A stretch of DNA of 64,000 nucleotides. Source: Haloprofundus salinisoli (GTDB taxonomy: Archaea > Halobacteriota > Halobacteria > Halobacteriales > Haloferacaceae). The stretch is from positions 1,798,001-1,862,000 of the forward strand of contig NZ_CP083663.1 of NCBI RefSeq assembly GCF_020097815.1. The letters are read 5' to 3'. Made by a program: the position numbers and the translations under genes. Positions within the stretch are counted from its first letter, which is position 1. Every line of letters begins with the position of its first letter. Positions 1-64,000 of the stretch are shown one piece after another. A model generated the notes under the pieces. That model was given only the letters and a program-made list of their open reading frames with translations, ran no database searches and was not told the origin of the DNA.

Positions 1-483
1 GACCCGTTTAAGCCGGTTGAGTTAGATCCCGTCCTCGACGACGTAATCGAGGACCACCAAATGAAGATTGAGGAGAGCGACGCGGAGATCACCACAGATC
101 CACTCCCCCGGGTTAAGGGCGACGCCAGCCAGCTCCGCCAAGTGTTCCAGAATCTCCTCGATAACGCCATCGAATACTCGGGCGACGAGCCGCCGCGCGT
201 ACATATCACCGCCGAGCGTGACGGCGACATGCACGTAATCTCGGTCCGCGACGAGGGGATCGGCATTGATTCGGATGCCATCAATCGCATCTTTAACGTG
301 TTTCAGCGTCTCCACACCCGCGACGAGCACCCGGGAACCGGCATCGGGCTCGCCCTCTGTGAGCGGATAGTCGAGCGGCATGGTGGCGAGATTTGGGTCG
401 ACTCAGAGCCGGACGTGGGATCGACATTCTCGTTCACGCTTCCGGTTGCGAGCTCATCGGTGCCGTCACCTACCCACGAGTAA
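1..483 (+). CDS. Sensor histidine kinase, C-terminal part (5' end outside window)
   Basis: The reading frame is open from base 1, so the N-terminal sensor and most of the dimerisation domain lie upstream. The visible part is a HATPase_c domain: an N box (QNLLDNAIEYSGD), a G1 box (VRDEGIGID), an F box (FNVFQRLH) and a G2 box (GTGIGLALCERIVERHGG), ending in the usual GSTFSFTLP strand. It would bind ATP and phosphorylate a histidine in the missing part. The last residues (SPTHE) are read from a hairpin resembling an insertion-sequence end, and the TAA stop lies in the loop of that hairpin. The natural C-terminus may therefore have been replaced by a few foreign residues. Confidence 0.9.
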   Translation, partial: DPFKPVELDPVLDDVIEDHQMKIEESDAEITTDPLPRVKGDASQLRQVFQNLLDNAIEYSGDEPPRVHITAERDGDMHVISVRDEGIGIDSDAINRIFNVFQRLHTRDEHPGTGIGLALCERIVERHGGEIWVDSEPDVGSTFSFTLPVASSSVPSPTHE

Positions 484-630
484 ACTCGTGGGGCTTGGGC
501 GTGGGACTCCCAGTCTGCCGACCCAACAGGGTCGCCGAGGTCGATGTGGCGGTCGGTGGACATCGCCGTCGTCACGGCCATCACCGGCAAGAACGCCCCA
601 CTCGCGTGGGTCTTTGAGGACTATTTGCTA
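473..630. mobile_element. Probable IS200/IS605-type end remnant
   Basis: A perfect 8-bp stem (CCCACGAG, loop TAAA, CTCGTGGG at 473-492) is followed by about 140 bases without a convincing gene and a second small hairpin (CCCAC/GTGGG at 597-610). Subterminal hairpins of this kind are typical of IS200/IS605 (TnpB) elements in haloarchaea. No transposase or TnpB remains. The assignment rests on resemblance to such ends, not on a match made here. Confidence 0.45.
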
Positions 631-639
631 AGGGGTGGT

Positions 640-2307
640 ATGGACGCCAGCAATCTCGACAGCTTCACCTCACGCCGGTCGACCGTCTACGGTCGTCGCG
701 GCGTCGTCTCCACGAGCCAACCGCTCGCCGCGCAGGCGGGCATCACCACCCTCCAAGAAGGCGGTAACGCCTTCGACGCGGCCGTCGCCACCGCGGCGGC
801 GCTGAACGTCGTCGAACCCACGTCGACGGGCCTCGGCGGTGACGTGTTCGCGCTCTACCGCACGGCCGACGGCGAGGTTGGTGCGATGCGCTCGTGCGGC
901 GGTGCGCCTTCGGGCACCAGCATCGAGAAGGTCCGTGAGGCCATCGAGGACGCCGACGAGGAGACCCGTTCGTCGTGGTATCCCGAATCTCGCGGCTACG
1001 CCGTCGATTCCGCGGAGGAGGCGGGCATGCCGTTCATCGGCCCGCACGCGGTGACGGTGCCCGGCACCGCCCGCGGGTGGGAGACCACTGTCGAAGAACT
1101 CGGTCGGATGACGCTCGGCGAGGTGCTGCAACCGGCCATCGAGTACGCGAAAAACGGCTACCCGGTGTCGGAAGTCGTCGCCGCGCAGTGGAAGCACGGC
1201 GAGGACCTGTTCCAGTCCGAGCACGCCCGCGACGCGTACCTCTTCGACGGGAAGGCCCCCGAAACGGGCGATATGGCGTCGCTGCCGAAGCTCGGCGCGA
1301 CGATGGAGCGCATCGCCGAGGAGGGCGCGGACGTCGTCTACGAGGGTGACATCGCCGAAGCCATCGCGAGCGAGATTCAGGAGCTCGGCGGCTTCATGAC
1401 CGTCGACGACCTCGCGGACTTCGAACCGGAGTTCGTAGAGCCCGTCTCGACGACGTACAACGGCGCGGAGATCTACGAACTGCCGCCCAACAATCAGGGA
1501 CTCATCGCGCTCGAAGCGCTCAACATCGCCGAGGAACTCGGCGCGGCCGACCGTTCGCTCGACTCCGCAGAGCGCGTCCACTACTTCGCGGAGGCGATGA
1601 AACTCGCGTTCCACGACGGCCACCGCTACATCACCGACCCCGTGTACGAGGAGATTCCGCCGCTGGCGTCGAAGGAGTGGGCGAAGAAGCGCGCCGGGAA
1701 CGTCGGCGAGACGGCCAACCACGACGTGAGTTTCGGAGTTCCGGACGCACAGGCCGAAGACGCCGACACCGTCCTGCTCTGCGTCGCCGACGACGAGGGC
1801 AACGTCGTCTCCTACATCAACTCCCGGTTCGCCGGCTTCGGGTCGGGCGTCGTCGCGGGCGACACGGGAATCGCGCTGCAGAATCGCGGCGCGTCGTTCT
1901 CCTTGGACCCCGACCATCCGAACCGCCTCGAAGCGGGCAAGCGGCCGTTCCATACCCTGGTTCCGGCCGTCGCCAAACTCGGCGAGGACGACTGGGCGGC
2001 GTTCGGCGTGATGGGCGGCTACATGCAGCCGCAGGGCCACGTTCAGGTCATCTCGAACGTCGTCGACTACGACCTCTCGATTCAGGCGGCGCTGGACCGC
2101 CCGCGCTGGCGCTACCGCGAGGACGGACAGCTGGCCGTCGAGGAGTTCTCCGACACCGGCGTCCCGACGGCGCTCACCCGGATGGGCCACGAGGTCCAGA
2201 TCCTCGCGCCGCTGATGTTCGGCGGCGCGCAGTTCGTCCGCAACAACGCGGGCGTTCTCTCGGCGGCGACCGAACCCCGAAAAGACGGCAACGCGCTGGG
2301 GTACTGA
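640..2307 (+). CDS. ggt: Gamma-glutamyltransferase family protein
   Basis: The 555-residue protein is an N-terminal nucleophile hydrolase that transfers or hydrolyses gamma-glutamyl groups, for example from glutathione-like thiols or polyglutamate. The N-terminal half carries the family's GGNAFDAAVATAAALNVVEP block. The small-subunit start is at DTVLLCV, where Thr377 would be the autoprocessing nucleophile. GSGVVAGDTGIALQNRG and the PFHTLVPAV block follow. The ATG at 640 is chosen because AGGGGTGGT lies directly before it and the family homology begins just after; the frame stays open upstream to 544, but that stretch reads through the IS remnant. No signal peptide is visible, so it is probably cytoplasmic. 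It resembles the YwrD-like branch more than periplasmic GGT. Confidence 0.9.
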   Translation: MDASNLDSFTSRRSTVYGRRGVVSTSQPLAAQAGITTLQEGGNAFDAAVATAAALNVVEPTSTGLGGDVFALYRTADGEVGAMRSCGGAPSGTSIEKVREAIEDADEETRSSWYPESRGYAVDSAEEAGMPFIGPHAVTVPGTARGWETTVEELGRMTLGEVLQPAIEYAKNGYPVSEVVAAQWKHGEDLFQSEHARDAYLFDGKAPETGDMASLPKLGATMERIAEEGADVVYEGDIAEAIASEIQELGGFMTVDDLADFEPEFVEPVSTTYNGAEIYELPPNNQGLIALEALNIAEELGAADRSLDSAERVHYFAEAMKLAFHDGHRYITDPVYEEIPPLASKEWAKKRAGNVGETANHDVSFGVPDAQAEDADTVLLCVADDEGNVVSYINSRFAGFGSGVVAGDTGIALQNRGASFSLDPDHPNRLEAGKRPFHTLVPAVAKLGEDDWAAFGVMGGYMQPQGHVQVISNVVDYDLSIQAALDRPRWRYREDGQLAVEEFSDTGVPTALTRMGHEVQILAPLMFGGAQFVRNNAGVLSAATEPRKDGNALGY

Positions 2308-2506
2308 GGCTCACACCCGGCACTTCACGATACCGATAACTCACTTACTCTGAACACTATTTCTCAGCCGATGCAAACACTCTCGCGCGATGTCGCATCA
2401 CTCGTCGGCCAGCGAGAACATATTTTCACCCAGAGCGTCAATAGCGTGTCGTGACCTCTCTCCGCCTTCTTCACCCCCTCACGTGTCGAACGAGGGGTGA
2501 TATCGC

Positions 2507-4093
2507 ATGACACAGCCGATGGGTGACGCCGACGATTCGGGCGTCGTCTCCGGACTCCGGCAGTTCCCACCGAGCGCCGTCGCAGGGCTGTTCTCTCGCG
2601 CGGACGCTCGCTACGTCTCGCCCGTCCTCTTGGCCGGTGTCGCCGTCTACTTTCTCTACCTGACGGTCAACGCCTACCCGGGCTACGGTGCCGGCCTCTA
2701 CAACCTGATGGGCGAACAGATCGCGGCCAACGGCTACCGGCCGCCGGAGTGGATTCCGTACTACACCGTCGACGGGGTACCGTTCGCGTATCCGCCGCTG
2801 ATGTTCTACGTCATCGCCGTGATACGCGACGTGACCGGCGTCGGCCCGTTCACGTTGGCGCGGTTCTTCCCCGGACTCGTGACCATTGCGTATCTGGTGC
2901 CGACGTACCTGCTCGCGCGCGACGTGCTCGCCTCGCGCTCGGCGGCGTCGGCCGTCGGACTCCTCGTCGCGCTCAACCCGAAGGTGCTCCAGTGGCACAT
3001 CACCGCCGGCGGGGTCGTCCGCGCACCCGCGTTCCTATTTGCCGTCTCCGGCATTTACGCTGGATACCGACTCTACACCGCCGTCGAGACGACGGGCTAC
3101 GAGCGCCGATGGATCGCCGTCGCCTCGCTCTGCTTCGGCCTGACGCTCCTGACGCATCCGACGTACACGCTGTTTTTCGTCGGCAGTTTCGTCATCCTGT
3201 GGCTCACGCTCGACCGGTCGCTCGCGGGCTTCCTCCGGGGCGGCGTCGTTGCCGCCGGCGGGTTCGCGCTGGCGACGCCGTGGCTTCTGTGGAACGTTTC
3301 GACGCACGGCCTCAGCGTGTTCACCGCCGCCTCCGGAACGCATGGCGGCATCGGCGGCGGGTTCGCGGTCACTCCGTGGCTCGCCGTGCCGCTCGTGTTG
3401 GCCGCGGCGCTATTTCTCGCCCGGCGGCCGTTCCTCGGCGTGTGGACCGTGGCGGCGGCGCTGCTGTTCCAGCAGGCGCGGTTCGTCGCCTTCGTCGGGA
3501 CGTTCGCCGTCATTGCGCTGGCGCTCGCACCTGTTCGCACCGCGGTCGTCGAGTGGGTCCCTCAGCCGAACCGCCGGACGCTCGCGGCCGTCGCCATCGC
3601 CGCGACGCTGGTCGGCGGCCTCGGCGTCGTCGGCTACTCGATGACCGTCGCCGAACCCTCCATCGCCCCCGCCTTCGTCGACGACGACGACGTGGCCGCG
3701 ATGGAGTGGGCCAGCGAGGAGACGCCCGAGGACGCGACGTTCGTCGTCGTCGGCGACGCCGCCGAGTGGTTCCCCGACGTCAGCAAGCGGACGATGGTCG
3801 TCGGACTGTGGGGCGTCGAGTGGGAGGGTTCGGAGACGTACGCCGAGCAGGTGCGGTTGTACCGGACGGTGTCGACCTGTGACTCCGCCGACTGCGTCTC
3901 CGAGACGCTGAGCGAGACGGACGTGACGCCCGACTACCTCTACGTCCCGAAGGGGACGTACATCGTCCGCGGAAAGCGGACCGCCGGCGGCGACGAACTC
4001 GTCGATTCGCTGATGTTCGCCGACGGCTACGAACCGGCGTACGAGAACGACGGCGTCGTCGTCTTCCGCGTGGTGTCGACGGAGTCGTCATAA
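2507..4093 (+). CDS. GT-C type polytopic membrane protein, putative glycosyltransferase
   Basis: This 528-residue protein has about eleven hydrophobic segments, then a soluble domain of about 130 residues at the C-terminus. The first large loop (after YFLYLTVNAYPGYGAGLYN) is followed by PPEWIPYYTVDGVPFAYPPLMFY. This layout matches dolichyl-phosphate-sugar-dependent GT-C transferases and PMT/ArnT-like proteins, which act on the outer face of the membrane. GAGGGGTGAT eight bases before the ATG supports the start. The gene stands alone, with about 200 non-coding bases before it. The fold class is reasonably supported; sugar donor and acceptor are unknown. Confidence 0.6.
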   Translation: MTQPMGDADDSGVVSGLRQFPPSAVAGLFSRADARYVSPVLLAGVAVYFLYLTVNAYPGYGAGLYNLMGEQIAANGYRPPEWIPYYTVDGVPFAYPPLMFYVIAVIRDVTGVGPFTLARFFPGLVTIAYLVPTYLLARDVLASRSAASAVGLLVALNPKVLQWHITAGGVVRAPAFLFAVSGIYAGYRLYTAVETTGYERRWIAVASLCFGLTLLTHPTYTLFFVGSFVILWLTLDRSLAGFLRGGVVAAGGFALATPWLLWNVSTHGLSVFTAASGTHGGIGGGFAVTPWLAVPLVLAAALFLARRPFLGVWTVAAALLFQQARFVAFVGTFAVIALALAPVRTAVVEWVPQPNRRTLAAVAIAATLVGGLGVVGYSMTVAEPSIAPAFVDDDDVAAMEWASEETPEDATFVVVGDAAEWFPDVSKRTMVVGLWGVEWEGSETYAEQVRLYRTVSTCDSADCVSETLSETDVTPDYLYVPKGTYIVRGKRTAGGDELVDSLMFADGYEPAYENDGVVVFRVVSTESS

Positions 4094-4143
4094 GAGCGAG
4101 AAAGACGCATTCCTTTCGAGGGGAATCGCCAAAACTGCCGTCT

Positions 4144-4368
4144 CTACTCTTCTCGACCGTAGTTAGTTTGCTCTCGGTTCTTCGCAGGAGAGGCCCTGTT
4201 CACGTACCCGAATGCCAGTATTGCGATGACTATCGTCGGCGGAAGCGAGAGAAAGAGAAATCCGACGCCCGTTTGCGAGCTCAAGAGAAGGTACGTGAAC
4301 ACGATACCGAGCAGCGAAGCACAGAGCCAGATGAGCACGTCGAGGCGACGACGGATATCTCGGTTCAT
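4144..4368 (-). CDS. Small two-helix membrane protein
   Basis: The 74-residue protein has two predicted transmembrane helices (about residues 11-30 and 34-53), a basic N-terminus and a charged tail ending in REE. I do not recognise the family. It follows the ABC exporter on the same strand after about 70 bases and could be co-transcribed with it, although a short AT-richer gap separates them. Confidence 0.55.
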   Translation of the reverse strand: MNRDIRRRLDVLIWLCASLLGIVFTYLLLSSQTGVGFLFLSLPPTIVIAILAFGYVNRASPAKNREQTNYGREE

Positions 4369-4437
4369 GTTCCTACACTCGATACATCACAGATAAATTC
4401 GTTGACACACCATCCCTGCGAACACTCGCTCATCTCG

Positions 4438-6363
4438 CTAGTCGCCTGCACCCTCGCGCACCAACCGCGCGACGGCCGCGTCGTCGATTCGGTCGAACTC
4501 GCCCGCTTGTACGCCCCACAGCGTCGCGTACAGACCGCCAATGGAGACGAGTTCGTCGTGGGTGCCACGTTCGACGACGCGCCCGCCTTCGAGGACGAGA
4601 ATCTGGTCGGCTCGGCGGATCGTCGAGAGGCGGTGCGCGATGACGAGCGTCGTCCGGTTTTCGGTCAGGCGGGTCAGCGCCCGCTGGATGAGGAGTTCGG
4701 TCTCGGTGTCGACGGCCGACGTAGCCTCGTCCAACACGAGCACGTCCGGGTCCTGCAGCATCGCGCGGGCGATGGAGAGGCGCTGGCGCTGCCCGCCCGA
4801 GAGTTTGATGCCGCGTTCGCCGATGCGGGTGTCGTAGCCGTCCGGCAGTTCCGAAACGAACTCGTGAGCCTCGGCGGCTTTCGCGGCCGCGACCATCTCC
4901 GCCTCCGTCGCGTCGAACGCGCCGTAGGTCAGGTTCTCGCGCACGGTGCCGTCGAACAGGTAGACGTCTTGGCTGACGTAGCCGACGGCGCGACGGAGGC
5001 TGTCGAGCGTCGCGTCGCGTACGTCGACGCCGTCGAGACGGACCGCACCCTCGGTCACGTCATATAGTCGGAGCAGCAACTTCGCGGCCGTCGACTTTCC
5101 CGCACCCGTCGGCCCGACCAGCGCGATGGTCTCGCCGGGTTCGGCGACGAAGCTCACGTCCGAGAGGACGGGTCTGCCCTCCTCGTAGGCGAACGAAACC
5201 GTGTCGTACTCGATTCTTCCCTCGACGGGGCCGAGGTCGACGGCGTCGTCGCGGTCCGAGACGGTGACCGGGAGGTCGGTCAGCCCGAAGATGCGCTCGC
5301 CGGAGGCGCGGGCGTTCTCGTAGGAGTTGACGATGCGGCCCGCGCCCGCCAGCGGGTCGACGAACCGCTGAGTCATGAAGAGGAACGTGACGAACTCGCC
5401 GACCTGCAGCGCCTCACCGCCGAGCGGGCCGGGCGAGCCGCTGACAAGCCAGTAGCCGCCGATGGCGAACGTCGCCGCGAACGCGACGTTGGCGGCCAGT
5501 TCCATCCCCGGTTGGTAGAAGTACTCCAGTTTGGCGACCGCCCATGTCTTCAGGTAGTAGTCCCACGAGGCGTCCTCGATGCGGCCGTCCTCGTACGCCT
5601 CGGTGTTGGAGGTCTTGATGACCTCGATGCCCGAGAGGTTGTTCTCCAACCTCGTGTTGAGTGCGCCGACGCTCGCCCGTAACGCGCGGTAGCGCGGTCG
5701 AATCGTCCGCATGAACGCGACGGTGAACACCATTAGAACGGGCATCGCGACGAGCGTGACGGCCGCCAACTGCGCGTTGAGCCAGAACAGCACCGCGCCG
5801 ATGCCGAACGCGGAGACGACGAGTTGGACCGCGCCGCTGAGCGTCGTCCCGAGGAACTCCCGAAGGTTTCGCACGTCACTGTTGAGGATGCTCATCACCT
5901 CGCCGGTCTGCTTGTCGTCGAAGAAGGCCGCGTCGAGCCGTTGCATCGTCGCGTACGTGTCGGTCCGGATAGCGTGCTGGACGCGGTTCGAGTACAGCGA
6001 CAGCGAGACGCCCTGGGTCCACGAGAGCCCAACGGTGAGAAACGACGCGCCGACGATGAGCCCGAGCGAGAGCCACAGTTGGGCTTCGGGCGTCGCCGGC
6101 AGCGATTCGTCGGGGACGACGGGGAGTCGATACGCCGTCTCGGTGCCGGGAGTGAACAGAGCGTCGATGGCGATACCGAGCACCAGTGGGGGAACGAGCG
6201 CGACGAGTCGGCTGAACAGACTGGCGACGAGACCGACGGCGAACAGCCAGCGGTCTCTCTGCCCGTAAGCCGAAAAGAGTCGAAACATGGGGTCCGTCTT
6301 CCGTCCTGGGCTGGCATCGTCGGGATTCGTCTCACCGACGGCTGGGGGTGCTGCGTGTGACAT
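4438..6363 (-). CDS. ABC transporter, fused permease and ATPase (exporter type)
   Basis: The 641-residue half-transporter has an N-terminal six-helix exporter domain (about residues 25-350) and a C-terminal ATPase. The ATPase has Walker A GPTGAGKST near residue 420, the Q-loop SQDVYLFDGTVRENL, the signature LSGGQRQR near 520, Walker B VLVLDEATSAVD near 543 and the H-loop VIAHRLSTIRRADQ. It would work as a homodimer exporting a lipid, drug or peptide; the substrate is not evident. The ATG at 6363 is preferred: the longer frame up to 6792 would cover a divergent gene and reads as low-complexity residues. Confidence 0.92.
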   Translation of the reverse strand: MSHAAPPAVGETNPDDASPGRKTDPMFRLFSAYGQRDRWLFAVGLVASLFSRLVALVPPLVLGIAIDALFTPGTETAYRLPVVPDESLPATPEAQLWLSLGLIVGASFLTVGLSWTQGVSLSLYSNRVQHAIRTDTYATMQRLDAAFFDDKQTGEVMSILNSDVRNLREFLGTTLSGAVQLVVSAFGIGAVLFWLNAQLAAVTLVAMPVLMVFTVAFMRTIRPRYRALRASVGALNTRLENNLSGIEVIKTSNTEAYEDGRIEDASWDYYLKTWAVAKLEYFYQPGMELAANVAFAATFAIGGYWLVSGSPGPLGGEALQVGEFVTFLFMTQRFVDPLAGAGRIVNSYENARASGERIFGLTDLPVTVSDRDDAVDLGPVEGRIEYDTVSFAYEEGRPVLSDVSFVAEPGETIALVGPTGAGKSTAAKLLLRLYDVTEGAVRLDGVDVRDATLDSLRRAVGYVSQDVYLFDGTVRENLTYGAFDATEAEMVAAAKAAEAHEFVSELPDGYDTRIGERGIKLSGGQRQRLSIARAMLQDPDVLVLDEATSAVDTETELLIQRALTRLTENRTTLVIAHRLSTIRRADQILVLEGGRVVERGTHDELVSIGGLYATLWGVQAGEFDRIDDAAVARLVREGAGD

Positions 6364-6508
6364 GGGATGGCCGACGCCCGAAGACGCCCTTACCGAAGGT
6401 AACGGTGCCAGCGAAGATGAACTGCGCGGCGGCGAAACGAATCGAACGCGGCCGACCGCGGAGTCTGCCAGTACGTTTTTGGTGGGGGTGTCTGTAGCAG
6501 ACGTTACG

Positions 6509-7003
6509 ATGAAAGAGAGAGTAAATTTTGACAACTGGTCACGTAGACAACTAGTCGGTGGGTTCGGTGCCGCCGTCGTCGGCGGGGGCGCAGTCGGTCT
6601 GTTGACCGTGCGCGGAGAGCAGCGCGAACGGCCGGTCGAGACGATGGAACCGAACGGCGACGGCACGTCGTCGGCGGGTGAGCTCCGCTGGTTGCTCGTC
6701 GACGCGGGTATCGACGTCGGAGAGATGGTGAGCCACGGCGACGACCTCGTCGTCCGATACACCTCGGGAGCAACGTCGCTCGACGAGCACAACCGCGAAC
6801 TCGTCGAGGTGACGAGTCAGTTCGTGAGTCACGTCCAAAACGACGGCGGCGGCGCACGACTCGTCGCCGAGGTGAACGACCGTTTCGACGACGTCGAGAC
6901 GCAATACCACGTCACCGCCGAGTGGGCTAACGCCTACCTGAACGAGGAGATGAGTTCGATGGAGATCGTCAACACCGTCGCGCGCACCGAGCGGACGCGG
7001 TAG
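6509..7003 (+). CDS. Tat-signal-like anchored haloarchaeal protein, function unknown
   Basis: The 164-residue protein starts with a twin-arginine-like motif (SRRQLVGG, residues 10-17), followed by a glycine/alanine-rich hydrophobic stretch to about residue 35. The rest is soluble and acidic, with conserved-looking blocks such as ELRWLLVDAGIDVGEM and HVTAEWANAYLNEEMS. It is probably held at the outer face by an uncleaved signal anchor. The ATG at 6509 places the Tat motif at the N-terminus. The next gene begins 12 bases after the stop, suggesting an operon. No function recognised. Confidence 0.7.
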   Translation: MKERVNFDNWSRRQLVGGFGAAVVGGGAVGLLTVRGEQRERPVETMEPNGDGTSSAGELRWLLVDAGIDVGEMVSHGDDLVVRYTSGATSLDEHNRELVEVTSQFVSHVQNDGGGARLVAEVNDRFDDVETQYHVTAEWANAYLNEEMSSMEIVNTVARTERTR

Positions 7004-7015
7004 GAGCGCTGTTCG

Positions 7016-7570
7016 ATGGTCGCATCCGAACTCAGTCTGACACTCGTTTCGGCGGTCGGTGTCGTCAGCGCCGCCGCCGCGGTGCTCGTCCGACACGTCG
7101 GCTACCCGTCGGAGTACGAGGCGAAAGCGAAGGAAGCGCAAGTACGGCGACTCTCGGGCGGTTCGACAGAGCTTCGTTCGCTGACCGAACTCTCCTCGTT
7201 CGTCGCCCGGCAGGGAACCGAATCGGACCGGAACACCGCCCGCGCCGCCGACGCCGGCGTGTCGCTCGCGCGCACGCTCGAAGACCCCGACCGGTTGAAC
7301 GGTCTCTCCTCGGAGCTCTCGTTTCTCCACGAACCGACGCAGACGCACGAGCAATGCGTCTCGAACCGCAAGAAAGCGATGTTGCTGTTTCTCGCGGCCG
7401 TGATGGGCAACGCGGGCGTCGCCTACGGCCTCGTCTTCGCCGAGCAGACGACGCTGCTCGCGCTGACGGAGACGGCGCTGTTCAGCGTGAGCGTCCTCGC
7501 GTTCGGCGGGGCGCTCTGGCGAACCGCGCAGTTGCTCACCGGTCGACGAACGCTCGATCAGATGGCGTAG
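7016..7570 (+). CDS. Membrane protein, function unknown
   Basis: The 184-residue protein has one hydrophobic segment near residues 5-24, a soluble middle of about 95 residues rich in Ser, Arg and Glu, and two further helices (about 120-140 and 145-165). It is probably co-transcribed with the Tat-signal-like gene ending 12 bases upstream. The pairing of a surface-anchored and an integral membrane protein suggests joint action, but no family is recognised. Confidence 0.65.
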   Translation: MVASELSLTLVSAVGVVSAAAAVLVRHVGYPSEYEAKAKEAQVRRLSGGSTELRSLTELSSFVARQGTESDRNTARAADAGVSLARTLEDPDRLNGLSSELSFLHEPTQTHEQCVSNRKKAMLLFLAAVMGNAGVAYGLVFAEQTTLLALTETALFSVSVLAFGGALWRTAQLLTGRRTLDQMA

Positions 7571-7681
7571 CGGGTTCTCTTCCTTCGAGGAAATCACAGT
7601 TCGACCGGTTGCAGCATCGCTGCCGCTCGGCCAGTGAATCGTTGCGACAGACGAGAGCGCAAAGCGCGCCGGGTGCGCTCG

Positions 7682-8092
7682 CTACTCCTCTCGTGTCGTT
7701 CGTTCTGCCAGTTCTCGAAACGTTGCGTCCGGAAGCGTCGCGTCGTCGTGGTTCGCAAACCACGTCGCAAGCGACGCGAGCAACTCCTCGGCGTCGTCGG
7801 CGACGAAACGCCGGTGGGAGACGCGGCCGTCGACCGACGCGGTGAGTTCGACCTCGAACCGCGGGCCGTCCTCGTCGGTGACGGACGTCTTCGTCTGATT
7901 CGTTCCGTCGTCGTCGCTTGTGACGACGAACGAGTGTTCGCCGCGCTTTCGGACGTGGTCGTCCGCTTCGATGTCGAGGTCCGCGGGTTCAAGGACGCCG
8001 CGCGATATCGGCGCGCTCCGTCGCGCGTCCGACTGGCGTCGGTCGTCGTCTTCGGAGTCCACGGACCGTCGACTGTCGTCGGAGCGGAACAC
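7682..8092 (-). CDS. Hypothetical acidic protein, GTG start coupled to upstream gene
   Basis: A longer frame exists up to 8362, but its first 90 codons read as an arginine-rich shadow of the upstream gene. The proposed start is GTG at 8092, two bases after the TAA stop of that gene, giving 136 residues. The protein is acidic with a coding-like C-terminal half (VDGRVSHRRFVADDAEELLASLATWFANH). No known domain is evident. Tight spacing indicates translational coupling with the membrane protein encoded before it. Confidence 0.6.
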   Translation of the reverse strand: MFRSDDSRRSVDSEDDDRRQSDARRSAPISRGVLEPADLDIEADDHVRKRGEHSFVVTSDDDGTNQTKTSVTDEDGPRFEVELTASVDGRVSHRRFVADDAEELLASLATWFANHDDATLPDATFRELAERTTREE

Positions 8093-8094
8093 GG

Positions 8095-8439
8095 TTACGG
8101 TTCGCTCCGGGAACTGGTCGTAGACGTAGCGGTGCTCGCTTCGTCTACGATGTGCAGTGCCAGTTCGTACAACATCACTCCGGCGAACAGCGTCGCCGCG
8201 CCGAACACGACGGCGGCCGCGCCGACGTACAGGTCGTCGACGACGCTGCTGAACACGCCGAATGATGCGCCGATACTCGTGACGACGACCATGCGCCAGC
8301 CGCGCGAGAGGTTCGCGTAGCCGACGATGAGCGTCGGTTCGATGCCGACGAGTCGACACCATACGACGTACAGTGCCGTGTCGAACTCGAACGCGAGGAC
8401 GGTGAGTCCTACGAGTACCAGAAACGTCGAGTCAATCAT
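8095..8439 (-). CDS. Small membrane protein, function unknown
   Basis: The 114-residue protein has three predicted membrane helices (about 5-25, 48-65 and 70-95) and a Ser/Thr-rich tail. It is the first gene of a two-gene unit with the GTG-start gene below it, and it lies downstream of the archaellin gene on the same strand, separated by about 100 bases holding two hairpins. Read-through from the archaellin promoter is possible. I do not recognise the family. Confidence 0.6.
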   Translation of the reverse strand: MIDSTFLVLVGLTVLAFEFDTALYVVWCRLVGIEPTLIVGYANLSRGWRMVVVTSIGASFGVFSSVVDDLYVGAAAVVFGAATLFAGVMLYELALHIVDEASTATSTTSSRSEP

Positions 8440-8468
8440 TGCGATTCGGTGTGAGAAGTGTGTTCGCG

Positions 8469-8524
8469 GGTCGGGAGGTGTGTCAGCCCCGACCGCGAGA
8501 ATCGAGGGGTGTGTCAGCCTCGAT
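8469..8524 (-). terminator. Twin hairpins with identical loops downstream of the archaellin gene
   Basis: Two stem-loops follow each other directly. One has stem GGTCGGG/CCCGACC (8469-8475 with 8488-8494); the other has ATCGAGG/CCTCGAT (8501-8507 with 8518-8524). The stem sequences differ, but both enclose the same 12-mer GGTGTGTCAGCC (8477-8488 and 8508-8519), spaced by 31 bases. They start 15 bases after the archaellin stop on its strand. A terminator or 3'-end stabiliser of archaellin mRNA is the simplest reading. Confidence 0.55.
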
Positions 8525-8538
8525 GGTTGGTGAAGTGC

Positions 8539-9150
8539 TTAGACTTCGACGGACGAACCTTCTGCGCTGCTGAGGGATTCCGGCACGTTCACGATGTACG
8601 TGTACTGGCTGCCGGACTGCGTAACGAAGCGGACCGTCGCGCTGCTACCCTCTCCGAGGACCTCTGGTCCACCATTCGTGTCGAGGGAAATACCGACCTC
8701 GAACCGGTCCGACTTGGACGTGAGGACGGGAACGGTGCTCTCGCCCTTCAACTCGCTAACGCTGAATTCATCACCCTCTACATTGGTGATATCCTCCCCA
8801 CCGTGCAGAAGCGTGGTCTTCCCGTCTGGGCCGATAAATTCGACGGTGGCGTCGCCCATGTCAATCTCCCCTGCACCGGGCGACTGCATGACCGTGAAGT
8901 GGAGATCGGTGATTGCGGGATTGCCGTCATCGTCCGCGCCGACGTCACCAACAGCACTGGCGACGAGCACCTGGTTCGACACTTGTTCGCTGGAATCTTG
9001 ACTGGTTGCCGTTGCTTGGTTTTGCAGGAAGCCGGCGGTGTTGATGAGAACACCGGCGGCGACTGCCGCCACGAGAATCATGGCGATGAAGATGATCAGG
9101 GTCTCGATACCGACCTGACCTCGGTCGTTGGATTTGTTGAACGGTAGCAT
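8539..9150 (-). CDS. arlA: Archaellin (major archaellum filament subunit)
   Basis: The 203-residue protein has a type III (archaellin) signal: a charged start ([14 protein letters not shown]), cleavage expected after the RG, then a 20-residue hydrophobic helix ([20 protein letters not shown]) that forms the filament core. The rest is a Ser/Thr/Gly-rich, acidic beta domain. The prepilin peptidase ArlK would process it and ArlI/ArlJ would assemble it. It is the only archaellin gene seen, transcribed away from the arl operon starting at 9518. Older symbol flgA/flaA. NxS/T sites are few, for example NQA is not a sequon; glycosylation cannot be judged. Confidence 0.92.
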
Positions 9151-9210
9151 GGTTGGTTAGGTTCTTGCTAACCGCGCTTTGACGCGGCTTATTCACCCCG
9201 AGAATACAAT

Positions 9211-9225
9211 GGAACATAAACCTTT
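9211..9225 (-). promoter_or_regulatory. Likely archaellin promoter (BRE/TATA)
   Basis: On the minus strand AAAGG directly precedes TTTATG, a BRE/TATA-like pair about 65 bases before the archaellin ATG. This predicts a 5' leader of about 40 bases. A weaker TATA-like TTGTATTC lies closer, at about 9201-9211. Confidence 0.5.
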
Positions 9226-9339
9226 GCCCTTAGAAGACAGTCTGGTACAAAATAATGTAATCTATACGTTAATTTCTCTCCGACAAGTAATGTTGACTTA
9301 GATACCTCTCAAGCCCGGACAGAGCGAGCCACATGGAGT

Positions 9340-9368
9340 GTTAGAAGGGGGCTAAAAAGCCATCTAAC
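9340..9368. other. Imperfect hairpin between the divergent archaellum promoters
   Basis: GTTAGA at 9340-9345 pairs with TCTAAC at 9363-9368, and inside it GGCT (9350-9353) pairs with AGCC (9358-9361) around an A-only loop. It sits in the 367-base gap between arlA and arlCE, roughly midway, and could be a regulator site or part of a transcript. The rest of this gap is AT-richer and has no gene. Confidence 0.35.
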
Positions 9369-9481
9369 GGCCGAGAACGTCGAAATCTACGGAGTGGCCT
9401 GAGAGACGCCAAAGCCGGTCATCTCGTCGTCCCTGTGCTGTTAAACACCCAATTTATCGGGACTCTAATATCTATGGAAAG

Positions 9482-9490
9482 GTTTTATAC
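9482..9490 (+). promoter_or_regulatory. Promoter of the arlCE-J operon
   Basis: GAAAGG followed by TTTTATAC (9483-9490) is a strong BRE/TATA element. Its centre is about 30 bases before the ATG at 9518, predicting a leaderless or nearly leaderless mRNA. No Shine-Dalgarno motif precedes that ATG, which fits. Confidence 0.7.
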
Positions 9491-9517
9491 GTACTAATTT
9501 TCAAGAACAGACATAGT

Positions 9518-10423
9518 ATGGATATCGGAAACGTTCTGCGCTCGCTCGGACTCGAGGCGCTCGCACCCGTGTCACAGGAGGAGCGAGAGGAGACCGACCG
9601 CTCCGGTGGGGCCGCCGACGGAGTCGACGAGTCCGCAGAACTCGACGAGGAAGGAGGGACGGGCGTGCGCGACGGCGACGACGCCGATGGAGTCGGGTCT
9701 GGAGACGCTATCGAGGATCTCCGGCACGAACTCGACCAGGTCGCCGCCGACCTGGAGACGACGCAGTCGAAACTGCGGGCCGTCCAGAGCGAACGCGACG
9801 ACATGGTGGCGCGCTTGGACGGGCTCGAAGACGACACCGCACAGCTACTCGGCGTGTACGACCGGCTGACCGCGGAGGTCAACCCGTTCGACGAGCAGTG
9901 GCGGCAGTCCGCGGAGGGGCGACCCAGCGAGGGGGACTCGCGATACGGCGTCGTCTCCGTCAGCGACGGGTCGTCGAACGGCTCGGTCGTGGAGACGAAC
10001 GGCCACACGGACACGCACGCACGCGAGGATAACGAGTCGACCGACAAGGCGGTCGAGGAGACGCCACCCGCGCCGCCCGTCGACGCCACGGAGTCGATAC
10101 CGCAGGCGCAGGTACCTTCAGAAGTGTATCTCCGCGGGCTCGCGCCCTCGTTCGCCACAGAAGTGCTGTTGATGGAGTGGATGACGATGCTCATCGACAG
10201 CGCCGGCCCCGGCGGCGCGATGAAAGCCGTCGACTACTACGAGCGCATCAACTGGATCGACGAGTCGGTGAAGAACCACCTCGAAGACCTGCTCGGCGGC
10301 GTCCAGACCGCGCCGCTGACCGCCGACGGCGTCGTCGACGACCTCACGAGCGAGGAGCACAGTCAGAGTTTCGCGTACATCATGAAACTCGACGGCCTCC
10401 GAGCGACGACGAACGTAACCTAA
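9518..10423 (+). CDS. arlCE: Archaellum protein ArlCE (FlaC/E fusion)
   Basis: The 301-residue cytoplasmic protein starts with a short segment and a long acidic, disordered linker. A coiled coil follows (about residues 68-115, LRHELDQVAADLETTQSKL onward). After another acidic linker comes the C-terminal ArlD/E domain (about 205-300, with EVLLMEWMTMLIDSAGPGG and YYERINWIDESV). ArlC/D/E proteins link the ArlH/I/J motor to chemotaxis signalling (CheF) and polar organisation. It opens the operon, and arlF follows four bases after its stop. The same C-terminal domain recurs in the gene at 15631. Confidence 0.9.
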   Translation: MDIGNVLRSLGLEALAPVSQEEREETDRSGGAADGVDESAELDEEGGTGVRDGDDADGVGSGDAIEDLRHELDQVAADLETTQSKLRAVQSERDDMVARLDGLEDDTAQLLGVYDRLTAEVNPFDEQWRQSAEGRPSEGDSRYGVVSVSDGSSNGSVVETNGHTDTHAREDNESTDKAVEETPPAPPVDATESIPQAQVPSEVYLRGLAPSFATEVLLMEWMTMLIDSAGPGGAMKAVDYYERINWIDESVKNHLEDLLGGVQTAPLTADGVVDDLTSEEHSQSFAYIMKLDGLRATTNVT

Positions 10424-10427
10424 ACAG

Positions 10428-10871
10428 ATGGGGTTCAGCACGAGCGCCGCCGCCACCATCATCTTCATCGGCGTTCTGCTGAGCTTCGGCTTTCTCTACC
10501 CGGTCGTCGAACAGAACCTCGAAGCCCACACCGAGGCGTTCGACGACCGAGACGACCGCTTTCTCACCCAACGAAACACCGATATCGCCTTCGACAGTGC
10601 AACGTACGACCCGGACACCAACACGCTTGTCGTCAGCGTGAACAACATCGGGACGACGACGCTCCGAATCGACGAGACCGACCTCCTCGTGGACGGAAAT
10701 ATTCAGACCGAGTACGCCACGGACGTCGACGGCGCGTCCGACAGAACGCTGTGGGTGCCCGGTGAGACGCTCACGTTTACCGTCGACGGAATCACCGAAC
10801 AACCGGACCGCGTCAACGTCGTCACCGGATTAGGCGTCCAGATCTCGACGTCCGTCGAGGGGACGGCCTGA
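10428..10871 (+). CDS. arlF: Archaellum stator protein ArlF
   Basis: The 147-residue protein has one N-terminal helix (about residues 8-28, AAATIIFIGVLLSFGFLYPV) and an external beta-sandwich with repeated NNIGTTTLRIDETDLLVDG-type strands. In the family ArlF anchors the rotating archaellum to the S-layer together with ArlG. ATG lies four bases after arlCE, and the TGA is directly followed by the arlG ATG, so the three genes are translated together. Confidence 0.9.
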   Translation: MGFSTSAAATIIFIGVLLSFGFLYPVVEQNLEAHTEAFDDRDDRFLTQRNTDIAFDSATYDPDTNTLVVSVNNIGTTTLRIDETDLLVDGNIQTEYATDVDGASDRTLWVPGETLTFTVDGITEQPDRVNVVTGLGVQISTSVEGTA

Positions 10872-11327
10872 ATGTCCAGCAGCGGTATTACCCAACTCGT
10901 GCTGTTCATCGCGGCGCTGACCGTCGCCGCGGGCGTCGCAACCACGCTGACGACGAACGTCAACGACATCAGCAACTCGCTCGACAGTCGCGGCGAGACC
11001 ATCGTCGAGGGAATCGACACCGACGTCGAGATCATCAGCGACCCGGGAAGTCCCGACTCGATCTACGACGACACAGAGGGCGCTGAGACGGTCACGCTCC
11101 TCGTCAAGAACACCGGCGAGCGGACGCTTGCGACGGACAGAGGCATCGACGTGCTCATCGACGGACAGTACGTCCCTGTCTCGAGTATCGAGATTGTCAG
11201 CGATGCGTCTGCGTGGCGTCCCGGCCAAACTGTGAGCATTACCGTCTCGGAGACCCTCACGCCCGGCGAACACCGCGCGGTCGTCCGCGTCAACGGCGAC
11301 TCCGCGGAGTTGCTGTTCCACATCTGA
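10872..11327 (+). CDS. arlG: Archaellum stator protein ArlG
   Basis: The 151-residue protein begins with a type IV pilin-like hydrophobic helix (about residues 7-25, TQLVLFIAALTVAAGVATT) and continues as a beta-sandwich (TVTLLVKNTGERTL, GQTVSITVSETLTPGEHR). In the family ArlG forms a filament capped by ArlF that acts as stator outside the membrane. It starts on the base after the arlF stop. Confidence 0.9.
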   Translation: MSSSGITQLVLFIAALTVAAGVATTLTTNVNDISNSLDSRGETIVEGIDTDVEIISDPGSPDSIYDDTEGAETVTLLVKNTGERTLATDRGIDVLIDGQYVPVSSIEIVSDASAWRPGQTVSITVSETLTPGEHRAVVRVNGDSAELLFHI

Positions 11328-11344
11328 CAACCCAACCAAGAACC

Positions 11345-12094
11345 ATGAACGGATACTACTCACTCGGACTGACGGACCGCGACCGAATCGACGCCTCCTT
11401 CGGCGGCGGACTGCCGCGGGGCAGTCTCGTCCTCATCGAGGGCGGCCACGGCGCGGGCAAGAGCGCGCTCACCCAGCGCTTCTGTTACGGCTTCTGCGAA
11501 ACCGGCCACTCGGTGACGTACGTGTCGACGGAGCTCGAAGCGGCCGGCTTCGTCTCGCAGATGCGCTCGCTGTCGTACAGCGTCGTCAGCCACATGCTCT
11601 CCGAGCAGATGTTGTTCCTGCACGCGGACGTGGACACGCGCGACCGAATCGACGGGGAGGCGGCCGGTCTCGACGGCCGCGAGATGTTGACGCGACTGAT
11701 GCACGCGGAGACGATGTGGCGAAGCGACGTCGTCATCGTCGACGGCTTCGACTCCATCTTGCTACACGACCCGCGCTTCGAGGCCATCAGCGACGAGAAC
11801 GACGAGGACGACCTGATGCAGAACCTCATCACGTTCTTCCGGCAGATCGTCACCGACGGAACGACCGTCGTCTTCACCGTCAACCCCGAGTCGCTCAGTC
11901 CGAACACGCTCCGCCCGCTGCGGACGGTGTCGGACGTCTACCTCGACATCGAGACCAAGAGCGTCGGCAGCGAGATTCGCCGCAACGTGCTCGTCCGGAA
12001 GTTCGGCGGCATGGGCGAGCAGGTCGACGACAACATCGGCTTCACCGTGCAGTCGGGCCGCGGCATCAGCATCGTGAGTCGGACGGTGGCCTAG
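11345..12094 (+). CDS. arlH: Archaellum motor regulator ArlH
   Basis: The 249-residue KaiC/RecA-like protein binds ATP beneath ArlI. Walker A is EGGHGAGKSAL (about residues 32-42) and Walker B is VVIVDGFDSI (about 129-138). The family needs nucleotide binding and autophosphorylation for archaellum assembly. ATG 11345 is chosen because it gives the family's usual N-terminus (NGYYSLGL); the frame is open upstream, but that part overlaps arlG. Confidence 0.92.
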   Translation: MNGYYSLGLTDRDRIDASFGGGLPRGSLVLIEGGHGAGKSALTQRFCYGFCETGHSVTYVSTELEAAGFVSQMRSLSYSVVSHMLSEQMLFLHADVDTRDRIDGEAAGLDGREMLTRLMHAETMWRSDVVIVDGFDSILLHDPRFEAISDENDEDDLMQNLITFFRQIVTDGTTVVFTVNPESLSPNTLRPLRTVSDVYLDIETKSVGSEIRRNVLVRKFGGMGEQVDDNIGFTVQSGRGISIVSRTVA

Positions 12095-12095
12095 G

Positions 12096-13778
12096 ATGTC
12101 GGACCTCGGAACCACGAAACTCTCCGGGGAACTGCGCGCACTCGCACAGCAGCACCCGCATCTGGACGAACACCTCCAGCGCTTCCGCGCCGAGTACAAC
12201 GAGTACCCGGTGTACACCGAGGAACTGGACGACGAACACGAGGTGCGCCGGCCGAACGTTCTCTACCCGACAGTGAAGAACGACCACCCCGTCTTCTGCC
12301 ACGTCTTCGGCGACACCGGCGTGCCGACGAAGTACTACGCGGTCGAACCGTCGCTGGACGAGGGCGACGCGGCGACGTACCGTCGAATTCGCCAGCGCAT
12401 CCTCGACGAGAGTGTCTCTCGACCCGCTCCGGGCGACATCGAGCAGTTTCAGGCCCACCTCGACGAACTGCTGAACGAGGTCGTCAACATCGGCACGCCG
12501 AGGACCCGCCTCGGATCGCTGCTCAGCGGACGCATCACCGTCCGCGAGGAGACCTTCGACACGATTCGATATCTCCTCCAGCGCGACATCGTCGGTCTCG
12601 GCCCGCTCGCGCCGCTTATGGGCGACCCCGAGAACGAGGACATCCACGTCATCGGCCCCCACGAGTGTTTCACCGACCACGGCACCTACGGGATGTTACC
12701 GACGAGCATCAACTTCGGGTCGCCCGACGAGTTCGAAAACTGGCTTCGCAACCTCGGCGAACGGATGGACACGCCCATCAGCGACTCGAACCCCGTCATC
12801 GACTCGACGCTCCCCGACGGCTCGCGTATCAACATCATCTACTCCGACGACGTGAGTATCAAGGGGCCATCGCTGACGATTCGGCAGTTCAACGAGGTGC
12901 CCCTCTCCATCCTCCAGATCACGAAGTGGGGGACGCTCAGCCCCGAGATGTCGGCGTACCTGTGGCTCTGTTTAGAGAACGACCAGACCATCTTCGTCGC
13001 CGGCGAGACGGCGTCGGGGAAGACGACGACGCTCAATGCCATCCTCTCGTTCATCCCGCGGGACGCGAAGATATACACCGCAGAGGACACCGCCGAGGTC
13101 CTGCCACCTCACAGCACGTGGCAGCAACTGCTCACCCGCGAAGGACAGGGTAGCGACGACAGCACGGACGTCGACATGTTCGACCTCGTCGCGGCCGCGC
13201 TTCGTTCGCGTCCCGACTACATCATCGTCGGGGAGGTCCGTGGTGCGGAGGGGCGGATGGCGTTTCAGGCCGCCCAGACCGGCCACCCCGTGATGCTGAC
13301 GTTCCACGCCAGCGACATCGTCTCGCTCATCCAGCGTTTCACCGGCGACCCCATCGCCGTCCCGGAGACGTTCATGGGCAACTGCGACCTCTGTGTCTTC
13401 CAGAACCGGGTGAAACTCGGCGACGACATGGTGCGTCGCGTCACGAGCATCCAGGAGATAGAGGGCTACTCGAAGGAGGAAGGTGGCGTCGTCACCCGAC
13501 AGGTATTCACGTGGGACCCTATCGAGGACGACATCATCTTCACCGGGATGAACAACTCCTACGTGCTGGAGGACCGCATCGCACCGCTTCTGGGTTTCGA
13601 GGACTCGCGGAAGATCTACGACGAACTGCTGCGCCGCGCCGAGATCATCCGGCGGCTCATCGACTCGGATATCTTGCAGTACGCCGACGTCAACCAGGCC
13701 ATCGAGACGTTCCAGAACGACGGTGTCGAGGCGCTGCCGATAGATATCGCCGGACTGACCGAGGTCGGCGGGCGGTAA
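12096..13778 (+). CDS. arlI: Archaellum assembly and rotation ATPase ArlI
   Basis: The 560-residue secretion ATPase (type II/IV pilus GspE superfamily) forms a hexamer that both assembles and rotates the archaellum. Walker A is AGETASGKTTT near residue 305, the Asp box lies around YTAEDTAEV, and Walker B/His box is IIVGEVRGAEGRMAFQAAQTG then LTFHA. The N-terminal about 130 residues are the variable domain. It begins one base after arlH and is followed after three bases by arlJ. Confidence 0.94.
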   Translation: MSDLGTTKLSGELRALAQQHPHLDEHLQRFRAEYNEYPVYTEELDDEHEVRRPNVLYPTVKNDHPVFCHVFGDTGVPTKYYAVEPSLDEGDAATYRRIRQRILDESVSRPAPGDIEQFQAHLDELLNEVVNIGTPRTRLGSLLSGRITVREETFDTIRYLLQRDIVGLGPLAPLMGDPENEDIHVIGPHECFTDHGTYGMLPTSINFGSPDEFENWLRNLGERMDTPISDSNPVIDSTLPDGSRINIIYSDDVSIKGPSLTIRQFNEVPLSILQITKWGTLSPEMSAYLWLCLENDQTIFVAGETASGKTTTLNAILSFIPRDAKIYTAEDTAEVLPPHSTWQQLLTREGQGSDDSTDVDMFDLVAAALRSRPDYIIVGEVRGAEGRMAFQAAQTGHPVMLTFHASDIVSLIQRFTGDPIAVPETFMGNCDLCVFQNRVKLGDDMVRRVTSIQEIEGYSKEEGGVVTRQVFTWDPIEDDIIFTGMNNSYVLEDRIAPLLGFEDSRKIYDELLRRAEIIRRLIDSDILQYADVNQAIETFQNDGVEALPIDIAGLTEVGGR

Positions 13779-13781
13779 GTC

Positions 13782-15530
13782 GTGGCGACGATGGACGGCG
13801 GCTCGGGCGGGGACGTCGCGCGCGAGGAGTCAGAGAGCCAGTTCGACTTCCAGCAGATGTTGGAGTCGCTCGAACGCGGCTACTACACGATGGAGATGCC
13901 GTACGAGCGGTATCTGTTTCTCATGCTGTTGCCCGCGCTGTTGTTCGGGCAGGCGACGTTCATCGCCGTCCTCGCGTTGGAACCGGAACTCGCCGTCAGC
14001 GCGCCGCTCGTCCTGCTTTCATTTTTCGTGCCGGGGGTCGCCCTCGTCTACCCGCAGCTCGTCCACGACCGGAAACGAAAGGACACCAGAGAGAAGTTCT
14101 ACCTCTTTATCACTCACATCACCGTCCTCTCGACGACGAACATCGATCGCGTCGAGATCTTTCGGACGCTCGCCCGCGAGGAGGAGTACGGCGCTATCGC
14201 CGAGGAGATGGGGCGCATCGTCGCGCTCGTCGACACGTGGAACCAGAGTCTCGACGACGCCTGCCGGATGCGCGCGAAGTTCGTCGCCAGCCCGCTGATG
14301 GAGGACTTCCTCGAACGGTTGGCGTACTCCGTCGGCGCGGGCCAACACATCAGTGAGTTCCTGCTCAACGAACAGGACTCCATCATCCAGAGTTACACCA
14401 CCCGCTACGGCAGCCAACTCGACCGTCTCGGACTCGTCAAGGACGTTTACATGTCGGTGAATCTCTCGGTGACGTTCGGGCTGGTGTTCGCCATCGTCAT
14501 CCCGTTTCTCATCGGCATCAACCCGACGGCGGCGCTCATCGCCGTCATCTTCGGGTCCATCTTCGTCCAAGTGATGTTCCTCTACGCGATGAACAGCATC
14601 GCGCCGAAAGACCCCGTCTGGTTCCAAAGCGAGATCTCCCTCGAGAGGAACGTCCGCATCCGGACGAGCCTCGTCGTCGGCGCGGGGTTGTCGCTGGCGC
14701 TCACCGCCGTCTGTTACGCCGCGCTCCAGGGTATGTTACCCATCGACGCCGGAAAGATTCCGCTGCCGCTGTACGTAGCCATACCCTTTACGCCGCTTTT
14801 TCTCCCAGGGGTCGTGATGCAGCGAGAGGAGAAACGCGTGAAGAACCGCGACGAGGGGTTCCCGTCGTTCATCCGCGCGCTCGGAGCCGTCGAGAGCGTC
14901 AAACAGAGTTCGACCTCGTCGGTGCTCGCCAGCCTCCGAAAGAAGGACTTCGGCGCGCTCACCGCGAACATCTCGAACCTCTACCGGCGGTTGAACATGC
15001 GTATCGACTCGCAGCTCTCGTGGACGTACTTCTCCGCGGAGACGGGGTCGTTTCTCATCCAGAAGTTCAGCGACATGTACGTCAAGGGCCGACAGATGGG
15101 CGGGGAACCGCGCCAACTCGGGACGCTCATCAGCCGAAACATGACCGCCGTGTTGAACCTCCGCCGGAAGCGTTCACAGGAAGTCGGCACGGTGCTCGGC
15201 GTGCTCTACGGCGTCGTCCTCTCCAGTACGTTCGCCTACTACGTCGCACTGGAGGTCGTCCGGGTGCTCAAGGACATCTCGACGCAGATGGACGTGGACT
15301 CGAACATCGTCGGGTCGCTTCTGAACCCCTCGGTGTACACTATGCCCGAGATCGAGTTTCTCCTCTTGGTCGCCATCGTCGTCAACTCGTTTTTCGCGTC
15401 GATGATCATCCGCGTCATCGGCCGCGGGCACTCGATGACGTCGCTGCCGCATTTCGCGCTGCTCGTCTGGTCGAGCTCCATCGTCGCCGTCATCACGAGC
15501 GAAGTCGTCAGTTCGCTCGTCGCGTTCTGA
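13782..15530 (+). CDS. arlJ: Archaellum membrane platform protein ArlJ
   Basis: The 582-residue membrane protein has two TadC/GspF-type cytoplasmic helical domains (about residues 85-220 and 360-470) separated and followed by groups of transmembrane helices (about nine in all). It anchors ArlI and the growing filament. A GTG start at 13782 is listed; an ATG three codons later (13791) is equally possible. It is the last gene of the arlCE-J unit, ending in a run of hydrophobic residues (VWSSSIVAVITSEVVSSLVAF). Confidence 0.93.
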   Translation: MATMDGGSGGDVAREESESQFDFQQMLESLERGYYTMEMPYERYLFLMLLPALLFGQATFIAVLALEPELAVSAPLVLLSFFVPGVALVYPQLVHDRKRKDTREKFYLFITHITVLSTTNIDRVEIFRTLAREEEYGAIAEEMGRIVALVDTWNQSLDDACRMRAKFVASPLMEDFLERLAYSVGAGQHISEFLLNEQDSIIQSYTTRYGSQLDRLGLVKDVYMSVNLSVTFGLVFAIVIPFLIGINPTAALIAVIFGSIFVQVMFLYAMNSIAPKDPVWFQSEISLERNVRIRTSLVVGAGLSLALTAVCYAALQGMLPIDAGKIPLPLYVAIPFTPLFLPGVVMQREEKRVKNRDEGFPSFIRALGAVESVKQSSTSSVLASLRKKDFGALTANISNLYRRLNMRIDSQLSWTYFSAETGSFLIQKFSDMYVKGRQMGGEPRQLGTLISRNMTAVLNLRRKRSQEVGTVLGVLYGVVLSSTFAYYVALEVVRVLKDISTQMDVDSNIVGSLLNPSVYTMPEIEFLLLVAIVVNSFFASMIIRVIGRGHSMTSLPHFALLVWSSSIVAVITSEVVSSLVAF

Positions 15531-15588
15531 GGCTGCTGTTCGACCTCGACGTTCATTTCATCAATAACGTAATCTCGCCTACGAAACG

Positions 15589-15595
15589 TATTTAA
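15589..15595 (+). promoter_or_regulatory. Promoter and ribosome binding site of the arlD-like gene
   Basis: GAAACGTATTTAA (TATA core 15589-15595) lies 40 bases before the ATG at 15631, and GGGAGGA at about 15617-15623 is a clear Shine-Dalgarno site. The downstream gene therefore has its own leadered transcript, separate from the arlCE-J operon. Confidence 0.55.
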
Positions 15596-15630
15596 CGGGC
15601 CACCCTAATCACTCGCGGGAGGACACTGAC

Positions 15631-16035
15631 ATGCCAAGAGACCGTTCGGCCGGCAGCGAGCAGACGAAACCGTATCTCGGCACCGTTCCCCGCGACGCCG
15701 CCGAGAACGTCACCGCGATGGAGTGGGCACGGTATCTCGGCCGCGAGTTCGGGCCGACGGGCGCGATAAACGCCTTGGCGTACTACCGGGATATCGACTG
15801 GATCAGCGAGCGTGCGCGCCGGATGATGATTCGCCACGTCCGCGGCCTCTCGCTCGAAGAACTCGACAGAGTCAGCGACGACCCCGTCGAGATCGACGCC
15901 GCGCTCGACTCGCTGAAGGAGTCGCCGTTCAGACGACACGCGAAGTCGCTGGAGTTCATCGCAAAGATGGCCGGGACGGACGTCGAGACGGACCTCGTCT
16001 CGCTTCGTCACCCCGACGAACACACGGTCCGATAG
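15631..16035 (+). CDS. arlD: Stand-alone ArlD/E-domain protein
   Basis: The 134-residue protein is almost entirely the ArlD/E domain: PYLGTVPRDAAENVTAMEW, GPTGAINALAYYRDIDWI and FRRHAKSLEFIAKMAG correspond block by block to the C-terminal domain of ArlCE in this locus. It lacks the coiled coil and the long acidic linker. In the family, ArlD-type proteins are cytoplasmic partners of the motor that help connect CheF. The gene has its own promoter after the operon's end. The exact symbol is tentative, since D and E domains are alike. Confidence 0.8.
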   Translation: MPRDRSAGSEQTKPYLGTVPRDAAENVTAMEWARYLGREFGPTGAINALAYYRDIDWISERARRMMIRHVRGLSLEELDRVSDDPVEIDAALDSLKESPFRRHAKSLEFIAKMAGTDVETDLVSLRHPDEHTVR

Positions 16036-16177
16036 GTTTCACTCTCAATTTTCGCGGTGAACGAGACGGGAGCCGAAGCTATCGAGAGCAGAGAACAGCG
16101 GCTATCGAGAGCGGAAAGCGGCTGCATGGGAGAACGCGGTCGCAGAGGACCGTCCGCGCGCGGTCGAGCGTTCGGAT

Positions 16178-16546
16178 TTAGAGGATGGCGAAGCGGTAGA
16201 CGACGCTCAAAAACGCGCCGCAGGCGATGGCGAGACTGACGAACAGCGCGGCGAAGAGCGGATGGCGGACGGCGTCGAGAACCGTTCCATCCTCTTTCAT
16301 CTCGGCGCTGATGATCATCGCGCGGACGACGGCGAACACGGCCGCGGCGAACACGACGAGGCCGAGGGCGGCGATGCCGACGATGACGTCGTCGCGGTTG
16401 AAGTCGAAGAGCATGCCCATCGCCCCGAGGAGGACGCCCGTGAACAGGCCGCTTACCGTTATCGCTGCCGCTTTCTGGTTCGCGCTCAGTCCGTTCGAGA
16501 CGCTGAGCGCTTTGGCTTGGAGGGAAGTACTATCTTTCGTCGACAT
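16178..16546 (-). CDS. Three-helix membrane protein, function unknown
   Basis: The 122-residue protein has a Ser/Thr-rich start, then three predicted helices (about 29-48, 54-76 and 95-117). I do not recognise the family. It stands after the archaellum genes but on the opposite strand. The 140 bases between it and the arlD-like gene contain only a 12-base direct repeat (GCTATCGAGAGC at 16078 and 16101). Confidence 0.6.
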   Translation of the reverse strand: MSTKDSTSLQAKALSVSNGLSANQKAAAITVSGLFTGVLLGAMGMLFDFNRDDVIVGIAALGLVVFAAAVFAVVRAMIISAEMKEDGTVLDAVRHPLFAALFVSLAIACGAFLSVVYRFAIL

Positions 16547-16609
16547 TGTTCTGTAGCTGAATGTATGCTGTGAGTGATAGATGATAACTTCTCTGGTTGT
16601 CGCAGGCGG

Positions 16610-17401
16610 TCACCGGCGCGGTAGCGGCGAGAAGAGAGCGGCGAGACGCCGAAGCGTGTACAGGAGCGCGGCGAGCGTCGGCGCGCAGAGTGCGACGTAG
16701 CCGACGACCCACCCGTCGATTCGGAGGTGGTCGACCGCCGAGAGGCCGAGCGTCTCCCCCGAGAGCGTCAGCACCGTCCCCGAGGCGACCATCCAGACGA
16801 ACACCACCACGGGGAACGTCCAGAGGTAGTGCCAGCTGCTCGGCGAGATCCGGTATCTCCGCCGGTACCGGTCCGCGGCGGATAGCTGGCCCAGGTAGTA
16901 GATCAAGAGGAGGTAACACGCCGGAACGGTGATGACGGCGATGGCCGCCGAAAGCATCGTCATCTGGTCGGAGATGGGGACGCTGACGAACGGGAACAGC
17001 GCCGCCGCCGGCACTAAGCCGACCAACGAGAAGGAAGCGACGGTGACGAGTGCCCCGGCTGACCCGGAGTCACGAACCCAGAGCTCGCCCATCTCGGCGA
17101 GGTAGTCGCGTCGCCACTGGTAGAGTCGAAACGCCAGAAACCGCGCGCAGAGAAGTGTCGCCAGCATGACGACGGGGTCGGCCGCGGCGCTTGCGAGCGT
17201 CGAACGCAGCGAGACGCCGTACACCACGACGCCGATAAGCGCCATCTCGATGAAGAGCACGGTCAACAGCATGCCCGTGACCGCCCACAGCCACGGCGAG
17301 ACGACCCACCTGAGCGTCGGACGCGCGGCCTGAGGCGGCCGGGGGGTGTCGCCCGCACGGCCCGAGGCGACCCGCTTCGATCGCTCGTCGCGGAGCTCCA
17401 C
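16610..17401 (-). CDS. Six-helix membrane protein, function unknown
   Basis: The 263-residue protein has about six transmembrane helices, with Arg/Tyr-rich loops (FRLYQWRRDYLAEMGE, SAADRYRRRYRISPSSWHYLW). The start is placed at GTG 17401, one base after the stop of the small gene before it; the frame above that is Ser/Cys-rich and overlaps the small gene in another frame. Tight coupling suggests the two proteins work together. The layout recalls Yip1-like proteins, but no defining motif is seen. Confidence 0.6.
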   Translation of the reverse strand: MELRDERSKRVASGRAGDTPRPPQAARPTLRWVVSPWLWAVTGMLLTVLFIEMALIGVVVYGVSLRSTLASAAADPVVMLATLLCARFLAFRLYQWRRDYLAEMGELWVRDSGSAGALVTVASFSLVGLVPAAALFPFVSVPISDQMTMLSAAIAVITVPACYLLLIYYLGQLSAADRYRRRYRISPSSWHYLWTFPVVVFVWMVASGTVLTLSGETLGLSAVDHLRIDGWVVGYVALCAPTLAALLYTLRRLAALFSPLPRR

Positions 17402-17402
17402 G

Positions 17403-17558
17403 CTATAGACTGACCTCGGCGATGACCGTGAGAACGACGAGGATGAGTCCGAACAACAACAACGGCGCGACGTTGAGTGGGACCTCTGCCCGGTCGGTCT
17501 GTCGTTCACCGTCGGCTCTCGCCGACGAGAGCAGCGCGTAGACGGAACTGACGTTCAT
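17403..17558 (-). CDS. 51-residue single-helix membrane protein
   Basis: This short gene has ATG at 17556-17558 and TAG at 17403-17405. The protein has a polar N-terminal half (SSARADGERQTDRAEVP), then one strongly hydrophobic helix (about residues 29-47, NVAPLLLFGLILVVLTVIA). A TATA box lies 24-31 bases before the ATG, as expected for a leaderless haloarchaeal gene, and the next gene's GTG follows after one base. These three facts support it despite its size. Function unknown. Confidence 0.6.
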   Translation of the reverse strand: MNVSSVYALLSSARADGERQTDRAEVPLNVAPLLLFGLILVVLTVIAEVSL

Positions 17559-17581
17559 TATCTACGGCAATTCGTACACTC

Positions 17582-17589
17582 TATTTAAA
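17582..17589 (-). promoter_or_regulatory. TATA box of the 51-residue protein / six-helix protein operon
   Basis: TTTAAATA on the minus strand lies 24-31 bases before the ATG at 17558. The surrounding gap (17559-17679) is very AT-rich, and its other side contains a TATA-like CATTTATGAG (about 17637-17646) suited to the plus-strand gene at 17680. Confidence 0.65.
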
Positions 17590-17679
17590 CACTTCTCTAG
17601 CTATCGTCCTTATATCATATTAAAACACACTCACGAACATTTATGAGACCGTTGGGTGTACGGTCGGACGAATCGAACG

Positions 17680-17859
17680 ATGCAGCTACTCACCGGTCTG
17701 TTCGTCGGTCTCGGTCTCGTGACCGTCGGTCTCTCGTTTCTTCGACTCGTTCGGACCAACAGAACCGACGCGATGTATCTCCGCGTCATCGAGGGCTGTT
17801 TCGCCGCCGTCCTGGTCGTCTCGGGGTTCGGGCTGATGTTCGTCGCGTTGCTGACGTAG
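17680..17859 (+). CDS. 59-residue two-helix membrane protein
   Basis: Two hydrophobic helices (about residues 3-20 and 37-57) flank a short basic loop (RLVRTNRTD). ATG 17680 is preferred over a GTG eight codons upstream because it opens directly into the first helix and a TATA-like box lies about 36 bases before it. Function unknown. Confidence 0.6.
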   Translation: MQLLTGLFVGLGLVTVGLSFLRLVRTNRTDAMYLRVIEGCFAAVLVVSGFGLMFVALLT

Positions 17860-17910
17860 CGAACACACGAGTCGACAGAGCCATCTGCGCGACGCTCGAT
17901 ACGAACCCCT

Positions 17911-18402
17911 ATGCCACGGAGAACGCCCGCCTCGTCGGACGGCGAGAGTCGGTACGGCTTCGAGGAGAGCGGCAGGTCGTTCGCCGATCGACTCGGTCAG
18001 TTCGTCCCCCAACCGCTGGCGCGCCGCGGGTTGTCGATTCGGCTCTCCGTCGAGCGGACCCGCTACGAGCGGGGCGAACCGATCGACCTGACGATCACGA
18101 TACGGAACCAGCTCCCGGTTCCGGTGACGGTGGCGACGCCGAGGCGACGGCTCTGGGGGTGGACCGTCGACGGCCTGCTGGAGGGAAGCGACGAACCGCG
18201 CTATCTGAGCGACAGTCCGGGGTCGTTCGCCTTCCGCGCGAAGGAGACAAAAGTGATCGAACGGACGTGGAGCGGCCGTCTCAAACGCGTCGGCGACCGG
18301 ACGACGTGGGAGCTTCCCGACCCCGGCGTCCACGAGATCGGTGCGTTCGTCGCAACCGGAGACGGTCGCTTGCGTGACACTGTCGAAATCGAGCTCGGAT
18401 GA
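17911..18402 (+). CDS. Hypothetical protein with BsuPI-like beta domain
   Basis: The 163-residue soluble protein has a basic/acidic N-terminal 45 residues, then a beta-rich domain (RYERGEPIDLTITIRNQLPVPVTV, RRRLWGWTVDG, ERTWSGRLKR, LPDPGVHEIGAFVA). That pattern (YxxGexIxLxxxIxN, W-containing strand, PGxYxxxA near the end) resembles the BsuPI/intracellular proteinase inhibitor fold. This is similarity of layout only. It is transcribed towards the dipeptide operon, converging 33 bases before dppF's end. Confidence 0.6.
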   Translation: MPRRTPASSDGESRYGFEESGRSFADRLGQFVPQPLARRGLSIRLSVERTRYERGEPIDLTITIRNQLPVPVTVATPRRRLWGWTVDGLLEGSDEPRYLSDSPGSFAFRAKETKVIERTWSGRLKRVGDRTTWELPDPGVHEIGAFVATGDGRLRDTVEIELG

Positions 18403-18435
18403 GAAAGTGACGCGACGACGGGCGCACGGTCCGTC

Positions 18436-19722
18436 TCAGTCGGCGTTGGCGGTGTTGTCGATGCGTTCGTTGTGGAGGTGACACGCCGCGTGGTGGACGC
18501 CCGTGCCGTACTCCGTCTCGACGGTGTAGTCGGGTTTCTCCTGCGCGCAGATGCTCGGTTCTGCGAACGACTCCCGGAGGAGTTCCTCGGCTTGCTCCCA
18601 CTCGCCGCCGAGCAGCGAGTCGATGGCCGTCTCGACGATGTCACCGGCCTCGCTGCCGGGGACGCCCTGCTCGAAGAACTCGTTTCGCAACTGTCCCTCG
18701 TTCTCAACCTCGAACGTCCGCCGGGTGACCGCCCGCATGAAGCGGCGCACGCCCGCCCACTCGGGTTCGGTCATGTCGTACTGCTCGGGCGCGATGAGTT
18801 TCGGACATCGGGTCCGGAACCGGCAGCCCGACGGCGGGTTGATGGGCGAGGGGACGTCCCCTTCGAGGAGGCCGCGACGACCCTTCACCCGCGGGTCGGG
18901 AACCGGAATCGACCCGAGCAACGCCTGGGTGTACGGGTGCTGGGGGTTCTCGTACAGCTCCTCGGTCTCGGCGAGTTCGACCATCTGGCCGAGGTACATC
19001 ACGGCGACGCGGTCGGAGATGTGCCGGATGACCGAGAGGTCGTGCGCGATAAAGAGGTAGGTGAGGCCGAACTCGTCCTGCAGTTCCTGCATCGTGTTCA
19101 GCACCTGCGCTTGAATCGACACGTCGAGCGCCGACACCGGTTCGTCGCAGACGATGAAGTCGGGGTTGACCGCCAGCGCCCGCGCGAGGTTCACCCGCTG
19201 GCGCTGGCCGCCGGAGAACTGGTGGGGATACCGGTTGTAGTGCTGGGGGTCCAGCCCCACTTTCTCCAGCAGCTCGCGGGCGCGTTCCTCGCGTTCGCCC
19301 TCGTAGAGGCCGTGCGCGCGCATCGGCTCCTCGACGATGGTCCCGATCTTCATCCGGGGGTCGAGGCTGGACTGGGGGTCCTGGAAGATCATCTGCATGT
19401 CTTCGCGCTGCTGGCGCAGCTGCTCCCCGGAGAGGTCGGCGATGTTGCGCCCGTTGAAGTAGACGGCCCCGTCCGTGGGCTCGACGAGCTTCAACACGGT
19501 GCGCGCGAGCGTCGACTTCCCACACCCGGACTCGCCGACGAGCCCCAGCGTCTCGCCGCGTTCGATCTCGAAGGAGACGTCGTCGACGGCTCTCACCTTC
19601 GGCTTCGGGAAGAAGCTGTCGAGCAGCCCCGACCCCTGTGAGTAGTGTTTGGTCAGTCCCTCGATGCGGAGAATCGTCTCGGCCTCTTCTCGCGTGTTCG
19701 TCTTGGTCGTGGTGCTACTCAT
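18436..19722 (-). CDS. dppF: Dipeptide/oligopeptide ABC transporter ATPase (DppF/OppF type)
   Basis: The 428-residue ATPase has Walker [11 protein letters not shown]-loop [11 protein letters not shown], signature FSGGQRQR, Walker [13 protein letters not shown] and H-loop [11 protein letters not shown]. The family's C-terminal region starts at GCRFRTRCP. Here an insert of about 80 residues ([18 protein letters not shown] onward) separates the first cysteine pair from two later cysteines (SICAQ and HHAACH), which makes it longer than usual. The ATG at 19722 overlaps the dppD stop by eight bases, with GGTGAT before it; an ATG 11 codons upstream is less likely. Last gene of the operon. Confidence 0.93.
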
Positions 19723-20833
19723 TGGAATCACCTTGTGTTTCGATGATGTCGCCACCGAAGGCGGCGGTCGCCTCCGTGTCCAGCGGTTCGGAGTCCTCGT
19801 AGCCGACGTCCTCGTACTTCACGCAGGAGACGCGGTGCGGGTAGCCCTCCGGTCCGCTGACGTCCTGATAGACGGGTCGCGTCCGGCGACAGACTTCGTG
19901 GGCGTCCGGACAGCGGGTGTGGAACCGACAGCCCGGCGGCGGATTGATAGCCTCCGGCATCACGCCCTTTATCGGATTGAGTTCGTCGACCGTCTCGTCG
20001 GGACGCGGCATCGAGTCGAGCAGCGCCTCCGTGTAGGGGTGTTTCGTCTCGTAGAACAGGTCGTCGACCTCCGCCTGCTCGATGATCTCGCCGAGATACA
20101 TCACGTTGACGCGGTCGCAGATTTCGGCGACGACGCCCATGTCGTGGGTCACCCAGAGGAAACTCGTGCCGTACTTGTCCTGGAGCTCGTCGACGAGGTC
20201 CAGAATCTGGCCCTCAACGGTGACGTCCAGCGCCGTCGTCGGTTCGTCGGCGATGATGAGACTCGGTTCGCAGGAGAGCGCCATCGCGATGAGCACGCGC
20301 TGGCGCATCCCGCCGGAGAACTGGTGGGGATAGCTGTCGTAGCGCTCCTCGGGTTCGGGGATGCCGACCTCCCGGAGCATGTCGACGGCGATCTCCTTGG
20401 CCTCCGTTCCGGAGACATCGCGGTTGATCTCGATGAACTCCCTCAGTTGGCTGCCGACGGTGAATACGGGGTTGAGCGCCTCCATCGGGTCCTGGAAGAT
20501 GATGGCGATCTCGTTGCCGCGAATCTCCTCGCGCATCTGCTTGTTCGACAGCATCTCGTCGGAGGGGCGGCGCTCGCCGTCCGGGCCCTCCTCGAAGTCG
20601 AGGATGACCTTGTCGCGGTACTTGACCGTCCCGCCGACGACTTCGCCGGGTTCCTCGACGAGCCGCATGATCGAACTCGTGGCGACGGATTTGCCCGCGC
20701 CGGACTCGCCGACGAGGCCGACGAGCTCTCCTTCGTTCACCGTGAAGCTGATGCCGTCCACCGCGCGGACGACACCCTCCTCGGTGAAGAACTGTGTCTG
20801 CAAGTTTTCGACGGTGAGTAGTGGGTCTGCCAT
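19715..20833 (-). CDS. dppD: Dipeptide/oligopeptide ABC transporter ATPase (DppD/OppD type)
   Basis: The 372-residue ATPase has Walker [11 protein letters not shown]-loop [11 protein letters not shown], signature FSGGMRQR, Walker [13 protein letters not shown] and H-loop [11 protein letters not shown]. The C-terminal peptide-transporter domain carries four cysteines ([15 protein letters not shown], then RVSC), the arrangement that in some characterised DppD proteins holds a [4Fe-4S] cluster. It pairs with DppF to power import. It overlaps dppC by one base. Confidence 0.94.
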
Positions 20834-21834
20834 CAGTTGTTGATCCGTGGGTCGAGTGCGTCTCTCAGGCCGTCACCGACGAGGTTGAAGCCGACCACCG
20901 TGATGAGGATAGCGATGCCGGGCCAGATGCTGAACCACGGGTCCGGCAGCAGGTACTGCCGGGACGCCGAGAGCATCTGCCCCCACGAGGGCGTCGGGGG
21001 CTGTGCGCCGTAGCCGAGAAACGAGAGACCGGCGATGATGAGGATGTTGATGCCGACCTGCAGCGTCGCCTGCACGAGTACCGGCGCGAAACTGTTCGGG
21101 ACGATGTGTCTGAGGATGATGTTTCTGTCGCGTACGCCAGCGGCTCTCGCCGCCTCGATGTAATCTTCCTCGCGGACGCTCAGCACCCGCGAGCGGATGA
21201 GGCGTGCGAACGTCGGAATCGTGGCGATGCCGACGCCGACCATCGCGAACGTGAGGTTGCGCCCGAAGGCGGCCATGAACGCGATAACGAGCACGAGAAA
21301 CGGGATGGCGAACAGGGTCTCGGCGGCGCGCATCAGCGCGTCGTCGATCCAGCCGCCGTAGTAGCCGGCGACCGCGCCGACGAGCGTCCCCAGCACCAGC
21401 GCGATGCCGGTGGAGACGATGCCGACCGTGATGGCGATGCGCGTGCCGTAGAACAGGCGGACGGCGATGTCACGGCCGCGGTGGTCGGTGCCGAGCGGGT
21501 GTTCGAGCGTTCCGGGCGTCATCGGGTAGATCTCGTTAGTTAGCCCGTACGGCGGGAGCAGAATCTCCGCCTGCGAGGGGTCCCGGTTGGGGTGGTACCA
21601 GAACGTCTCCGCGAACCAGAAGTCGAGGAAGACGCCGTCGACGTACGCGAACAGCGCGATGGCGGTCATGATCGCGACGATGACTAGCCCGGTCAGCGCC
21701 GTCGGGTCGCGTTTGATCTGCGAGACGGTGTACCAGAGGCCGACGCGGGCCTCGAACTCGTCGTCCTGCGGTTCGTCGGCCGCGCCACCGTCCGGGCCGT
21801 CGATTTTCTGTGGAGTAGATGTGTCGGGTGCCAT
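20833..21834 (-). CDS. dppC: Dipeptide/oligopeptide ABC transporter permease (DppC type)
   Basis: The 333-residue permease has an acidic N-terminal tail, a first helix at about 45-66, a large external loop and five further helices. The ATPase-coupling EAA loop is YIEAARAAGVRDRNIILRHI, and LGTDHRGRDIAVRLFYGTR is the usual DppC motif. It works with DppB as the membrane channel. Its stop overlaps the dppD start by one base, and it begins two bases after dppB. Confidence 0.93.
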   Translation of the reverse strand: MAPDTSTPQKIDGPDGGAADEPQDDEFEARVGLWYTVSQIKRDPTALTGLVIVAIMTAIALFAYVDGVFLDFWFAETFWYHPNRDPSQAEILLPPYGLTNEIYPMTPGTLEHPLGTDHRGRDIAVRLFYGTRIAITVGIVSTGIALVLGTLVGAVAGYYGGWIDDALMRAAETLFAIPFLVLVIAFMAAFGRNLTFAMVGVGIATIPTFARLIRSRVLSVREEDYIEAARAAGVRDRNIILRHIVPNSFAPVLVQATLQVGINILIIAGLSFLGYGAQPPTPSWGQMLSASRQYLLPDPWFSIWPGIAILITVVGFNLVGDGLRDALDPRINN

Positions 21835-21836
21835 GG

Positions 21837-22835
21837 TCAGTCACCTCCGTCGAAGGAGACTCTCGGGTCGACGTACGCATACGAGAGGTCCGTGATGATG
21901 ACGCCGACGACGAAGACGACACCGAACATCAGCGTCGTCCCCATCACCAAGAGGAAGTCCTGGTTCTGAATCGCCGTAATGACGAGCCGTCCCATTCCGT
22001 TGATGGAGAAGACGGTCTCGGTCAGGACAGCGCCGCCCAGCGCCGTCGTCAGTTGGAGACCGACGATGGTGATGAGCGGGAGCTGTGCGTTGCGGAAGGC
22101 GTGCTTGCGGAGAATTTTCCCCTCGCTGACGCCGTACGCGCGGGCGAGTTTGACGTACTCTTCGCCCAGCACTTCGAGCATCGAGGAGCGCTCGATGCGG
22201 GTGAACGCCGCCATCTGGAGCGTGCCGAGCGTGATGGTCGGCAGTATCAGATGTTGAATGGCGGTGATGATGACGTCTATCTGATTAGACGCCCCGTCGA
22301 CCGTCGCTGGGGCGGCCCACGGCATCACCAGACTCGTCGCCGGAAGCACGTTGAGGTTGTACGAGAAGATGATGATGAGCATCAGGCCGATCCAAAAGGA
22401 CGGCGTGCTGACGCCCAGCAGGGCGACGACGCGCGAGACGTGGTCGGCAGGCTTGTTCCGACGCTTCGCGGAAATGACCCCCAGCGGCACCGCGGTAGCG
22501 AGCGCGAACGAGAAGCTCGACACTATGAGCAGCATCGTCACGGGCAGACGCTCCATGATCTTCTGCGTCACGGGTACGCTGTAGTAGAGGCTCTCACCGA
22601 GGTCGAGGCGGATAACGTCGAAGAGGTAGTTGAAGTACCGAACGTACAGTGGTTGGTCGAGGCCGAACTTCGCTCGGATGGCTTCGGCCTGCTGTGCACT
22701 CGGCGACGGGCCGAGCATGATGCTCACCGGGTCCCCCGGGATCGCATCGGTCAAAAGGAACGTAATAGTCACGACTCCGAGCAGGACGGGGACCGCCTGG
22801 AGGAGCCGACCGATCGTGTATCTGAGTCTACTCAT
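21837..22835 (-). CDS. dppB: Dipeptide/oligopeptide ABC transporter permease (DppB type)
   Basis: The 332-residue permease has six helices. Its N-terminal block (LRYTIGRLLQAVPVLLGVVTITFLL) and coupling loop (YVKLARAYGVSEGKILRKHA) are typical of DppB/OppB. The external part contains IPGDPVSIMLGP. It follows dppA after a gap of about 100 bases and starts the tightly packed B-C-D-F block. Confidence 0.93.
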   Translation of the reverse strand: MSRLRYTIGRLLQAVPVLLGVVTITFLLTDAIPGDPVSIMLGPSPSAQQAEAIRAKFGLDQPLYVRYFNYLFDVIRLDLGESLYYSVPVTQKIMERLPVTMLLIVSSFSFALATAVPLGVISAKRRNKPADHVSRVVALLGVSTPSFWIGLMLIIIFSYNLNVLPATSLVMPWAAPATVDGASNQIDVIITAIQHLILPTITLGTLQMAAFTRIERSSMLEVLGEEYVKLARAYGVSEGKILRKHAFRNAQLPLITIVGLQLTTALGGAVLTETVFSINGMGRLVITAIQNQDFLLVMGTTLMFGVVFVVGVIITDLSYAYVDPRVSFDGGD

Positions 22836-22939
22836 TGCTGTCTGTCATCCCTGATTGCAGCCTGCGGCAGTACGGTTGTGAATGGTTTCCACGGCAAGTA
22901 TCGAAATACTGAGCGAAAGAGACTCGGGCTGTAGCGAGT

Positions 22940-24613
22940 CTACTTGTCGACCGAGACGTTGTTGTGGTTCGACGAGAGGTGGAAGCTGTCCACCGGGTGC
23001 GACGTGAAGTCGTTGACGTAGTCTTTCACGCCGTAGCTGTTCTTGAGGTTGTACGCCGGCAGGTGCGCGCGGTCTTCGAGGACCGTCGTGATCCCTTCGG
23101 TGTACAGCTGTTTGCGCTGCTCCTGGTCGGCCATCTCGCGGGCCTGGACGAACTTCTGGGTCGCCTCCGCCGCGCGGTCGCTGGAGTCGTGGTAGAACGT
23201 CCCGTCGGTGACGCCGAGGGTGTCCTCGGTCGCGCCGAACATGTAGTAGGTGAACGCGTCGGGGTCGGGCGTGCCGGACCACCCGAGCGTGTACATGTTG
23301 TAGTCGTCCTCGCTGCCGGAGACGTACTGGTCGAGGAAGGCACCCCAGTCGAGCCGCTGGACTTCGGCGTTGAAGCCGGCTTCCTGCAGCCCGTTCGACA
23401 CCGTCGTGCCGATCTGTTCACGCTTGTCGTCCGGCGGGACGATGATGCGCCACGAGTAGTCCTGGCTGACGCCGGCCTCCTCGAAGAGCTGTTGGGCCTG
23501 CTCGATGTCCTTGCCGTGCGGGATCTGCTCCCACTGACTGACGTCGAAGCCCCACTCGTCGGCGAGCGCCTGCGGGAGCGGGCTGTACTGCCGGAGACCG
23601 GTCGGCTCGACGAAGTTCGAGACCGCCTGGTCCATGTCGAAGCAGTAGTCGACCGCTTCGCGGACTTTGGGGTCCGTCGTCGGACCTTCCGCGCAGTTGA
23701 ACGCCATGTAGAAGTAACCGATACCCGGCACTTCGTCGATGCTGGCGTCCTGAATCTGTTCGACCGAGGAGTACAGCTGCGGCGGGATCTCCTCGATGAT
23801 GTCGTTCTCGCCGTTGCGAAGCGTCGTCACGCGGGTCGTCGCCTCCTCGACGGGGACGAACTCGACTTGGGCGAGGTTCGGCATCTGGTCGCCCCAGTAG
23901 TCGTCGTAGCGGCTGATACGGACGAACTGGCCTTCCTGCCAGTCGTCGAACTGGAACGGACCGGAGCCGACGGGCTTGCTCGTGTTGAACGCGTCTTTGT
24001 CGTTCTCGCGGACCGACTTCGGGACGATGCTCCACGCGAGCGTCGTCTCGAACGCGCCGTAGGGGTACTTGAGGTTGAAGACGGCCGTCTTCTCGTCGGG
24101 CGTGTCGATGGACTCGACCATGTTCACCTCGGAGGCGTTCTGCGTCTCCTCGTTGACCGGTGCCTCGAAGGAGTACTTCACGTCCTCGGAGGTGACGGGG
24201 TCACCGTTCTGGAACGTCGCGTTCTCGGCGATCTGGACCGTATACTGCGTACCGTCGCCGTTGACTTCCGGTTCGCCGGCCGCGAGCGCGGGGACGAGAC
24301 CGGTCGACTCGTTGTACTCGTAGAGGCCCTCGAAGATGTTCTGTGCGACCTGCTGGGAGGGAACGTCGTTGAGCATGATGGGGTCGAACTCGAGGGGACT
24401 CTTGACGAGACCCATCTTGAGCTGACCGCCTTGGGAGGCCTGTCCGTCGCCGGAGCCGCCACCGCTCTGGTTGCCGTCGCCGCTCTGGTTACCGCCGGTG
24501 TCGTCGCCGCCACCGCCGCCTGAGCAGCCTGCTACGCTTGCGATACCTGCGACGCCGAGACCCTGCAGCATCCGACGTCGGTTGATCAGTTGGGAGTTGT
24601 TATCTTTCGTCAT
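22940..24613 (-). CDS. dppA: Dipeptide/oligopeptide substrate-binding lipoprotein (SBP family 5)
   Basis: The 557-residue protein has a Tat lipoprotein signal: NRRRMLQGLGVAGIASVAGC, with the lipobox Cys near residue 30, followed by a Gly/Asp/Ser linker. The mature part is a family 5 extracellular solute-binding protein (ANIFEGLYEYNESTGLVPALA, FQNGDPVTSEDVKYSFE, FNLKYPYGAFETTL). It captures peptides or a similar solute outside the cell for DppBCDF. Substrate specificity cannot be read from sequence, and nickel or sugar-oligomer uptake also occurs in this family. Confidence 0.93.
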   Translation of the reverse strand: MTKDNNSQLINRRRMLQGLGVAGIASVAGCSGGGGGDDTGGNQSGDGNQSGGGSGDGQASQGGQLKMGLVKSPLEFDPIMLNDVPSQQVAQNIFEGLYEYNESTGLVPALAAGEPEVNGDGTQYTVQIAENATFQNGDPVTSEDVKYSFEAPVNEETQNASEVNMVESIDTPDEKTAVFNLKYPYGAFETTLAWSIVPKSVRENDKDAFNTSKPVGSGPFQFDDWQEGQFVRISRYDDYWGDQMPNLAQVEFVPVEEATTRVTTLRNGENDIIEEIPPQLYSSVEQIQDASIDEVPGIGYFYMAFNCAEGPTTDPKVREAVDYCFDMDQAVSNFVEPTGLRQYSPLPQALADEWGFDVSQWEQIPHGKDIEQAQQLFEEAGVSQDYSWRIIVPPDDKREQIGTTVSNGLQEAGFNAEVQRLDWGAFLDQYVSGSEDDYNMYTLGWSGTPDPDAFTYYMFGATEDTLGVTDGTFYHDSSDRAAEATQKFVQAREMADQEQRKQLYTEGITTVLEDRAHLPAYNLKNSYGVKDYVNDFTSHPVDSFHLSSNHNNVSVDK

Positions 24614-25057
24614 GCGCTGTCACATCACTCGCGAAGGATACCAGTTCGTCTTTGCCGATTATATAAATACCTAACGCTCCGAAGACGTATCTCTCAACAG
24701 AGTTTAACAATAAGGTCCAGTTTTGGACGATTGTAGGTTCCCGGCCACGTCAGTTGTCGTTTCGTATTCTAAATGGTTCTACAGGTTGCCTCTTTTCGAC
24801 TCTCGTTCGGTTGTTTCCCCCGAGTTACCGGCATTGTAACCGTTGATTGAACCGAAGCAAGGCGATGTTCCGACCGAACGGTGACTACTAATCGGGTTGT
24901 AGGCCGAAAAATTCAACCACAGTTGTTTGTGGGCCCATCGAGCCACGGCCCGGGCAGGGGCGAGACCCGCAGGCGAGATCCGCCGACGAACACCGGGGAA
25001 CGACAGCGCCACGCGGCGAGTAGACAGACCCAAGGCGACTCCGCCGTCACCTCCGGT
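24614..25057. promoter_or_regulatory. Divergent control region between dppA and trmY
   Basis: For dppA, the minus-strand TATA element GGTATTTATATAA (core 24659-24667) lies about 50 bases before the ATG, and GAGTGATGTG in the leader can serve as ribosome binding site. Towards trmY an A-rich box (GAAAAATTC, about 24906-24914) is the best candidate, leaving a leader of about 120 bases. No convincing gene lies in these 444 bases. Confidence 0.55.
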
Positions 25058-25654
25058 ATGCGTCAGTTCGTCATTATCGGGCACGACGCCCCCACGACCT
25101 CGGAGTTCTCGCTGGACGACATCGCCGGCGGCGCGGGTCGTCTTGACGTCCTCTGTCGGTGCGTCAACTCCGCGTTCTTCCTCTCGCACGCGATCCGTGA
25201 GGACGTCCGGACCCACCTCGTCCTCGGCGACGAGTACACGGTTCGCTTCGAGGGCTCCGAACTCCGGCGGTTGAATCCCGACGAGCGGAGCACCGCGGCG
25301 TTGATTCGGAAGGCGCTCGACGCACGCGAGGAAGCTATCGGACACATGCCCGCCGAGAGCAGCCCGGGCGTCTCGCTCTACCGTATGGGGTTCGAGGCGA
25401 CGCTCGACGCCGTCGCCGCCGAGTCGACGGTGATGCAACTCCACGAGGGCGGCACCCCCGTCGTCGACGTCGACCCGCCCGAAAACCCCGCGTTCGTCCT
25501 CTCGGATCACCACGACTTCACCGACGAGGAGGCGTCGCTTCTCGACGCCGTCGCGGACGAACGCGTGCGTCTCGGACCGAGAGTCCTCCACGCCGACCAC
25601 GCCATCACCGTGGCGCACAGCTACCTCGACACCGAGGGCTACTCCCGATACTGA
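25058..25654 (+). CDS. trmY: tRNA (pseudouridine(54)-N(1))-methyltransferase TrmY
   Basis: The 198-residue SPOUT-class enzyme methylates pseudouridine 54 in the T loop of archaeal tRNAs, using S-adenosylmethionine. The start [21 protein letters not shown] and the block [16 protein letters not shown] are characteristic, and the C-terminal part [22 protein letters not shown] forms the cofactor knot. ATG 25058 gives the family N-terminus although the frame is open upstream. The downstream zinc-finger gene overlaps its stop by one base. Confidence 0.92.
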
Positions 25655-26025
25655 TGCCCCCGAGACGAGACGGTGCCGGGGGCAGCGAGCTCGACGACCG
25701 GTTCGACGTCCCCCTCCGCGGCGTCGGCGTCGACGCCGAGACGCGGTGCGAGCACTACGACACCGACCAGGACGTCATCGCTATCGAGTTCCCGTGCTGC
25801 GGCGTTTACCACCCGTGTTTCGAGTGCCACGAAGCGCTCGCAGACCACGACCCGCGGCGGTGGCCCGCCGACCAGTTCGACGAACCCGCGGTGCTGTGTG
25901 GCGTCTGCGGAGAACGTCTCTCGGTCGCGGCGTACCTCGACTCCGACCACACCTGCCCCGCCTGTGCGGCGGCGTTCAACCCTGGGTGTGCCTCGCATGC
26001 GCACCTGTACTTCGACACGGAGTGA
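25654..26025 (+). CDS. CHY-type zinc finger protein
   Basis: The 123-residue protein holds a CHY zinc finger: CEHYDTDQDVIAIEFPCC, then CFECHEALADH, CGVCGERLS and a final CPACAAAFNPGC. These cysteines and histidines could bind about three zinc ions. CHY domains occur in Pirh2-type ubiquitin ligases and in Hot13/Helper-of-Tim proteins; the archaeal role is unknown. Its ATG overlaps the trmY stop (TGATG), so the two are translated together. Confidence 0.88.
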   Translation: MPPRRDGAGGSELDDRFDVPLRGVGVDAETRCEHYDTDQDVIAIEFPCCGVYHPCFECHEALADHDPRRWPADQFDEPAVLCGVCGERLSVAAYLDSDHTCPACAAAFNPGCASHAHLYFDTE

Positions 26026-26048
26026 CGCGGTTTTCCCTTCTTTCGCAA

Positions 26049-26057
26049 CCCTTAAAC
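26049..26057 (+). promoter_or_regulatory. TATA box of the tRNA-Pro gene
   Basis: CCCTTAAAC lies about 28 bases before the first tRNA base, the expected distance for an archaeal TATA/BRE element. Confidence 0.6.
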
Positions 26058-26082
26058 ATCGCCCCGGGCAACTCAGTCGTGC

Positions 26083-26155
26083 GGGCCGGTGGGGTAGCTT
26101 GGTATCCTTCGGCCTTCGGGTGGCCGTAACCGCAGTTCGAATCTGCGCCGGCCCA
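26083..26155 (+). tRNA. tRNA-Pro (anticodon CGG)
   Basis: The 73-base gene folds as a full cloverleaf. The acceptor GGGCCGG (26083-26089) pairs with CCGGCCC (26148-26154), discriminator A at 26155. Anticodon stem CGGCC/GGCCG encloses loop TTCGGGT, so the anticodon is CGG at 26117-26119 (reads CCG, proline). T stem CGCAG/CTGCG encloses TTCGAAT. The D arm keeps A14, GG and A21, with a G-U pair and one mismatch. CCA is not encoded and no intron is present. Confidence 0.95.
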
Positions 26156-26454
26156 CTTCTCCCGCATTTCGTACCGACGAACCTGCACAGTTCGGTTAAC
26201 CACCGGATAGGCGTGTTTTTGGTGTACTTTCGATTTCGTTAGGACGCTCATACGTTCCACAGGGAGTGTCTGTCGTCGTTCAGTCGGTCTGACACCGACG
26301 AGGAGAGTCGAAACGCCCGTGTCTGACGGGGTCACCCAACCTCTGGAAAATCTCGAACAAAGCAGGTGTTTAGAGATGAGTAATTGAGTAATGTTGGGCG
26401 TACCAGGTGAAAATCAACAATACATTAATGTTTTTTAGAATTGAATGGGAGAAT
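26156..26454. other. Gene-free stretch with promoter of the ATP-grasp gene
   Basis: No convincing gene is seen in these 299 bases, and no copy of the tRNA 3' end that would indicate an attachment site. The last 40 bases are AT-rich (ACATTAATG, TTTTTTAGAATTG) and place a TATA-like element about 25-30 bases before the ATG at 26455. Confidence 0.5.
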
Positions 26455-27669
26455 ATGGACGAAGGCTGTGGGACGAAGGAATCGGCGTTGATTCCCACCG
26501 GACTCGGACCGTCGCGTACGTATCCGACGATACGGTCGCTCGGACGTCGGGGGATCAACACCATCGTCGCGTCGGAGCACGACAACCCACCGGTGTTCGC
26601 CTCTCGGCACTGCGGGGAGCGCCTCTCGGTCCCGGCCCCGGAGGTCGACCTCGTCGGTTACAAAAACGCCCTTCTGGGTCTCGCGTCGCGGCCGGACGTT
26701 CGGACCATCGTCCCGTCACGCGAAGAGGACGCGTACGTCCTCTCGCGCTACAGAGACGAGTTCGACGAAGTCGTCGACATGGTCGTGCCCTCGTTCGAGG
26801 TGCTCCAACGTTCGCAGGACAGGCTTCAGTTGACCGCCGCCGCGGAGAAAGCGGGCGTGCCGGTGCCGGAGACGCGACTGCTCAGCGAGGTGGACGACTG
26901 GGAGCCCGAACTGATCATCAAATCCCGGTACAACCTCCTCGCGGACGGCTACGTCGACGGGTACGCGCCGGAGGAATCCTCGAAAGTCAAGAGCATCAAA
27001 CATCTCTCGCCGGGCGAACATCCCGACGTCGACGCCATCCTCGAGGAGATGGAACACGACCCCATCGTCCAGGAGTACGTGGCGAGCTCCGACGAGTACA
27101 TGTTCGCCGGACTGTACGACCACGGCGAACCGCTGGCGACGTTCCAGCACCGCCAGATTCGGGGCGACTCCTACGTCGGCGGCGGCGGCGTCTACCGGAA
27201 GTCCGTCTACATCGAGGAGCTCGAACAGGTGGCGAACGACCTGCTGAGCCAGCTCGACTGGCACGGCCTCGCGTGCGTGGAGTATATGCGTGACGCCGAG
27301 ACCGGCGAGTTCAAACTTACCGAGATAAACCCGCGAATGTGGCAGTCGCTCCCGGCGACGGTCCACGCGGGCGCGGACTTCCCGTACTACTACTGGCAGG
27401 CGGCGACCGGCCAAGCCGACCGTATCGACCCGGGATACGACATCGACAGCGGGAGTCACTCGCTCCGGGGCGAGCTCGGCTACGTACTCAGCCTCTTTCG
27501 AGACGAGTCCCCGCACGTGGAACGACCGTCGCTCGGCGCGACGGCCAGAGAGCTGCTCTCGTCGTTCTGCGAGGACCCGTATTTCGACTACACGCACGTC
27601 GACGACCTCGGCCTGTTCGTCAGCGGTGCGAACCGGATGCTCCGAAACCGACTCCGAAGCTCCGGCTGA
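26455..27669 (+). CDS. ATP-grasp family carboxylate-amine ligase
   Basis: The 404-residue protein has the three-domain ATP-grasp layout. A Rossmann-like N-terminus (LIPTGLGPSRTYPTIRSLGRRGI) comes first. A central ATP-binding part follows (LIIKSRYNLL as the lysine strand, IVQEYVASSDEYMFAGLYDHG), then a C-terminal metal-binding part (FKLTEINPRMWQSLP, with the Glu and Asn expected to bind magnesium). Such enzymes join a carboxylate to an amine through an acyl phosphate. The closest general resemblance is to CarB/D-aspartate-ligase-like proteins; the substrate is unknown. ATG 26455 follows GGGAGA and is preferred over a start 16 codons upstream. Confidence 0.82.
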   Translation: MDEGCGTKESALIPTGLGPSRTYPTIRSLGRRGINTIVASEHDNPPVFASRHCGERLSVPAPEVDLVGYKNALLGLASRPDVRTIVPSREEDAYVLSRYRDEFDEVVDMVVPSFEVLQRSQDRLQLTAAAEKAGVPVPETRLLSEVDDWEPELIIKSRYNLLADGYVDGYAPEESSKVKSIKHLSPGEHPDVDAILEEMEHDPIVQEYVASSDEYMFAGLYDHGEPLATFQHRQIRGDSYVGGGGVYRKSVYIEELEQVANDLLSQLDWHGLACVEYMRDAETGEFKLTEINPRMWQSLPATVHAGADFPYYYWQAATGQADRIDPGYDIDSGSHSLRGELGYVLSLFRDESPHVERPSLGATARELLSSFCEDPYFDYTHVDDLGLFVSGANRMLRNRLRSSG

Positions 27670-27845
27670 GCGTCGAACGCGCCGCCGGGCCACAACGTAG
27701 CCCGTGACGGATGCGAACCGCCTCGCCGCTCTCCGGCGTCGTCCTCCCGCGGGACGAGCGACGATAATCGACACGCCGAACACGGGACTCCCACGCCGCT
27801 GCCCGAACGTTCATCGTGATCCCCGCAACAGATATCTGTACTTCG

Positions 27846-29183
27846 ATGGTTACGAAACGCACGAGTGCCACCCTCGTTCTCGCGGGTGTCGCACTCTTCG
27901 TCGGGATGGTCGTCGTCAGCGCCGCTACTGCACCGACGATCGGCGCGACGCAGAGTCACGACAGCAGTTCGAACGAGACGGTACGGACCCTGGTCGGTTC
28001 GCAGGGCGGCGGACCGGGCCTGCACGACTACGGCAGCGTCTACCTGCTCGAAGACGGGGAGGTCGCTTGGCGACTCGACGACGCAGACAGCTACTTCGAC
28101 GTGACGATGCTCGACAACGGGAGCGTCATGGCGGGCTTCATGGACAGCGGATACACCGATTGCGGCCCCTACGAGTCGCCGTGTACCCACACCGGCTTCC
28201 GAATCATCGACCCCGGCGAGAGTCCGGAAGTCGTCAGCGAGTTCAGTTTTCCCGTGCGCACGCGCGCGAACAGTGAAGTCCACGACGTCGAACTGCTCCC
28301 CTCCGGCGAGTTCCTCGTCAGCGACATGGAGTACGAACGCATCATGACCGTCCGGGGCGGCGAGATAACGTGGCAGTGGAACGCCAGCAGCATCTACACG
28401 GACGGTCCCGACGACCCGACGCGCGAGGACTGGCTCCACATCAACGACGTCGACCACCTCGGCGACGACCGCTACCTCGTCTCGGTCCGCAACGCGAACC
28501 AACTGGTCATCGTCGAACGCGGCGAGGGCGTCGTCGAGATAATCAACGAGGACCCGAACCCCGAGGATGGCCGCGTCGGCGACCCGTCGGTGCTGAACCG
28601 CCAGCACAACCCGCAGTGGTTGAACAAGAACACGATACTCGTCGCCGACTCCGAGAACGGTCGCGTCGTCGAACTCCAGCGCGGCGACGGCGACGTCTCC
28701 GCGAGCAACGGGAGCGGAGGCTCGTCGCGAGCGGAGCGAAGTGACGGCGAGTGGACCGTCGGGTGGGAGCTCTCCGAAGCCGAGGGCGTCGCCTTCGCGT
28801 GGCCGCGAGACGCCGACCGCCTCGAAAACGGCAACACGCTCATCACCGACTCCGCGAACCAGCGCATCGTCGAGGTCAACGAGTCCGGCGAGACCGTCTG
28901 GAGCGTCCGGACGCAGTACATCCCCTACGAGGCCGAGCGTCTCCCCGAGGGCGAAACGGTCGGCGGACAGCCGTACAGTACCGATGCGGGCAGTCCCGCC
29001 GGCGTCGCCTCCGGCGACGTCCCCGGCATCTCGTTTCTCCTGCAGGTGCTCCGCACCAGCATGCCGCTTCCGTTCTGGGTAACCGAACTACACCTCGTCG
29101 TCACGCTGGTCTCTCTGGGCCTCGTGTCCGCCGGTCTCGGGACGGCGGCCCGTTCGGCGTTCGCGGCGCGGCGACGCAACTGA
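27846..29183 (+). CDS. Arylsulfotransferase (ASST)-like secreted beta-propeller
   Basis: The 445-residue protein has an N-terminal hydrophobic segment (signal or anchor), a propeller-like domain and a C-terminal helix ([22 protein letters not shown]) followed by Arg-rich residues. It would therefore be fixed to the outer face. Family marks are [21 protein letters not shown] and NRQHNPQWL, matching the HxNxV and QHNP blocks of ASST enzymes, which move sulfate between aryl groups. Whether the catalytic His of bacterial AssT is kept cannot be settled by eye, so a non-catalytic propeller is possible. ATG 27846 is preferred over one ten codons upstream. Confidence 0.75.
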
Positions 29184-29233
29184 GCGCGCTTGCCGACCGG
29201 ACGATTTTTCGACTCGCCGCCGAACCACGAGAC

Positions 29234-29815
29234 GTGAACGACGACGACGCAGACGCCGGCACCGCCCACGACCCGGACCGCCTCGAATGGGAGACGACGG
29301 ACTCCCGAATCGACTACTCCTGTCCGGGGTTCGACATCCGCATGGACGACGTCCGCCTGCCCGACGGGACGAAGACGGAGTTCCACTACGTCGACGAACC
29401 GCCCGCCGTCGTGATTCTCCCCTTTACCCCCGACGGCGACGTCGTGCTCGTAGAGGAGTGGCGGCAGGCGGTCGACCACGTCAACCGCGGGCTCCCGGCG
29501 GGCGGCACCGAACCCGAAGACGACAACCTGACGACCGCCGCGCGCCGCGAGCTCGCAGAGGAGACGGGGTACGAAGCCCAGTCGATGGAGCGATTCTACG
29601 TTGCCGAGCCCGCAAACGGCATCGCCAACTCGGTCCACCACTACTTCGTCGCCCGCGGCTGCGAACCGTCCGCCGAGCAGGAACTGGATTTCAACGAGAG
29701 CATCCGTCCGACGAGGATGGGTTACGAGGAGCTTCTGGCGGCCGTCGTCGACAACGAGATTCGAGACGGCCGCACGTCGCTCGGCGTGTTGCAATACGAA
29801 CTCGCGCGTCCGTAG
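29234..29815 (+). CDS. Nudix hydrolase, ADP-ribose pyrophosphatase-like
   Basis: The 193-residue protein carries a Nudix box [20 protein letters not shown] followed by ETGY. In the consensus G-x5-E-x7-RE-U-x-EE-x-GU the first Glu is Asp here, while the RELAEE core is intact. Such enzymes cleave nucleoside diphosphate linkages, and the length and strand order fit the ADP-ribose pyrophosphatase group. The start is placed at GTG 29234, because upstream codons lie in the shadow of the propeller gene and no ATG begins the domain. Confidence 0.85.
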
Positions 29816-29898
29816 CCGCTACCGTCGGCGCTCGCGGGCCGCGTCTGTGGACGCCGGAACGCAACTCTTACCGACACGCCGCCGAAACGCGGCGATAT

Positions 29899-31431
29899 AT
29901 GCGCGACTGTTTCGAGCAGCGGCAGGGTGACACGGCCGGACGCATCGGCCAACTCACCGTGCCGCGCGCCGGGGTGACCGTCGAGACGCCGGCGCTTCTT
30001 CCCGTCGTCAACCCCAACGTCCAGACGATTCCGCCCGCCCGACTCGAATCCGAGTTCGGCGCGGAGATTCTCATCACCAACTCCTACATCATCCGCAAGA
30101 CCGCGGACCTCCGCGAACGGGCGCTTGACGTGGGTCTCCACGAGATGCTCGGCTTCTCGGGTGCGATCATGACCGACTCGGGGTCGTTCCAGTTGGCCGA
30201 GTACGGCGACATCGACGTGACGACGACCGAGATTCTGCAGTTCCAGAGGGATATCGGGTCGGACATCGGCACGCCCGTCGACGTCCCGACGCCGCCGGAC
30301 GTTCCCCGCGAACAGGTCGAAGACGAACTCGAACTCACGGAACAAGCACTCGCTGACGCCGAGGCGTTCGACGCGGGCGAGATGCTCGTCAACGCGCCCG
30401 TCCAGGGATCGACGTACCCCGACCTCAGAGAGCGCGCCGCCCGTCACGCCGACGCGACGACGCTCGACGTGTTCCCCGTCGGGGCGGTCGTTCCGCTGAT
30501 GAACGCCTACCGCTACGACGACATGGTCGACGCCGTCGCCGCCGCCAAGCGGGGCCTCGGGGCGGACTGCCCGGTCCACCTCTTCGGCGCGGGCCACCCG
30601 ATGATGTTCGCGCTCGCCGTCGCCATGGGCTGTGACCTCTTCGACTCCGCCGCCTACGCGCTGTACGCCCGCGACGGCCGCTATCTCACCGTCCGCGGCA
30701 CCGAACATCTCGAAGAGCTCGACTACTTCCCGTGTTCGTGTCCGGTCTGTTCGTCGCACACGCCCGACGAGGTCCGAAACGCCAGCGACGCCGACACCGA
30801 GCGACTGCTCGCCGAGCACAACCTCCACGTGACGTTCGCGGAGATCCGCCGCATCAAGCAGGCCGTTCGCGCGGGCAACCTCCTCGAACTCGTCGAAGTC
30901 CGCGCCCGGGGTCACCCGGCGATGCTCGACGGCTACCGCGCGCTTCTCGACCACGCCGACCAGTTAGAGGAGTCCGACCCCGCCGCGAAAGGGTCGTTCT
31001 TCCACGTCTCCCACGAGAGCGCGAAGCGACCCGAAGTTCGTCGACACCACCGTCGTCTGGCCCGCCTGGACCTCGCGGAGTACGGCGACGTGCTGCTGAC
31101 CGAGGGCGGGACGCCCTCCGAGAGCGAGTACGACGCCGTCTGGAAGGTCGTCCCCCCCTTCGGCCCGTTCCCGGGCGCGCTCTCGGATACGTACCCGCTG
31201 AACGCACAGGTCCCGAGCCGACTCGACGACGCGGCCCGGCGAGCGGCCGCCGAGGGCGTCGCGGCGCTCGTCGCCGAGAATCCCGAGGTGTCGTTCACGC
31301 TCGCCCACGACGACTGGACCGCCGCGGCGCTCGAAACGGTCCCCGAGTCGGTGACGCTCGAACCGCTGTCTGGCGTCGTCGGCGACGAGTCGACCCTATC
31401 CGGCGACGAAACGGCTGAACTCGACGATTGA
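29899..31431 (+). CDS. tgtA: tRNA-guanine(15) transglycosylase (archaeosine pathway)
   Basis: The 510-residue enzyme exchanges guanine 15 of tRNA for preQ0, the first tRNA-bound step of archaeosine synthesis. The catalytic barrel shows [19 protein letters not shown] (Asp93 is the conserved active-site Asp), [15 protein letters not shown] and [28 protein letters not shown] zinc site follows (CSCPVC with a downstream His). The C-terminal about 150 residues form the extra domain of archaeal TGT. ATG 29899 gives the family N-terminus. arcS lies just downstream and completes the modification. Confidence 0.95.
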
Positions 31432-31535
31432 GGCCGGGGGACTCCGTCTCGGTCCGGTCCGAGCGACGGGGGTGACGCACCGCGGCTCTGACCCGACAAA
31501 GCAAGATAGTTCACGCTCCGCCGCAGAGGGCGACT

Positions 31536-33293
31536 ATGACCGACTACTTCGAGGTGCACGCCCGCGACGGGGCCGCTCGCCTCGGCGAACTCCGTCTCTC
31601 GGAGCCGCGCACCACGCCCGCGCTCGTCGACGACGTCGTCGAGGACGCCGGAAGCCTCTGGGCCGCCGAACGCGACGCCCCCGAGGGCGACGAGAACCGC
31701 CTGACCGTCCTCCCGCACCGCGGTTTTCCGGCGGGGACCCGCGAGGAAGTCAAGGAGTCGTTCGCCGTCGACTACCCCGATACCGACTATCCGAGCGCGG
31801 CCGTCGTCGCCGCCGACGCCGCCCGCGACGTGGGCGCGGACGCGTACATCCTCTCGGACGCTCACGGCTTCGTCGGGCACGCGGCCGCGTTCAAGGACGC
31901 CGTCATCGAGGCACACGAGTCGCTTCCGGCCGATACCGCGCTCTACCTCTCGGGCGTCGCCACGCCGACGAACGCCGCGACGCTCGCGTACGCGGGCGTC
32001 GACCTCGTCGACGCCAAGCGCGCTCGGGTGAAGGGGTTCGAGGGCAAGTACCTCACGAGCGACGCCGAGTTCTTCCTCGAAGATCTCGACGAGCTCCCCT
32101 GCGCCTGTTCGGCCTGCCTCGGCGGCGTCGACGACTTCTCCCGCGAGGACTGCGCCGCACACAACGTGAACGCGCTGAGGGCGGAACTCGCGACGGTTCG
32201 TCGCCGCATCCGCGACGGCCGACTCCGCGACTACGTCGAGGGACAGGCGCGCCACGACGTGTGGCTCACGGCGGCGTTCCGCGAGTTCGACCAGCAGTAC
32301 GGCTACCTGGAGGAACGAACGCCGGTCATCCGGAACTCGGAGCTCACGGCGGCGACCGAAGATTCGCTTCGCCGCGTCGAGATTCAGCGCTTCGCCGAGC
32401 GGGTGACGACCAGATACCGGAATCGCTTCGACACGCCGCTCGTGCTCGTCCCGTGTTCGGCCCGGAAGCCGTATAGCGAGTCCCAGAGCCACGGCCAGTA
32501 CCACGACGCCGTCCAGTTCCGCGCCCACCAGGTGTCGATGACGTCGCCCATCGGCGTCGTCCCGCAGGAACTCGAACTCACCTACCCGGCCCAGCACTAC
32601 GACTCCGTCGTGACGGGCCGGTGGTCCGAGGACGAAAAGCGATTCGTCACGGAGGTGCTGCGGCGCTATCTCCAGCGCAACGAGTACCCGCGCGTCGTCG
32701 CGCACGTCCCGCCGGAGGGCTACCGAGACATCGTCGAACGCGTCGAGAAAGCGGTAGAGATGCCGTTCGAGTACACCGTCGAAGACCACCCGACGACGAC
32801 CGAGTCGCTGGCGAATCTGGCGTCGACGCTGTCGAGCGAACCCAAGTACCGAAAGCGCGAGCGCGAGCACAACACGGTGCAAGCCATCGCCGACTACCAG
32901 TTCGGCGACGGGGCGGGCGACGCGCTGTTCGCGGACGTCGACATCAAGATGACGAGTCGCTATCCGAAACTGCAGGTCAGAGACGGAGACGGCGAGCAGT
33001 TGGCGACGATGGTGCCGCAGTACGGCGTCCTCTCGTTCACGCTCGAGGGCGCACGGGTCTGGGACACCTCCGACGCGCCGACGAAGCGCATCGAGATCGA
33101 CCGGTTCGTCCCGCACGGCAGCGTCCTCGCACCCGGCGTCGTCGACGCCGACGAGGAGATTCGCCCCGGCGACGAGGTGGTCGTCGAGGGACCGAAGGCG
33201 TTCGCCGTCGCCCGCGCCGAGATGTCGGGGCCGGAGATGGCCGAATCCACACGCGGTGTCGCCGCCGAAGTCCGACACGTCGAAGAGAAGTAG
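31536..33293 (+). CDS. arcS: Archaeosine synthase ArcS
   Basis: The 585-residue protein is a TgtA paralogue without transglycosylase activity that converts tRNA-bound preQ0 towards archaeosine, using lysine as nitrogen source in the characterised pathway. The decisive block is LVPCSARKPYSESQSHGQYHDA, the ArcS-specific motif. A CSACLGGVDDF cysteine region precedes it, and a PUA RNA-binding domain (RFVPHGSVLAPGVVDADEEIRPGDEVVV) ends the protein. It lies about 100 bases after tgtA on the same strand. Confidence 0.95.
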   Translation: MTDYFEVHARDGAARLGELRLSEPRTTPALVDDVVEDAGSLWAAERDAPEGDENRLTVLPHRGFPAGTREEVKESFAVDYPDTDYPSAAVVAADAARDVGADAYILSDAHGFVGHAAAFKDAVIEAHESLPADTALYLSGVATPTNAATLAYAGVDLVDAKRARVKGFEGKYLTSDAEFFLEDLDELPCACSACLGGVDDFSREDCAAHNVNALRAELATVRRRIRDGRLRDYVEGQARHDVWLTAAFREFDQQYGYLEERTPVIRNSELTAATEDSLRRVEIQRFAERVTTRYRNRFDTPLVLVPCSARKPYSESQSHGQYHDAVQFRAHQVSMTSPIGVVPQELELTYPAQHYDSVVTGRWSEDEKRFVTEVLRRYLQRNEYPRVVAHVPPEGYRDIVERVEKAVEMPFEYTVEDHPTTTESLANLASTLSSEPKYRKREREHNTVQAIADYQFGDGAGDALFADVDIKMTSRYPKLQVRDGDGEQLATMVPQYGVLSFTLEGARVWDTSDAPTKRIEIDRFVPHGSVLAPGVVDADEEIRPGDEVVVEGPKAFAVARAEMSGPEMAESTRGVAAEVRHVEEK

Positions 33294-33632
33294 CGACCGT
33301 TCACGACCGTTCACATCGAAATCGGTCCCCAGGAATTCGTCGCTCAGACGCCCTCAATCCACCAAATTTCGACAGAACCCACGAAATGTAAGATTTCTCG
33401 GAAACGGTCACGAACTCGTACTCGTTCGTGGCTCGCCGCGAATCAGTCCCCCGGCGGCATCTCAACGGGCAAATCGACGCTTGCGGGTGGTTTTATCGGT
33501 GCATAAGAGCGGCCAACTGTCTATTTATCAGGTGGACGGTTGTAGCTATTTATTCGAGCCTGTGCTGTACGATTCATCCGTCGGGTCACGGACACCGGAA
33601 CCGGGCCTCCGGACCGGGCCGACGCACGAGCC
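33294..33632. other. Gene-free stretch with repeated TATA-like boxes
   Basis: No gene is supported here. The region begins with a direct repeat (GACCGTTCAC at about 33296 and 33306) and contains three TATA-like boxes on the plus strand: GGTTTTATC near 33488, CTATTTATC near 33521 and CTATTTATTC near 33548. The last is the best promoter candidate for the genes at 33633 and 33748. Confidence 0.4.
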
Positions 33633-33767
33633 ATGTCAACGATCCAAATCCACGGCAGCGATCTCCACAAGCAGGGTACCGTTTCGAGTCGTCCCGCGGG
33701 GGCGACCGCGCCGACCGCAGCGGTGCGTACCTACGGGGTGATCGAAGATGGTCGCTACGACCACTGA
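33633..33767 (+). CDS. Possible 44-residue protein overlapping the next gene
   Basis: ATG 33633 to TGA 33765-33767 encodes 44 residues (MSTIQIHGSDLHKQGTVSSR at the start), with no cysteine or helix. It overlaps the next gene by 20 bases in another frame. A promoter-like box lies about 85 bases upstream. The regular composition and the overlap suggest translational coupling, but no homologue is recognised and it may be non-coding. Confidence 0.35.
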   Translation: MSTIQIHGSDLHKQGTVSSRPAGATAPTAAVRTYGVIEDGRYDH

Positions 33768-34302
33768 CATCATCGTTCCGAACGGCTGGATGTGCGAGAC
33801 GCTCTCGGACGACGAAGTGAAGTTCGTCCCCGAGCGATGGCGGCTCTCGCTGCACGCCGTTCGGCTCCCGAACAGAGAGTGGGAGCTGTACTGTCGTGAG
33901 AGCGCGGGCGAGGCGACGAGCACCACGACTCTCGGCTTCACGCAGACCCGCTCGTCTGCTATCGCGGCGTTCGTCGAGGCGATGGAGTGGATAAACACCG
34001 CCGCCGACCCGAAACAACGCGAGTACGAGGTGACCGAGATTCCGGTGCGCATCGCCGCGCTGGCCGACCATCTGACCGCCCGCTCCGACGTCCTCGAATG
34101 CGAGACGTGGGGGCAGACGCGCGGACAACCGTCGGACGTCGCGGGGAGCGACGGGTCGGGCGGTTCTCGCCGCCACCTGCCCCCGGCGGGCAGCGGGTCT
34201 CGATGCACGGCCGACGACATCTGGGAGTCGCTGGCGGACCACCGATTCCGTCGCACCCTGCGCGACGGCAGTCAGAACGCGCCGAACTCCTCGACGGGGT
34301 GA
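33748..34302 (+). CDS. Hypothetical protein, haloarchaeal
   Basis: The 184-residue protein has a compact N-terminal domain of about 110 residues (ERWRLSLHAVRLPNREWELY, RSSAIAAFVEAMEWINTAA, VTEIPVRIAALADHLTA). A Ser/Gly/Arg-rich low-complexity segment and a short C-terminal helix follow. No membrane segment or known motif is present. The start ATG overlaps the preceding 44-codon frame. Confidence 0.55.
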   Translation: MVATTTDIIVPNGWMCETLSDDEVKFVPERWRLSLHAVRLPNREWELYCRESAGEATSTTTLGFTQTRSSAIAAFVEAMEWINTAADPKQREYEVTEIPVRIAALADHLTARSDVLECETWGQTRGQPSDVAGSDGSGGSRRHLPPAGSGSRCTADDIWESLADHRFRRTLRDGSQNAPNSSTG

Positions 34303-34424
34303 GGCCTGACGACCGCCCGAACTCGGGCACCGCGCCCGATACCCTCCCGTTCGACGACAGTTGGGAGGTCTGAAACGATGGCCGACAAGCCAGCTTTTTA
34401 GACGCGGCCGCTCGACTCCGAGCC

Positions 34425-34811
34425 ATGGAGCACGTTTCACTCGGCGTCCCGCGTCGCATCCTCGACTCACTGCCGGACGACAGCGACGCCGCCGCCCAGG
34501 ACATGCAACGCGCGGTCGACGGTATCGAGTCACGCATCAACCGCGCTATCGATCAGGCAGCGGACGAAGCCGAGGCCGCCGAGTACGTCACCGACTCGCT
34601 CGAACGACTGGAGTCGCAGCTCGAACGCTACGACGAGTTCGTCCCCGAACTGCGCGCGTGGGGTCAATCGCCCATCTACGCCATCGCGTGGCGAAACCTC
34701 CACGCCGACTTGATGCTTCAACTGTACGAGATCGACTGGCTGACCGAGCAGATCGACCGCGAGCGGAACCACCGTCTCGTCGAGGACGGCATCCGCTTCG
34801 GGAAGCGATAG
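34425..34811 (+). CDS. Hypothetical helical protein upstream of yqeC
   Basis: The 128-residue protein is predicted to be almost wholly helical and acidic (YVTDSLERLESQLERYDEFV, HADLMLQLYEIDWLTEQID). A TATA-like box (GCTTTTTAGA, about 34394-34403) lies about 26 bases before its ATG, so the gene is probably leaderless. yqeC starts six bases after its stop, so the two likely form an operon. No family recognised. Confidence 0.65.
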   Translation: MEHVSLGVPRRILDSLPDDSDAAAQDMQRAVDGIESRINRAIDQAADEAEAAEYVTDSLERLESQLERYDEFVPELRAWGQSPIYAIAWRNLHADLMLQLYEIDWLTEQIDRERNHRLVEDGIRFGKR

Positions 34812-34817
34812 CGGCCC

Positions 34818-35564
34818 ATGCAGCTCGCCGACGCACTCGCCGCGCGGGAGGGGATGAGCTGCGTCGTCGGCGCGGGCGGCAAGAAGACGACGATGTACGC
34901 CCTCGCGTCGCGTCTCGACCGGGCCGTCGTCACCGCGTCAGTCCGCATCCCGATACCGTCGCTCGAAGAGAACGTCGAAGAAGTCGTCGTCACCGACGAC
35001 CCGCTCGCCGCCCTCGAAGAAGCGGCGCCCGACGACTTTCCGCTCGGCCTCGTTCCCGGTCAGGCCGACGAAATACGGTATCACGGCTACGAGAACGAAC
35101 TCCTCGATAGCCTCGCCGCGGCACACGACGGACCGGTGCTCGTGAAAGCCGACGGCGCGCGGATGCGCGATTTCAAAGCCCCGAGCGACCGCGAACCGCA
35201 GATTCCCGACGAGACGGCGACGGTGCTCCCCATCGCCAGTGCGCACGTCGTCGGCGAACCCCTAGACGAGAAGCTGGTGCACCGACCCGAGCGAGTCGCC
35301 GAAATTACCGGCATCAACGTGGGTGACACGATTACGGCCGAAACGGTTGCGGCCGTGCTCGCCAGCGACGACGGGGGGTTGAAGCGAGTTCCCGAAGAAG
35401 CGACTGCGGTTCCGGTCGTGAACAAAGTCGACACCGAGGCCGATGTGGCGGCCGCCCGGGACGTCGCGGAGACGGTGCTGGAGCGCGCTGGTGATCGGGT
35501 CGCGCGGGTGGTGCTCACTCGATTACTCGACGAGGAGCGTCCGGTCGTCGACGTGGTGGAGTAG
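34818..35564 (+). CDS. yqeC: YqeC-like molybdenum hydroxylase accessory protein
   Basis: The 248-residue protein matches YqeC, a putative GTPase/ATPase found with selenium-dependent molybdenum hydroxylases. It has an N-terminal nucleotide loop in the form VVGAGGKKTTM and the family block VLVKADGARMRDFKAPSDRE, and it ends in a domain with VNKVDTEADV. In this window no selenium enzyme or xanthine-dehydrogenase-type hydroxylase is seen. It lies close to mobA and an AOR gene, which suggests a role in Mo/W cofactor delivery. The function in archaea is not established. Confidence 0.8.
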   Translation: MQLADALAAREGMSCVVGAGGKKTTMYALASRLDRAVVTASVRIPIPSLEENVEEVVVTDDPLAALEEAAPDDFPLGLVPGQADEIRYHGYENELLDSLAAAHDGPVLVKADGARMRDFKAPSDREPQIPDETATVLPIASAHVVGEPLDEKLVHRPERVAEITGINVGDTITAETVAAVLASDDGGLKRVPEEATAVPVVNKVDTEADVAAARDVAETVLERAGDRVARVVLTRLLDEERPVVDVVE

Positions 35565-35591
35565 TCCCGCCGAAGACGACTGTTCGACGGG

Positions 35592-36581
35592 CTACGACGC
35601 GCTCTCGTTCGACGCGTCGTCTTCTCGACTCTCGAAGGCGCTCTCGTTCAGGTAGAGACTCGTCCAGTGGACCGTATCGTCGTACCGGACGAGGTACGAC
35701 CCGCTGACGCGCCCGTTCTGTCCGCCTTCGACGGGGTCCTGCGGCCGGAACCGGTCGACGAGCGAGACGAGCGCGTCCGGTGGCGACTCGTCGTGCGGGA
35801 CCGTGTATCCGTGCTCGGACTCGACCGCCTCATCGACGACGGACCGCTCGGCCGACGAGAGCCCCGACAGCGAGAACTCGTGCGACTCGCGGACTTCTCG
35901 GCCGTACGCCGCGGCGTCTTCCATGACAGTCTCGGCCGTGTACCGGTACGTCTTCAGTTCGACCTCGTGCGAACCGTTCACGCTGAACCGTGCCCGTTCG
36001 CCGTTTTCCCAGACGATGACCGTGCGCTCGGGTTCCGGGACGAGCGCCGACGCATCGCGCTGCTCGTCGGTGTAGACGAGTCCCGTCCCGATGCCGATTA
36101 TCTCGCCCTCGTCGAAGCCGCGGGCGGCGAACACCTCGCGGTCGGCCGCCGGTAGGTCGCCGAACTGAACGATATCGTCCTCTTCGACCGCTCCTTGTAC
36201 GATGTCGATGAGGACGGAGTACGCTGTCGCGTGTCGGCGATTCTCGACTGTCTGGGCGAGCCGATAGACGCTCCCGTCGTAGACGGCCAGCACGTCGGCC
36301 GGAATCTCCGGTTCGGTCCCCTCGGTCGTCGTCGGCCCGTTCTCGACGACATCGGCGACGAAGCGGTGCTGTGGGGCGTCCAGCGGCCCGAGTTCGTAGG
36401 TGGTTCGTTCGGCAACATCGATGTCGCCGACGGCGGTCATATCGACGCTGGCGGTCGGCGCGTAGGCGACCGCTGGTTGTCCGTTTCCGCTCATTACGTC
36501 GGTTCCGGGGAGGGTGGCGCACCCACCGAGCGCAGCGGGGAGGAGAGCGGCGGCGGACGCGAGGAACTGGCGGCATCGCAT
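35592..36581 (-). CDS. Lipoprotein, function unknown
   Basis: The 329-residue protein starts MRCRQFLASAAALLPAALGG and continues with a lipobox Cys, a lipoprotein signal without a clear twin arginine. The mature part alternates acidic strands and loops (VYDGSVYRLAQTVENRRHATAY, DTVHWTSLYLNESAF). ATG 36581 gives the signal peptide; a start 12 codons upstream would spoil it. It lies between yqeC and mobA and converges on yqeC. No domain recognised. Confidence 0.7.
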   Translation of the reverse strand: MRCRQFLASAAALLPAALGGCATLPGTDVMSGNGQPAVAYAPTASVDMTAVGDIDVAERTTYELGPLDAPQHRFVADVVENGPTTTEGTEPEIPADVLAVYDGSVYRLAQTVENRRHATAYSVLIDIVQGAVEEDDIVQFGDLPAADREVFAARGFDEGEIIGIGTGLVYTDEQRDASALVPEPERTVIVWENGERARFSVNGSHEVELKTYRYTAETVMEDAAAYGREVRESHEFSLSGLSSAERSVVDEAVESEHGYTVPHDESPPDALVSLVDRFRPQDPVEGGQNGRVSGSYLVRYDDTVHWTSLYLNESAFESREDDASNESAS

Positions 36582-36653
36582 GCTCTCACCGCCTCGCGGG
36601 TCGGTAATAAAAGTCACTCCTGTGACGTCTCTCGGCGAACCCTCGGACTCGGG

Positions 36654-37271
36654 CTACTCTCCCGCCAACTCCGCGGCCGCTTTCTCGAACTCCTCGCGCG
36701 TGTTCAGGTTCTCGAACGTTCGCAAGCTCCCGTGCTCAGAAACTTCCGACTCGTCGACGACGACGTAGTCCAACTCGAACAGCGGATCGATAATCTTCCG
36801 CGCGCCCGTTTCGAGCGCCGCGTCGCAGGCGTCGGCCATCGCGTCCGCCCGGTAGACGGCGTGCGTCGTCTGAAACCACTCGTCATCTAATCGCGGCACG
36901 GCGGCGTCGTGGCCCTCGGCGCGTTCGAACAGGTACGAGACGACATCGGGGTCGACAAAGGGCATGTCGCAAGCGACGACGACGGCGTACTCGCCGGAGA
37001 CGGCCCGAAGACCGGTTCGGATCCCCGACATCGGCCCCTCGTCGGGCGTCTCGTCCTCGGCGGCGGAGACCGGATGTGGATATCCCTCGAACGCGTCGCG
37101 TATCGCCGCGCGCTGGTCGGCGCGGCAGTTCACCACGAGAGAGTCGACGACGCCCGCGAGTCGGTCGCCGACGCGGCGAATCATCGGCGTACCCGCGAGG
37201 TCGGCGGTCGCTTTGTCCGCGTCGCCGAAGCGGGTCGAACGACCGCCGGCGACGATGACTGCCGTGCGCAT
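36654..37271 (-). CDS. mobA: Molybdenum cofactor guanylyltransferase MobA
   Basis: The 205-residue nucleotidyltransferase attaches GMP to molybdopterin (or its tungsten form), giving the guanine dinucleotide cofactor used by DMSO-reductase-family enzymes such as the formate-dehydrogenase-like protein at 47058. The family motif is VIVAGGRSTRFGDADKATADL, followed by DEGPMSGIRTGLRA and VVACDMPFVDPDVV. ATG 37271 places the GG motif at residue 8 as usual; the frame above is Arg-rich and unlikely. It is divergent from the AOR gene at 37400. Confidence 0.9.
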   Translation of the reverse strand: MRTAVIVAGGRSTRFGDADKATADLAGTPMIRRVGDRLAGVVDSLVVNCRADQRAAIRDAFEGYPHPVSAAEDETPDEGPMSGIRTGLRAVSGEYAVVVACDMPFVDPDVVSYLFERAEGHDAAVPRLDDEWFQTTHAVYRADAMADACDAALETGARKIIDPLFELDYVVVDESEVSEHGSLRTFENLNTREEFEKAAAELAGE

Positions 37272-37399
37272 GTGTGGCGGTTCGAGACGACGGAGCATGC
37301 TTCTTGCGCCGGTACGCGCCGCGTCCGTCAACCGCCTCCCGCCGTCTAGCCGACCGCCCCGCCAACGCTTATTGCCGTGAGGAATCATTTATAAATCAG

Positions 37400-39241
37400 A
37401 TGACGACTCCCACGCGCGACGCCGTGCTGCGGGTGGACCTCTCGGCGGAGACCGTCGAGAGAGAGCGCGTCCCCGAGGAGTGGCGACGCGACTACCTCGG
37501 CGGGAAGGGGTTGGGCGCGCGCTACCTCTACGCCGACCTCGCCCCCGGCGTCGACCCGCTGGGGCCCGACAATCTGCTCTCCTTCATGCTCGGCCCGCTG
37601 TCGGCGTATCTCCCGGGTGAGACGCGCTACGCGGCGGTGACGAAGTCGCCGCTCACCGGCGGCTTTCTCGACTCCTACAGCGGCGGGTCGTTCCCTGAAT
37701 GCCTCGCAGGGTCGCTCGGCGACTGTCTCGGACTTCTGGTCACCGGCCGCGCCGAGAGACCGGTGACGCTCGTCGTCGAAGACGGAACGGCGACGATAGA
37801 GCCCGCCGACGAGCTGTGGGGCCGCGACACCGTCGAGACGGACGCGGCATTTCCCGACGCCGCCGTCGCCTGCATCGGGCCGGCCGGCGAGTCCGAAGTC
37901 GCCTACGCCACCGTCGCCTCCGACGGCGGCGACCACCACGCCGGACGCGGCGGCGCGGGGGCGGTTATGGGTTCGAAGCGACTGAAAGCCGTCGTCGCCC
38001 GCGGCGACGCCCCCGAGGTGCCGTCCGCGCTCCGCGACCTGCGCGAGCGGTACGAACGCCAGTACGAGAACCACGATACGGGCCGCTGGCAGGCCGCGGG
38101 CGAGACCTTAGAGAGCGTCGACTTCGCCAACGAGGTCGGCGTCCTCGCCACCGAAGGTTGGCAGCGCGGCCAGTTCGACTCGGCCGAGAACATCGGCATC
38201 GAGGCGGCGCGCGAGGCTGCGGTCGGACGCGAACGCGACACCGAGACCGCCCCCGGTGGCTTTCGCGTCCGGACCGAAGACGGCGAGAGCGTCCCGCGGG
38301 GGGCCGCGCCGATGACGCTCGGGGCGGGACTCGGCGTCGAGGAGTTCGACGCCGTCGCGGCGCTCGGCGAGACCTGCGACCGGCTCGGCGTCGACGTGAT
38401 AAGCGCCGGGAACGCCGTCGCGTGGGCCATCCGCGCCGCCGCCGCCGACCTCGTCGAGACCGACGCCCGCTTCGGCGACGACGAGGCGGCCCGCCGACTG
38501 CTCGCCGCAATCGCCTCGCGCGACGGCGAACTGGCCGACGCGCTCGCAGACGGCGTCGCCGAAGCCGCGGCGCGCTACGGCGGCGACGGGTTCGTCCCGA
38601 CAGTCAAGTCGATGGAACTGCCGTCGTACGACCCGCGCGGCGCGGTCGGGATGGCACTGGCGTACGCGACGAGCGACCGGGGTGCCTGCCACCGCCGCGC
38701 TAGACCGGTCGAACGCGAGGTGTTCGAGGCGTGGGACGACGCGGACGTGGTCGACGCCGTCGCGGGCGCACAGATCGTTCGCTCGGTGCTCTGGAGCCTC
38801 GTCGCCGACGACTTCGTCGGCGAGACGATGTGGGACGACCTCGGTGCGGCGTGGTTGGACGCGGTCGGACTGCCCCACGACGCCGACGAACTGACCCGAA
38901 CCGGCGAGCGCATCTGGACGCTCGTCCGCCTCTTCAACGTCCGCGAGGGGTTCGACCGGAGCGACGACGCGCTCCCGGAGACGCTTCGTCGCCCGCTCTC
39001 GGAGGGCCCGGCCGCCGGACGCGCCATCGACCCCGAAGCGTTCGAACGCCTGCTCGACGCCTACTACGCCACCCGCGGGTGGGGCCCCGACGGCCACCCG
39101 ACCCAGGCGACAGTCGAGCGACTCGGCCTCGGAGGCGTCGTCGACGACGCGACGACACTGGCCGAAGAGGCGGCGACGGCGAACCCGGAGCGCGAGACGA
39201 CCGCGATCACCGACGACCGACACGACAGAGATGACAGATAG
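37400..39241 (+). CDS. AOR-family oxidoreductase lacking the [4Fe-4S] ligands
   Basis: The 613-residue protein has the AOR N-terminal domain (LRVDLSAETVERERV, YLGGKGLGARYLYADL) and pterin-binding segments (HAGRGGAGAVMGSKRLKAVV, TSDRGACHRRA). Known AORs bind a [4Fe-4S] cluster through CxxCxxxC and one later Cys. Here the CxxCxxxC position reads ERDTETAPGGFRVRTEDG, and the later site reads IVRSVLWSLVADDF instead of an ICKF-type block, so all four ligands are absent. It may bind W-pterin without the cluster or have lost redox function. ATG 37400 follows GTGAGG. TTTATAAAT just before it is too close to act as its TATA box; CGCTTATTG, 25-30 bases upstream, fits better. Confidence 0.88.
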   Translation: MTTPTRDAVLRVDLSAETVERERVPEEWRRDYLGGKGLGARYLYADLAPGVDPLGPDNLLSFMLGPLSAYLPGETRYAAVTKSPLTGGFLDSYSGGSFPECLAGSLGDCLGLLVTGRAERPVTLVVEDGTATIEPADELWGRDTVETDAAFPDAAVACIGPAGESEVAYATVASDGGDHHAGRGGAGAVMGSKRLKAVVARGDAPEVPSALRDLRERYERQYENHDTGRWQAAGETLESVDFANEVGVLATEGWQRGQFDSAENIGIEAAREAAVGRERDTETAPGGFRVRTEDGESVPRGAAPMTLGAGLGVEEFDAVAALGETCDRLGVDVISAGNAVAWAIRAAAADLVETDARFGDDEAARRLLAAIASRDGELADALADGVAEAAARYGGDGFVPTVKSMELPSYDPRGAVGMALAYATSDRGACHRRARPVEREVFEAWDDADVVDAVAGAQIVRSVLWSLVADDFVGETMWDDLGAAWLDAVGLPHDADELTRTGERIWTLVRLFNVREGFDRSDDALPETLRRPLSEGPAAGRAIDPEAFERLLDAYYATRGWGPDGHPTQATVERLGLGGVVDDATTLAEEAATANPERETTAITDDRHDRDDR

Positions 39242-40022
39242 CATCGACCTCGACGAACTGGACGTATCGACCGACAGCGACGCGGAGAAACCGAACCGGG
39301 GCGACTGGTTCTGGATGGGCGAAGGCGACCCTGACGACGAAGCTGACGCCGCCGACGCGGGCGACGACTCCGACGAGTCACCCGACTCGTCCAGTTCGGC
39401 CGGCGACGACGTCACCGCCTCGGTGAACTCGGACGCCGATACCGGGGCCGACCACCGCGCCATCCCGCGCGTGCCACGTACTAACGACGGCAGTCCGGTC
39501 GGTATCCCCATCGAGGGTGGCGGCGCGGGCGGCGCGGCGATGGGGAGCGCCAGTGACCAGGAAGCTGACACCGACGCGGACGCGGAACCGGAACCTACGG
39601 GGCCGCACGGCAGCGGCCCCTCCGAGATGACGATGGCGCTGACGTACGAAGCAGTGAAACGACTGGAGAATCCGGCGGCCGCCTTCGCCGACGCCGAAGG
39701 GTGGACCGACTGGTTGGGCATCGTCGGCGACGTGGACGCCCACGTCATCACCAAGTTCCAGCGCGAGTCCGTCGTCGACGTCGACTTCTTCAACGGCACC
39801 GGCACCGGTCCCGCGGAGCGCCTCGCCGGTATCGACGGTCACTCGATGTTCTTCGCCGAGCGCATGGCCGTCGTCGGCGTCGCGGGCGTCGACGAGTACA
39901 TCGCCGAGGACAGCGGGTGGGAGTTCGTCCCGCTGTCGACGGCAGCCGAGAAGGCCGGGTGGTCGCTGGCCGACGAGCCCAGTGACCCCCGAGCGGACGG
40001 CGGCGACGGCTCAGGTACGTAG
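39231..40022 (+). CDS. Acidic protein coupled to the cluster-less AOR, function unknown
   Basis: The 263-residue protein overlaps the AOR gene by 11 bases, so the two are co-translated. About 135 residues are a highly acidic, disordered-looking N-terminus. An ordered domain of about 105 residues follows (MTMALTYEAVKRLENPAAAF, WTDWLGIVGDVDAHVITKFQ, GIDGHSMFFAERMAVVGVAG). No cysteines or known motif occur. The tight link suggests a partner or maturation role for the AOR-like protein, which is inference. Confidence 0.75.
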   Translation: MTDSIDLDELDVSTDSDAEKPNRGDWFWMGEGDPDDEADAADAGDDSDESPDSSSSAGDDVTASVNSDADTGADHRAIPRVPRTNDGSPVGIPIEGGGAGGAAMGSASDQEADTDADAEPEPTGPHGSGPSEMTMALTYEAVKRLENPAAAFADAEGWTDWLGIVGDVDAHVITKFQRESVVDVDFFNGTGTGPAERLAGIDGHSMFFAERMAVVGVAGVDEYIAEDSGWEFVPLSTAAEKAGWSLADEPSDPRADGGDGSGT

Positions 40023-40161
40023 CCGAAACCGAGACCACGGCTGTGCCAGCGCTGAGACGGCCACGCTAACCCCGAGACGGAAGTCGAATCGACGCCGAAA
40101 CTCGGTGTCCTCTGTGGCTGTACGTAAATTTTTGTGACCTCGACACGCACTAGCATGTAGC

Positions 40162-40428
40162 ATGACTCTCAGAAACAGCTTCCGCCAATCCTGGGTGCTC
40201 ACGTTCGGCATCATCGCCGCGATGGCGTGGTTGACACTCACCGCGATACGGGTGTTCTCGCTCATCGAGTCGCCGCTGGCGTGGACGACACCGACCATCG
40301 GCGCGGGCGCGATGGGGGGTCTCGTCGGTATCGTCGTGATGGCCGTCTTCGTCGGCGTCCTCTTGGTACTGTTCGGCGAACTCGGCGAGTCAGACCCCGC
40401 ACCGAGCGCGTGGCCGCCGGAGAAGTGA
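40162..40428 (+). CDS. Two-helix membrane protein
   Basis: The 88-residue protein has two transmembrane helices (about 12-32 and 44-70) and a short acidic tail. GTAAATTTTTG about 40 bases before the ATG may be its TATA region. The zinc-ribbon gene starts two bases after its stop, so these and the gene at 40573 form one unit. Function unknown. Confidence 0.65.
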   Translation: MTLRNSFRQSWVLTFGIIAAMAWLTLTAIRVFSLIESPLAWTTPTIGAGAMGGLVGIVVMAVFVGVLLVLFGELGESDPAPSAWPPEK

Positions 40429-40429
40429 G

Positions 40430-40576
40430 ATGACGCAGTTCGAGTGTACCGAGTGCGGTCAACTCGGCCGGTTCGGCCGCTTCGACGAGTCGACGCTGAC
40501 GATGCGCTGTCCGGTCTGTGAGGAGCAGACGGTCTGGACCGTCGCGTTCGCCGACGAAGGAGGGGTGTCCTTTTGA
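40430..40576 (+). CDS. 48-residue zinc-ribbon protein
   Basis: ATG 40430 to TGA 40574-40576 encodes a small protein with two CxxC knuckles, CTEC (residues 6-9) and CPVC (27-30), spaced as in a zinc ribbon. It sits two bases after the membrane-protein gene and overlaps the next gene by four bases (TTGA). Such tiny ribbons often bind nucleic acid or proteins; its role is unknown. Confidence 0.7.
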   Translation: MTQFECTECGQLGRFGRFDESTLTMRCPVCEEQTVWTVAFADEGGVSF

Positions 40577-40911
40577 CGCTCGTCGTCCCGATCAGCGAGC
40601 GATTCCGCGAGGCGTCCGAGGAGTGGGCCGACACGCGCCTCATGGACCCTGAAGACGCCCTCGAAGTGAAAGCAGAACAGGCGCTCCTGGAGGTTGAACA
40701 CCTCGTCTCGGGCGCGCACGAAGTCGAGTTCGCGGTCGAAGACGGCGAACTTCGCTACGAACCCAGCGACGAGTTGGCCGCGTTGCTCTCCTCGCACGCG
40801 GAGCGAGCGGGCGTCGACGAGGCGACGGTGCTCGGCCTCCACGTCGACCTGTTCGCCCGCGTCTTCCTCGACGACGCCGCCAAGCGGCCCTCGAACGCGC
40901 CGCCGAAGTGA
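40573..40911 (+). CDS. Hypothetical protein with TTG start
   Basis: The 112-residue acidic, helical protein (EVKAEQALLEVEHLVSGAHE, DEATVLGLHVDLFARVFLDD) most likely starts at TTG 40573, inside the stop of the zinc-ribbon gene. A strong GGAGGGGTG lies six bases before that TTG, and no ATG or GTG begins the ordered part. Coupled translation with the ribbon protein is likely. Family unknown. Confidence 0.6.
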   Translation: MTLVVPISERFREASEEWADTRLMDPEDALEVKAEQALLEVEHLVSGAHEVEFAVEDGELRYEPSDELAALLSSHAERAGVDEATVLGLHVDLFARVFLDDAAKRPSNAPPK

Positions 40912-40989
40912 ACGTCTCGTCGGAGCTCACCGGAGCGGCACTGCTCCGTACACGACCTATTATGACGGCACATTGCGAGGCGTTCGCAC

Positions 40990-41160
40990 ATAGCGAAGAA
41001 GGACAGCGGGTGGCGACCGACCGCGGCGATGGACGAGTACAAGGGCTACGCCACGTGGGGGTACGAGACCGGCCCCAGGAGATAAACCAGGGCGAAGTCG
41101 ACGGCGAACCGGTGTTCTCACGGGAACCGAAGGAGAAACTCGGTCTTCGACGACGACGTC
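40990..41160 (+). pseudogene. Frameshifted paralogue of the 56-residue protein at 46517
   Basis: One frame reads KKDSGWRPTAAMDEYKGYA, then TWGYETGP and stops at a TAA near 41082. Another frame continues QEINQGEVDGEPVFSREPKE. Together they parallel KDSGWRPSVGTQTYAGFELW, then HKINDAQVDGDIEFDW, in the intact protein at 46517. One missing C in the run at about 41073-41077 explains the shift. The start codon position is ATA, not ATG, so the gene appears doubly inactivated. Confidence 0.65.
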
Positions 41161-41212
41161 GAACCGACGGAGTGACGCGGGCGGCGGCCGACGACTACTT
41201 TTCTGCGAGGGC

Positions 41213-42448
41213 TCACAGAAGCGGGAACGAGCGGTCGTTTCGCGCGGGGACGTAGAAGTTCGCCCGCGAGGTGACGCGGATGAAGTTGAGGATGCCGTTA
41301 TGTTCGCGGTCGGTTATCGACGAACTGTCGTCGCGGACGTACCAACCGTTCATCGCCTTCCGCGTCCGCCGGAAGTCGTCGAGTTTCCGCTGGAAGGCGA
41401 CGAAGTGGACGCCCGGCTTCCCGCCGTCGACGGTGTTGAAGTCGCGCCGGAGCACCAGCGGTTCGTCGGTGTCGTCGCGGCGGACCTGCGCGACTTTCTC
41501 GTGGTGACCGACGACGTCGTAGTCGCGGGCGTGTTCGCGGACTCGGTCTGAGAACGGCACGTCGTCGGTGAAGTTCGCCACGTCGTCTTCGGTGAACTCG
41601 GGCGAGAACATCCGTCGGATTCGCTCTCTCCCGTTCAGCGTCCCGTACCAGTCGCGGAGGTTCACGGTCAGCCGACTGAGGTGCATCGTCGTTCCGTCGG
41701 CGAACCGTCCGTCGGGGATGGCGACGCTCCCCTCTCTGGGTTGGGTGCGCTTGCGCCCCGAGAAGAAGCCCATGAACATCTGTTCCTCGCCGGTCAGCGC
41801 GTCTGCGGGGATACCCTCTGCGTCGGCGTGTTCGGCCGGGAGGCCCTCGCCGAGGAACCCGGTTCGGCGTCCGCGGACGCCGAACACGTCGCCGAGGCGT
41901 TGGTCGACGGACTCGCCTTCGAGTCGGTTCCGGGAGCCGAACAGCGCGTTATCGGCCGCCGCGAGGTTCGAGGGGATGTCGCTCTCCAAGACGAGCGCGG
42001 CGTCGAACGACTGGAGGTTCGGTTTATCGGTCCGCGACAGCACCTGCGGCGGCGAGATGGGGACACGCGAGAGTTCACCGATGCGCTCAAAGTAGTTCGT
42101 CCCCCACGCGAGGGTGTGAAACAGTCCCTCGTGGTCCCAGTCGTACGCCGCTTCGAGCGTCCGCATCGCTCGCTCGACGGTCCGCGCGTCCTCGACTGAC
42201 GGCTCTCGCTGGAGGTCCAAAAGCAGGATGCGCCGATAGCGCGCCTGCAGGTGGTTTCCCGCGTCGTCGGTCGGTAGGTACTCGGTCTGGGCGAACTGGC
42301 GGTCCGGGAGGCGGTCGCTTCGCGGGTTGGCAGCGAGTCCGTCGACGCCCGGGCCGGTCGCCGGGTCAAGGAGGCGACTACAGCCCGAGAGTCCGACAGT
42401 TCCTGTCGCAACCGCGATACGACTGAGCGCGGTGCGTCGTGAAACCAC
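41213..42448 (-). CDS. Tat-exported Dyp-type peroxidase-like protein
   Basis: The 411-residue protein starts at GTG 42448 with a Tat lipoprotein-like signal (SRRTALSRIAVATGTVGLSG, then Cys). The mature part resembles Dyp-type haem peroxidases: GLFHTLAWGTNYFERIGEL near the N-terminus, VVGHHEKVAQVRRDD with a His in the position of the haem ligand, PGVHFVAFQRKLDDF, and a C-terminal FYVPARN. If active it would use peroxide to oxidise organic substrates outside the cell. Overall similarity to classical Dyp enzymes is weak. Confidence 0.6.
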   Translation of the reverse strand: MVSRRTALSRIAVATGTVGLSGCSRLLDPATGPGVDGLAANPRSDRLPDRQFAQTEYLPTDDAGNHLQARYRRILLLDLQREPSVEDARTVERAMRTLEAAYDWDHEGLFHTLAWGTNYFERIGELSRVPISPPQVLSRTDKPNLQSFDAALVLESDIPSNLAAADNALFGSRNRLEGESVDQRLGDVFGVRGRRTGFLGEGLPAEHADAEGIPADALTGEEQMFMGFFSGRKRTQPREGSVAIPDGRFADGTTMHLSRLTVNLRDWYGTLNGRERIRRMFSPEFTEDDVANFTDDVPFSDRVREHARDYDVVGHHEKVAQVRRDDTDEPLVLRRDFNTVDGGKPGVHFVAFQRKLDDFRRTRKAMNGWYVRDDSSSITDREHNGILNFIRVTSRANFYVPARNDRSFPLL

Positions 42449-42578
42449 GGCGTCTGTGTAGCTCAATGCTGCCGGTCGCAAAAATTCTGTCTGTCCATTC
42501 GGCGTACTGTCACGTCGTCGGTTCGAAACTCCCACCGACCGTACATTTATTCGGCCGCTCGCACAACTCTCGATAACG

Positions 42579-42731
42579 ATGCTTCCGACACCGCTCCACG
42601 TCCAGGGCGCGACCGGCCTCAACGGCCCGATTTCGCTGGAGGTCGCGCTTGTCTCGCTCGGGTTCGGAGCCGTCGTCCTCGGGTTCGTCGCGTACGACGC
42701 CTACCGCGCGTACGGGGAGTACGACTCGTGA
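42579..42731 (+). CDS. 50-residue single-helix membrane protein
   Basis: ATG 42579 to TGA 42729-42731 gives 50 residues with one hydrophobic helix (about 19-38, SLEVALVSLGFGAVVLGFVA) and a tyrosine-rich acidic tail (YDAYRAYGEYDS). ACATTTATTCGG (42543-42554), about 25-36 bases before the start, fits a TATA box. The next gene overlaps its stop by four bases (GTGA), supporting translation as the first gene of a three-gene unit. Confidence 0.6.
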   Translation: MLPTPLHVQGATGLNGPISLEVALVSLGFGAVVLGFVAYDAYRAYGEYDS

Positions 42732-43009
42732 GCGGCGCTTCCCGGTCAGCGACCGGCGTCGCGCCGAGCGCAGAGCGCACGCTCTACTACCTCCGGGCGA
42801 CGGTGTACCTCCTCGCGTCGCTTCTGTGCTTTTCGCTGCTCGTCGTCGGTACCGTCGCGGTCATCGCCGAACTAAAAGGGACCTGGCACTGGGCGATACA
42901 CCTCGAATCGACTATCAGCTACATGGGCCTCTTCGTCGCGGCGCTGATGGTACCGCTCGTGCCGCTCACGGCGGCGCTTTTCGTCTCTCGGTGGTGGTTC
43001 GATGCGTGA
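42728..43009 (+). CDS. Two-helix membrane protein, paralogue of the next gene
   Basis: The 93-residue protein starts at GTG 42728 within the preceding stop. It has two helices (about 28-47 and 64-86) with a short external loop containing KGTWHWAIHLESTISYMG. The following gene has the same layout and a matching loop (ATWEWYFRMEQAMSLL), so the two appear to be paralogues that could form a heterodimer. Function unknown. Confidence 0.65.
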   Translation: MSGASRSATGVAPSAERTLYYLRATVYLLASLLCFSLLVVGTVAVIAELKGTWHWAIHLESTISYMGLFVAALMVPLVPLTAALFVSRWWFDA

Positions 43010-43238
43010 CCGCTACGTCACCGTGCTCCGCCGGTTCGCCGTCGTCTCCGTCGTCGGACTCGTCCTATCTGTGTTGGGTGTCGCCGTCGTCGCCATGGTC
43101 GCCGAGTCGTACGCGACCTGGGAGTGGTATTTCCGGATGGAACAGGCGATGAGCCTGCTGATGCCGGCGACGATGGCGTTTCTCGGCCTCGCCCTTGTCT
43201 CGGGGTTCGGCGTCGTCTACGCGGCCGACCGACGCTGA
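43002..43238 (+). CDS. Two-helix membrane protein, paralogue of the previous gene
   Basis: The 78-residue protein overlaps its neighbour by eight bases. It has a basic start (MRDRYVTVLRRF), helix one (about 13-34), the loop YATWEWYFRMEQ and helix two (about 50-72). The conserved TWxW plus Glu-containing loop is shared with the upstream gene. Function unknown. Confidence 0.65.
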   Translation: MRDRYVTVLRRFAVVSVVGLVLSVLGVAVVAMVAESYATWEWYFRMEQAMSLLMPATMAFLGLALVSGFGVVYAADRR

Positions 43239-43324
43239 CCGGTTCGCGCAAAACGGACCTTCGAAGGGCGATTCCCAATCTGTTATGGAATCAGGTTTTC
43301 TATAGGTGAAGGCTTACCCCGATT

Positions 43325-43413
43325 CGATTGTCAGCACCTTCCGCTCTGCGGATCTGATGGGGGGCGGAGTCTCAGCAAGTCGTTCTTGTGCTCGACTCGC
43401 TGGCTGACAATCG
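43325..43413. repeat. 89-bp element bounded by a perfect 11-bp inverted repeat
   Basis: CGATTGTCAGC (43325-43335) is matched by GCTGACAATCG (43403-43413), with 67 bases between. It lies in the gene-free gap where the tiny membrane-protein genes and the chaperone gene converge. It could be a small miniature element, a terminator pair or a structured RNA. No target duplication is obvious. Confidence 0.45.
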
Positions 43414-43454
43414 GTACTTTCCGACGTCTCGAATCACTCCGAGCGACGCGAGTC

Positions 43455-44084
43455 TCATCTGACCATCTGCGCGACCAGTTCGTCCTCGAACTCGACGACA
43501 CCCGCGAAGACGAGCGCCGCCGCCCGGAACAGGGGTTCTTCCGTCTCGTCGAGCACGTCGTCGACGAACGCCTCGTGCCACGACGTGAGATGCTCGTCGA
43601 GGAAGACGCGTTCGTAGCCGAACGCCTCCTCGGCTCCGTGGTACTGTCGTTCGACGAGATAGCGAAGAAAGGCGAGTTCGACAGCGATGAAGTCGTTCTC
43701 TTCGCCGTACTCCTCGGGCGGTTTCCACCCGGCGGCGGCGTAACTGGCTTCGACTTTCGCCAACCCCTCGCCGATGAAGCTGGTATCCTCGCGGTAGTAC
43801 GTTTCGTGCGCCAGGACGGGCGGGCGCGGTCCGACGAACACGCGCGTGTACTCTCGCGCCAGTTCGTCTCGAACCGCTGCCGTGTCACGGCCCTCGTTGT
43901 CGGCGACGAACTGCCGGAGCAGGTCGAACCCCGCGTCCAACGACTCGTTCACCTTCGCGTCCGGCAACTGGAGGCCGTCGCCGAGCAGGTCCGCTAGAAA
44001 CGCCTCGTCGGGCACGTCCCAGAACACCTCGGCGACGAAGTCCAACAGTTCGAGGCGGGCGTCGTAGACGGCAGCGTCGTCCAT
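43455..44084 (-). CDS. TorD/DmsD-family molybdoenzyme chaperone
   Basis: The 209-residue all-helical protein has the TorD-superfamily pattern. Its key stretch (DELAREYTRVFVGPRPPVLA followed by HETYYRE) matches the YxxLFxGPxxxxxPPYES-type core, and it lies mid-protein. Such chaperones bind the Tat signal of a molybdoenzyme until cofactor and clusters are loaded. The obvious client is the Tat-signal-bearing formate-dehydrogenase-like subunit at 47058. Its ATG overlaps the stop of the polyferredoxin gene by one base. Confidence 0.85.
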   Translation of the reverse strand: MDDAAVYDARLELLDFVAEVFWDVPDEAFLADLLGDGLQLPDAKVNESLDAGFDLLRQFVADNEGRDTAAVRDELAREYTRVFVGPRPPVLAHETYYREDTSFIGEGLAKVEASYAAAGWKPPEEYGEENDFIAVELAFLRYLVERQYHGAEEAFGYERVFLDEHLTSWHEAFVDDVLDETEEPLFRAAALVFAGVVEFEDELVAQMVR

Positions 44085-46210
44085 CACCGACCACCTCCGT
44101 GCTCGAATAGCAGTCCGGCGCGACAGTCGCCGCAGTAATCGAAGACGCTCGCTTCGGCGTTCGGCGCGATTCCTTCGACGACGTCGCCGACCTCGCCTTT
44201 CACCTTCTCGATGGAACCCATACTGGCGAACGGCTTGCCGCAGCGGACGCACTCGGCCATCTGGCCCTCGAACACCGTCTCCCAGCGCTCACCGTCGGTG
44301 CGCTCGGGGAGTCGAGAGAGGTCCAGACCCGTCTCGATGGTGATGGCCGTCTCCGGACAGCCCTCCTCGCAGAGTCCGCAGTTGACGCAGTCCTCGTGAC
44401 TGAACTGCAGGTCGCCGTCGGTCGTCCGCCGGATGGCATCGGTCGGACAGAGCGTCGAACAGGTCGGCGTGAGGTTGCACGCCTCGCTCACCTCCATCAG
44501 ACCGAACGCCTCCAAGCCCCGAATCACGTCCCGGTTGGGGTCGGTGCGGTCGACGATCGATCGAACGCTCTCGAGCGCCCAGTCGTGGGTGTTGAACGCC
44601 GGATTCGGCTTGTCGTCGCGGACGACGCCCGTCGCGCGGTGTTCGCCCGCCGAAATCGGCGTCTCCGAGAGGCCGTCGACGAACGCGCTCACGTCGTCGA
44701 CGAACGACTCGTGGTCGTCCGGGTCGGGTGCGAAGAAACTGACGCGCTCGTCGAGACCGAGGTCGGTCGTCGCGCGGTTCAGCCGTTCCACGAGTTCGGC
44801 CTTCGGGTCCGGTCCGGAGTGCAGACAGCTCTCGCCGCACCCGACGATGGCGACGCCGTCGGCCCCCGCGGCGAGCGCGTGGAGGACGTGCGCTTCGCCG
44901 ACGGTGTCGGTGCAGTTCACCGAGACGGGGAGAATCGGGGGATAGGTGAATTCGGTGCCGCTGGCGGCGCGCCGACCGTAGGCGCGGAGCGCGTCGGCGG
45001 CGCGTTCCGAGCAGACGAACGCGACGACCGGCGTCTCGATGCCCTGCTTCCCTCGGCTGAACAACCAGCCGCTGCCCTGTTCTTCGACGTCCAAAAGCGC
45101 CTCCACCTCGCGGGCGAGGCGCTCGTTCGAGGGTTCGCGGAGCATCGTCGCGCCCGTCGGGCAGGCGCTCGTACACGCCCCGCAGTCCTGACACGCCACT
45201 TCGTCGAACTCGACGGAGTCGACGGTCGGTCGCCGGACCGCGTCGTGCGGGCAGGCATCGGTGCAAGCGGTACAGCCCTGCTGGCTCGACTCGCCGGCCG
45301 CGCAGACGTCGAGTTCGAGGTCCAGATGCTTCGGCTTCGTGACGCCGCCGAGGAGACTCTCGACGGCAGCGACGGTTCCGGCGTCGACGGGGCCGGTGTA
45401 GAAGCCGAGTCGGCCGCCCCGCGCGACGGATGGCGAGTCGGTAGAGACCACCTGGTCAGCGTCGACGGTTCGCTCGACGCCCGAGCGGTCGATGGCGTCG
45501 GTCGGGCAGCACTCCTCCCACTCGCCGCCGGGGGCGTCGGGATCGATGTCGACGGGGTAGCGCGTCAGCATCCCGTCGGGACCCTCCTTTACGCACTTCA
45601 TGCAGGAGACGCAGTCCTCTGTCACTTCGGACCTGAGCGTGAGTTCGAAGCCGCCGAACTCGCCCTCGACAGCGACGACGCGCCCGCGCTCGACGGTCAC
45701 GTTCGACAGGTCGGCGTCGACGTCATGGAAGTCGCGGCCGTCGGCGACGAGCGTCACCTCGGCGGAGTCTGCGAGCGCGGCGGCCGTCTCGGCGTCGCCG
45801 ACGACGACGACGGCGTCACCCGCCTCGCCGGTGACGGTGCGGGTCGCCGCCTCGTGTTCGAGTCCGGCGCGGCGCGCGTTCAGCAGCCGGGAGGTCTTGT
45901 CGGTGGCCGCGTCGCGTTCGTGGACCCAGCCCGCGCCCGCGCGGTGGTCGACGAACGAGGTGGCCTCCGGGTGGAGTCCCTTCTCTTCGGCGAGTGCGCG
46001 GAAGCGTCGCTGGCAGCCCGAATCCGGGGCGGTAACGAGTAACTGGTCGAGTTCGTACTCGTCGACGAGCTGCGCCATCGCGGGGAGGCCGTCCTCACAG
46101 AGTAGCGTCGAACTGGCGACGATGTCCACGTCACGGACGCCGTCTCGCGTTCGTTCGAGGTCGATGTCGCAGGCGTCGCCGCAGGAGCACACAAAGGCGC
46201 CGACGTTCAT
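44084..46210 (-). CDS. HdrA-like/FlpD-like polyferredoxin
   Basis: The 708-residue protein begins like HdrA (VGAFVCSCGDACDIDLE, then LLCEDGLPAM and LLVTAPDSGCQRRF). Next is a shortened Rossmann-like stretch (DAVVVVGDAETAAAL) in place of a full flavin domain. A cluster region follows (CVSCMKC, ECCP), then two ferredoxin motifs (GCTACTDACP, CQDCGACTSACP), an MvhD/FlpD domain (VVAFVCSERAADALRAYG, GADGVAIVGCGESCLH) and two more motifs (CNLTPTCSTLCP, CVNCGLCEEGCP). It ends in a CxxC/CxxC ribbon. It probably passes electrons between ferredoxin-type carriers and the divergent formate-dehydrogenase-like complex. Start ATG 46210 is set by the HdrA N-terminus. Confidence 0.85.
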   Translation of the reverse strand: MNVGAFVCSCGDACDIDLERTRDGVRDVDIVASSTLLCEDGLPAMAQLVDEYELDQLLVTAPDSGCQRRFRALAEEKGLHPEATSFVDHRAGAGWVHERDAATDKTSRLLNARRAGLEHEAATRTVTGEAGDAVVVVGDAETAAALADSAEVTLVADGRDFHDVDADLSNVTVERGRVVAVEGEFGGFELTLRSEVTEDCVSCMKCVKEGPDGMLTRYPVDIDPDAPGGEWEECCPTDAIDRSGVERTVDADQVVSTDSPSVARGGRLGFYTGPVDAGTVAAVESLLGGVTKPKHLDLELDVCAAGESSQQGCTACTDACPHDAVRRPTVDSVEFDEVACQDCGACTSACPTGATMLREPSNERLAREVEALLDVEEQGSGWLFSRGKQGIETPVVAFVCSERAADALRAYGRRAASGTEFTYPPILPVSVNCTDTVGEAHVLHALAAGADGVAIVGCGESCLHSGPDPKAELVERLNRATTDLGLDERVSFFAPDPDDHESFVDDVSAFVDGLSETPISAGEHRATGVVRDDKPNPAFNTHDWALESVRSIVDRTDPNRDVIRGLEAFGLMEVSEACNLTPTCSTLCPTDAIRRTTDGDLQFSHEDCVNCGLCEEGCPETAITIETGLDLSRLPERTDGERWETVFEGQMAECVRCGKPFASMGSIEKVKGEVGDVVEGIAPNAEASVFDYCGDCRAGLLFEHGGGR

Positions 46211-46214
46211 ACTC

Positions 46215-46233
46215 GTGTGATAGCTTACCACAC
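46215..46233. promoter_or_regulatory. Inverted repeat just upstream of the polyferredoxin start
   Basis: GTGTGATAGCTTACCACAC is an inverted repeat with half-sites of type GTGTGRTA. It lies 5-23 bases before the ATG at 46210. TATA-like AGATATTTCC (minus strand, about 46271-46280) is further upstream, so the repeat would fall in the leader or at the transcript start. Part of it (TGTGATAGCTTAC) resembles TGTGCATAGCTAAC at 47006-47019 before the divergent operon. Confidence 0.4.
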
Positions 46234-46339
46234 GTGAAAGCCTTTGCGCGCCGACAAGATTCAAAAGAAAGGAAATATCTCTGCAGGGAGATAGTTGACA
46301 GAAGAACTCAGTGGTTTGTGGAACGTCCTTGAGCCAACC

Positions 46340-46500
46340 ACGGTGGTCATGGTGGCCGCAGTCGGAGTCCGCCGACCGCTCGTTGAGCCGCGAGTGAACT
46401 ACCCCACCCTACTCGCTCGCTACGTTCGCTCCTTGATCTTTGAAGTCGGAGGCTCCACCTTGAATTACGCTGAAAGACGGGGTAACGCCTAAACCACTGG
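46340..46500. mobile_element. Possible IS200/IS605-type end remnant
   Basis: The segment with GTGAACTACCCCACCCTACT and the following CGCTCGCTACGTTCGCTCC resembles terminal sequences that often flank TnpB-type elements in haloarchaea. The matching GGGTGGGG arm of a hairpin is missing, and no transposase remains. A 65-codon frame here (46295-46492) has no recognisable domain. The call rests on resemblance from memory, so confidence is low. Confidence 0.25.
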
Positions 46501-46516
46501 CGGCCTATGTTAAACT

Positions 46517-46687
46517 ATGACACACAAAGACAGCGGTTGGCGACCGAGTGTCGGAACCCAGACGTACGCCGGATTCGAGCTCTGGGATCACGGCTCTGCC
46601 CCGCACAAAATCAACGACGCCCAAGTCGACGGTGACATCGAATTCGACTGGGAGGAAATCGAGCGAGCGGTTCGGTCGAGAGAGTAG
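46517..46687 (+). CDS. 56-residue haloarchaeal protein, function unknown
   Basis: ATG 46517 to TAG 46685-46687 encodes a 56-residue acidic protein (KDSGWRPSVGTQTYAGFELW, later HKINDAQVDGDIEFDWEEIE). A frameshifted relative at 40990-41160 keeps the KDSGWRP, the aromatic middle and the INxxxVDG block, which shows that this reading frame has been under selection. No metal-binding residues or helix signal peptide are visible. Confidence 0.7.
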   Translation: MTHKDSGWRPSVGTQTYAGFELWDHGSAPHKINDAQVDGDIEFDWEEIERAVRSRE

Positions 46688-47057
46688 CTCCTCTCAACAC
46701 CTAATCGACTCTTTGCTAGCGGATCACCGCTTAGCCTACGGCGAGCGGTCCAAGTGTTCCCGTGAGACCACGATTCAAAGGCGGTCTGAGTCGGTCCCTT
46801 CGGAGTTCAGTTCGCCAACGGTACCGAAACGCGTCACCGAACCGTATATTAGCGAGTTCTACCGTTTTCGCCATTTCTTCATGCCGCCATCTGCTTCGTG
46901 CATTTTCTATTACTGGAGAGATTAATAGATGGAACGATAACATCTGGCGACTGTATCCCAGTTCCACCATAACACTCATTATTAAACATGCTGGATATTT
47001 GAGCATGTGCATAGCTAACAGCGGACAATCACCGCAGTTGAAAGATAGGTGGAGATC
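46688..47057. promoter_or_regulatory. AT-rich control region of the formate-dehydrogenase-like operon
   Basis: No supported gene lies in these 370 bases, which are clearly richer in A and T than the surroundings. Candidate TATA boxes on the plus strand are CATTATTAAAC (about 46976-46986) and GGATATTTG (about 46992-47000), followed by TGTGCATAGCTAAC (47006-47019). AGGTGG, five bases before ATG 47058, is the ribosome binding site. Confidence 0.5.
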
Positions 47058-50000
47058 ATGAGTTCGGAACCCGTTTCGCTGGATCTCGACCGTCGGTCGT
47101 TCATGAAGGCTAGCGCGCTCGCCGGCGCACTCGCGTTGGGAGGGAGCGCAACAGGCCAGGTGCTCGCTCAGAGCGAAAGTGACGAAGAGGGTGGAGCAGA
47201 TACGGAAGGGGAACTTGTAAAGACGATTTGTAACTTCTGCGCCGTCGGCTGCGGGTTCAAAGGCGAGCGGAAGGGCAACGCGTTCGTCGGCCAGGAACCG
47301 TGGTTCGAACACCCAGTCAACAACGGTTCGCTCTGTTCGAAAGGTGCAGCGATTTACGGCAGTGAACACTCGCCGAAACGACTGAAACACCCCCTGAAAC
47401 TCGAAGAGGGCGAGTGGAAGAAGATTTCGTGGGGCGAAGCAATGGGCGAGATTGGCGACGAACTCCTGCGTATCCGCGACGAGTACGGCCCGGATAGTGT
47501 CATGTGGCTCGGAAGCGCCCACCACGCTAACGAGGAGGCGTACGCCTTCCGTAAACTCGCCGCGCTTTTCGGAACGAACAACGTCGACCACCAAGCGCGC
47601 ATCTGCCACTCCACGACCGTCGCCGGTCTCGCAAACACGTGGGGCTACGGTGCGATGACGAACACGATAAATGACTACCGGAACTACGACCTCGACATCA
47701 TCATCGGGCAGAACCCCGCCGAGGCTCACCCAATCGCGATGCAACACATCCTCGAGGGTCAGAGACGCGGCGGCACGATCGTCTCGGTCGACGCCCGGTA
47801 CACGAAGACGTCGGCACACGCTGACCACTTCTACCGTATCCGTCCCGGTACGGACGTTGCGCTGATGATGGGGATCATCCGCTACCTCCGCGAGCAGGGC
47901 GAACTCGATCAGCAGATGATCAACGACCGAGTCCAAGGGTGGCCCGACGTCGACGCCAAACTCGACAGATACGACCTCGACACGGTCGAAGACATCACTT
48001 GGGTGAGCAAGGATGACATCCAGGAACTCGGCGACCTCATCATCGAGAACAAGCCGAACGTCCAAATCGAGTGGGCGATGGGCGGAACCCAGCACAACAA
48101 CGGGACCCAGAACATCCGTTCGTACGCGCTGACGAGCCTCGGGTCGGGCTGTGCGGCCCGCAGCGGCGGCGGATTGCAGGTAATGCGCGGCCACTCGAAC
48201 GTCCAGGGCGCGACCGACCTCGGCCCGAACAGCCACATCCTTCCGGGGTACTACTCCAATGACTCGCCGGGGTCGTGGGCTTACTGGACCGACGTCTGGA
48301 ACGAGAGCCCGTGGACCAGCGGGAGCATCTCCATGTCAGAGATGTACGATCGTTTCGAGATGATGTCGAAGGAGAAGTACGAGGCGCAGGGCGGCTCCGA
48401 GTCCACCTTCGAGAACGAGGGCCTCGAGGTCAACAGCCGATCGATGATGCTCCAGAGCGGACTCACCGTCGCCCGGTGGTTCGAGGCAGCCCTCGACAAG
48501 AAGGACCGGCTGAACCAGTCCGAACTCTACCAGCCGAACAAGGTGAAGGCGGCCATCTACGACGGACACTCCACGAACTCCATCAGCGAGATGGACAAGC
48601 AGAAGAAGGCGTTGGAGAACCTCGACCTGCTGGTCGTCGTGGACATGTTCCCGTCGTTGGCGTCGGTGATGCACAACCGCGACGACGGCGTCATCCTATT
48701 ACCGGCGTCGAGCCAGTACGAACACCACGGCACCGTTACCAACTCCCACCGCTCGGTGCAGTGGCGCAACCCCGTCCGGCCGCCGGGCCACAACTCCAAG
48801 ACGGACATGGAGATTATCCAGCTGTTCGCCGACGCGCTCGGATTCGGCGAGCATTTCGACTGGGGCAGCGGCAACGGCCTGTTCAATGGGCGCTCCACCT
48901 ACGAGGATGCGCTCCGCGAAATCAATCTCGGAGTGCGCACCATCGGCTATCAGCAGGACCCCGAGCGTCTCCAGCGCCAATACGAGTACGACTGGGCGTT
49001 CAGCACGGAAGACCTGAAGGTCGACAAGCCTGGGCTCCCGGTCAGCGGTGAGTACTGGCAGCTCCCGTGGCCGTGCTGGGGTGAAGGACATCCAGGTACG
49101 CCCATCATCTGGCGCGATGATATTGACCCGCGCGAGGGCGGCCAAGACTTCCGCGCCCGCTGGGGAACGAAAGCGCCGACGCCGCAAGAGTGGCAGAAGA
49201 TGAGCGATGCAAAGGGCATTCAGAAAGAGTACCCGTTCAAGGAGACGGTGAAGCAGCAAGGCCAGAAAGGTCTGGACATGCTTCGAGCGCCGTACAAACC
49301 CGACTGGTACGGCGGCAAGGAGATAAAGGGCGTTCCGGAGTACCCCAACTTCTCCACTGCGTGGCCGAAGGATGTCGCGAATCCCGACTCGCTTTCGATT
49401 CCGTACGAGTACGCGCTTCGAGCGGACAAATCGCCCTATGATGCTGCGAAGGAGCTCAAGAAGCGCGGCGCCGACGTCAATCCGAAGGAGTACGAGCCGT
49501 ACGACGTCAAGCAACCTGATCCACCGACCGGTCGAGGGCGTGCCCGCGGTGTCGCCTGGGACTTCTTGGACACCGTCCCCGTCCACCGCGAACCGGTCGA
49601 GAGTCCGCGCCCGGACCTGGTCGAAAAGTGGCCCGCGAACGGTCGGCAGACGAACTTCTATCGGGTCGACCAGAACAATGCGGAGGTCCAGAAACGAGCG
49701 ACTACGGCGGCGCAAAAGCAGGGCATGAACATCATCATGACGACCGGACGCCAGGTCGAGCATCAGGGTGGTGGGTCTGAGTCGCGCTCGAACATTTTCC
49801 TGGCCGACCTTCAGCCGCACATGTACGCCGAAATTCATCCGAATCTGGCCGAGCAAATCGGCATCGACGGTGGCGACCTGGTCGTCGTTTCGACGACAGA
49901 CCGGGGGTCTATCCTCGTGAAGGCGCGGGTAACCCATCGACCGAACGAGAAAGAGACGTTCCTGCCGTTCCACTGGGGTGGCGTCTACCACGGGAAGAGC

Positions 50001-50252
50001 CTAGAGGAGAAGTACCCCGACGGAATGGCACCGTTCGCCATCGGGGACAGCGTGAATATCATCACGTCTCGCGGGTACGACGTCGAGACCCAGATGCAGG
50101 AAACGAAGCCTGCGATGGTGAAAATCCAGAAGGCGACTACCGACCTACTCGAGAGGCTGAATATGGATACCGACCTCACGTTCCCGCAGGACCGTGATGG
50201 CGTCGGCCTGCAGAAAGATTTCGACGTCCGTGACTCGAAAACTGTTCAATGA
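47058..50252 (+). CDS. Formate-dehydrogenase-like molybdopterin oxidoreductase, catalytic subunit
   Basis: The 1064-residue protein has a Tat signal (DRRSFMKASALAGALALGGS), so the complex faces outward. An N-terminal [4Fe-4S] site follows (Cys58-x2-Cys61-x3-Cys65 and Cys93, in ICNFCAVGCG and GSLCSKG). The block NNVDHQARICHSTTVAGLAN corresponds to the Sec/Cys metal ligand region of FDH-N; Cys183 (TGC at 47604) takes the place of selenocysteine. QNPAEAHPIAMQHILEG and a C-terminal dinucleotide-binding domain (HMYAEIHPNLAEQIGIDGGD) follow. Length and order fit formate dehydrogenase alpha, though related substrates cannot be excluded. ATG 47058 with AGGTGG is preferred over GTG 47049. Confidence 0.88.
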   Translation: MSSEPVSLDLDRRSFMKASALAGALALGGSATGQVLAQSESDEEGGADTEGELVKTICNFCAVGCGFKGERKGNAFVGQEPWFEHPVNNGSLCSKGAAIYGSEHSPKRLKHPLKLEEGEWKKISWGEAMGEIGDELLRIRDEYGPDSVMWLGSAHHANEEAYAFRKLAALFGTNNVDHQARICHSTTVAGLANTWGYGAMTNTINDYRNYDLDIIIGQNPAEAHPIAMQHILEGQRRGGTIVSVDARYTKTSAHADHFYRIRPGTDVALMMGIIRYLREQGELDQQMINDRVQGWPDVDAKLDRYDLDTVEDITWVSKDDIQELGDLIIENKPNVQIEWAMGGTQHNNGTQNIRSYALTSLGSGCAARSGGGLQVMRGHSNVQGATDLGPNSHILPGYYSNDSPGSWAYWTDVWNESPWTSGSISMSEMYDRFEMMSKEKYEAQGGSESTFENEGLEVNSRSMMLQSGLTVARWFEAALDKKDRLNQSELYQPNKVKAAIYDGHSTNSISEMDKQKKALENLDLLVVVDMFPSLASVMHNRDDGVILLPASSQYEHHGTVTNSHRSVQWRNPVRPPGHNSKTDMEIIQLFADALGFGEHFDWGSGNGLFNGRSTYEDALREINLGVRTIGYQQDPERLQRQYEYDWAFSTEDLKVDKPGLPVSGEYWQLPWPCWGEGHPGTPIIWRDDIDPREGGQDFRARWGTKAPTPQEWQKMSDAKGIQKEYPFKETVKQQGQKGLDMLRAPYKPDWYGGKEIKGVPEYPNFSTAWPKDVANPDSLSIPYEYALRADKSPYDAAKELKKRGADVNPKEYEPYDVKQPDPPTGRGRARGVAWDFLDTVPVHREPVESPRPDLVEKWPANGRQTNFYRVDQNNAEVQKRATTAAQKQGMNIIMTTGRQVEHQGGGSESRSNIFLADLQPHMYAEIHPNLAEQIGIDGGDLVVVSTTDRGSILVKARVTHRPNEKETFLPFHWGGVYHGKSLEEKYPDGMAPFAIGDSVNIITSRGYDVETQMQETKPAMVKIQKATTDLLERLNMDTDLTFPQDRDGVGLQKDFDVRDSKTVQ

Positions 50253-50261
50253 GGTGATACT

Positions 50262-50933
50262 ATGTCAACAAACAACTCGAACCAAGTAATGGGCCAAGGC
50301 GTCATGAGCGTCGGTGAGGACGCGCGAATCTTCCCCGACGTAGAGGCGTGTATCGACTGTGGCGGCTGCGTCGTCGCCTGCAAACGAACCTGGGACGTCC
50401 CGCGAGACGAACAGCGCATCAGCATCTCGACGATGCTCGAAGGGCAGGAGGCGGCGGCAGGGCTCAACGCCAACAGCGCGCAGGCGCTTAGACAAGGCCA
50501 GTCGCCCGGTGAGACGAGCGTGCCGATGCAGTGCTACCACTGCGAGAACGCCCCCTGCGTCTCGGTCTGCCCGACCGACTCGCTGTTGAAGAAGGACAAC
50601 GGCTTCGTCGAGGTCAGAGACGACCTCTGCGTCGGCTGTCAGTACTGCCTGTCGGCGTGTCCGTTCGGTGCGCCGCAGTTCCCCGAGGCGGACGAGGGAG
50701 CGGCGAAACTCTTCGGCACCGGCGGGACGATGGACAAGTGTACGATGTGCGAGGAGCGCCAGGACGTCGGCAAGGGTCCGGCCTGCGCCGAGGAGTGCGC
50801 GACGGACGCTATCCTCGTCGGGACGACCGGTCAGATAGCCGAAGAACTCGACAAGCGCGGCAGCGCGTCGTTCTTCAATCAGGAGGCGATGGAGATCATC
50901 TTCGGTGAGGAGGGCGCGAGGGAGTTCCAATGA
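50262..50933 (+). CDS. Formate-dehydrogenase-like iron-sulfur subunit
   Basis: The 223-residue protein has four four-cysteine groups for four [4Fe-4S] clusters: CIDCGGCVVAC, CYHCENAPCVSVC, CVGCQYCLSAC and CTMC with CAEEC. This is the DmsB/FdnH-type electron conduit from the catalytic subunit to the membrane. It lacks the C-terminal anchor helix of E. coli FdnH. It has no signal peptide, so it would be carried out with the Tat-exported partner. GAGGTGATACT precedes the ATG, and the next gene overlaps its stop by four bases. Confidence 0.92.
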   Translation: MSTNNSNQVMGQGVMSVGEDARIFPDVEACIDCGGCVVACKRTWDVPRDEQRISISTMLEGQEAAAGLNANSAQALRQGQSPGETSVPMQCYHCENAPCVSVCPTDSLLKKDNGFVEVRDDLCVGCQYCLSACPFGAPQFPEADEGAAKLFGTGGTMDKCTMCEERQDVGKGPACAEECATDAILVGTTGQIAEELDKRGSASFFNQEAMEIIFGEEGAREFQ

Positions 50934-51367
50934 ACCGTTCGCTGCCCGAGACGAGAGATTACAGCGGGCTGGCTATCGCCGTCAACGCGGTCATCGCCAT
51001 CGCCGTCACCGCTGTCGTCGTCTGGTTGGCGTCGGGGTTCGCATTCAACGCAGAGGCGCTTTTCCGTGTCGGTCCAACCGTCGAAGCCGGCGGTATCGGT
51101 GCGGACTGGCGCGCCGGTAACACGATTCCGGCGCTGGACTTCCTCATCGCGTTCGTCCACGCGGCCGACGTACTGATGGGCATCTTCATCCTCGTGATGG
51201 TGTTCGTCCACTGGGGCGCGTTCCGTCGCCTGGCCTCGCGGATGCGCCAACCCGGCGAAGCGGCGCGCTACGAATCCGACGCCGTCGCCGACGGCGGCCG
51301 AGCGGTCTCCAGCAGGGCCTCGGACTCCGGTGACGACGCTCCCGACCCACGGGGTGACGACCGATGA
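50930..51367 (+). CDS. Small membrane subunit of the formate-dehydrogenase-like complex
   Basis: The 145-residue protein has two helices (about 13-35 and 65-88) and a long polar, acidic tail. The second helix, FLIAFVHAADVLMGIFILVM followed by VFVH, has two histidines about 17 residues apart, facing opposite ends of the membrane. That could be haem or quinone contact, but this is a guess. It overlaps both neighbours by four bases, so it belongs to the complex or its assembly. Its family is not recognised; E. coli FDH-N has no counterpart. Confidence 0.65.
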   Translation: MNRSLPETRDYSGLAIAVNAVIAIAVTAVVVWLASGFAFNAEALFRVGPTVEAGGIGADWRAGNTIPALDFLIAFVHAADVLMGIFILVMVFVHWGAFRRLASRMRQPGEAARYESDAVADGGRAVSSRASDSGDDAPDPRGDDR

Positions 51368-52368
51368 CGAACTTGGACCACGGGAAGTTCACCGGGATGA
51401 CGACGACGTTCCACACGCTGTTGGCGCTGGACGTGTTCATCCTGTTCTTCTCGGGGTACGGGATGATGTTCAACGACGAACTCTGGTGGCTCGTCACGCT
51501 GATGGGCGGCAACACCGGCGTGACGGCGGTCCACCGCATCGCGGGACTCGGCCTCGTCGCGCTCATCGTCTTCTGGATGCTGATGATGCTGACGACGAGC
51601 ACCGGTCGCAGCAACTTCCGCGAGATTCTGATGGGCCCCGACGACATCGCCGCGATGATACAGGACATCAAGTTCGTCCTCGGGATGGCCGACGAGCGCC
51701 ACTCGAACGCCCGACAGTTCGCGGGTTACAACTCCGACGAGGTACCGCTGCTGTCGTACGTCGGCAAGGGCGTCGTCTACATCTTCTCCGTCGAACTGCT
51801 GCTTCTGACCATCTCCGGTCTTCTCATCTGGAGCAAGACCGGCGTCATGCAGTACTTCGCCACCAAAACGGCGGCGATGGCGTTCGTCGTCTTCCACGGT
51901 CTGCTCGGCGTCATCATGCTGATGGGTGTGATGTTCCACATCTTCGAGCACGGCTTTCACCCGGCGTTCTACCCGGTGGAGGTGAAGGCGTTTATCCCTC
52001 GAAAACTGATTCCGGAGGAGCACGCCGACACCGACCACGACTCGACCGGCATCAGTCAACTCGGCCTCGCGCCGTCGTGGGGGTGGGCGACGAACGTCAT
52101 GGGCGTGCTCACCGTCATCGGCATCGTGAGCGTTCTCGTCGGGAGCATCTTCGACGAAGGCTACCCTGTCCCGCGCGAACTCGTCGTCGGCGGGGGTCCG
52201 ACGGACCTGTTGTTGACTGTCGGCATCAATATCGGCATCCTCGTGCTGTTCATCGGCATGGCGCTGCAGATGTACGGTAACCTGCTGCGCGTCCGCTGGC
52301 AGAAGCAGTTGGCCGAGGAGGCTCGCACGACGGCGGCGACGGACGGCGGACAGGTGAACGACCACTGA
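51364..52368 (+). CDS. Cytochrome b subunit of the formate-dehydrogenase-like complex
   Basis: The 334-residue protein has a core of four helices with histidines suited to two b haems (FHTLLALDVFILFF, VHRIAGLGLVALIV, VVFHGLLGVIMLMGVMFHIF, EHGFH), as in the FdnI/NarI-like family. Two more helices follow (about 240-262 and 285-305), an extension beyond the usual length. It would pass electrons from the iron-sulfur subunit to menaquinone. The N-terminus FTGMTTTFHTLLAL is typical. It is the last gene of the operon; hairpins follow about 55 bases after its stop. Confidence 0.85.
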   Translation: MTNLDHGKFTGMTTTFHTLLALDVFILFFSGYGMMFNDELWWLVTLMGGNTGVTAVHRIAGLGLVALIVFWMLMMLTTSTGRSNFREILMGPDDIAAMIQDIKFVLGMADERHSNARQFAGYNSDEVPLLSYVGKGVVYIFSVELLLLTISGLLIWSKTGVMQYFATKTAAMAFVVFHGLLGVIMLMGVMFHIFEHGFHPAFYPVEVKAFIPRKLIPEEHADTDHDSTGISQLGLAPSWGWATNVMGVLTVIGIVSVLVGSIFDEGYPVPRELVVGGGPTDLLLTVGINIGILVLFIGMALQMYGNLLRVRWQKQLAEEARTTAATDGGQVNDH

Positions 52369-52423
52369 ACACCGACTTTTCGACGCCCACCTTTTGCGCT
52401 GCGAGGCGGCTTCATCGCCCTGC

Positions 52424-52510
52424 GGGAGAGCGAAGCTCTCCCGGGCCCTTGCTCACTACGTTCGCAAGGATTCCGTTCGGTCGTCGGCCGAGAATCGCGG
52501 AACGATTCTC
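52424..52510. terminator. Three consecutive hairpins downstream of the cytochrome b gene
   Basis: Three perfect stems stand in a row: GGGAGAGC/GCTCTCCC around GAA (52424-52442), CCTTGC/GCAAGG (52447-52469) and GAGAATCG/CGATTCTC around CGGAA (52490-52510). They lie after the formate-dehydrogenase-like operon and before the convergent small gene. A terminator or a structured RNA is possible. The middle loop (TCACTACGTTC) resembles the segment at about 46420, so mobile origin is also possible. Confidence 0.4.
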
Positions 52511-52587
52511 GCACGGTAAGTAACGAGACGTAGCTGTTTCTCAGCCACCCGGCGTACTTTGTTCAGGTTACCATCGACCAGCAGTAC

Positions 52588-52806
52588 TCACTCTTCGTGG
52601 CTCGCTCTCGGCGTCAACCGTCGAAAGACGGGGAGGAATAGTTTCAGCAGGAGAACCGCAGCGACGAGAAAGACCAGAAGCGCTCCGCTGTCGGAGACGC
52701 CGAGCGCCATCGACCCGAGCGCCGAGACGCCCGCTGCGGCGAGATACAGCCAGAACGCGACGACGACCGGAACGTACCCGTGCGTCGGGGAGGGCGTTTG
52801 GTACAT
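52588..52806 (-). CDS. Two-helix membrane protein
   Basis: The 72-residue protein starts MYQTPSPTHGYVPVVVAFWL and has two helices (about 11-35 and 41-60) with a basic end (FRRLTPRASHEE). ATG 52806 is preferred over a TTG six codons upstream. Function unknown; it converges with the formate-dehydrogenase-like operon. Confidence 0.6.
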   Translation of the reverse strand: MYQTPSPTHGYVPVVVAFWLYLAAAGVSALGSMALGVSDSGALLVFLVAAVLLLKLFLPVFRRLTPRASHEE

Positions 52807-52890
52807 ATCTACGCGTTCGTCCAATCTCAGATAAGTTTTCTGCCCGGAATGTTCGGATAATTCACTCGGTGCGGGGTGTGTTCGGCGTTC

Positions 52891-53292
52891 TCACGCCGAC
52901 AATAGTTCCGCGCCCTCCGAGGAGAGTTCGACGGTCACGTCCTGTCTGGTGTGTTGGCTTATCTGGTCGATGTTGCGCGTCAGCACTTCGAGGACGTCCT
53001 TCGGTTCGGGGTAGACGAGCATGTTGCCGTCGTCGTCCTCCATCACGAGTTGGGTGTCCGACAACGATATCTGGTCGTTCTCAATGCGGGCGACGATGGC
53101 GCGCAGCTCCTCCGCGCCGCCGGGGTCGCCCTCCTCGACCATCGTCACGTACAGCGAGTCGAGACCGATGAGGTCCTTGTACTCGCGGACGCGGCGAGCG
53201 CAGCGCACCATATCCTTCGTGACGGCCGTCTTCTGGGGGTTGCCGTGTTCGCCCTCGAAACAGTGTTTACACACCCGGAGTTCCATCCGCAT
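52891..53292 (-). CDS. Hypothetical protein with N-terminal CxxC
   Basis: The 133-residue acidic protein begins MRMELRVCKHCFEGEHGNPQ, with one CxxC and a nearby His but no second pair. It continues with helical and strand segments (DLIGLDSLYVTMVEEGDPGG, DTQLVMEDDDGNMLVYPEPK). A TATA core (minus strand, about 53318-53322) lies about 28 bases before ATG 53292, which supports this leaderless start. Family not recognised. Confidence 0.65.
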   Translation of the reverse strand: MRMELRVCKHCFEGEHGNPQKTAVTKDMVRCARRVREYKDLIGLDSLYVTMVEEGDPGGAEELRAIVARIENDQISLSDTQLVMEDDDGNMLVYPEPKDVLEVLTRNIDQISQHTRQDVTVELSSEGAELLSA

Positions 53293-53418
53293 ACTTTAAC
53301 TCCGCCATCGACTCCGATATATGTTGGCACGGCGTTAGTTCGTGGGTGTCGCGTTCGGGTCGCCGCGCCGCTCTCGCGGCTCACCGTCTCCGGTCGCCGT
53401 ACCGTTTTTGTGTCTCGC

Positions 53419-53435
53419 ATGCGAACTATTCGCAT
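53419..53435. promoter_or_regulatory. Perfect palindrome abutting the start codon at 53436
   Basis: ATGCGAACTATTCGCAT is a perfect inverted repeat of 7-base arms around CTA. It ends on the base before the ATG. A T-rich TATA-like element (CCGTTTTTGTG, about 53402-53412) lies just upstream, so the palindrome covers the likely transcription start. This is the classical place for a repressor operator. Confidence 0.55.
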
Positions 53436-53639
53436 ATGGCTGGAATCCTCAACACCGTGTACGTGGTGGCGGTACTGCTCGTCGCGATCGGCGGCGTCGG
53501 CGGCGTGATGTGGCTGACGCGAGACTCCACGCCGGACCCGCGCACGTCGTCGACGCGAGTTCGGAACGCCTCGAACGCGCTCATCGTCGCCGCTATCGGG
53601 ATCTTCCTGATTGCGATGGCGGCGAGTCTCCTGCTGTGA
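53436..53639 (+). CDS. 67-residue two-helix membrane protein
   Basis: The protein has two helices (about 4-26 and 46-66) and a polar loop rich in Arg, Asp and Ser (RDSTPDPRTSSTRVRN). ATG 53436 is chosen because the palindrome and TATA region end there; the upstream frame is Arg-rich. Function unknown. The operator-like palindrome suggests that its expression is specifically controlled. Confidence 0.6.
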   Translation: MAGILNTVYVVAVLLVAIGGVGGVMWLTRDSTPDPRTSSTRVRNASNALIVAAIGIFLIAMAASLLL

Positions 53640-53766
53640 CCTGCTCCGGCGGACTACGGGGGCTCGCCTCGCGTCGACGTCTCGGTCGCCGACCCGTTGG
53701 AGATGCGATAGAGACGCGAACTGCCGCCCAGCGCACCTTTTTACGGCCCCCACACCATCTGTGACC

Positions 53767-54045
53767 ATGCAACTTCAACTCCGGTTTTTCGCAACGTTCC
53801 GCGAAGCCGTCGGGCAGAAGACCATCGATCGAGAGTACGACGACGGCCTCGTCGTCGGCGACGTGCTCTCGGCGCTCGAATCGGAGTTCGACGGCCTCGA
53901 AGGCCAGTTGCTCGAGAACGGCGAGCTCAAGCCGCAGATAAACGTCCTGAAGAACGGCCGCGAGGTGCTGCACATACAGGGCATCGAGACGACGATGGAG
54001 GACGGCGACACCCTGAGCGTCTTCCCGCCGGTCGCCGGAGGGTGA
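53767..54045 (+). CDS. MoaD-like ubiquitin-fold sulfur carrier (possible SAMP)
   Basis: The 92-residue beta-grasp protein has the MoaD pattern (LRFFATFREAVGQKTIDREY, INVLKNGREV, GDTLSVFPPVAGG) and ends in Gly-Gly. The C-terminal Gly would be adenylated and thiolated to deliver sulfur for molybdopterin synthesis, or attached to protein lysines as with the haloarchaeal SAMP modifiers. ATG 53767 is preferred because the frame before it is Arg-rich. Nearby AOR and formate-dehydrogenase-like genes favour a cofactor role. The next gene begins one base after its stop. Confidence 0.88.
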   Translation: MQLQLRFFATFREAVGQKTIDREYDDGLVVGDVLSALESEFDGLEGQLLENGELKPQINVLKNGREVLHIQGIETTMEDGDTLSVFPPVAGG

Positions 54046-54046
54046 G

Positions 54047-54325
54047 ATGAGCGACACCACCGGGGAGACGAGGACCGTCGAGAAGTCGTTTCGAGGGATC
54101 TCTGAGCGCCTGGCCACACACTATCTGACGAATCTCGGCGGCGAACGCGTCGAAGACGACCGCGTCGCCGGCGACGACTGGGAGGCGACGCTCTCCTCGG
54201 AGAAGGTCGATATCGGGCCAACGCTCGACATCACCGAAGTGACGCTCGTCTTCGAGGGTGACGCCGAGACGCTCGTCCCGCTGATAGAGCAGTTCTCACA
54301 GAAAGCGATGCGCGCCGGTGGATGA
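54047..54325 (+). CDS. MoaD-associated small protein ending in Gly-Gly
   Basis: The 92-residue protein (ERLATHYLTNLGGERVEDD, TLSSEKVDIGPTLDITEVTL, FSQKAMRAGG) resembles the MoaD-related C-terminal domain that in some bacteria is fused behind MoaD. Here it is a separate gene one base after the MoaD-like gene. It also ends in Gly-Gly, which raises the possibility of carrier-like activation. The assignment is from pattern memory and moderate. Confidence 0.6.
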   Translation: MSDTTGETRTVEKSFRGISERLATHYLTNLGGERVEDDRVAGDDWEATLSSEKVDIGPTLDITEVTLVFEGDAETLVPLIEQFSQKAMRAGG

Positions 54326-54326
54326 A

Positions 54327-54758
54327 ATGCCCGACTCCCCCGGTAACGGCGAACACGACCCCGATGAACCCGCCGGCAACGCCGAGTCGGCCGTCGTCGA
54401 CATCGAAGACGTCCCTATCGAGGGCCAGGTCATGCTCATCGCGGGCGCGAAGGCGAGCGTCCCGCCGGAGCGGCTTCCGGGCCTGTTGACGCGAGCGCAG
54501 GCGGACCTCGGCGGCCGGGTTCAGAACTACCGCCTCCGTTACGAACTCGTCGCAGAGACCGACGAGTACGCCGCCTTCTTCGTGCCGACCGGCCACTGGG
54601 GCGAAGTCGGCGAGCGACTCGGACTCGATCAGCGGGAGGCCGACGCGCTCCGGCGAACCCACGAGGAGCAGCTGCGTCGACTCGGCCGGCGCAGCGGCCG
54701 GCGCGAGGAGTTCGACTCCGCGCTCGAAATCAGGGAAGCGGCCGTCGTCGGACTGTAG
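54327..54758 (+). CDS. Hypothetical acidic protein of the MoaD-like operon
   Basis: The 143-residue protein has an acidic N-terminal 35 residues and an ordered domain (VPIEGQVMLIAGAKASVPPE, LGGRVQNYRLRYELVAETDE, YAAFFVPTGHWGEVGERLGL), then a basic helix. ATG 54327 follows the previous stop by one base; a GTG three codons upstream overlaps it. No family recognised, but strict spacing with the two preceding genes implies a shared function. Confidence 0.65.
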   Translation: MPDSPGNGEHDPDEPAGNAESAVVDIEDVPIEGQVMLIAGAKASVPPERLPGLLTRAQADLGGRVQNYRLRYELVAETDEYAAFFVPTGHWGEVGERLGLDQREADALRRTHEEQLRRLGRRSGRREEFDSALEIREAAVVGL

Positions 54759-54776
54759 CGACCGAGAGTCGACTGT

Positions 54777-56603
54777 TCAGAGGCGGCGGTCGAGATAGTC
54801 GCCGACGTACGAGTACGCCCGAACCTTCTGGTCGATGTCGGTCGAACCGTGCCCCTCCTCCCCCAACTCGGTGTACTCGAACTCGCCGTCTTCACCTTCG
54901 GACCAGCCGCGTTCGAGCAGCGCGTCGCGGAAGACGCGCGCCTGCGAAATCGGGCACCGAGCGTCGTTGACGCCGTGGACGATGTACAGCGGCGGTTCCG
55001 CCACCTCGACGTGCTCGATGGCGCTACGCTCTCGCCAGAGGTCGTTATCCTCCTCCGGGTCGCCCATCTGCGTCTCCAGGAACGTCTGGTAGTGCGGCAT
55101 CGCCTCCTCGTGCATCAGGTGGAGGTCGGTGATGCCGACCCACGCGACGCCCGTCTTCCACAGTTCCGGGCGCTGGACGAGCTGCATGAACGTCGAGTAG
55201 CCGCCGTACGAGCCGCCGAAGACGGCGAGTCGGTCGGCGTCGACCCACTCCTTCTCGGCGAGCCAGCGAGCGCCCGCGGCGACGTCCTCCTGTTCCATCC
55301 CGCCCCAGTCGCCGTGGATGGCGTTTTTGAACTCGCGGCCGCGGCCGATGGAGCCGCGGTAGTTCGGGAGGAGAACGGTGTAGCCCTTCGCCGCGAGAAA
55401 CTGCGCGTAGAGGTTGAACGCCTTCGACGACCACGAGTGTGGCCCGCCGTGGACCATCACGACGGCGGGCGAGGGCTCGGTCCCGGCGGCCGTCTCGCGG
55501 GCGTCGTACAGCAGCGCACCGACGTCGAGGCCGTCGGTCGACTCGTAGGTGACGTACTCGGCGTCGACGAACCGCTCGGAGTCGATGTCCCCGTAGTCGG
55601 GTTCGACGAGCGCCTCAGACTCGTGACTGTCGAGGTCGTACGCGAGAAGCGTCGGCCGCGCGGTGGGCGTCGTGTGCGCGACCAGCACCGTCCCGTCGTC
55701 GGCGACCGAGGAGCCCACGTTGGCGACGCCCTCCGGCAACTCGAACTCCTCGCTCTCGCCGGTTTCGAGGTCGTAGACGACCGGAAGCGTCCCGGCTTCG
55801 CGCATCCGCTTGGCGACGACGCGGTCACCGTCGGGGCCGAAGGTGACGGCGGCCTCCTCGTGTTCGCCGTCGCCCAGCCACGTCACCCCGCCCGTGTCGA
55901 GGTCGTAGACGCCGACGCGGCCGAGGTCCCCGCTGTTGTCGGTGACGAGCACCGCGTCGCCGTCGGGGTGCCAGTCGGACGGGCCGACTTCCGTGCCGAC
56001 GGTGCCGACGTCGAGTTTGCGCTTCTCGCTCCCGTCGGCGTTCATCACGTAGGCGTCGTAGTTCTCCAGGTTCTCCGTCTCGTTGGCCGCGTAGGCGATT
56101 CGGTCGCCGTCGGGCGAGAACGAGGCGAGAGCGACCGGGAACGCGTACTCGGTCAACTGCTCGGTCTCACCAGACTCGGTGTCGTAGCGGTAGACGTTCA
56201 TCTGTTGGTTCGCGTCGCTTCTGTACAGCAGGTAACGACTGTCGTCGGTCACGTCCTCAAGAATCGCCTGCCCGTCGAGTTCGACCACCGGGTCGACCGA
56301 GGCCATCTCGCCGTCGTCGAGTCCGACCGCGTAGATATCGTTCTGCTCGTCGCCGTCGGCGTCGAGGTGGAAGAAGACGCGTTCGCCGGTCGAGTCCCAC
56401 GCCACCGGCCAGCGGGCGTTCCTGGGTACCTCGCCGTCGGTGATTCGTCGGCGCTCGCCGCTGTCGAGGTCGACGAGGTGGAGTTCGTTGCGACCCGTTT
56501 CGTCGTAGTACAGCGCTACCCGGTCACCGTCGGGCGAGAGTCTCGGGTGGTGAAAGGAGGGCAGGCGCGCGAGGTCCATCGGCGTGAACGTGTGGTCTGT
56601 CAT
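54777..56603 (-). CDS. S9 family serine peptidase (prolyl oligopeptidase type)
   Basis: The 608-residue cytoplasmic enzyme has an N-terminal beta-propeller of WD40/TolB-like repeats (LDSGERRRITDGEVPRNARW, FSPDGDRIAYAAN) and a C-terminal alpha/beta hydrolase. The catalytic residues are the Ser of VFGGSYGGYSTF, the Asp of GVNDARCPISQ and the His of EEGHGS. Such enzymes cleave short peptides, often acylaminoacyl- or dipeptidyl-peptidase-like. It lacks a signal peptide. Opposite in strand to its neighbours. Confidence 0.93.
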   Translation of the reverse strand: MTDHTFTPMDLARLPSFHHPRLSPDGDRVALYYDETGRNELHLVDLDSGERRRITDGEVPRNARWPVAWDSTGERVFFHLDADGDEQNDIYAVGLDDGEMASVDPVVELDGQAILEDVTDDSRYLLYRSDANQQMNVYRYDTESGETEQLTEYAFPVALASFSPDGDRIAYAANETENLENYDAYVMNADGSEKRKLDVGTVGTEVGPSDWHPDGDAVLVTDNSGDLGRVGVYDLDTGGVTWLGDGEHEEAAVTFGPDGDRVVAKRMREAGTLPVVYDLETGESEEFELPEGVANVGSSVADDGTVLVAHTTPTARPTLLAYDLDSHESEALVEPDYGDIDSERFVDAEYVTYESTDGLDVGALLYDARETAAGTEPSPAVVMVHGGPHSWSSKAFNLYAQFLAAKGYTVLLPNYRGSIGRGREFKNAIHGDWGGMEQEDVAAGARWLAEKEWVDADRLAVFGGSYGGYSTFMQLVQRPELWKTGVAWVGITDLHLMHEEAMPHYQTFLETQMGDPEEDNDLWRERSAIEHVEVAEPPLYIVHGVNDARCPISQARVFRDALLERGWSEGEDGEFEYTELGEEGHGSTDIDQKVRAYSYVGDYLDRRL

Positions 56604-56736
56604 CGACGTTCATGCCACGGAGAGATATCTGATAAGGGTTTCCCGAAGCGCCGTTCACACAGTCCGCTGAGAGGACGAACCCGATGACCGTTGCCGAATA
56701 GACAGGAGTTTCACGTCGGGTGTTCCGAGAGTGTAC

Positions 56737-57435
56737 ATGAACGTTCCCACGGAACTCCGTGCGGGTGTTCGGGACGTGTTGCCGCTGTTTCTCGGCATCG
56801 TCCCGTTCGCCGTCGTCTTCGGCGTCGCCGCCGTCGACGCCGGACTGACGGCCGCGCAGGCCGTCGGCCTCTCGGTGTTCGTCTTCGCCGGCGCGTCGCA
56901 GTTGGCGACGCTCGACCTGCTCGCCCGCGACGCCGCCGTCCCGGTCGTCGTCCTCACCGCCGTCGTCATCAACCTCCGTATGCTGATGTACTCCGCGTCC
57001 ATCGCGCCGTACTTCCGGTCGCTCGCCGGCCGGTCGAAGGCGGTGCTGGCGTACTTTCTCACCGACCAGGCGTACGCGCTCTCGGTCGCCCGCTACGGGA
57101 CGCTCGCCGACGCGGAACCGTCGGGCGTCTCCGACCGTCGCTGGTACTACCTCGGCGTCGCGGTGAGCCTCTGGGTCGTCTGGCAGTTAGGGACGGTCGC
57201 CGGACTTGTCCTCGGCACCGGGGTCCCCGACAGTTGGGGACTCGACTTCACCGTCCCGCTGGTCTTTCTGGCGCTTCTCGTTCCGGCGATGAAGGACGTA
57301 CCGACGACGGTGGCGGGCGTCTGTGGCGGGGTCGTCGCCGTCGTCGCCGCCGGGCTCCCGCTGAATCTCGGGTTGCTCGTCGGAGCGACGGTGGGCATCG
57401 TCGCCGGCCTCCTCGCGGAGCGTGGTCGTCGGTGA
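56737..57435 (+). CDS. azlC: AzlC family branched-chain amino acid exporter, large subunit
   Basis: The 232-residue permease has about seven helices with the AzlC marks DVLPLFLGIVPFAVVFGVAA, FAGASQLATLDLL and VINLRMLMYSASIAPYF. With AzlD it exports branched-chain amino acids or analogues. ATG 56737 follows a GTG two codons earlier. The azlD GTG overlaps its stop (GTGA). Confidence 0.92.
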   Translation: MNVPTELRAGVRDVLPLFLGIVPFAVVFGVAAVDAGLTAAQAVGLSVFVFAGASQLATLDLLARDAAVPVVVLTAVVINLRMLMYSASIAPYFRSLAGRSKAVLAYFLTDQAYALSVARYGTLADAEPSGVSDRRWYYLGVAVSLWVVWQLGTVAGLVLGTGVPDSWGLDFTVPLVFLALLVPAMKDVPTTVAGVCGGVVAVVAAGLPLNLGLLVGATVGIVAGLLAERGRR

Positions 57436-57797
57436 CGACGTCGTATCCGACGACGACGGTGTGGGCCGTCGTTCTCGCCATCGGCGTGCTGACGTTCGCC
57501 ATTCGGTTCTCGTTTCTCGCCCTGTTCGGATCCGGGTCCGCAGAGGGTCGAAGCGGGGCCGGAGAGACCGTCTCACCGCGAATCCGCGCAGTGCTCCGGT
57601 ACGTTCCGCCCGCGGTGTTGGCGGCGCTCGTCTTCCCGGCTGTCGTGACGATAGAGCCGACAGTCGCCGAGACGCTCTCGAACGACCGACTGCTCGCCGG
57701 CGCGGCCGCGGCGGCGGTCGCGTGGCGTACCGAGAGCGTCCTCGCCACCATCACCATCGGGATGGGCGCGCTGTGGGCACTGCAGTTTCTCCTCTGA
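57432..57797 (+). CDS. azlD: AzlD family exporter, small subunit
   Basis: The 121-residue protein has four helices (VWAVVLAIGVLTFAIRFSFL, VLRYVPPAVLAALVFPAVV, ITIGMGALWALQFLL). GTG 57432 lies within the azlC stop, showing translational coupling. It is the usual partner of AzlC. Confidence 0.9.
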   Translation: MTTSYPTTTVWAVVLAIGVLTFAIRFSFLALFGSGSAEGRSGAGETVSPRIRAVLRYVPPAVLAALVFPAVVTIEPTVAETLSNDRLLAGAAAAAVAWRTESVLATITIGMGALWALQFLL

Positions 57798-57901
57798 GGG
57801 GACTCCGACCTCTCCTTCCCTCAGAGGGGGTCCGGCGGCGGAGAACGCAGTCGGGAGCAGGATAACGAAACTGACGTGACCGGCAGCGAACCGAAGCCAG
57901 T

Positions 57902-58540
57902 CTACTCGGACGTGGCGATCAGTTCGGTGAGAACGCCGAGATACCGGTGACTGACGCCGTCGACTCGGAGCCCCGCCTCCGTTACGACCTGCTCGGGCGT
58001 CTGGTTCCACCGACAGCCCATCTGCTCGAAGTGCCGCGGCGCGAAGCGGTCCTGGAGTCGAGCCAACGGCTCGACACGGCTCCGGCCGTGTTCGAGCAAC
58101 AGAATCTGTCCGCCGGGCTTGCAGGTCCGAGCCATCTCTTCGAGCGCCGCGACCGGGTCGGGAAACGTACACGTCGACAGCGACGAGACGACCGTATCGA
58201 AACTATCGTCGCCGAAGGGAAGCGCCTGGGCGTCGGCCTCCCGAAGGTCGGCGTCGATACCGAGTTCGTCGACCCGCCTCCGCGCCCGCTCGAGCATCTC
58301 CGGACTGAGGTCGACGCCGACGACCGAGACGCCCGCAGGGAGATACGGGAAGTTGGCTCCGGTGCCGCAGGCGACGTCGAGCACGCGGCCGCTGGCCCGC
58401 GAGAACAACCGGCGGCGACTTCGACCCAGAAACAGACGGTCGAGCGGTTCTGCGCGGTCGAACTGCGACGCGGCGTCACCGTAGATGCGCCGGAGCTCGT
58501 CGACGGACTTTCCGGGTCGCTCCGAGTTCTCTGCGCTCAC
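57902..58540 (-). CDS. Class I SAM-dependent methyltransferase (UbiE/COQ5-like)
   Basis: The 212-residue enzyme has motif I VLDVACGTGANF, motif II VVGVDLSPEML, ADAQALPFGDDSFDTVVS and LKPGG-type CKPGGQILLLEHG, all typical of UbiE/MenG-like methyltransferases. The substrate is unknown; it may be a quinone or a lipid. GTG 58540 is chosen; an ATG 18 codons upstream (58594) adds a hydrophobic stretch that overlaps the likely promoter. Divergent from the SRPBCC gene. Confidence 0.88.
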   Translation of the reverse strand: MSAENSERPGKSVDELRRIYGDAASQFDRAEPLDRLFLGRSRRRLFSRASGRVLDVACGTGANFPYLPAGVSVVGVDLSPEMLERARRRVDELGIDADLREADAQALPFGDDSFDTVVSSLSTCTFPDPVAALEEMARTCKPGGQILLLEHGRSRVEPLARLQDRFAPRHFEQMGCRWNQTPEQVVTEAGLRVDGVSHRYLGVLTELIATSE

Positions 58541-58701
58541 AGTACGTGGTGGGCTACCGAGTACCAAAAATCGTACTGCTGTCAGCAGCGTCACTGCCGT
58601 CGTCGGCGCTGCCGTCGTTGCCTCGCCCGCTCCCGTCTCGTCCCCTGTCGACGACCGTCGACACGACGTTTATGCTCTCGAAGCGCCTACGTCTGTAGTT
58701 C

Positions 58702-59154
58702 ATGAAACACATCCAAACCGCTATCGACATCGAGGCACCGCCCGAGATCGTCTGGGAGGTGCTCACCGACCTCGACGTCTACCACGAGTGGAACCCCTAC
58801 ATCACCGAAGCCAGCGGGGAGATCAGCGAAGGAGAGACCGTGACCATCCGCGTCGAACCCACCGGACGACGGGATTCGACGCTCCGCTGTACCGTGACCG
58901 AGGTCGTCCCCGAACGCAGACTCCAGTGGGTCGGCAGGCTCCGCGTTCCCGGGCTGTTCACCGGTCGACACACTTTCGAGCTCGAACCGCTCGGCAACGA
59001 CCGAACGCGCTTCGTCAACCACGAGGACGTCTTCGGACTGCTCGCGCGCTTCGTCGTCACCGAGGAGACGCCGCTGGACTACGACTGGATGAACCAGGAA
59101 CTCGCCCGGCGCGCCGAGCTGCAGTTCAACCCGCAGCGGACCGCCGAGGCGTGA
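58702..59154 (+). CDS. SRPBCC (START/polyketide-cyclase-like) family protein
   Basis: The 150-residue protein matches the lipid/ligand-binding SRPBCC fold (IQTAIDIEAPPEIVWEVLTD, YHEWNPYITEASGEISEGET, HTFELEPLGNDRTRFVNHED). The ligand is unknown. CGTTTATGC, about 28 bases before the ATG, is its probable TATA box, so the transcript is nearly leaderless. Confidence 0.88.
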   Translation: MKHIQTAIDIEAPPEIVWEVLTDLDVYHEWNPYITEASGEISEGETVTIRVEPTGRRDSTLRCTVTEVVPERRLQWVGRLRVPGLFTGRHTFELEPLGNDRTRFVNHEDVFGLLARFVVTEETPLDYDWMNQELARRAELQFNPQRTAEA

Positions 59155-59158
59155 CCGT

Positions 59159-59413
59159 TCACGGACGTTCGTCGGCCTCCCGTTCCCGGACGGCGGCGAA
59201 TCGCTGTGCGGCGTCGGCGATTCGCTCGAACGCGAGCAGGAAGCGGTAGACGAAGTACAGTGACACCGACGCGAAGAGGAACCAGACGACAACGAGGAAC
59301 TCTCTGAACCCGAGGGCGACGAGCAGGAGCAGTACCACGACGGCGACCGTGAGATACGGGCCGAATCGGTTAAGGAGGTCGTAGACGGAGGGCGGCGACG
59401 TGTTTGCGCTCAC
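59159..59413 (-). CDS. Two-helix membrane protein
   Basis: The 84-residue protein has two helices (about 19-38 and 40-62), then an amphipathic segment (FERIADAAQRFAAVREREAD). Its end converges on the SRPBCC gene with a four-base gap. The downstream-helix pattern (YRFLLAFERIADA) resembles that of the next protein (YRLVKEVARVADA), suggesting they are related. Function unknown. Confidence 0.6.
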   Translation of the reverse strand: MSANTSPPSVYDLLNRFGPYLTVAVVVLLLLVALGFREFLVVVWFLFASVSLYFVYRFLLAFERIADAAQRFAAVREREADERP

Positions 59414-59493
59414 GGACAGACTGTCCGACGAGTGTCACAAAAGCGTTCGCTTTCCGAGACGTTGGCCTGAATTGGACGAGACATGCTTTCGCC

Positions 59494-59727
59494 CTATTCG
59501 AGCGCGTCGGCGACACGAGCGACCTCCTTGACCAGTCGATACAGCAGGTAGGCAACGACGAGTTGTGGGAGTACGCTCGCAAGTGCGAGTAGTACTGGCG
59601 GGTTGGCAACCGCGAGGGCGACGACGGCGAGACCGACGAGGACGGCGACGAGTGGCTTGTACGCGGCCACTGCCTCGGTGGCGTTCAGCGCGCTCTCTCC
59701 GTCGTCCGCTGGAGGGCGTTCACTCAT
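59494..59727 (-). CDS. Two-helix membrane protein
   Basis: The 77-residue protein has an acidic start, helices at about 25-42 and 45-63, and an amphipathic end (LYRLVKEVARVADALE) like its neighbour at 59159. It lies downstream of the AOR gene in opposite direction terms only by 50 bases: the AOR gene is upstream on the same strand direction of reading but starts at 61710, so read-through is not needed. Function unknown. Confidence 0.6.
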   Translation of the reverse strand: MSERPPADDGESALNATEAVAAYKPLVAVLVGLAVVALAVANPPVLLALASVLPQLVVAYLLYRLVKEVARVADALE

Positions 59728-59778
59728 GGCTCTCGGTCGCTCGAACCGCGCAAAAAAGTTCGGTTTCTGATAGCTCGC

Positions 59779-61710
59779 TCAGTCGTCGGCGGGGGCTGCG
59801 GAGTCGCTGCCGCTTTTGACGCCCGTGCCGGGACCGATGTCGATCTCCAACGCGTCGAGTTTCTCGTCGGGGACGACGCCGTCGACCCAGCCGCGGTGGC
59901 TGTAGTACTCCTCTTTCATCTCGTCGAGTTCGCAGAATTCGCCCTCGGAGGCACCCTGTCCGGGGATGCCGCCTTCACCGTCGAGGAACCGCGCTGGCAG
60001 CGAGTCGTCCGCGCCGTCGAAGCCCGCGAGGTTGTTGTAGTAACGTTCGAGGTTGTAGACGCGCTCGCCCGCCTCGATGAGTTCGTCTTCGGTCACGTCG
60101 AGCCCGGTCATGCCGTTGTACTGCATGACGTACTCCTCGATGCCCTCCGCGAAGGCGTTGAACTTGCAGATGTCGAAGCTGTCGGAGATGGCGTGGAGGT
60201 TCTGGAACGTGGCGGTGAGTTCGCCCTTGCCCTCCCACGCGTAGGGGTCGACCTTCTCCGGGACGCCGAGAATCTCGGCGGCCGGGGTGTAGGCGCGCAG
60301 GTGGCACGCCCCGCGGTTCGAGGTGGCGTAGGCGATGCCCATCCCCTTCATGCAGCGCGGGTCGTACGCCGGAATCGTCTGGCCCTTGACCGCCAGCGAG
60401 TTGTCCTCGGCGCCTTTCTGGTCGGCGATGCGCTTTGCACCCTCGGCGAGCAGGTCCGGAAGGCCCTCCTCGCGGTGCGAGATCTGCTCGATGAGGTCGA
60501 CCATCGTCTCGGAGTCGCCCCAGTCGAGCGTGCCGACGTCGTTGAGTTTGCCCTCCTCGGACATCTCCATCGCCATGGCCATCATGTTGCCCACCTCGAT
60601 GGTGTCGATGCCCATGTCGTTGCAGCGGTCGATCATCAGCGCGATGTCGTCGCGCTCGGTGTGGCCCGAGTTCGGGCCGAGCGCGTACGCCGACTCGTAC
60701 TCGTACGACTCCATGCGGACGTTCATCTCCTCGCCCTTGTGCATCGTCGTCACCTCGACTTCCTTCTTACAGGCGACGGGACAGGAGTGACACGTCGGCT
60801 CGTCGACGAGGATGTTCTCGCGGACGTTCTCGCCGGAGATCTCCTCGGCGTCGATGGTCGTGCCCTCGCTCTCGGAGAAACTCCGCGTCGAGGTATACTT
60901 GCCGTTTCTCGTCGGGAGGCCGTCCATCTCCTCGGTGATGTTCATCAGGACGTTCGTCCCGTACATCGAGAGGCCGCCCTCGTTCGGCGCGGTGACGTCG
61001 GACTCCTGGATGGCCTGCATCCCCTGCTGGTAGCCCTTCTGGAACGTCTCGGGGTCCGCGGGTTTCGGCATCCGGGTGCCGGATTTGACGACGACCGCTT
61101 TGAGGTTCTTCGACCCCATCACGCAGCCGGTGCCGCCGCGACCGGACGCGCGGTCGTCCTCGTTGACGATGCAGGCGTAGCGCACGCCGTTCTCGCCGCC
61201 GGGGCCGATTGCCATCACGGAGACGTTCTTGCCGATGGAGCCGTCGACTTCCTCGTCGATGGCTTCGATGGTGTCGTGGACGCCCTTCCCCCACAGATGG
61301 GAGGCGTCGCGGAGTTCGACTTCGCCGTCTTCGACGTACGCGTACACCGGTTTCTCGGCCTTACCGTCGAACAGGAGGCCGTCGAAGCCGGACCACTTGA
61401 GTCGCGCGCCGGACCAACCGCCGTGGTGGGAGTCGGTCACCGTGCCGGTGAGCGGCGACTTCGTGACGACGGCGATGCGGCCGCTCATCACCGTCTGAGT
61501 GCCCGTCAGCGGGCCATTCATGAACGCAAGCCGATTCTCCGGGCCGTCCGGGTCGACGTCCGGGCCGGCGTCGAAGACGTACTTCACGCCGAGGCCGCGC
61601 GCGCCGATGTACTTGCGCGCGTCCTCGTCGTCGATGCCTCGGTAGGCCACCTCACCCGATGTGAGGTCGACCTGTCCTACGTGGTCTTGGAATCCGCCGA
61701 GTTCAGTCAT
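59779..61710 (-). CDS. Aldehyde:ferredoxin oxidoreductase family enzyme
   Basis: The 643-residue enzyme has the AOR N-terminal domain (YIGARGLGVKYVFDAGPDVD, TKSPLTGTVTDSHHGGWSGA) and pterin segments (SGRGGTGCVMGSKNLKAVVV, ATSNRGACHLRAY). Its [4Fe-4S] ligands are complete: Cys307, Cys310 and Cys314 in EPTCHSCPVACKK and Cys515 in FDICKFNAF. It would oxidise aldehydes to acids or run in reverse, using a tungsten (or molybdenum) bis-pterin and passing electrons to ferredoxin. GATTATAA (about 61724-61731), just before the ATG, fits a leaderless promoter. It is not next to the other AOR-like gene at 37400. Confidence 0.93.
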   Translation of the reverse strand: MTELGGFQDHVGQVDLTSGEVAYRGIDDEDARKYIGARGLGVKYVFDAGPDVDPDGPENRLAFMNGPLTGTQTVMSGRIAVVTKSPLTGTVTDSHHGGWSGARLKWSGFDGLLFDGKAEKPVYAYVEDGEVELRDASHLWGKGVHDTIEAIDEEVDGSIGKNVSVMAIGPGGENGVRYACIVNEDDRASGRGGTGCVMGSKNLKAVVVKSGTRMPKPADPETFQKGYQQGMQAIQESDVTAPNEGGLSMYGTNVLMNITEEMDGLPTRNGKYTSTRSFSESEGTTIDAEEISGENVRENILVDEPTCHSCPVACKKEVEVTTMHKGEEMNVRMESYEYESAYALGPNSGHTERDDIALMIDRCNDMGIDTIEVGNMMAMAMEMSEEGKLNDVGTLDWGDSETMVDLIEQISHREEGLPDLLAEGAKRIADQKGAEDNSLAVKGQTIPAYDPRCMKGMGIAYATSNRGACHLRAYTPAAEILGVPEKVDPYAWEGKGELTATFQNLHAISDSFDICKFNAFAEGIEEYVMQYNGMTGLDVTEDELIEAGERVYNLERYYNNLAGFDGADDSLPARFLDGEGGIPGQGASEGEFCELDEMKEEYYSHRGWVDGVVPDEKLDALEIDIGPGTGVKSGSDSAAPADD

Positions 61711-61887
61711 TGTAAGGTACTATGATTATAATGGGCCCCTACTTCGTTAACTGTTGTCACGACGGCGTAACTACATTCGGTTACACACGCCGCAGTCAGC
61801 GGGTTTTCCGGAGACACGAAACCTGCTCCTTGCGCTACCGACGACGGAGCGGGAGGCTTATTCGAGCGGCGAAACCACTCGGAGGCG

Positions 61888-62334
61888 ATGGCTCCGGCCC
61901 CGTCGCACACCGCCGCTCGCCCGTCGCTGCTCCCGCCCCGTCTCCGCTGGGCCGCCGTCGTCGTTGTCGCCGGCGGCGTCTTCGTCGCCTCCGTCGTCAC
62001 GCCGCCGAGCGACGGCGTCCCGGCGCTCGGCCCGTTCGGGCTCGTCGGCGCGGACAAGTGGTTACACGCCGCCGCCTACGCAGTCGTCGCCGGAACGCTC
62101 TCGCACGCGCTCTCGACGCGGGTCCAGCGCGCGTCCCTCGGCGGCTTCGTCGGTGGGTCGGTCTACGGACTCGGTATCGAACTCGTGCAGGGGCTCGTCC
62201 CCGCTCGCCAGTTCGACCTCCTCGACGCCGTCGCAAACGGTGTGGGTGCGGCGCTCGGGGCCGGACTCTGGGTCGTCTTCGCGTTCGGTCTCGCACTGGT
62301 CGTCGGACGCGAGTCGGACTCATCCCGACCCTAA
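61888..62334 (+). CDS. VanZ-like membrane protein
   Basis: The 148-residue protein has four helices with VanZ-family marks: DKWLHAAAYAVVAGTLSHAL, GLGIELVQGLVPARQFDLLD and AVANGVGAALGA. VanZ-like proteins are membrane proteins of unclear biochemical role, one member giving glycopeptide tolerance in bacteria. The start ATG 61888 precedes a Pro/Ser-rich tail before helix one. Confidence 0.85.
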   Translation: MAPAPSHTAARPSLLPPRLRWAAVVVVAGGVFVASVVTPPSDGVPALGPFGLVGADKWLHAAAYAVVAGTLSHALSTRVQRASLGGFVGGSVYGLGIELVQGLVPARQFDLLDAVANGVGAALGAGLWVVFAFGLALVVGRESDSSRP

Positions 62335-62374
62335 AGGGTCAAGCGTTCTTCTTGAATCTCCGTAACGATGGGGT

Positions 62375-63565
62375 TTACCGGCGGTCCGACTCCGCCGATC
62401 CCGGCGATCCCGGCGATCCCGGCGACCCCGACGGTGGCGGCTGTGACACGCTGACGCGGCCGTCGGCGTCGACGACGACGTACCAGGGGCCGACGGCCGG
62501 ACAGGTGAGCCACCCGTACCGCTCGCGCGACCCGTGGTCGGTCTCGACGACCAGCGAGAACGGGCCGAGGCGGGCGAACAGTTCGGCGTCCGTCGCCGTC
62601 TCCCCCGGTTCGAGTCGATAGCGACGTTCCGCCGCTCGCGTCCGGTCGGCCAGCGGCTCGATGCGAACTCGCAGGTCGTGTACCTCGTCATCGTCGTTCA
62701 CGAGGTGACACCGACTGCTGTCCGAGCCGCACCCGAAGGTGACGGCCTCCTCGTCGACGACGGCCGGGAGGTGTGGAACGACCGTCGGCCACCTCGCCCG
62801 TGCGGTCGCGGTTTCGCTGTCGACCCTCACCGAGAGGGTTCGCTCACGCCGACCGACCGGGAGGACGAGGCGAGCGTCGGGAGGGACTCGATACCGCGAG
62901 ACGCTGGTCTCGACCGACGAAGCGAACGCGAGATGGACCGTTCGCCACCCGACGCTTCGGTTCTCCAGACGAAAACTCGGGTCGGGTCCGAACGCGGTGG
63001 ACGTCGTGTCGCTCTCGGGGTCGTCTCCGTCGGACTCGGTGCCCGGCGCACCTTCGGGCCGCGGCAGGAGAGAGACGGGCGGACACGCCTGAGCGCAGGT
63101 GACGACCGGCGTGAATCGGATTCCGCTCTCGTCGAGGGCGACGTCGAGGTTGCTCCGCGCGCCCTCGACGACCCAGTCGTAGACGGTTCGCACCCCGTCC
63201 GCCGTTTCGACGAAGAACCGATACGTACCGGCGCTGCCGACCAACCCCGAATAGACGACCGACTCGGCGCGCGTGAGCGTCTCGCTGGTACTGAACACCT
63301 CGGTCGCCTCACCGATGGAACCACTCGCGCTTCGGGTGCGCTCGATAGCGTCGATAGCGACTGTCACGTACCGCTCGTCGACTCCCGCGTTTCGAATCCG
63401 CACGCCATGTGGTTCGGCGAGCATCGGGCCACCGCCCCGATACGAGCCGGCGGTGTGGGCGGGCTGTCGCGCCGGCGTGTCGTCCGAGCGGTGGGCTCTC
63501 TCCCCGCATCCGGGGACGCCGACCGACCCGGCGGCGAGAACTCCGAGCAGTCGACGTCGTCGCAT
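62375..63565 (-). CDS. Tat lipoprotein with Ig-like repeats
   Basis: The 396-residue protein begins MRRRRLLGVLAAGSVGVPGC, a Tat-like lipoprotein signal. The mature part seems to hold repeated strand pairs of one pattern (GTYRFFVETADGVRTVYDWV and GPFSLVVETDHGSRERYGWL), suggesting tandem Ig-like domains. It has two cysteine pairs (CAQACPP; CGSDSSRC) and a C-terminal PPSGSPGSPGSPGSA tail coded by a short DNA repeat. It is expected at the outer face. Function unknown; a possible fragment of a relative lies just upstream. Confidence 0.75.
   Translation of the reverse strand: MRRRRLLGVLAAGSVGVPGCGERAHRSDDTPARQPAHTAGSYRGGGPMLAEPHGVRIRNAGVDERYVTVAIDAIERTRSASGSIGEATEVFSTSETLTRAESVVYSGLVGSAGTYRFFVETADGVRTVYDWVVEGARSNLDVALDESGIRFTPVVTCAQACPPVSLLPRPEGAPGTESDGDDPESDTTSTAFGPDPSFRLENRSVGWRTVHLAFASSVETSVSRYRVPPDARLVLPVGRRERTLSVRVDSETATARARWPTVVPHLPAVVDEEAVTFGCGSDSSRCHLVNDDDEVHDLRVRIEPLADRTRAAERRYRLEPGETATDAELFARLGPFSLVVETDHGSRERYGWLTCPAVGPWYVVVDADGRVSVSQPPPSGSPGSPGSPGSAESDRR
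62397..62430. repeat. Nine-base tandem repeat in a lipoprotein gene
   Basis: GATCCCGGC is repeated three times, followed by a diverged copy (GACCCCGAC). On the coding strand it gives SPG repeats near the C-terminus. Such repeats can change copy number by slippage without shifting frame. Confidence 0.7.
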
Positions 63566-63607
63566 ATCTCGGTCTCGGCGGTCGAAGCGTATGAATCTGC
63601 GGTCGAC

Positions 63608-63728
63608 CTACCCGGCGTACAGTTCGTCGTCGACGCGCGCGACTCCGTCTCGACGGTGAGTTCGTACCGTCCGGGGGCGTCCACGGGGCGATCGTGGCGA
63701 CCGCTGCGAGGAGCGCGCGTCGGCGCAT
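63608..63728 (-). pseudogene. Possible decayed lipoprotein gene fragment
   Basis: ATG 63728 opens MRRRALLAAVATIAP, a Tat-like start similar to the next gene's. The frame then becomes Arg/Ser/Pro-rich, while another frame reads DAPGRYELTVETES, like the AGTYRFFVETAD strand of the neighbour, and a third ends RVDDELYAG before TAG at 63608-63610. Two one-base losses, one in the C run at about 63684-63688, would join them into a 40-residue product. Suggestive only. Confidence 0.3.
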
Positions 63729-64000
63729 ACGTCCGGTGAGGGTTCCGCGTGTGAATTGCTCCGGTGGAGGGGGTGCCGGCGGACGGAGCGCGGACGACGT
63801 CTCGGCCGCCGAATCGAGAACTGTGGCCCCTCTCGGTTGCTCGCCGGGAGTGTTCTGCGAGCTGACTCACAGGTGGCGTGTCAATTTAAATACAGTCTCC
63901 GAGCACCTTCGCCATGCCAAGCGTCGAACTCGTCGCCCGCCGGTAGCGCCGCCGGCTCTCCTCCAGCGCTCTCGGACCTCGCGCCGCAGCGGGCGCTCGA
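63729..64000. promoter_or_regulatory. Gene-free window end with a strong TATA box
   Basis: CAATTTAAATAC (core TTTAAATA at 63885-63892) lies 22-29 bases before ATG 63914, a perfect leaderless promoter spacing. The ATG frame, however, stops after ten codons (MPSVELVARR then TAG). The true gene may be frameshifted, may be a short leader, or may start beyond the window. Nothing else is supported here. Confidence 0.4.

Follow-up and report, generated by a model that had tools for sequence, protein, structure and literature searches.

An AOR-family gene beside molybdenum cofactor and formate dehydrogenase genes

The window, by which we mean the whole stretch of 64,000 nucleotides of Haloprofundus salinisoli DNA that was analysed, carries an AOR/WOR-family gene in the company of genes related to the molybdenum cofactor and to formate dehydrogenase (FDH) (Table 1). 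Its 613-residue product matches the Pfam families AFOR_N (218 bits, cut-off 29.8) and AFOR_C (295 bits, cut-off 27) over a near-complete span, and AOR-family enzymes are its nearest solved relatives. As the sequence-only reading of this DNA had described, a mobA-like gene is divergent from it and yqeC is close by. Downstream follow the gene for a DUF7124 protein, small proteins, a DUF7405 protein, a TorD-like chaperone, a FlpD/HdrA-like ferredoxin protein and a membrane FDH-like operon. The FlpD/HdrA-like gene is itself divergent from this operon, an arrangement conserved over several haloarchaeal genera.

Table 1. Features of the window, in coordinates of the 64,000-nucleotide stretch
Feature	Position	Strand	Remarks
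yqeC	34818..35564	+	TIGR03172, 174.6 bits, cut-off 73; beyond the mobA-like gene
mobA-like molybdenum cofactor guanylyltransferase	36654..37283	-	112 bits to TIGR02665, below the 151.85 cut-off; divergent from the AOR-like gene
Cys-less AOR/WOR-family protein, 613 aa	37400..39241	+	ATG at 37400, stop ends at 39241; AFOR_N + AFOR_C; without [4Fe-4S] ligands and Glu313/Tyr312
Former CxxCxxxC region, residues 278-295, ERDTETAPGGFRVRTEDG	38231..38284	+	Ligands 1-3 now T281, A284, F288
Former catalytic-acid region, residues 298-302, VPRGA	38291..38305	+	PfAOR Glu311-Tyr312-Glu313 replaced by Arg-Gly-Ala
Former fourth Cys site, residues 461-472, RSVLWSLVADDF	38780..38815	+	Cys494 replaced by Asp470; Asp489 by Trp465
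Acidic protein, C-terminal DUF7124	39231..40022	+	11-base overlap with the AOR-like gene; no Cys, no redox domain
TorD/NarJ-like chaperone	43455..44252	-	PF02613; conserved with the locus, 21/54 loci
FlpD/HdrA-like protein with ferredoxin domains	44084..46264	-	19/54 loci; true start uncertain
Formate-dehydrogenase-like catalytic subunit	47049..50252	+	PF00384; 447 bits to TIGR01591, below the 666 cut-off
Rest of FDH-like operon	50262..52368	+	Fe-S subunit, protein without assigned function, membrane subunit
Fe-S subunit of FDH-like operon	50262-50933	+	
FDH-like operon protein without assigned function	50930-51367	+	
Cytochrome b561-like membrane subunit of FDH-like operon	51364-52368	+	
Ordinary AOR paralogue, comparison protein	59779..61710	-	All four ligands, Cys307/310/314/515

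Alignment with the Pyrococcus furiosus AOR (PfAOR) puts Thr281, Ala284, Phe288 and Asp470 of the 613-residue protein at the positions of the cluster ligands Cys288, 291, 295 and 494. The sequence-only reading was right that all four iron-sulfur ligands have been lost here, and right that the window's second AOR has them. The two former ligand sites read ERDTETAPGGFRVRTEDG (from residue 278) and RSVLWSLVADDF (from residue 461); AGRGGAGAVMGSKRLKAV (from residue 181) and DRGACHRRA (from residue 426) are likewise present as exact strings. The protein has only five cysteines (101, 109, 158, 326 and 430) and no CxxC pair. None of the five falls in a cluster position in the alignment, which had been proposed as a check on the loss, and substitution of the four ligands by other cysteines of the protein was rejected, as no candidate was found.

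Extent of the loss and state of the pterin pocket

Orthologues were found in 104 of 148 genomes of the same family, and a scan of named contigs with two peptide patterns gave at least 80 loci, at least 53 of which are haloarchaeal Cys-less orthologues. For the alignment, 101 Cys-less rows, which join two collections with a few genomes present in both, were set beside 50 other AOR-family members from archaea and bacteria. A cysteine occurs at any of the four ligand columns in 0/101 of the former, whereas 50/50 of the latter have all four, and no intermediate between no cysteine and four was found among these rows. Being common to 101/101 rows, the loss is not a sequencing accident; it belongs to a haloarchaeal clade, a point that the earlier reading had put forward for checking. 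All Cys-less rows are haloarchaeal among the matches listed, though members outside Halobacteria may exist. The third ligand position is Phe or Tyr in all 101 clade rows, and the Cys494 position is Asp (Asp470) in every row having a residue there. What the earlier reading missed is that the neighbouring Glu311, Tyr312 and Glu313 have been replaced throughout the clade as well: by Arg, by Gly, and by Ala, Gly or (once) Ser, respectively, each in 101/101 rows. In AORs, a role in acid-base catalysis has been proposed for Glu313 (PMC10413684, PMC12096430).

A quickly computed tree of 51 proteins, which has some long branches in other places, separates the Cys-less proteins from the rest by a branch whose SH-aLRT support is 100, and the loss is one change on it. 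Their neighbours are cluster-bearing haloarchaeal proteins from Halorubrum and Haloferax; the nearest, from Halorubrum halodurans (L125) and Haloferax marinum (L127), are 42-44% identical to the clade. These sisters share His182-His183 and Tyr93 with the clade. Unlike it, they keep the four cysteines and Glu-Tyr-Glu, and no FDH, yqeC, mobA or other searched neighbour gene was found beside them in the loci examined. Halorubrum halodurans has both types (L116 and L125). Given the one branch and the two types in a single species, the history is most simply that a duplicate lost the cluster and the catalytic acid together and then reached many haloarchaeal families by descent or by spreading. Some Cys-less copies are located on megaplasmids; for such plasmid-borne orthologues, RefSeq gives only the name "aldehyde ferredoxin oxidoreductase C-terminal domain-containing protein". 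Automatic annotation of clade proteins as aldehyde ferredoxin oxidoreductases is likely to be wrong in function.

Purifying selection has maintained the clade, whose proteins keep the AOR fold and part of the pterin pocket. Between species within the genus, dN/dS is 0.15-0.26, and with this value of about 0.2 and the clade-wide conservation a pseudogene was rejected. The AlphaFold model calculated from 89 diverse sequences is confident (pLDDT 94.9, pTM 0.94), which mended residues 233-315, poorly modelled from 25 close sequences. VIA Z-scores of 50.8 to FOR (1b25), 50.4 to AmWOR (9mqx) and 49.7 to PfAOR (1aor) are tied; the model superposes on known AORs at 1.8-2.0 Å over about 570-580 residues (VIA-align), with TM-scores of 0.88-0.90 to the best matches and 32-33% identity to AOR/WOR structures in the structural alignment. 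Thus, both marks of the AOR/WOR family, full-length AFOR_N and AFOR_C and the three-domain AOR fold, are present. The modelling that the earlier reading had suggested for the pterin site bears out the fold; by residue comparison, the pocket is kept on one side only.

The pterin-contact residues compared are those listed for the Aromatoleum enzyme (PMC10413684). Arg76 (96/101 rows), Gly95 and Asp343 (all rows) and the AGRGG motif are kept, as in AOR/WOR enzymes, and the invariant clade positions include the pocket motifs SPL, DSY-GG, AGRGG, DPR and DRG-CHRR. On the other side, Arg182 has become His, Asp489 Trp and Cys494 Asp. The claim that the pterin-binding blocks are kept therefore holds for the first side and fails for the second. 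In a known structure, Cys494 forms a hydrogen bond with the cluster-proximal pterin (PMC10413684), and its change to Asp is seen in the Cys-less clade only. His182-His183 and Trp/Phe489 are also present in some cluster-bearing relatives, so alone they mark no loss of pterin binding. With part of the pocket changed in this way, there may no longer be room for two pterins. Among the second-shell residues, Thr243 (101/101), His448 (100/101) and Tyr427 (94/101) are shared with AOR/WOR enzymes and Glu313 is not (0/101), so that the usual set of four is never complete. The old cluster region has gained new invariant residues, namely Arg300, Gly301, Trp465 and Asp470-471, and since these took over the old site, a new role is indicated rather than decay.

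By descent the clade is AOR-family, and on its sequence it is neither a Class I WOR nor a ferredoxin-linked aldehyde oxidoreductase. The definition of Class I WORs asks for a single [4Fe-4S] cluster bound by CxxCxxxC and a further, distant Cys (PMC13328260), and all orthologues have none of these four ligands. The cluster motif is reported to be kept in 99% of AOR sequences (PMC10413684), and a review describes the W cofactor of every tungstoenzyme as coupled to a nearby [4Fe-4S] cluster (PMC12096430). Changed cluster ligands are known from P. furiosus WOR4, in which one Cys is Gly, with an Fe3S4 cluster and no activity found, and from WOR5, in which three Cys and one Asp are the ligands (PMC12096430); unlike the clade (0/4), both retain three cysteines and a cluster. 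Two further AOR-family proteins, YdhV of E. coli and the benzoyl-CoA reductase BamB, lack the usual second-shell residues (PMC12096430). In both, a Cys coordinates the metal, and both are reported to contain a [4Fe-4S] cluster; the clade, unlike them, has no candidate for such a Cys, its cluster ligands are absent, and its Glu313 region reads VPRG(A/G), which would place it outside the YdhV/BamB type. We found no described Fe-S-free AOR clade in the open-access literature. WOR4 and WOR5 show the loss or swap of a single ligand; new here, as far as the alignments and that literature tell, is a clade without any of the four.

Linkage and co-inheritance with formate dehydrogenase and yqeC

The Cys-less gene is linked to yqeC, mobA and formate dehydrogenase genes and is inherited along with them, a setting that also separates the clade from other AOR/WOR proteins. 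We compared 54 loci, among the matches listed, with flanks mostly of 7 kb (22.6 kb for the window). By hand counts from the neighbourhood table, an FDH-cluster gene is nearby in 40/54 and FDH, yqeC or mobA in 47/54 of the stored flanks; the remaining 7/54 have none of the three nearby, and none was seen near the Cys-less gene on Halorussus and Halostagnicola plasmids. Across whole genomes, at least 31/105 Cys-less genes lie within 500 bp of yqeC and at least 13/105 within 500 bp of an FDH gene; at least 40/105 are within 12 kb of a TIGR01591 FDH gene, and at least 73/105 within that distance of such a gene or yqeC. Among the matches listed, 38/105 Cys-less genes are within 12 kb of a listed PF00384 gene versus 1/31 cluster-bearing AOR control paralogues.

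The FDH settings are of at least two unlike kinds: the window has a membrane-type FDH, and other loci have an NAD-type FDH that includes a NuoF-like subunit. DUF7124 occurs mainly in the membrane-type setting. The sequence-only reading had named this overlapping acidic protein as a possible electron taker; it has no cysteine and no redox domain in Pfam or NCBIfam, and it was detected at under half of the orthologous loci (25/54). Electron transfer to it was rejected on these grounds, and DUF7124 is not a general electron acceptor. Several cassettes carry further genes. In Haloferax (L093, L097) and Halorubrum (L100), a Zn formaldehyde dehydrogenase gene is near FDH, the Cys-less gene and yqeC; NuoF and mobA occur as well in the two Haloferax copies, and L097 further includes a CobW-family GTPase and a Rid-family protein. 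On Haloterrigena turkmenica pHTUR02 (L155), the Cys-less gene is flanked on one side by genes for BCCT transporters, a Rieske dioxygenase and an FAD oxidoreductase and on the opposite side by NuoF, fdhF and glyA, a cassette that looks like betaine demethylation plus formate oxidation.

Co-inheritance points the same way. Among the 148 genomes, yqeC is present in 103/104 of those having the Cys-less gene (15 have yqeC alone) and FDH in 100/104, with Fisher p values of 1e-18 and 1e-12 that are only indicative, because haloarchaeal genomes are related and independence is overstated; on the same footing, the FDH association holds inside genomes with any PF00384 enzyme (p 9e-7) and no association with Mo hydroxylases is seen (p 0.26). 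In the Haloferax-like genus, all 7 gene-bearing species have a 1110-aa FDH about 7 kb away and yqeC adjoining the Cys-less gene, and 0/8 other species have that FDH. Genetic linkage and co-inheritance with FDH and molybdenum cofactor genes, by which an FDH cofactor maturation factor would be judged, are thus both found. FDH is present without the Cys-less protein in 19 genomes, which speaks against a general requirement for FDH, so any maturation role is limited to certain FDH types.

yqeC, named as a selenium cofactor gene, is present in 118/148 genomes, 112 of the 119 with FDH and 6 of the 29 others. SelD exceeds its cut-off in 1/148 genomes, so YqeC is unlikely to be a selenium gene here; its role in these haloarchaea is probably selenium-free. 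With no Mo hydroxylase match in the window genome either, a selenium role via YqeC was rejected. The single SelD-bearing genome has a second yqeC (44% identical) that lies some 0.4 kb from selD, with two MoCoBD_1 genes close by, and this region (G039:C1:2520627-2531356) looks like a true selenium-dependent Mo-hydroxylase cluster. Selenocysteine from an in-frame TGA in many genomes was also rejected, as the frames are whole and the stop falls at the alignment end.

Possible roles of the cluster-free protein

The sequence-only reading had left three options for a protein without the cluster: another electron acceptor, non-redox action, or a hand-off of electrons to a partner. Non-redox action is the most plausible, because Glu313 and Tyr312 were lost along with the cluster; hand-off to DUF7124 falls away. 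We propose that the protein is a non-redox pterin-binding AOR paralogue serving FDH cofactor assembly, and we put the probability of this at about 0.4. For an AOR-fold protein that has neither electron relay nor catalytic acid and whose gene stands next to mobA, yqeC and FDH, the simplest reading is a scaffold or carrier role in the assembly of the FDH cofactor. The protein would no longer be an aldehyde oxidiser. It would bind a molybdopterin (MPT), metal-loaded or not, most likely in the nucleotide-free bis-MPT form, and act as a scaffold, carrier or protected store; it could hand the pterin to the adjacent MobA for guanylylation, or take it over from an earlier step. Losing the cluster would suit a protein that binds and releases a cofactor instead of relaying electrons.

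AOR proteins are built for, and naturally hold, nucleotide-free bis-MPT. MobA forms bis-MPT and attaches GMP to it, which yields bis-MGD, the cofactor of FDH; the bis-MPT step on MobA has been called incompletely resolved (PMC9103625). From bis-Mo-MPT extracted out of YdhV, an AOR-family protein, MobA produces bis-MGD, which activates apo-TorA (PMC9103625). A narrower form of our proposal, in which a cluster-free AOR-fold protein acts together with MobA and YqeC as the non-redox carrier or scaffold for nucleotide-free bis-molybdopterin in building the haloarchaeal FDH cofactor, is tentative, and the odds are against it in this specific form.

The chief rival is an enzyme of C1 metabolism that would act on formaldehyde, formate or an adduct, either without redox chemistry or with direct hydride or electron transfer to a partner, its link to FDH arising because it feeds or shares the formate pathway. 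Non-redox reactions with a W cofactor do exist, as in acetylene hydratase. The Zn formaldehyde dehydrogenase genes of the Haloferax and Halorubrum cassettes and the betaine-demethylation-like setting on pHTUR02 would fit such an enzyme, as would the largely kept Thr243, Tyr427 and His448 and a formaldehyde ferredoxin oxidoreductase as top VIA structure, though this is tied with other AORs. However, the protein lacks Tyr312 and the proposed general base Glu313 and offers electrons no way out, formaldehyde dehydrogenase genes occur in only 5/54 loci, where a formaldehyde oxidiser is then already present, and the tightest linkage is to yqeC. Inactivity does not follow from the loss of Glu313 alone, given that YdhV and benzoyl-CoA reductase also lack the usual second-shell residues (PMC12096430). 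On balance we regard a C1 enzyme as unlikely.

It is more doubtful still that the protein is a subunit of the FDH complex, a catalytically dead AOR domain with a structural, docking or gating part and any redox step left to a partner. It does share its clusters with two kinds of FDH, and some of its genes directly neighbour an FDH gene (the 13/105 or more above). However, the gene is often several kb from FDH, in other transcription units, and divergent from mobA or yqeC; 19 genomes have FDH genes without it; and the pterin-pocket motifs, needless for a purely structural role, are among its most conserved parts. There is rather little to recommend a sensor or store of molybdopterin or of tungstate/molybdate, reporting cofactor status off the FDH path: the pocket motifs are retained, the catalytic groups are lost and the orientation is divergent from mobA or yqeC in many loci, but the protein consists of two Pfam domains only and has no DNA-binding or signalling domain. 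Least probable by far is a working oxidoreductase with an iron-sulfur cluster or other metal centre on Cys158, 326 and 430 plus Asp470 or a His, for although these three cysteines are invariant in the clade, and the Asp at its fourth ligand position recalls WOR5, where an Asp serves as cluster ligand (PMC12096430), Cys326 and Cys430 align with PfAOR 337 and 447, which cluster-bearing AORs already have, so they are not replacement ligands, and the protein has no CxxC and no nearby substitute for the three CxxCxxxC ligands.

A whole clade across many haloarchaeal families has thus gone without the cluster and the catalytic acid and has long been conserved, in contrast to accounts in which the cluster is universal or nearly so (PMC12096430, PMC10413684, PMC13328260). 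The gene-bearing genera, such as Haloferax and Haloarcula, include culturable species, which makes the question directly testable. If pterin handling for FDH is confirmed as its role, the clade would be an example of a metalloenzyme turned cofactor handler, and it would give YqeC a selenium-free context. If the protein is a carrier of bis-MPT, this would mean a non-catalytic role for the AOR family and an extra component in bis-MGD assembly.
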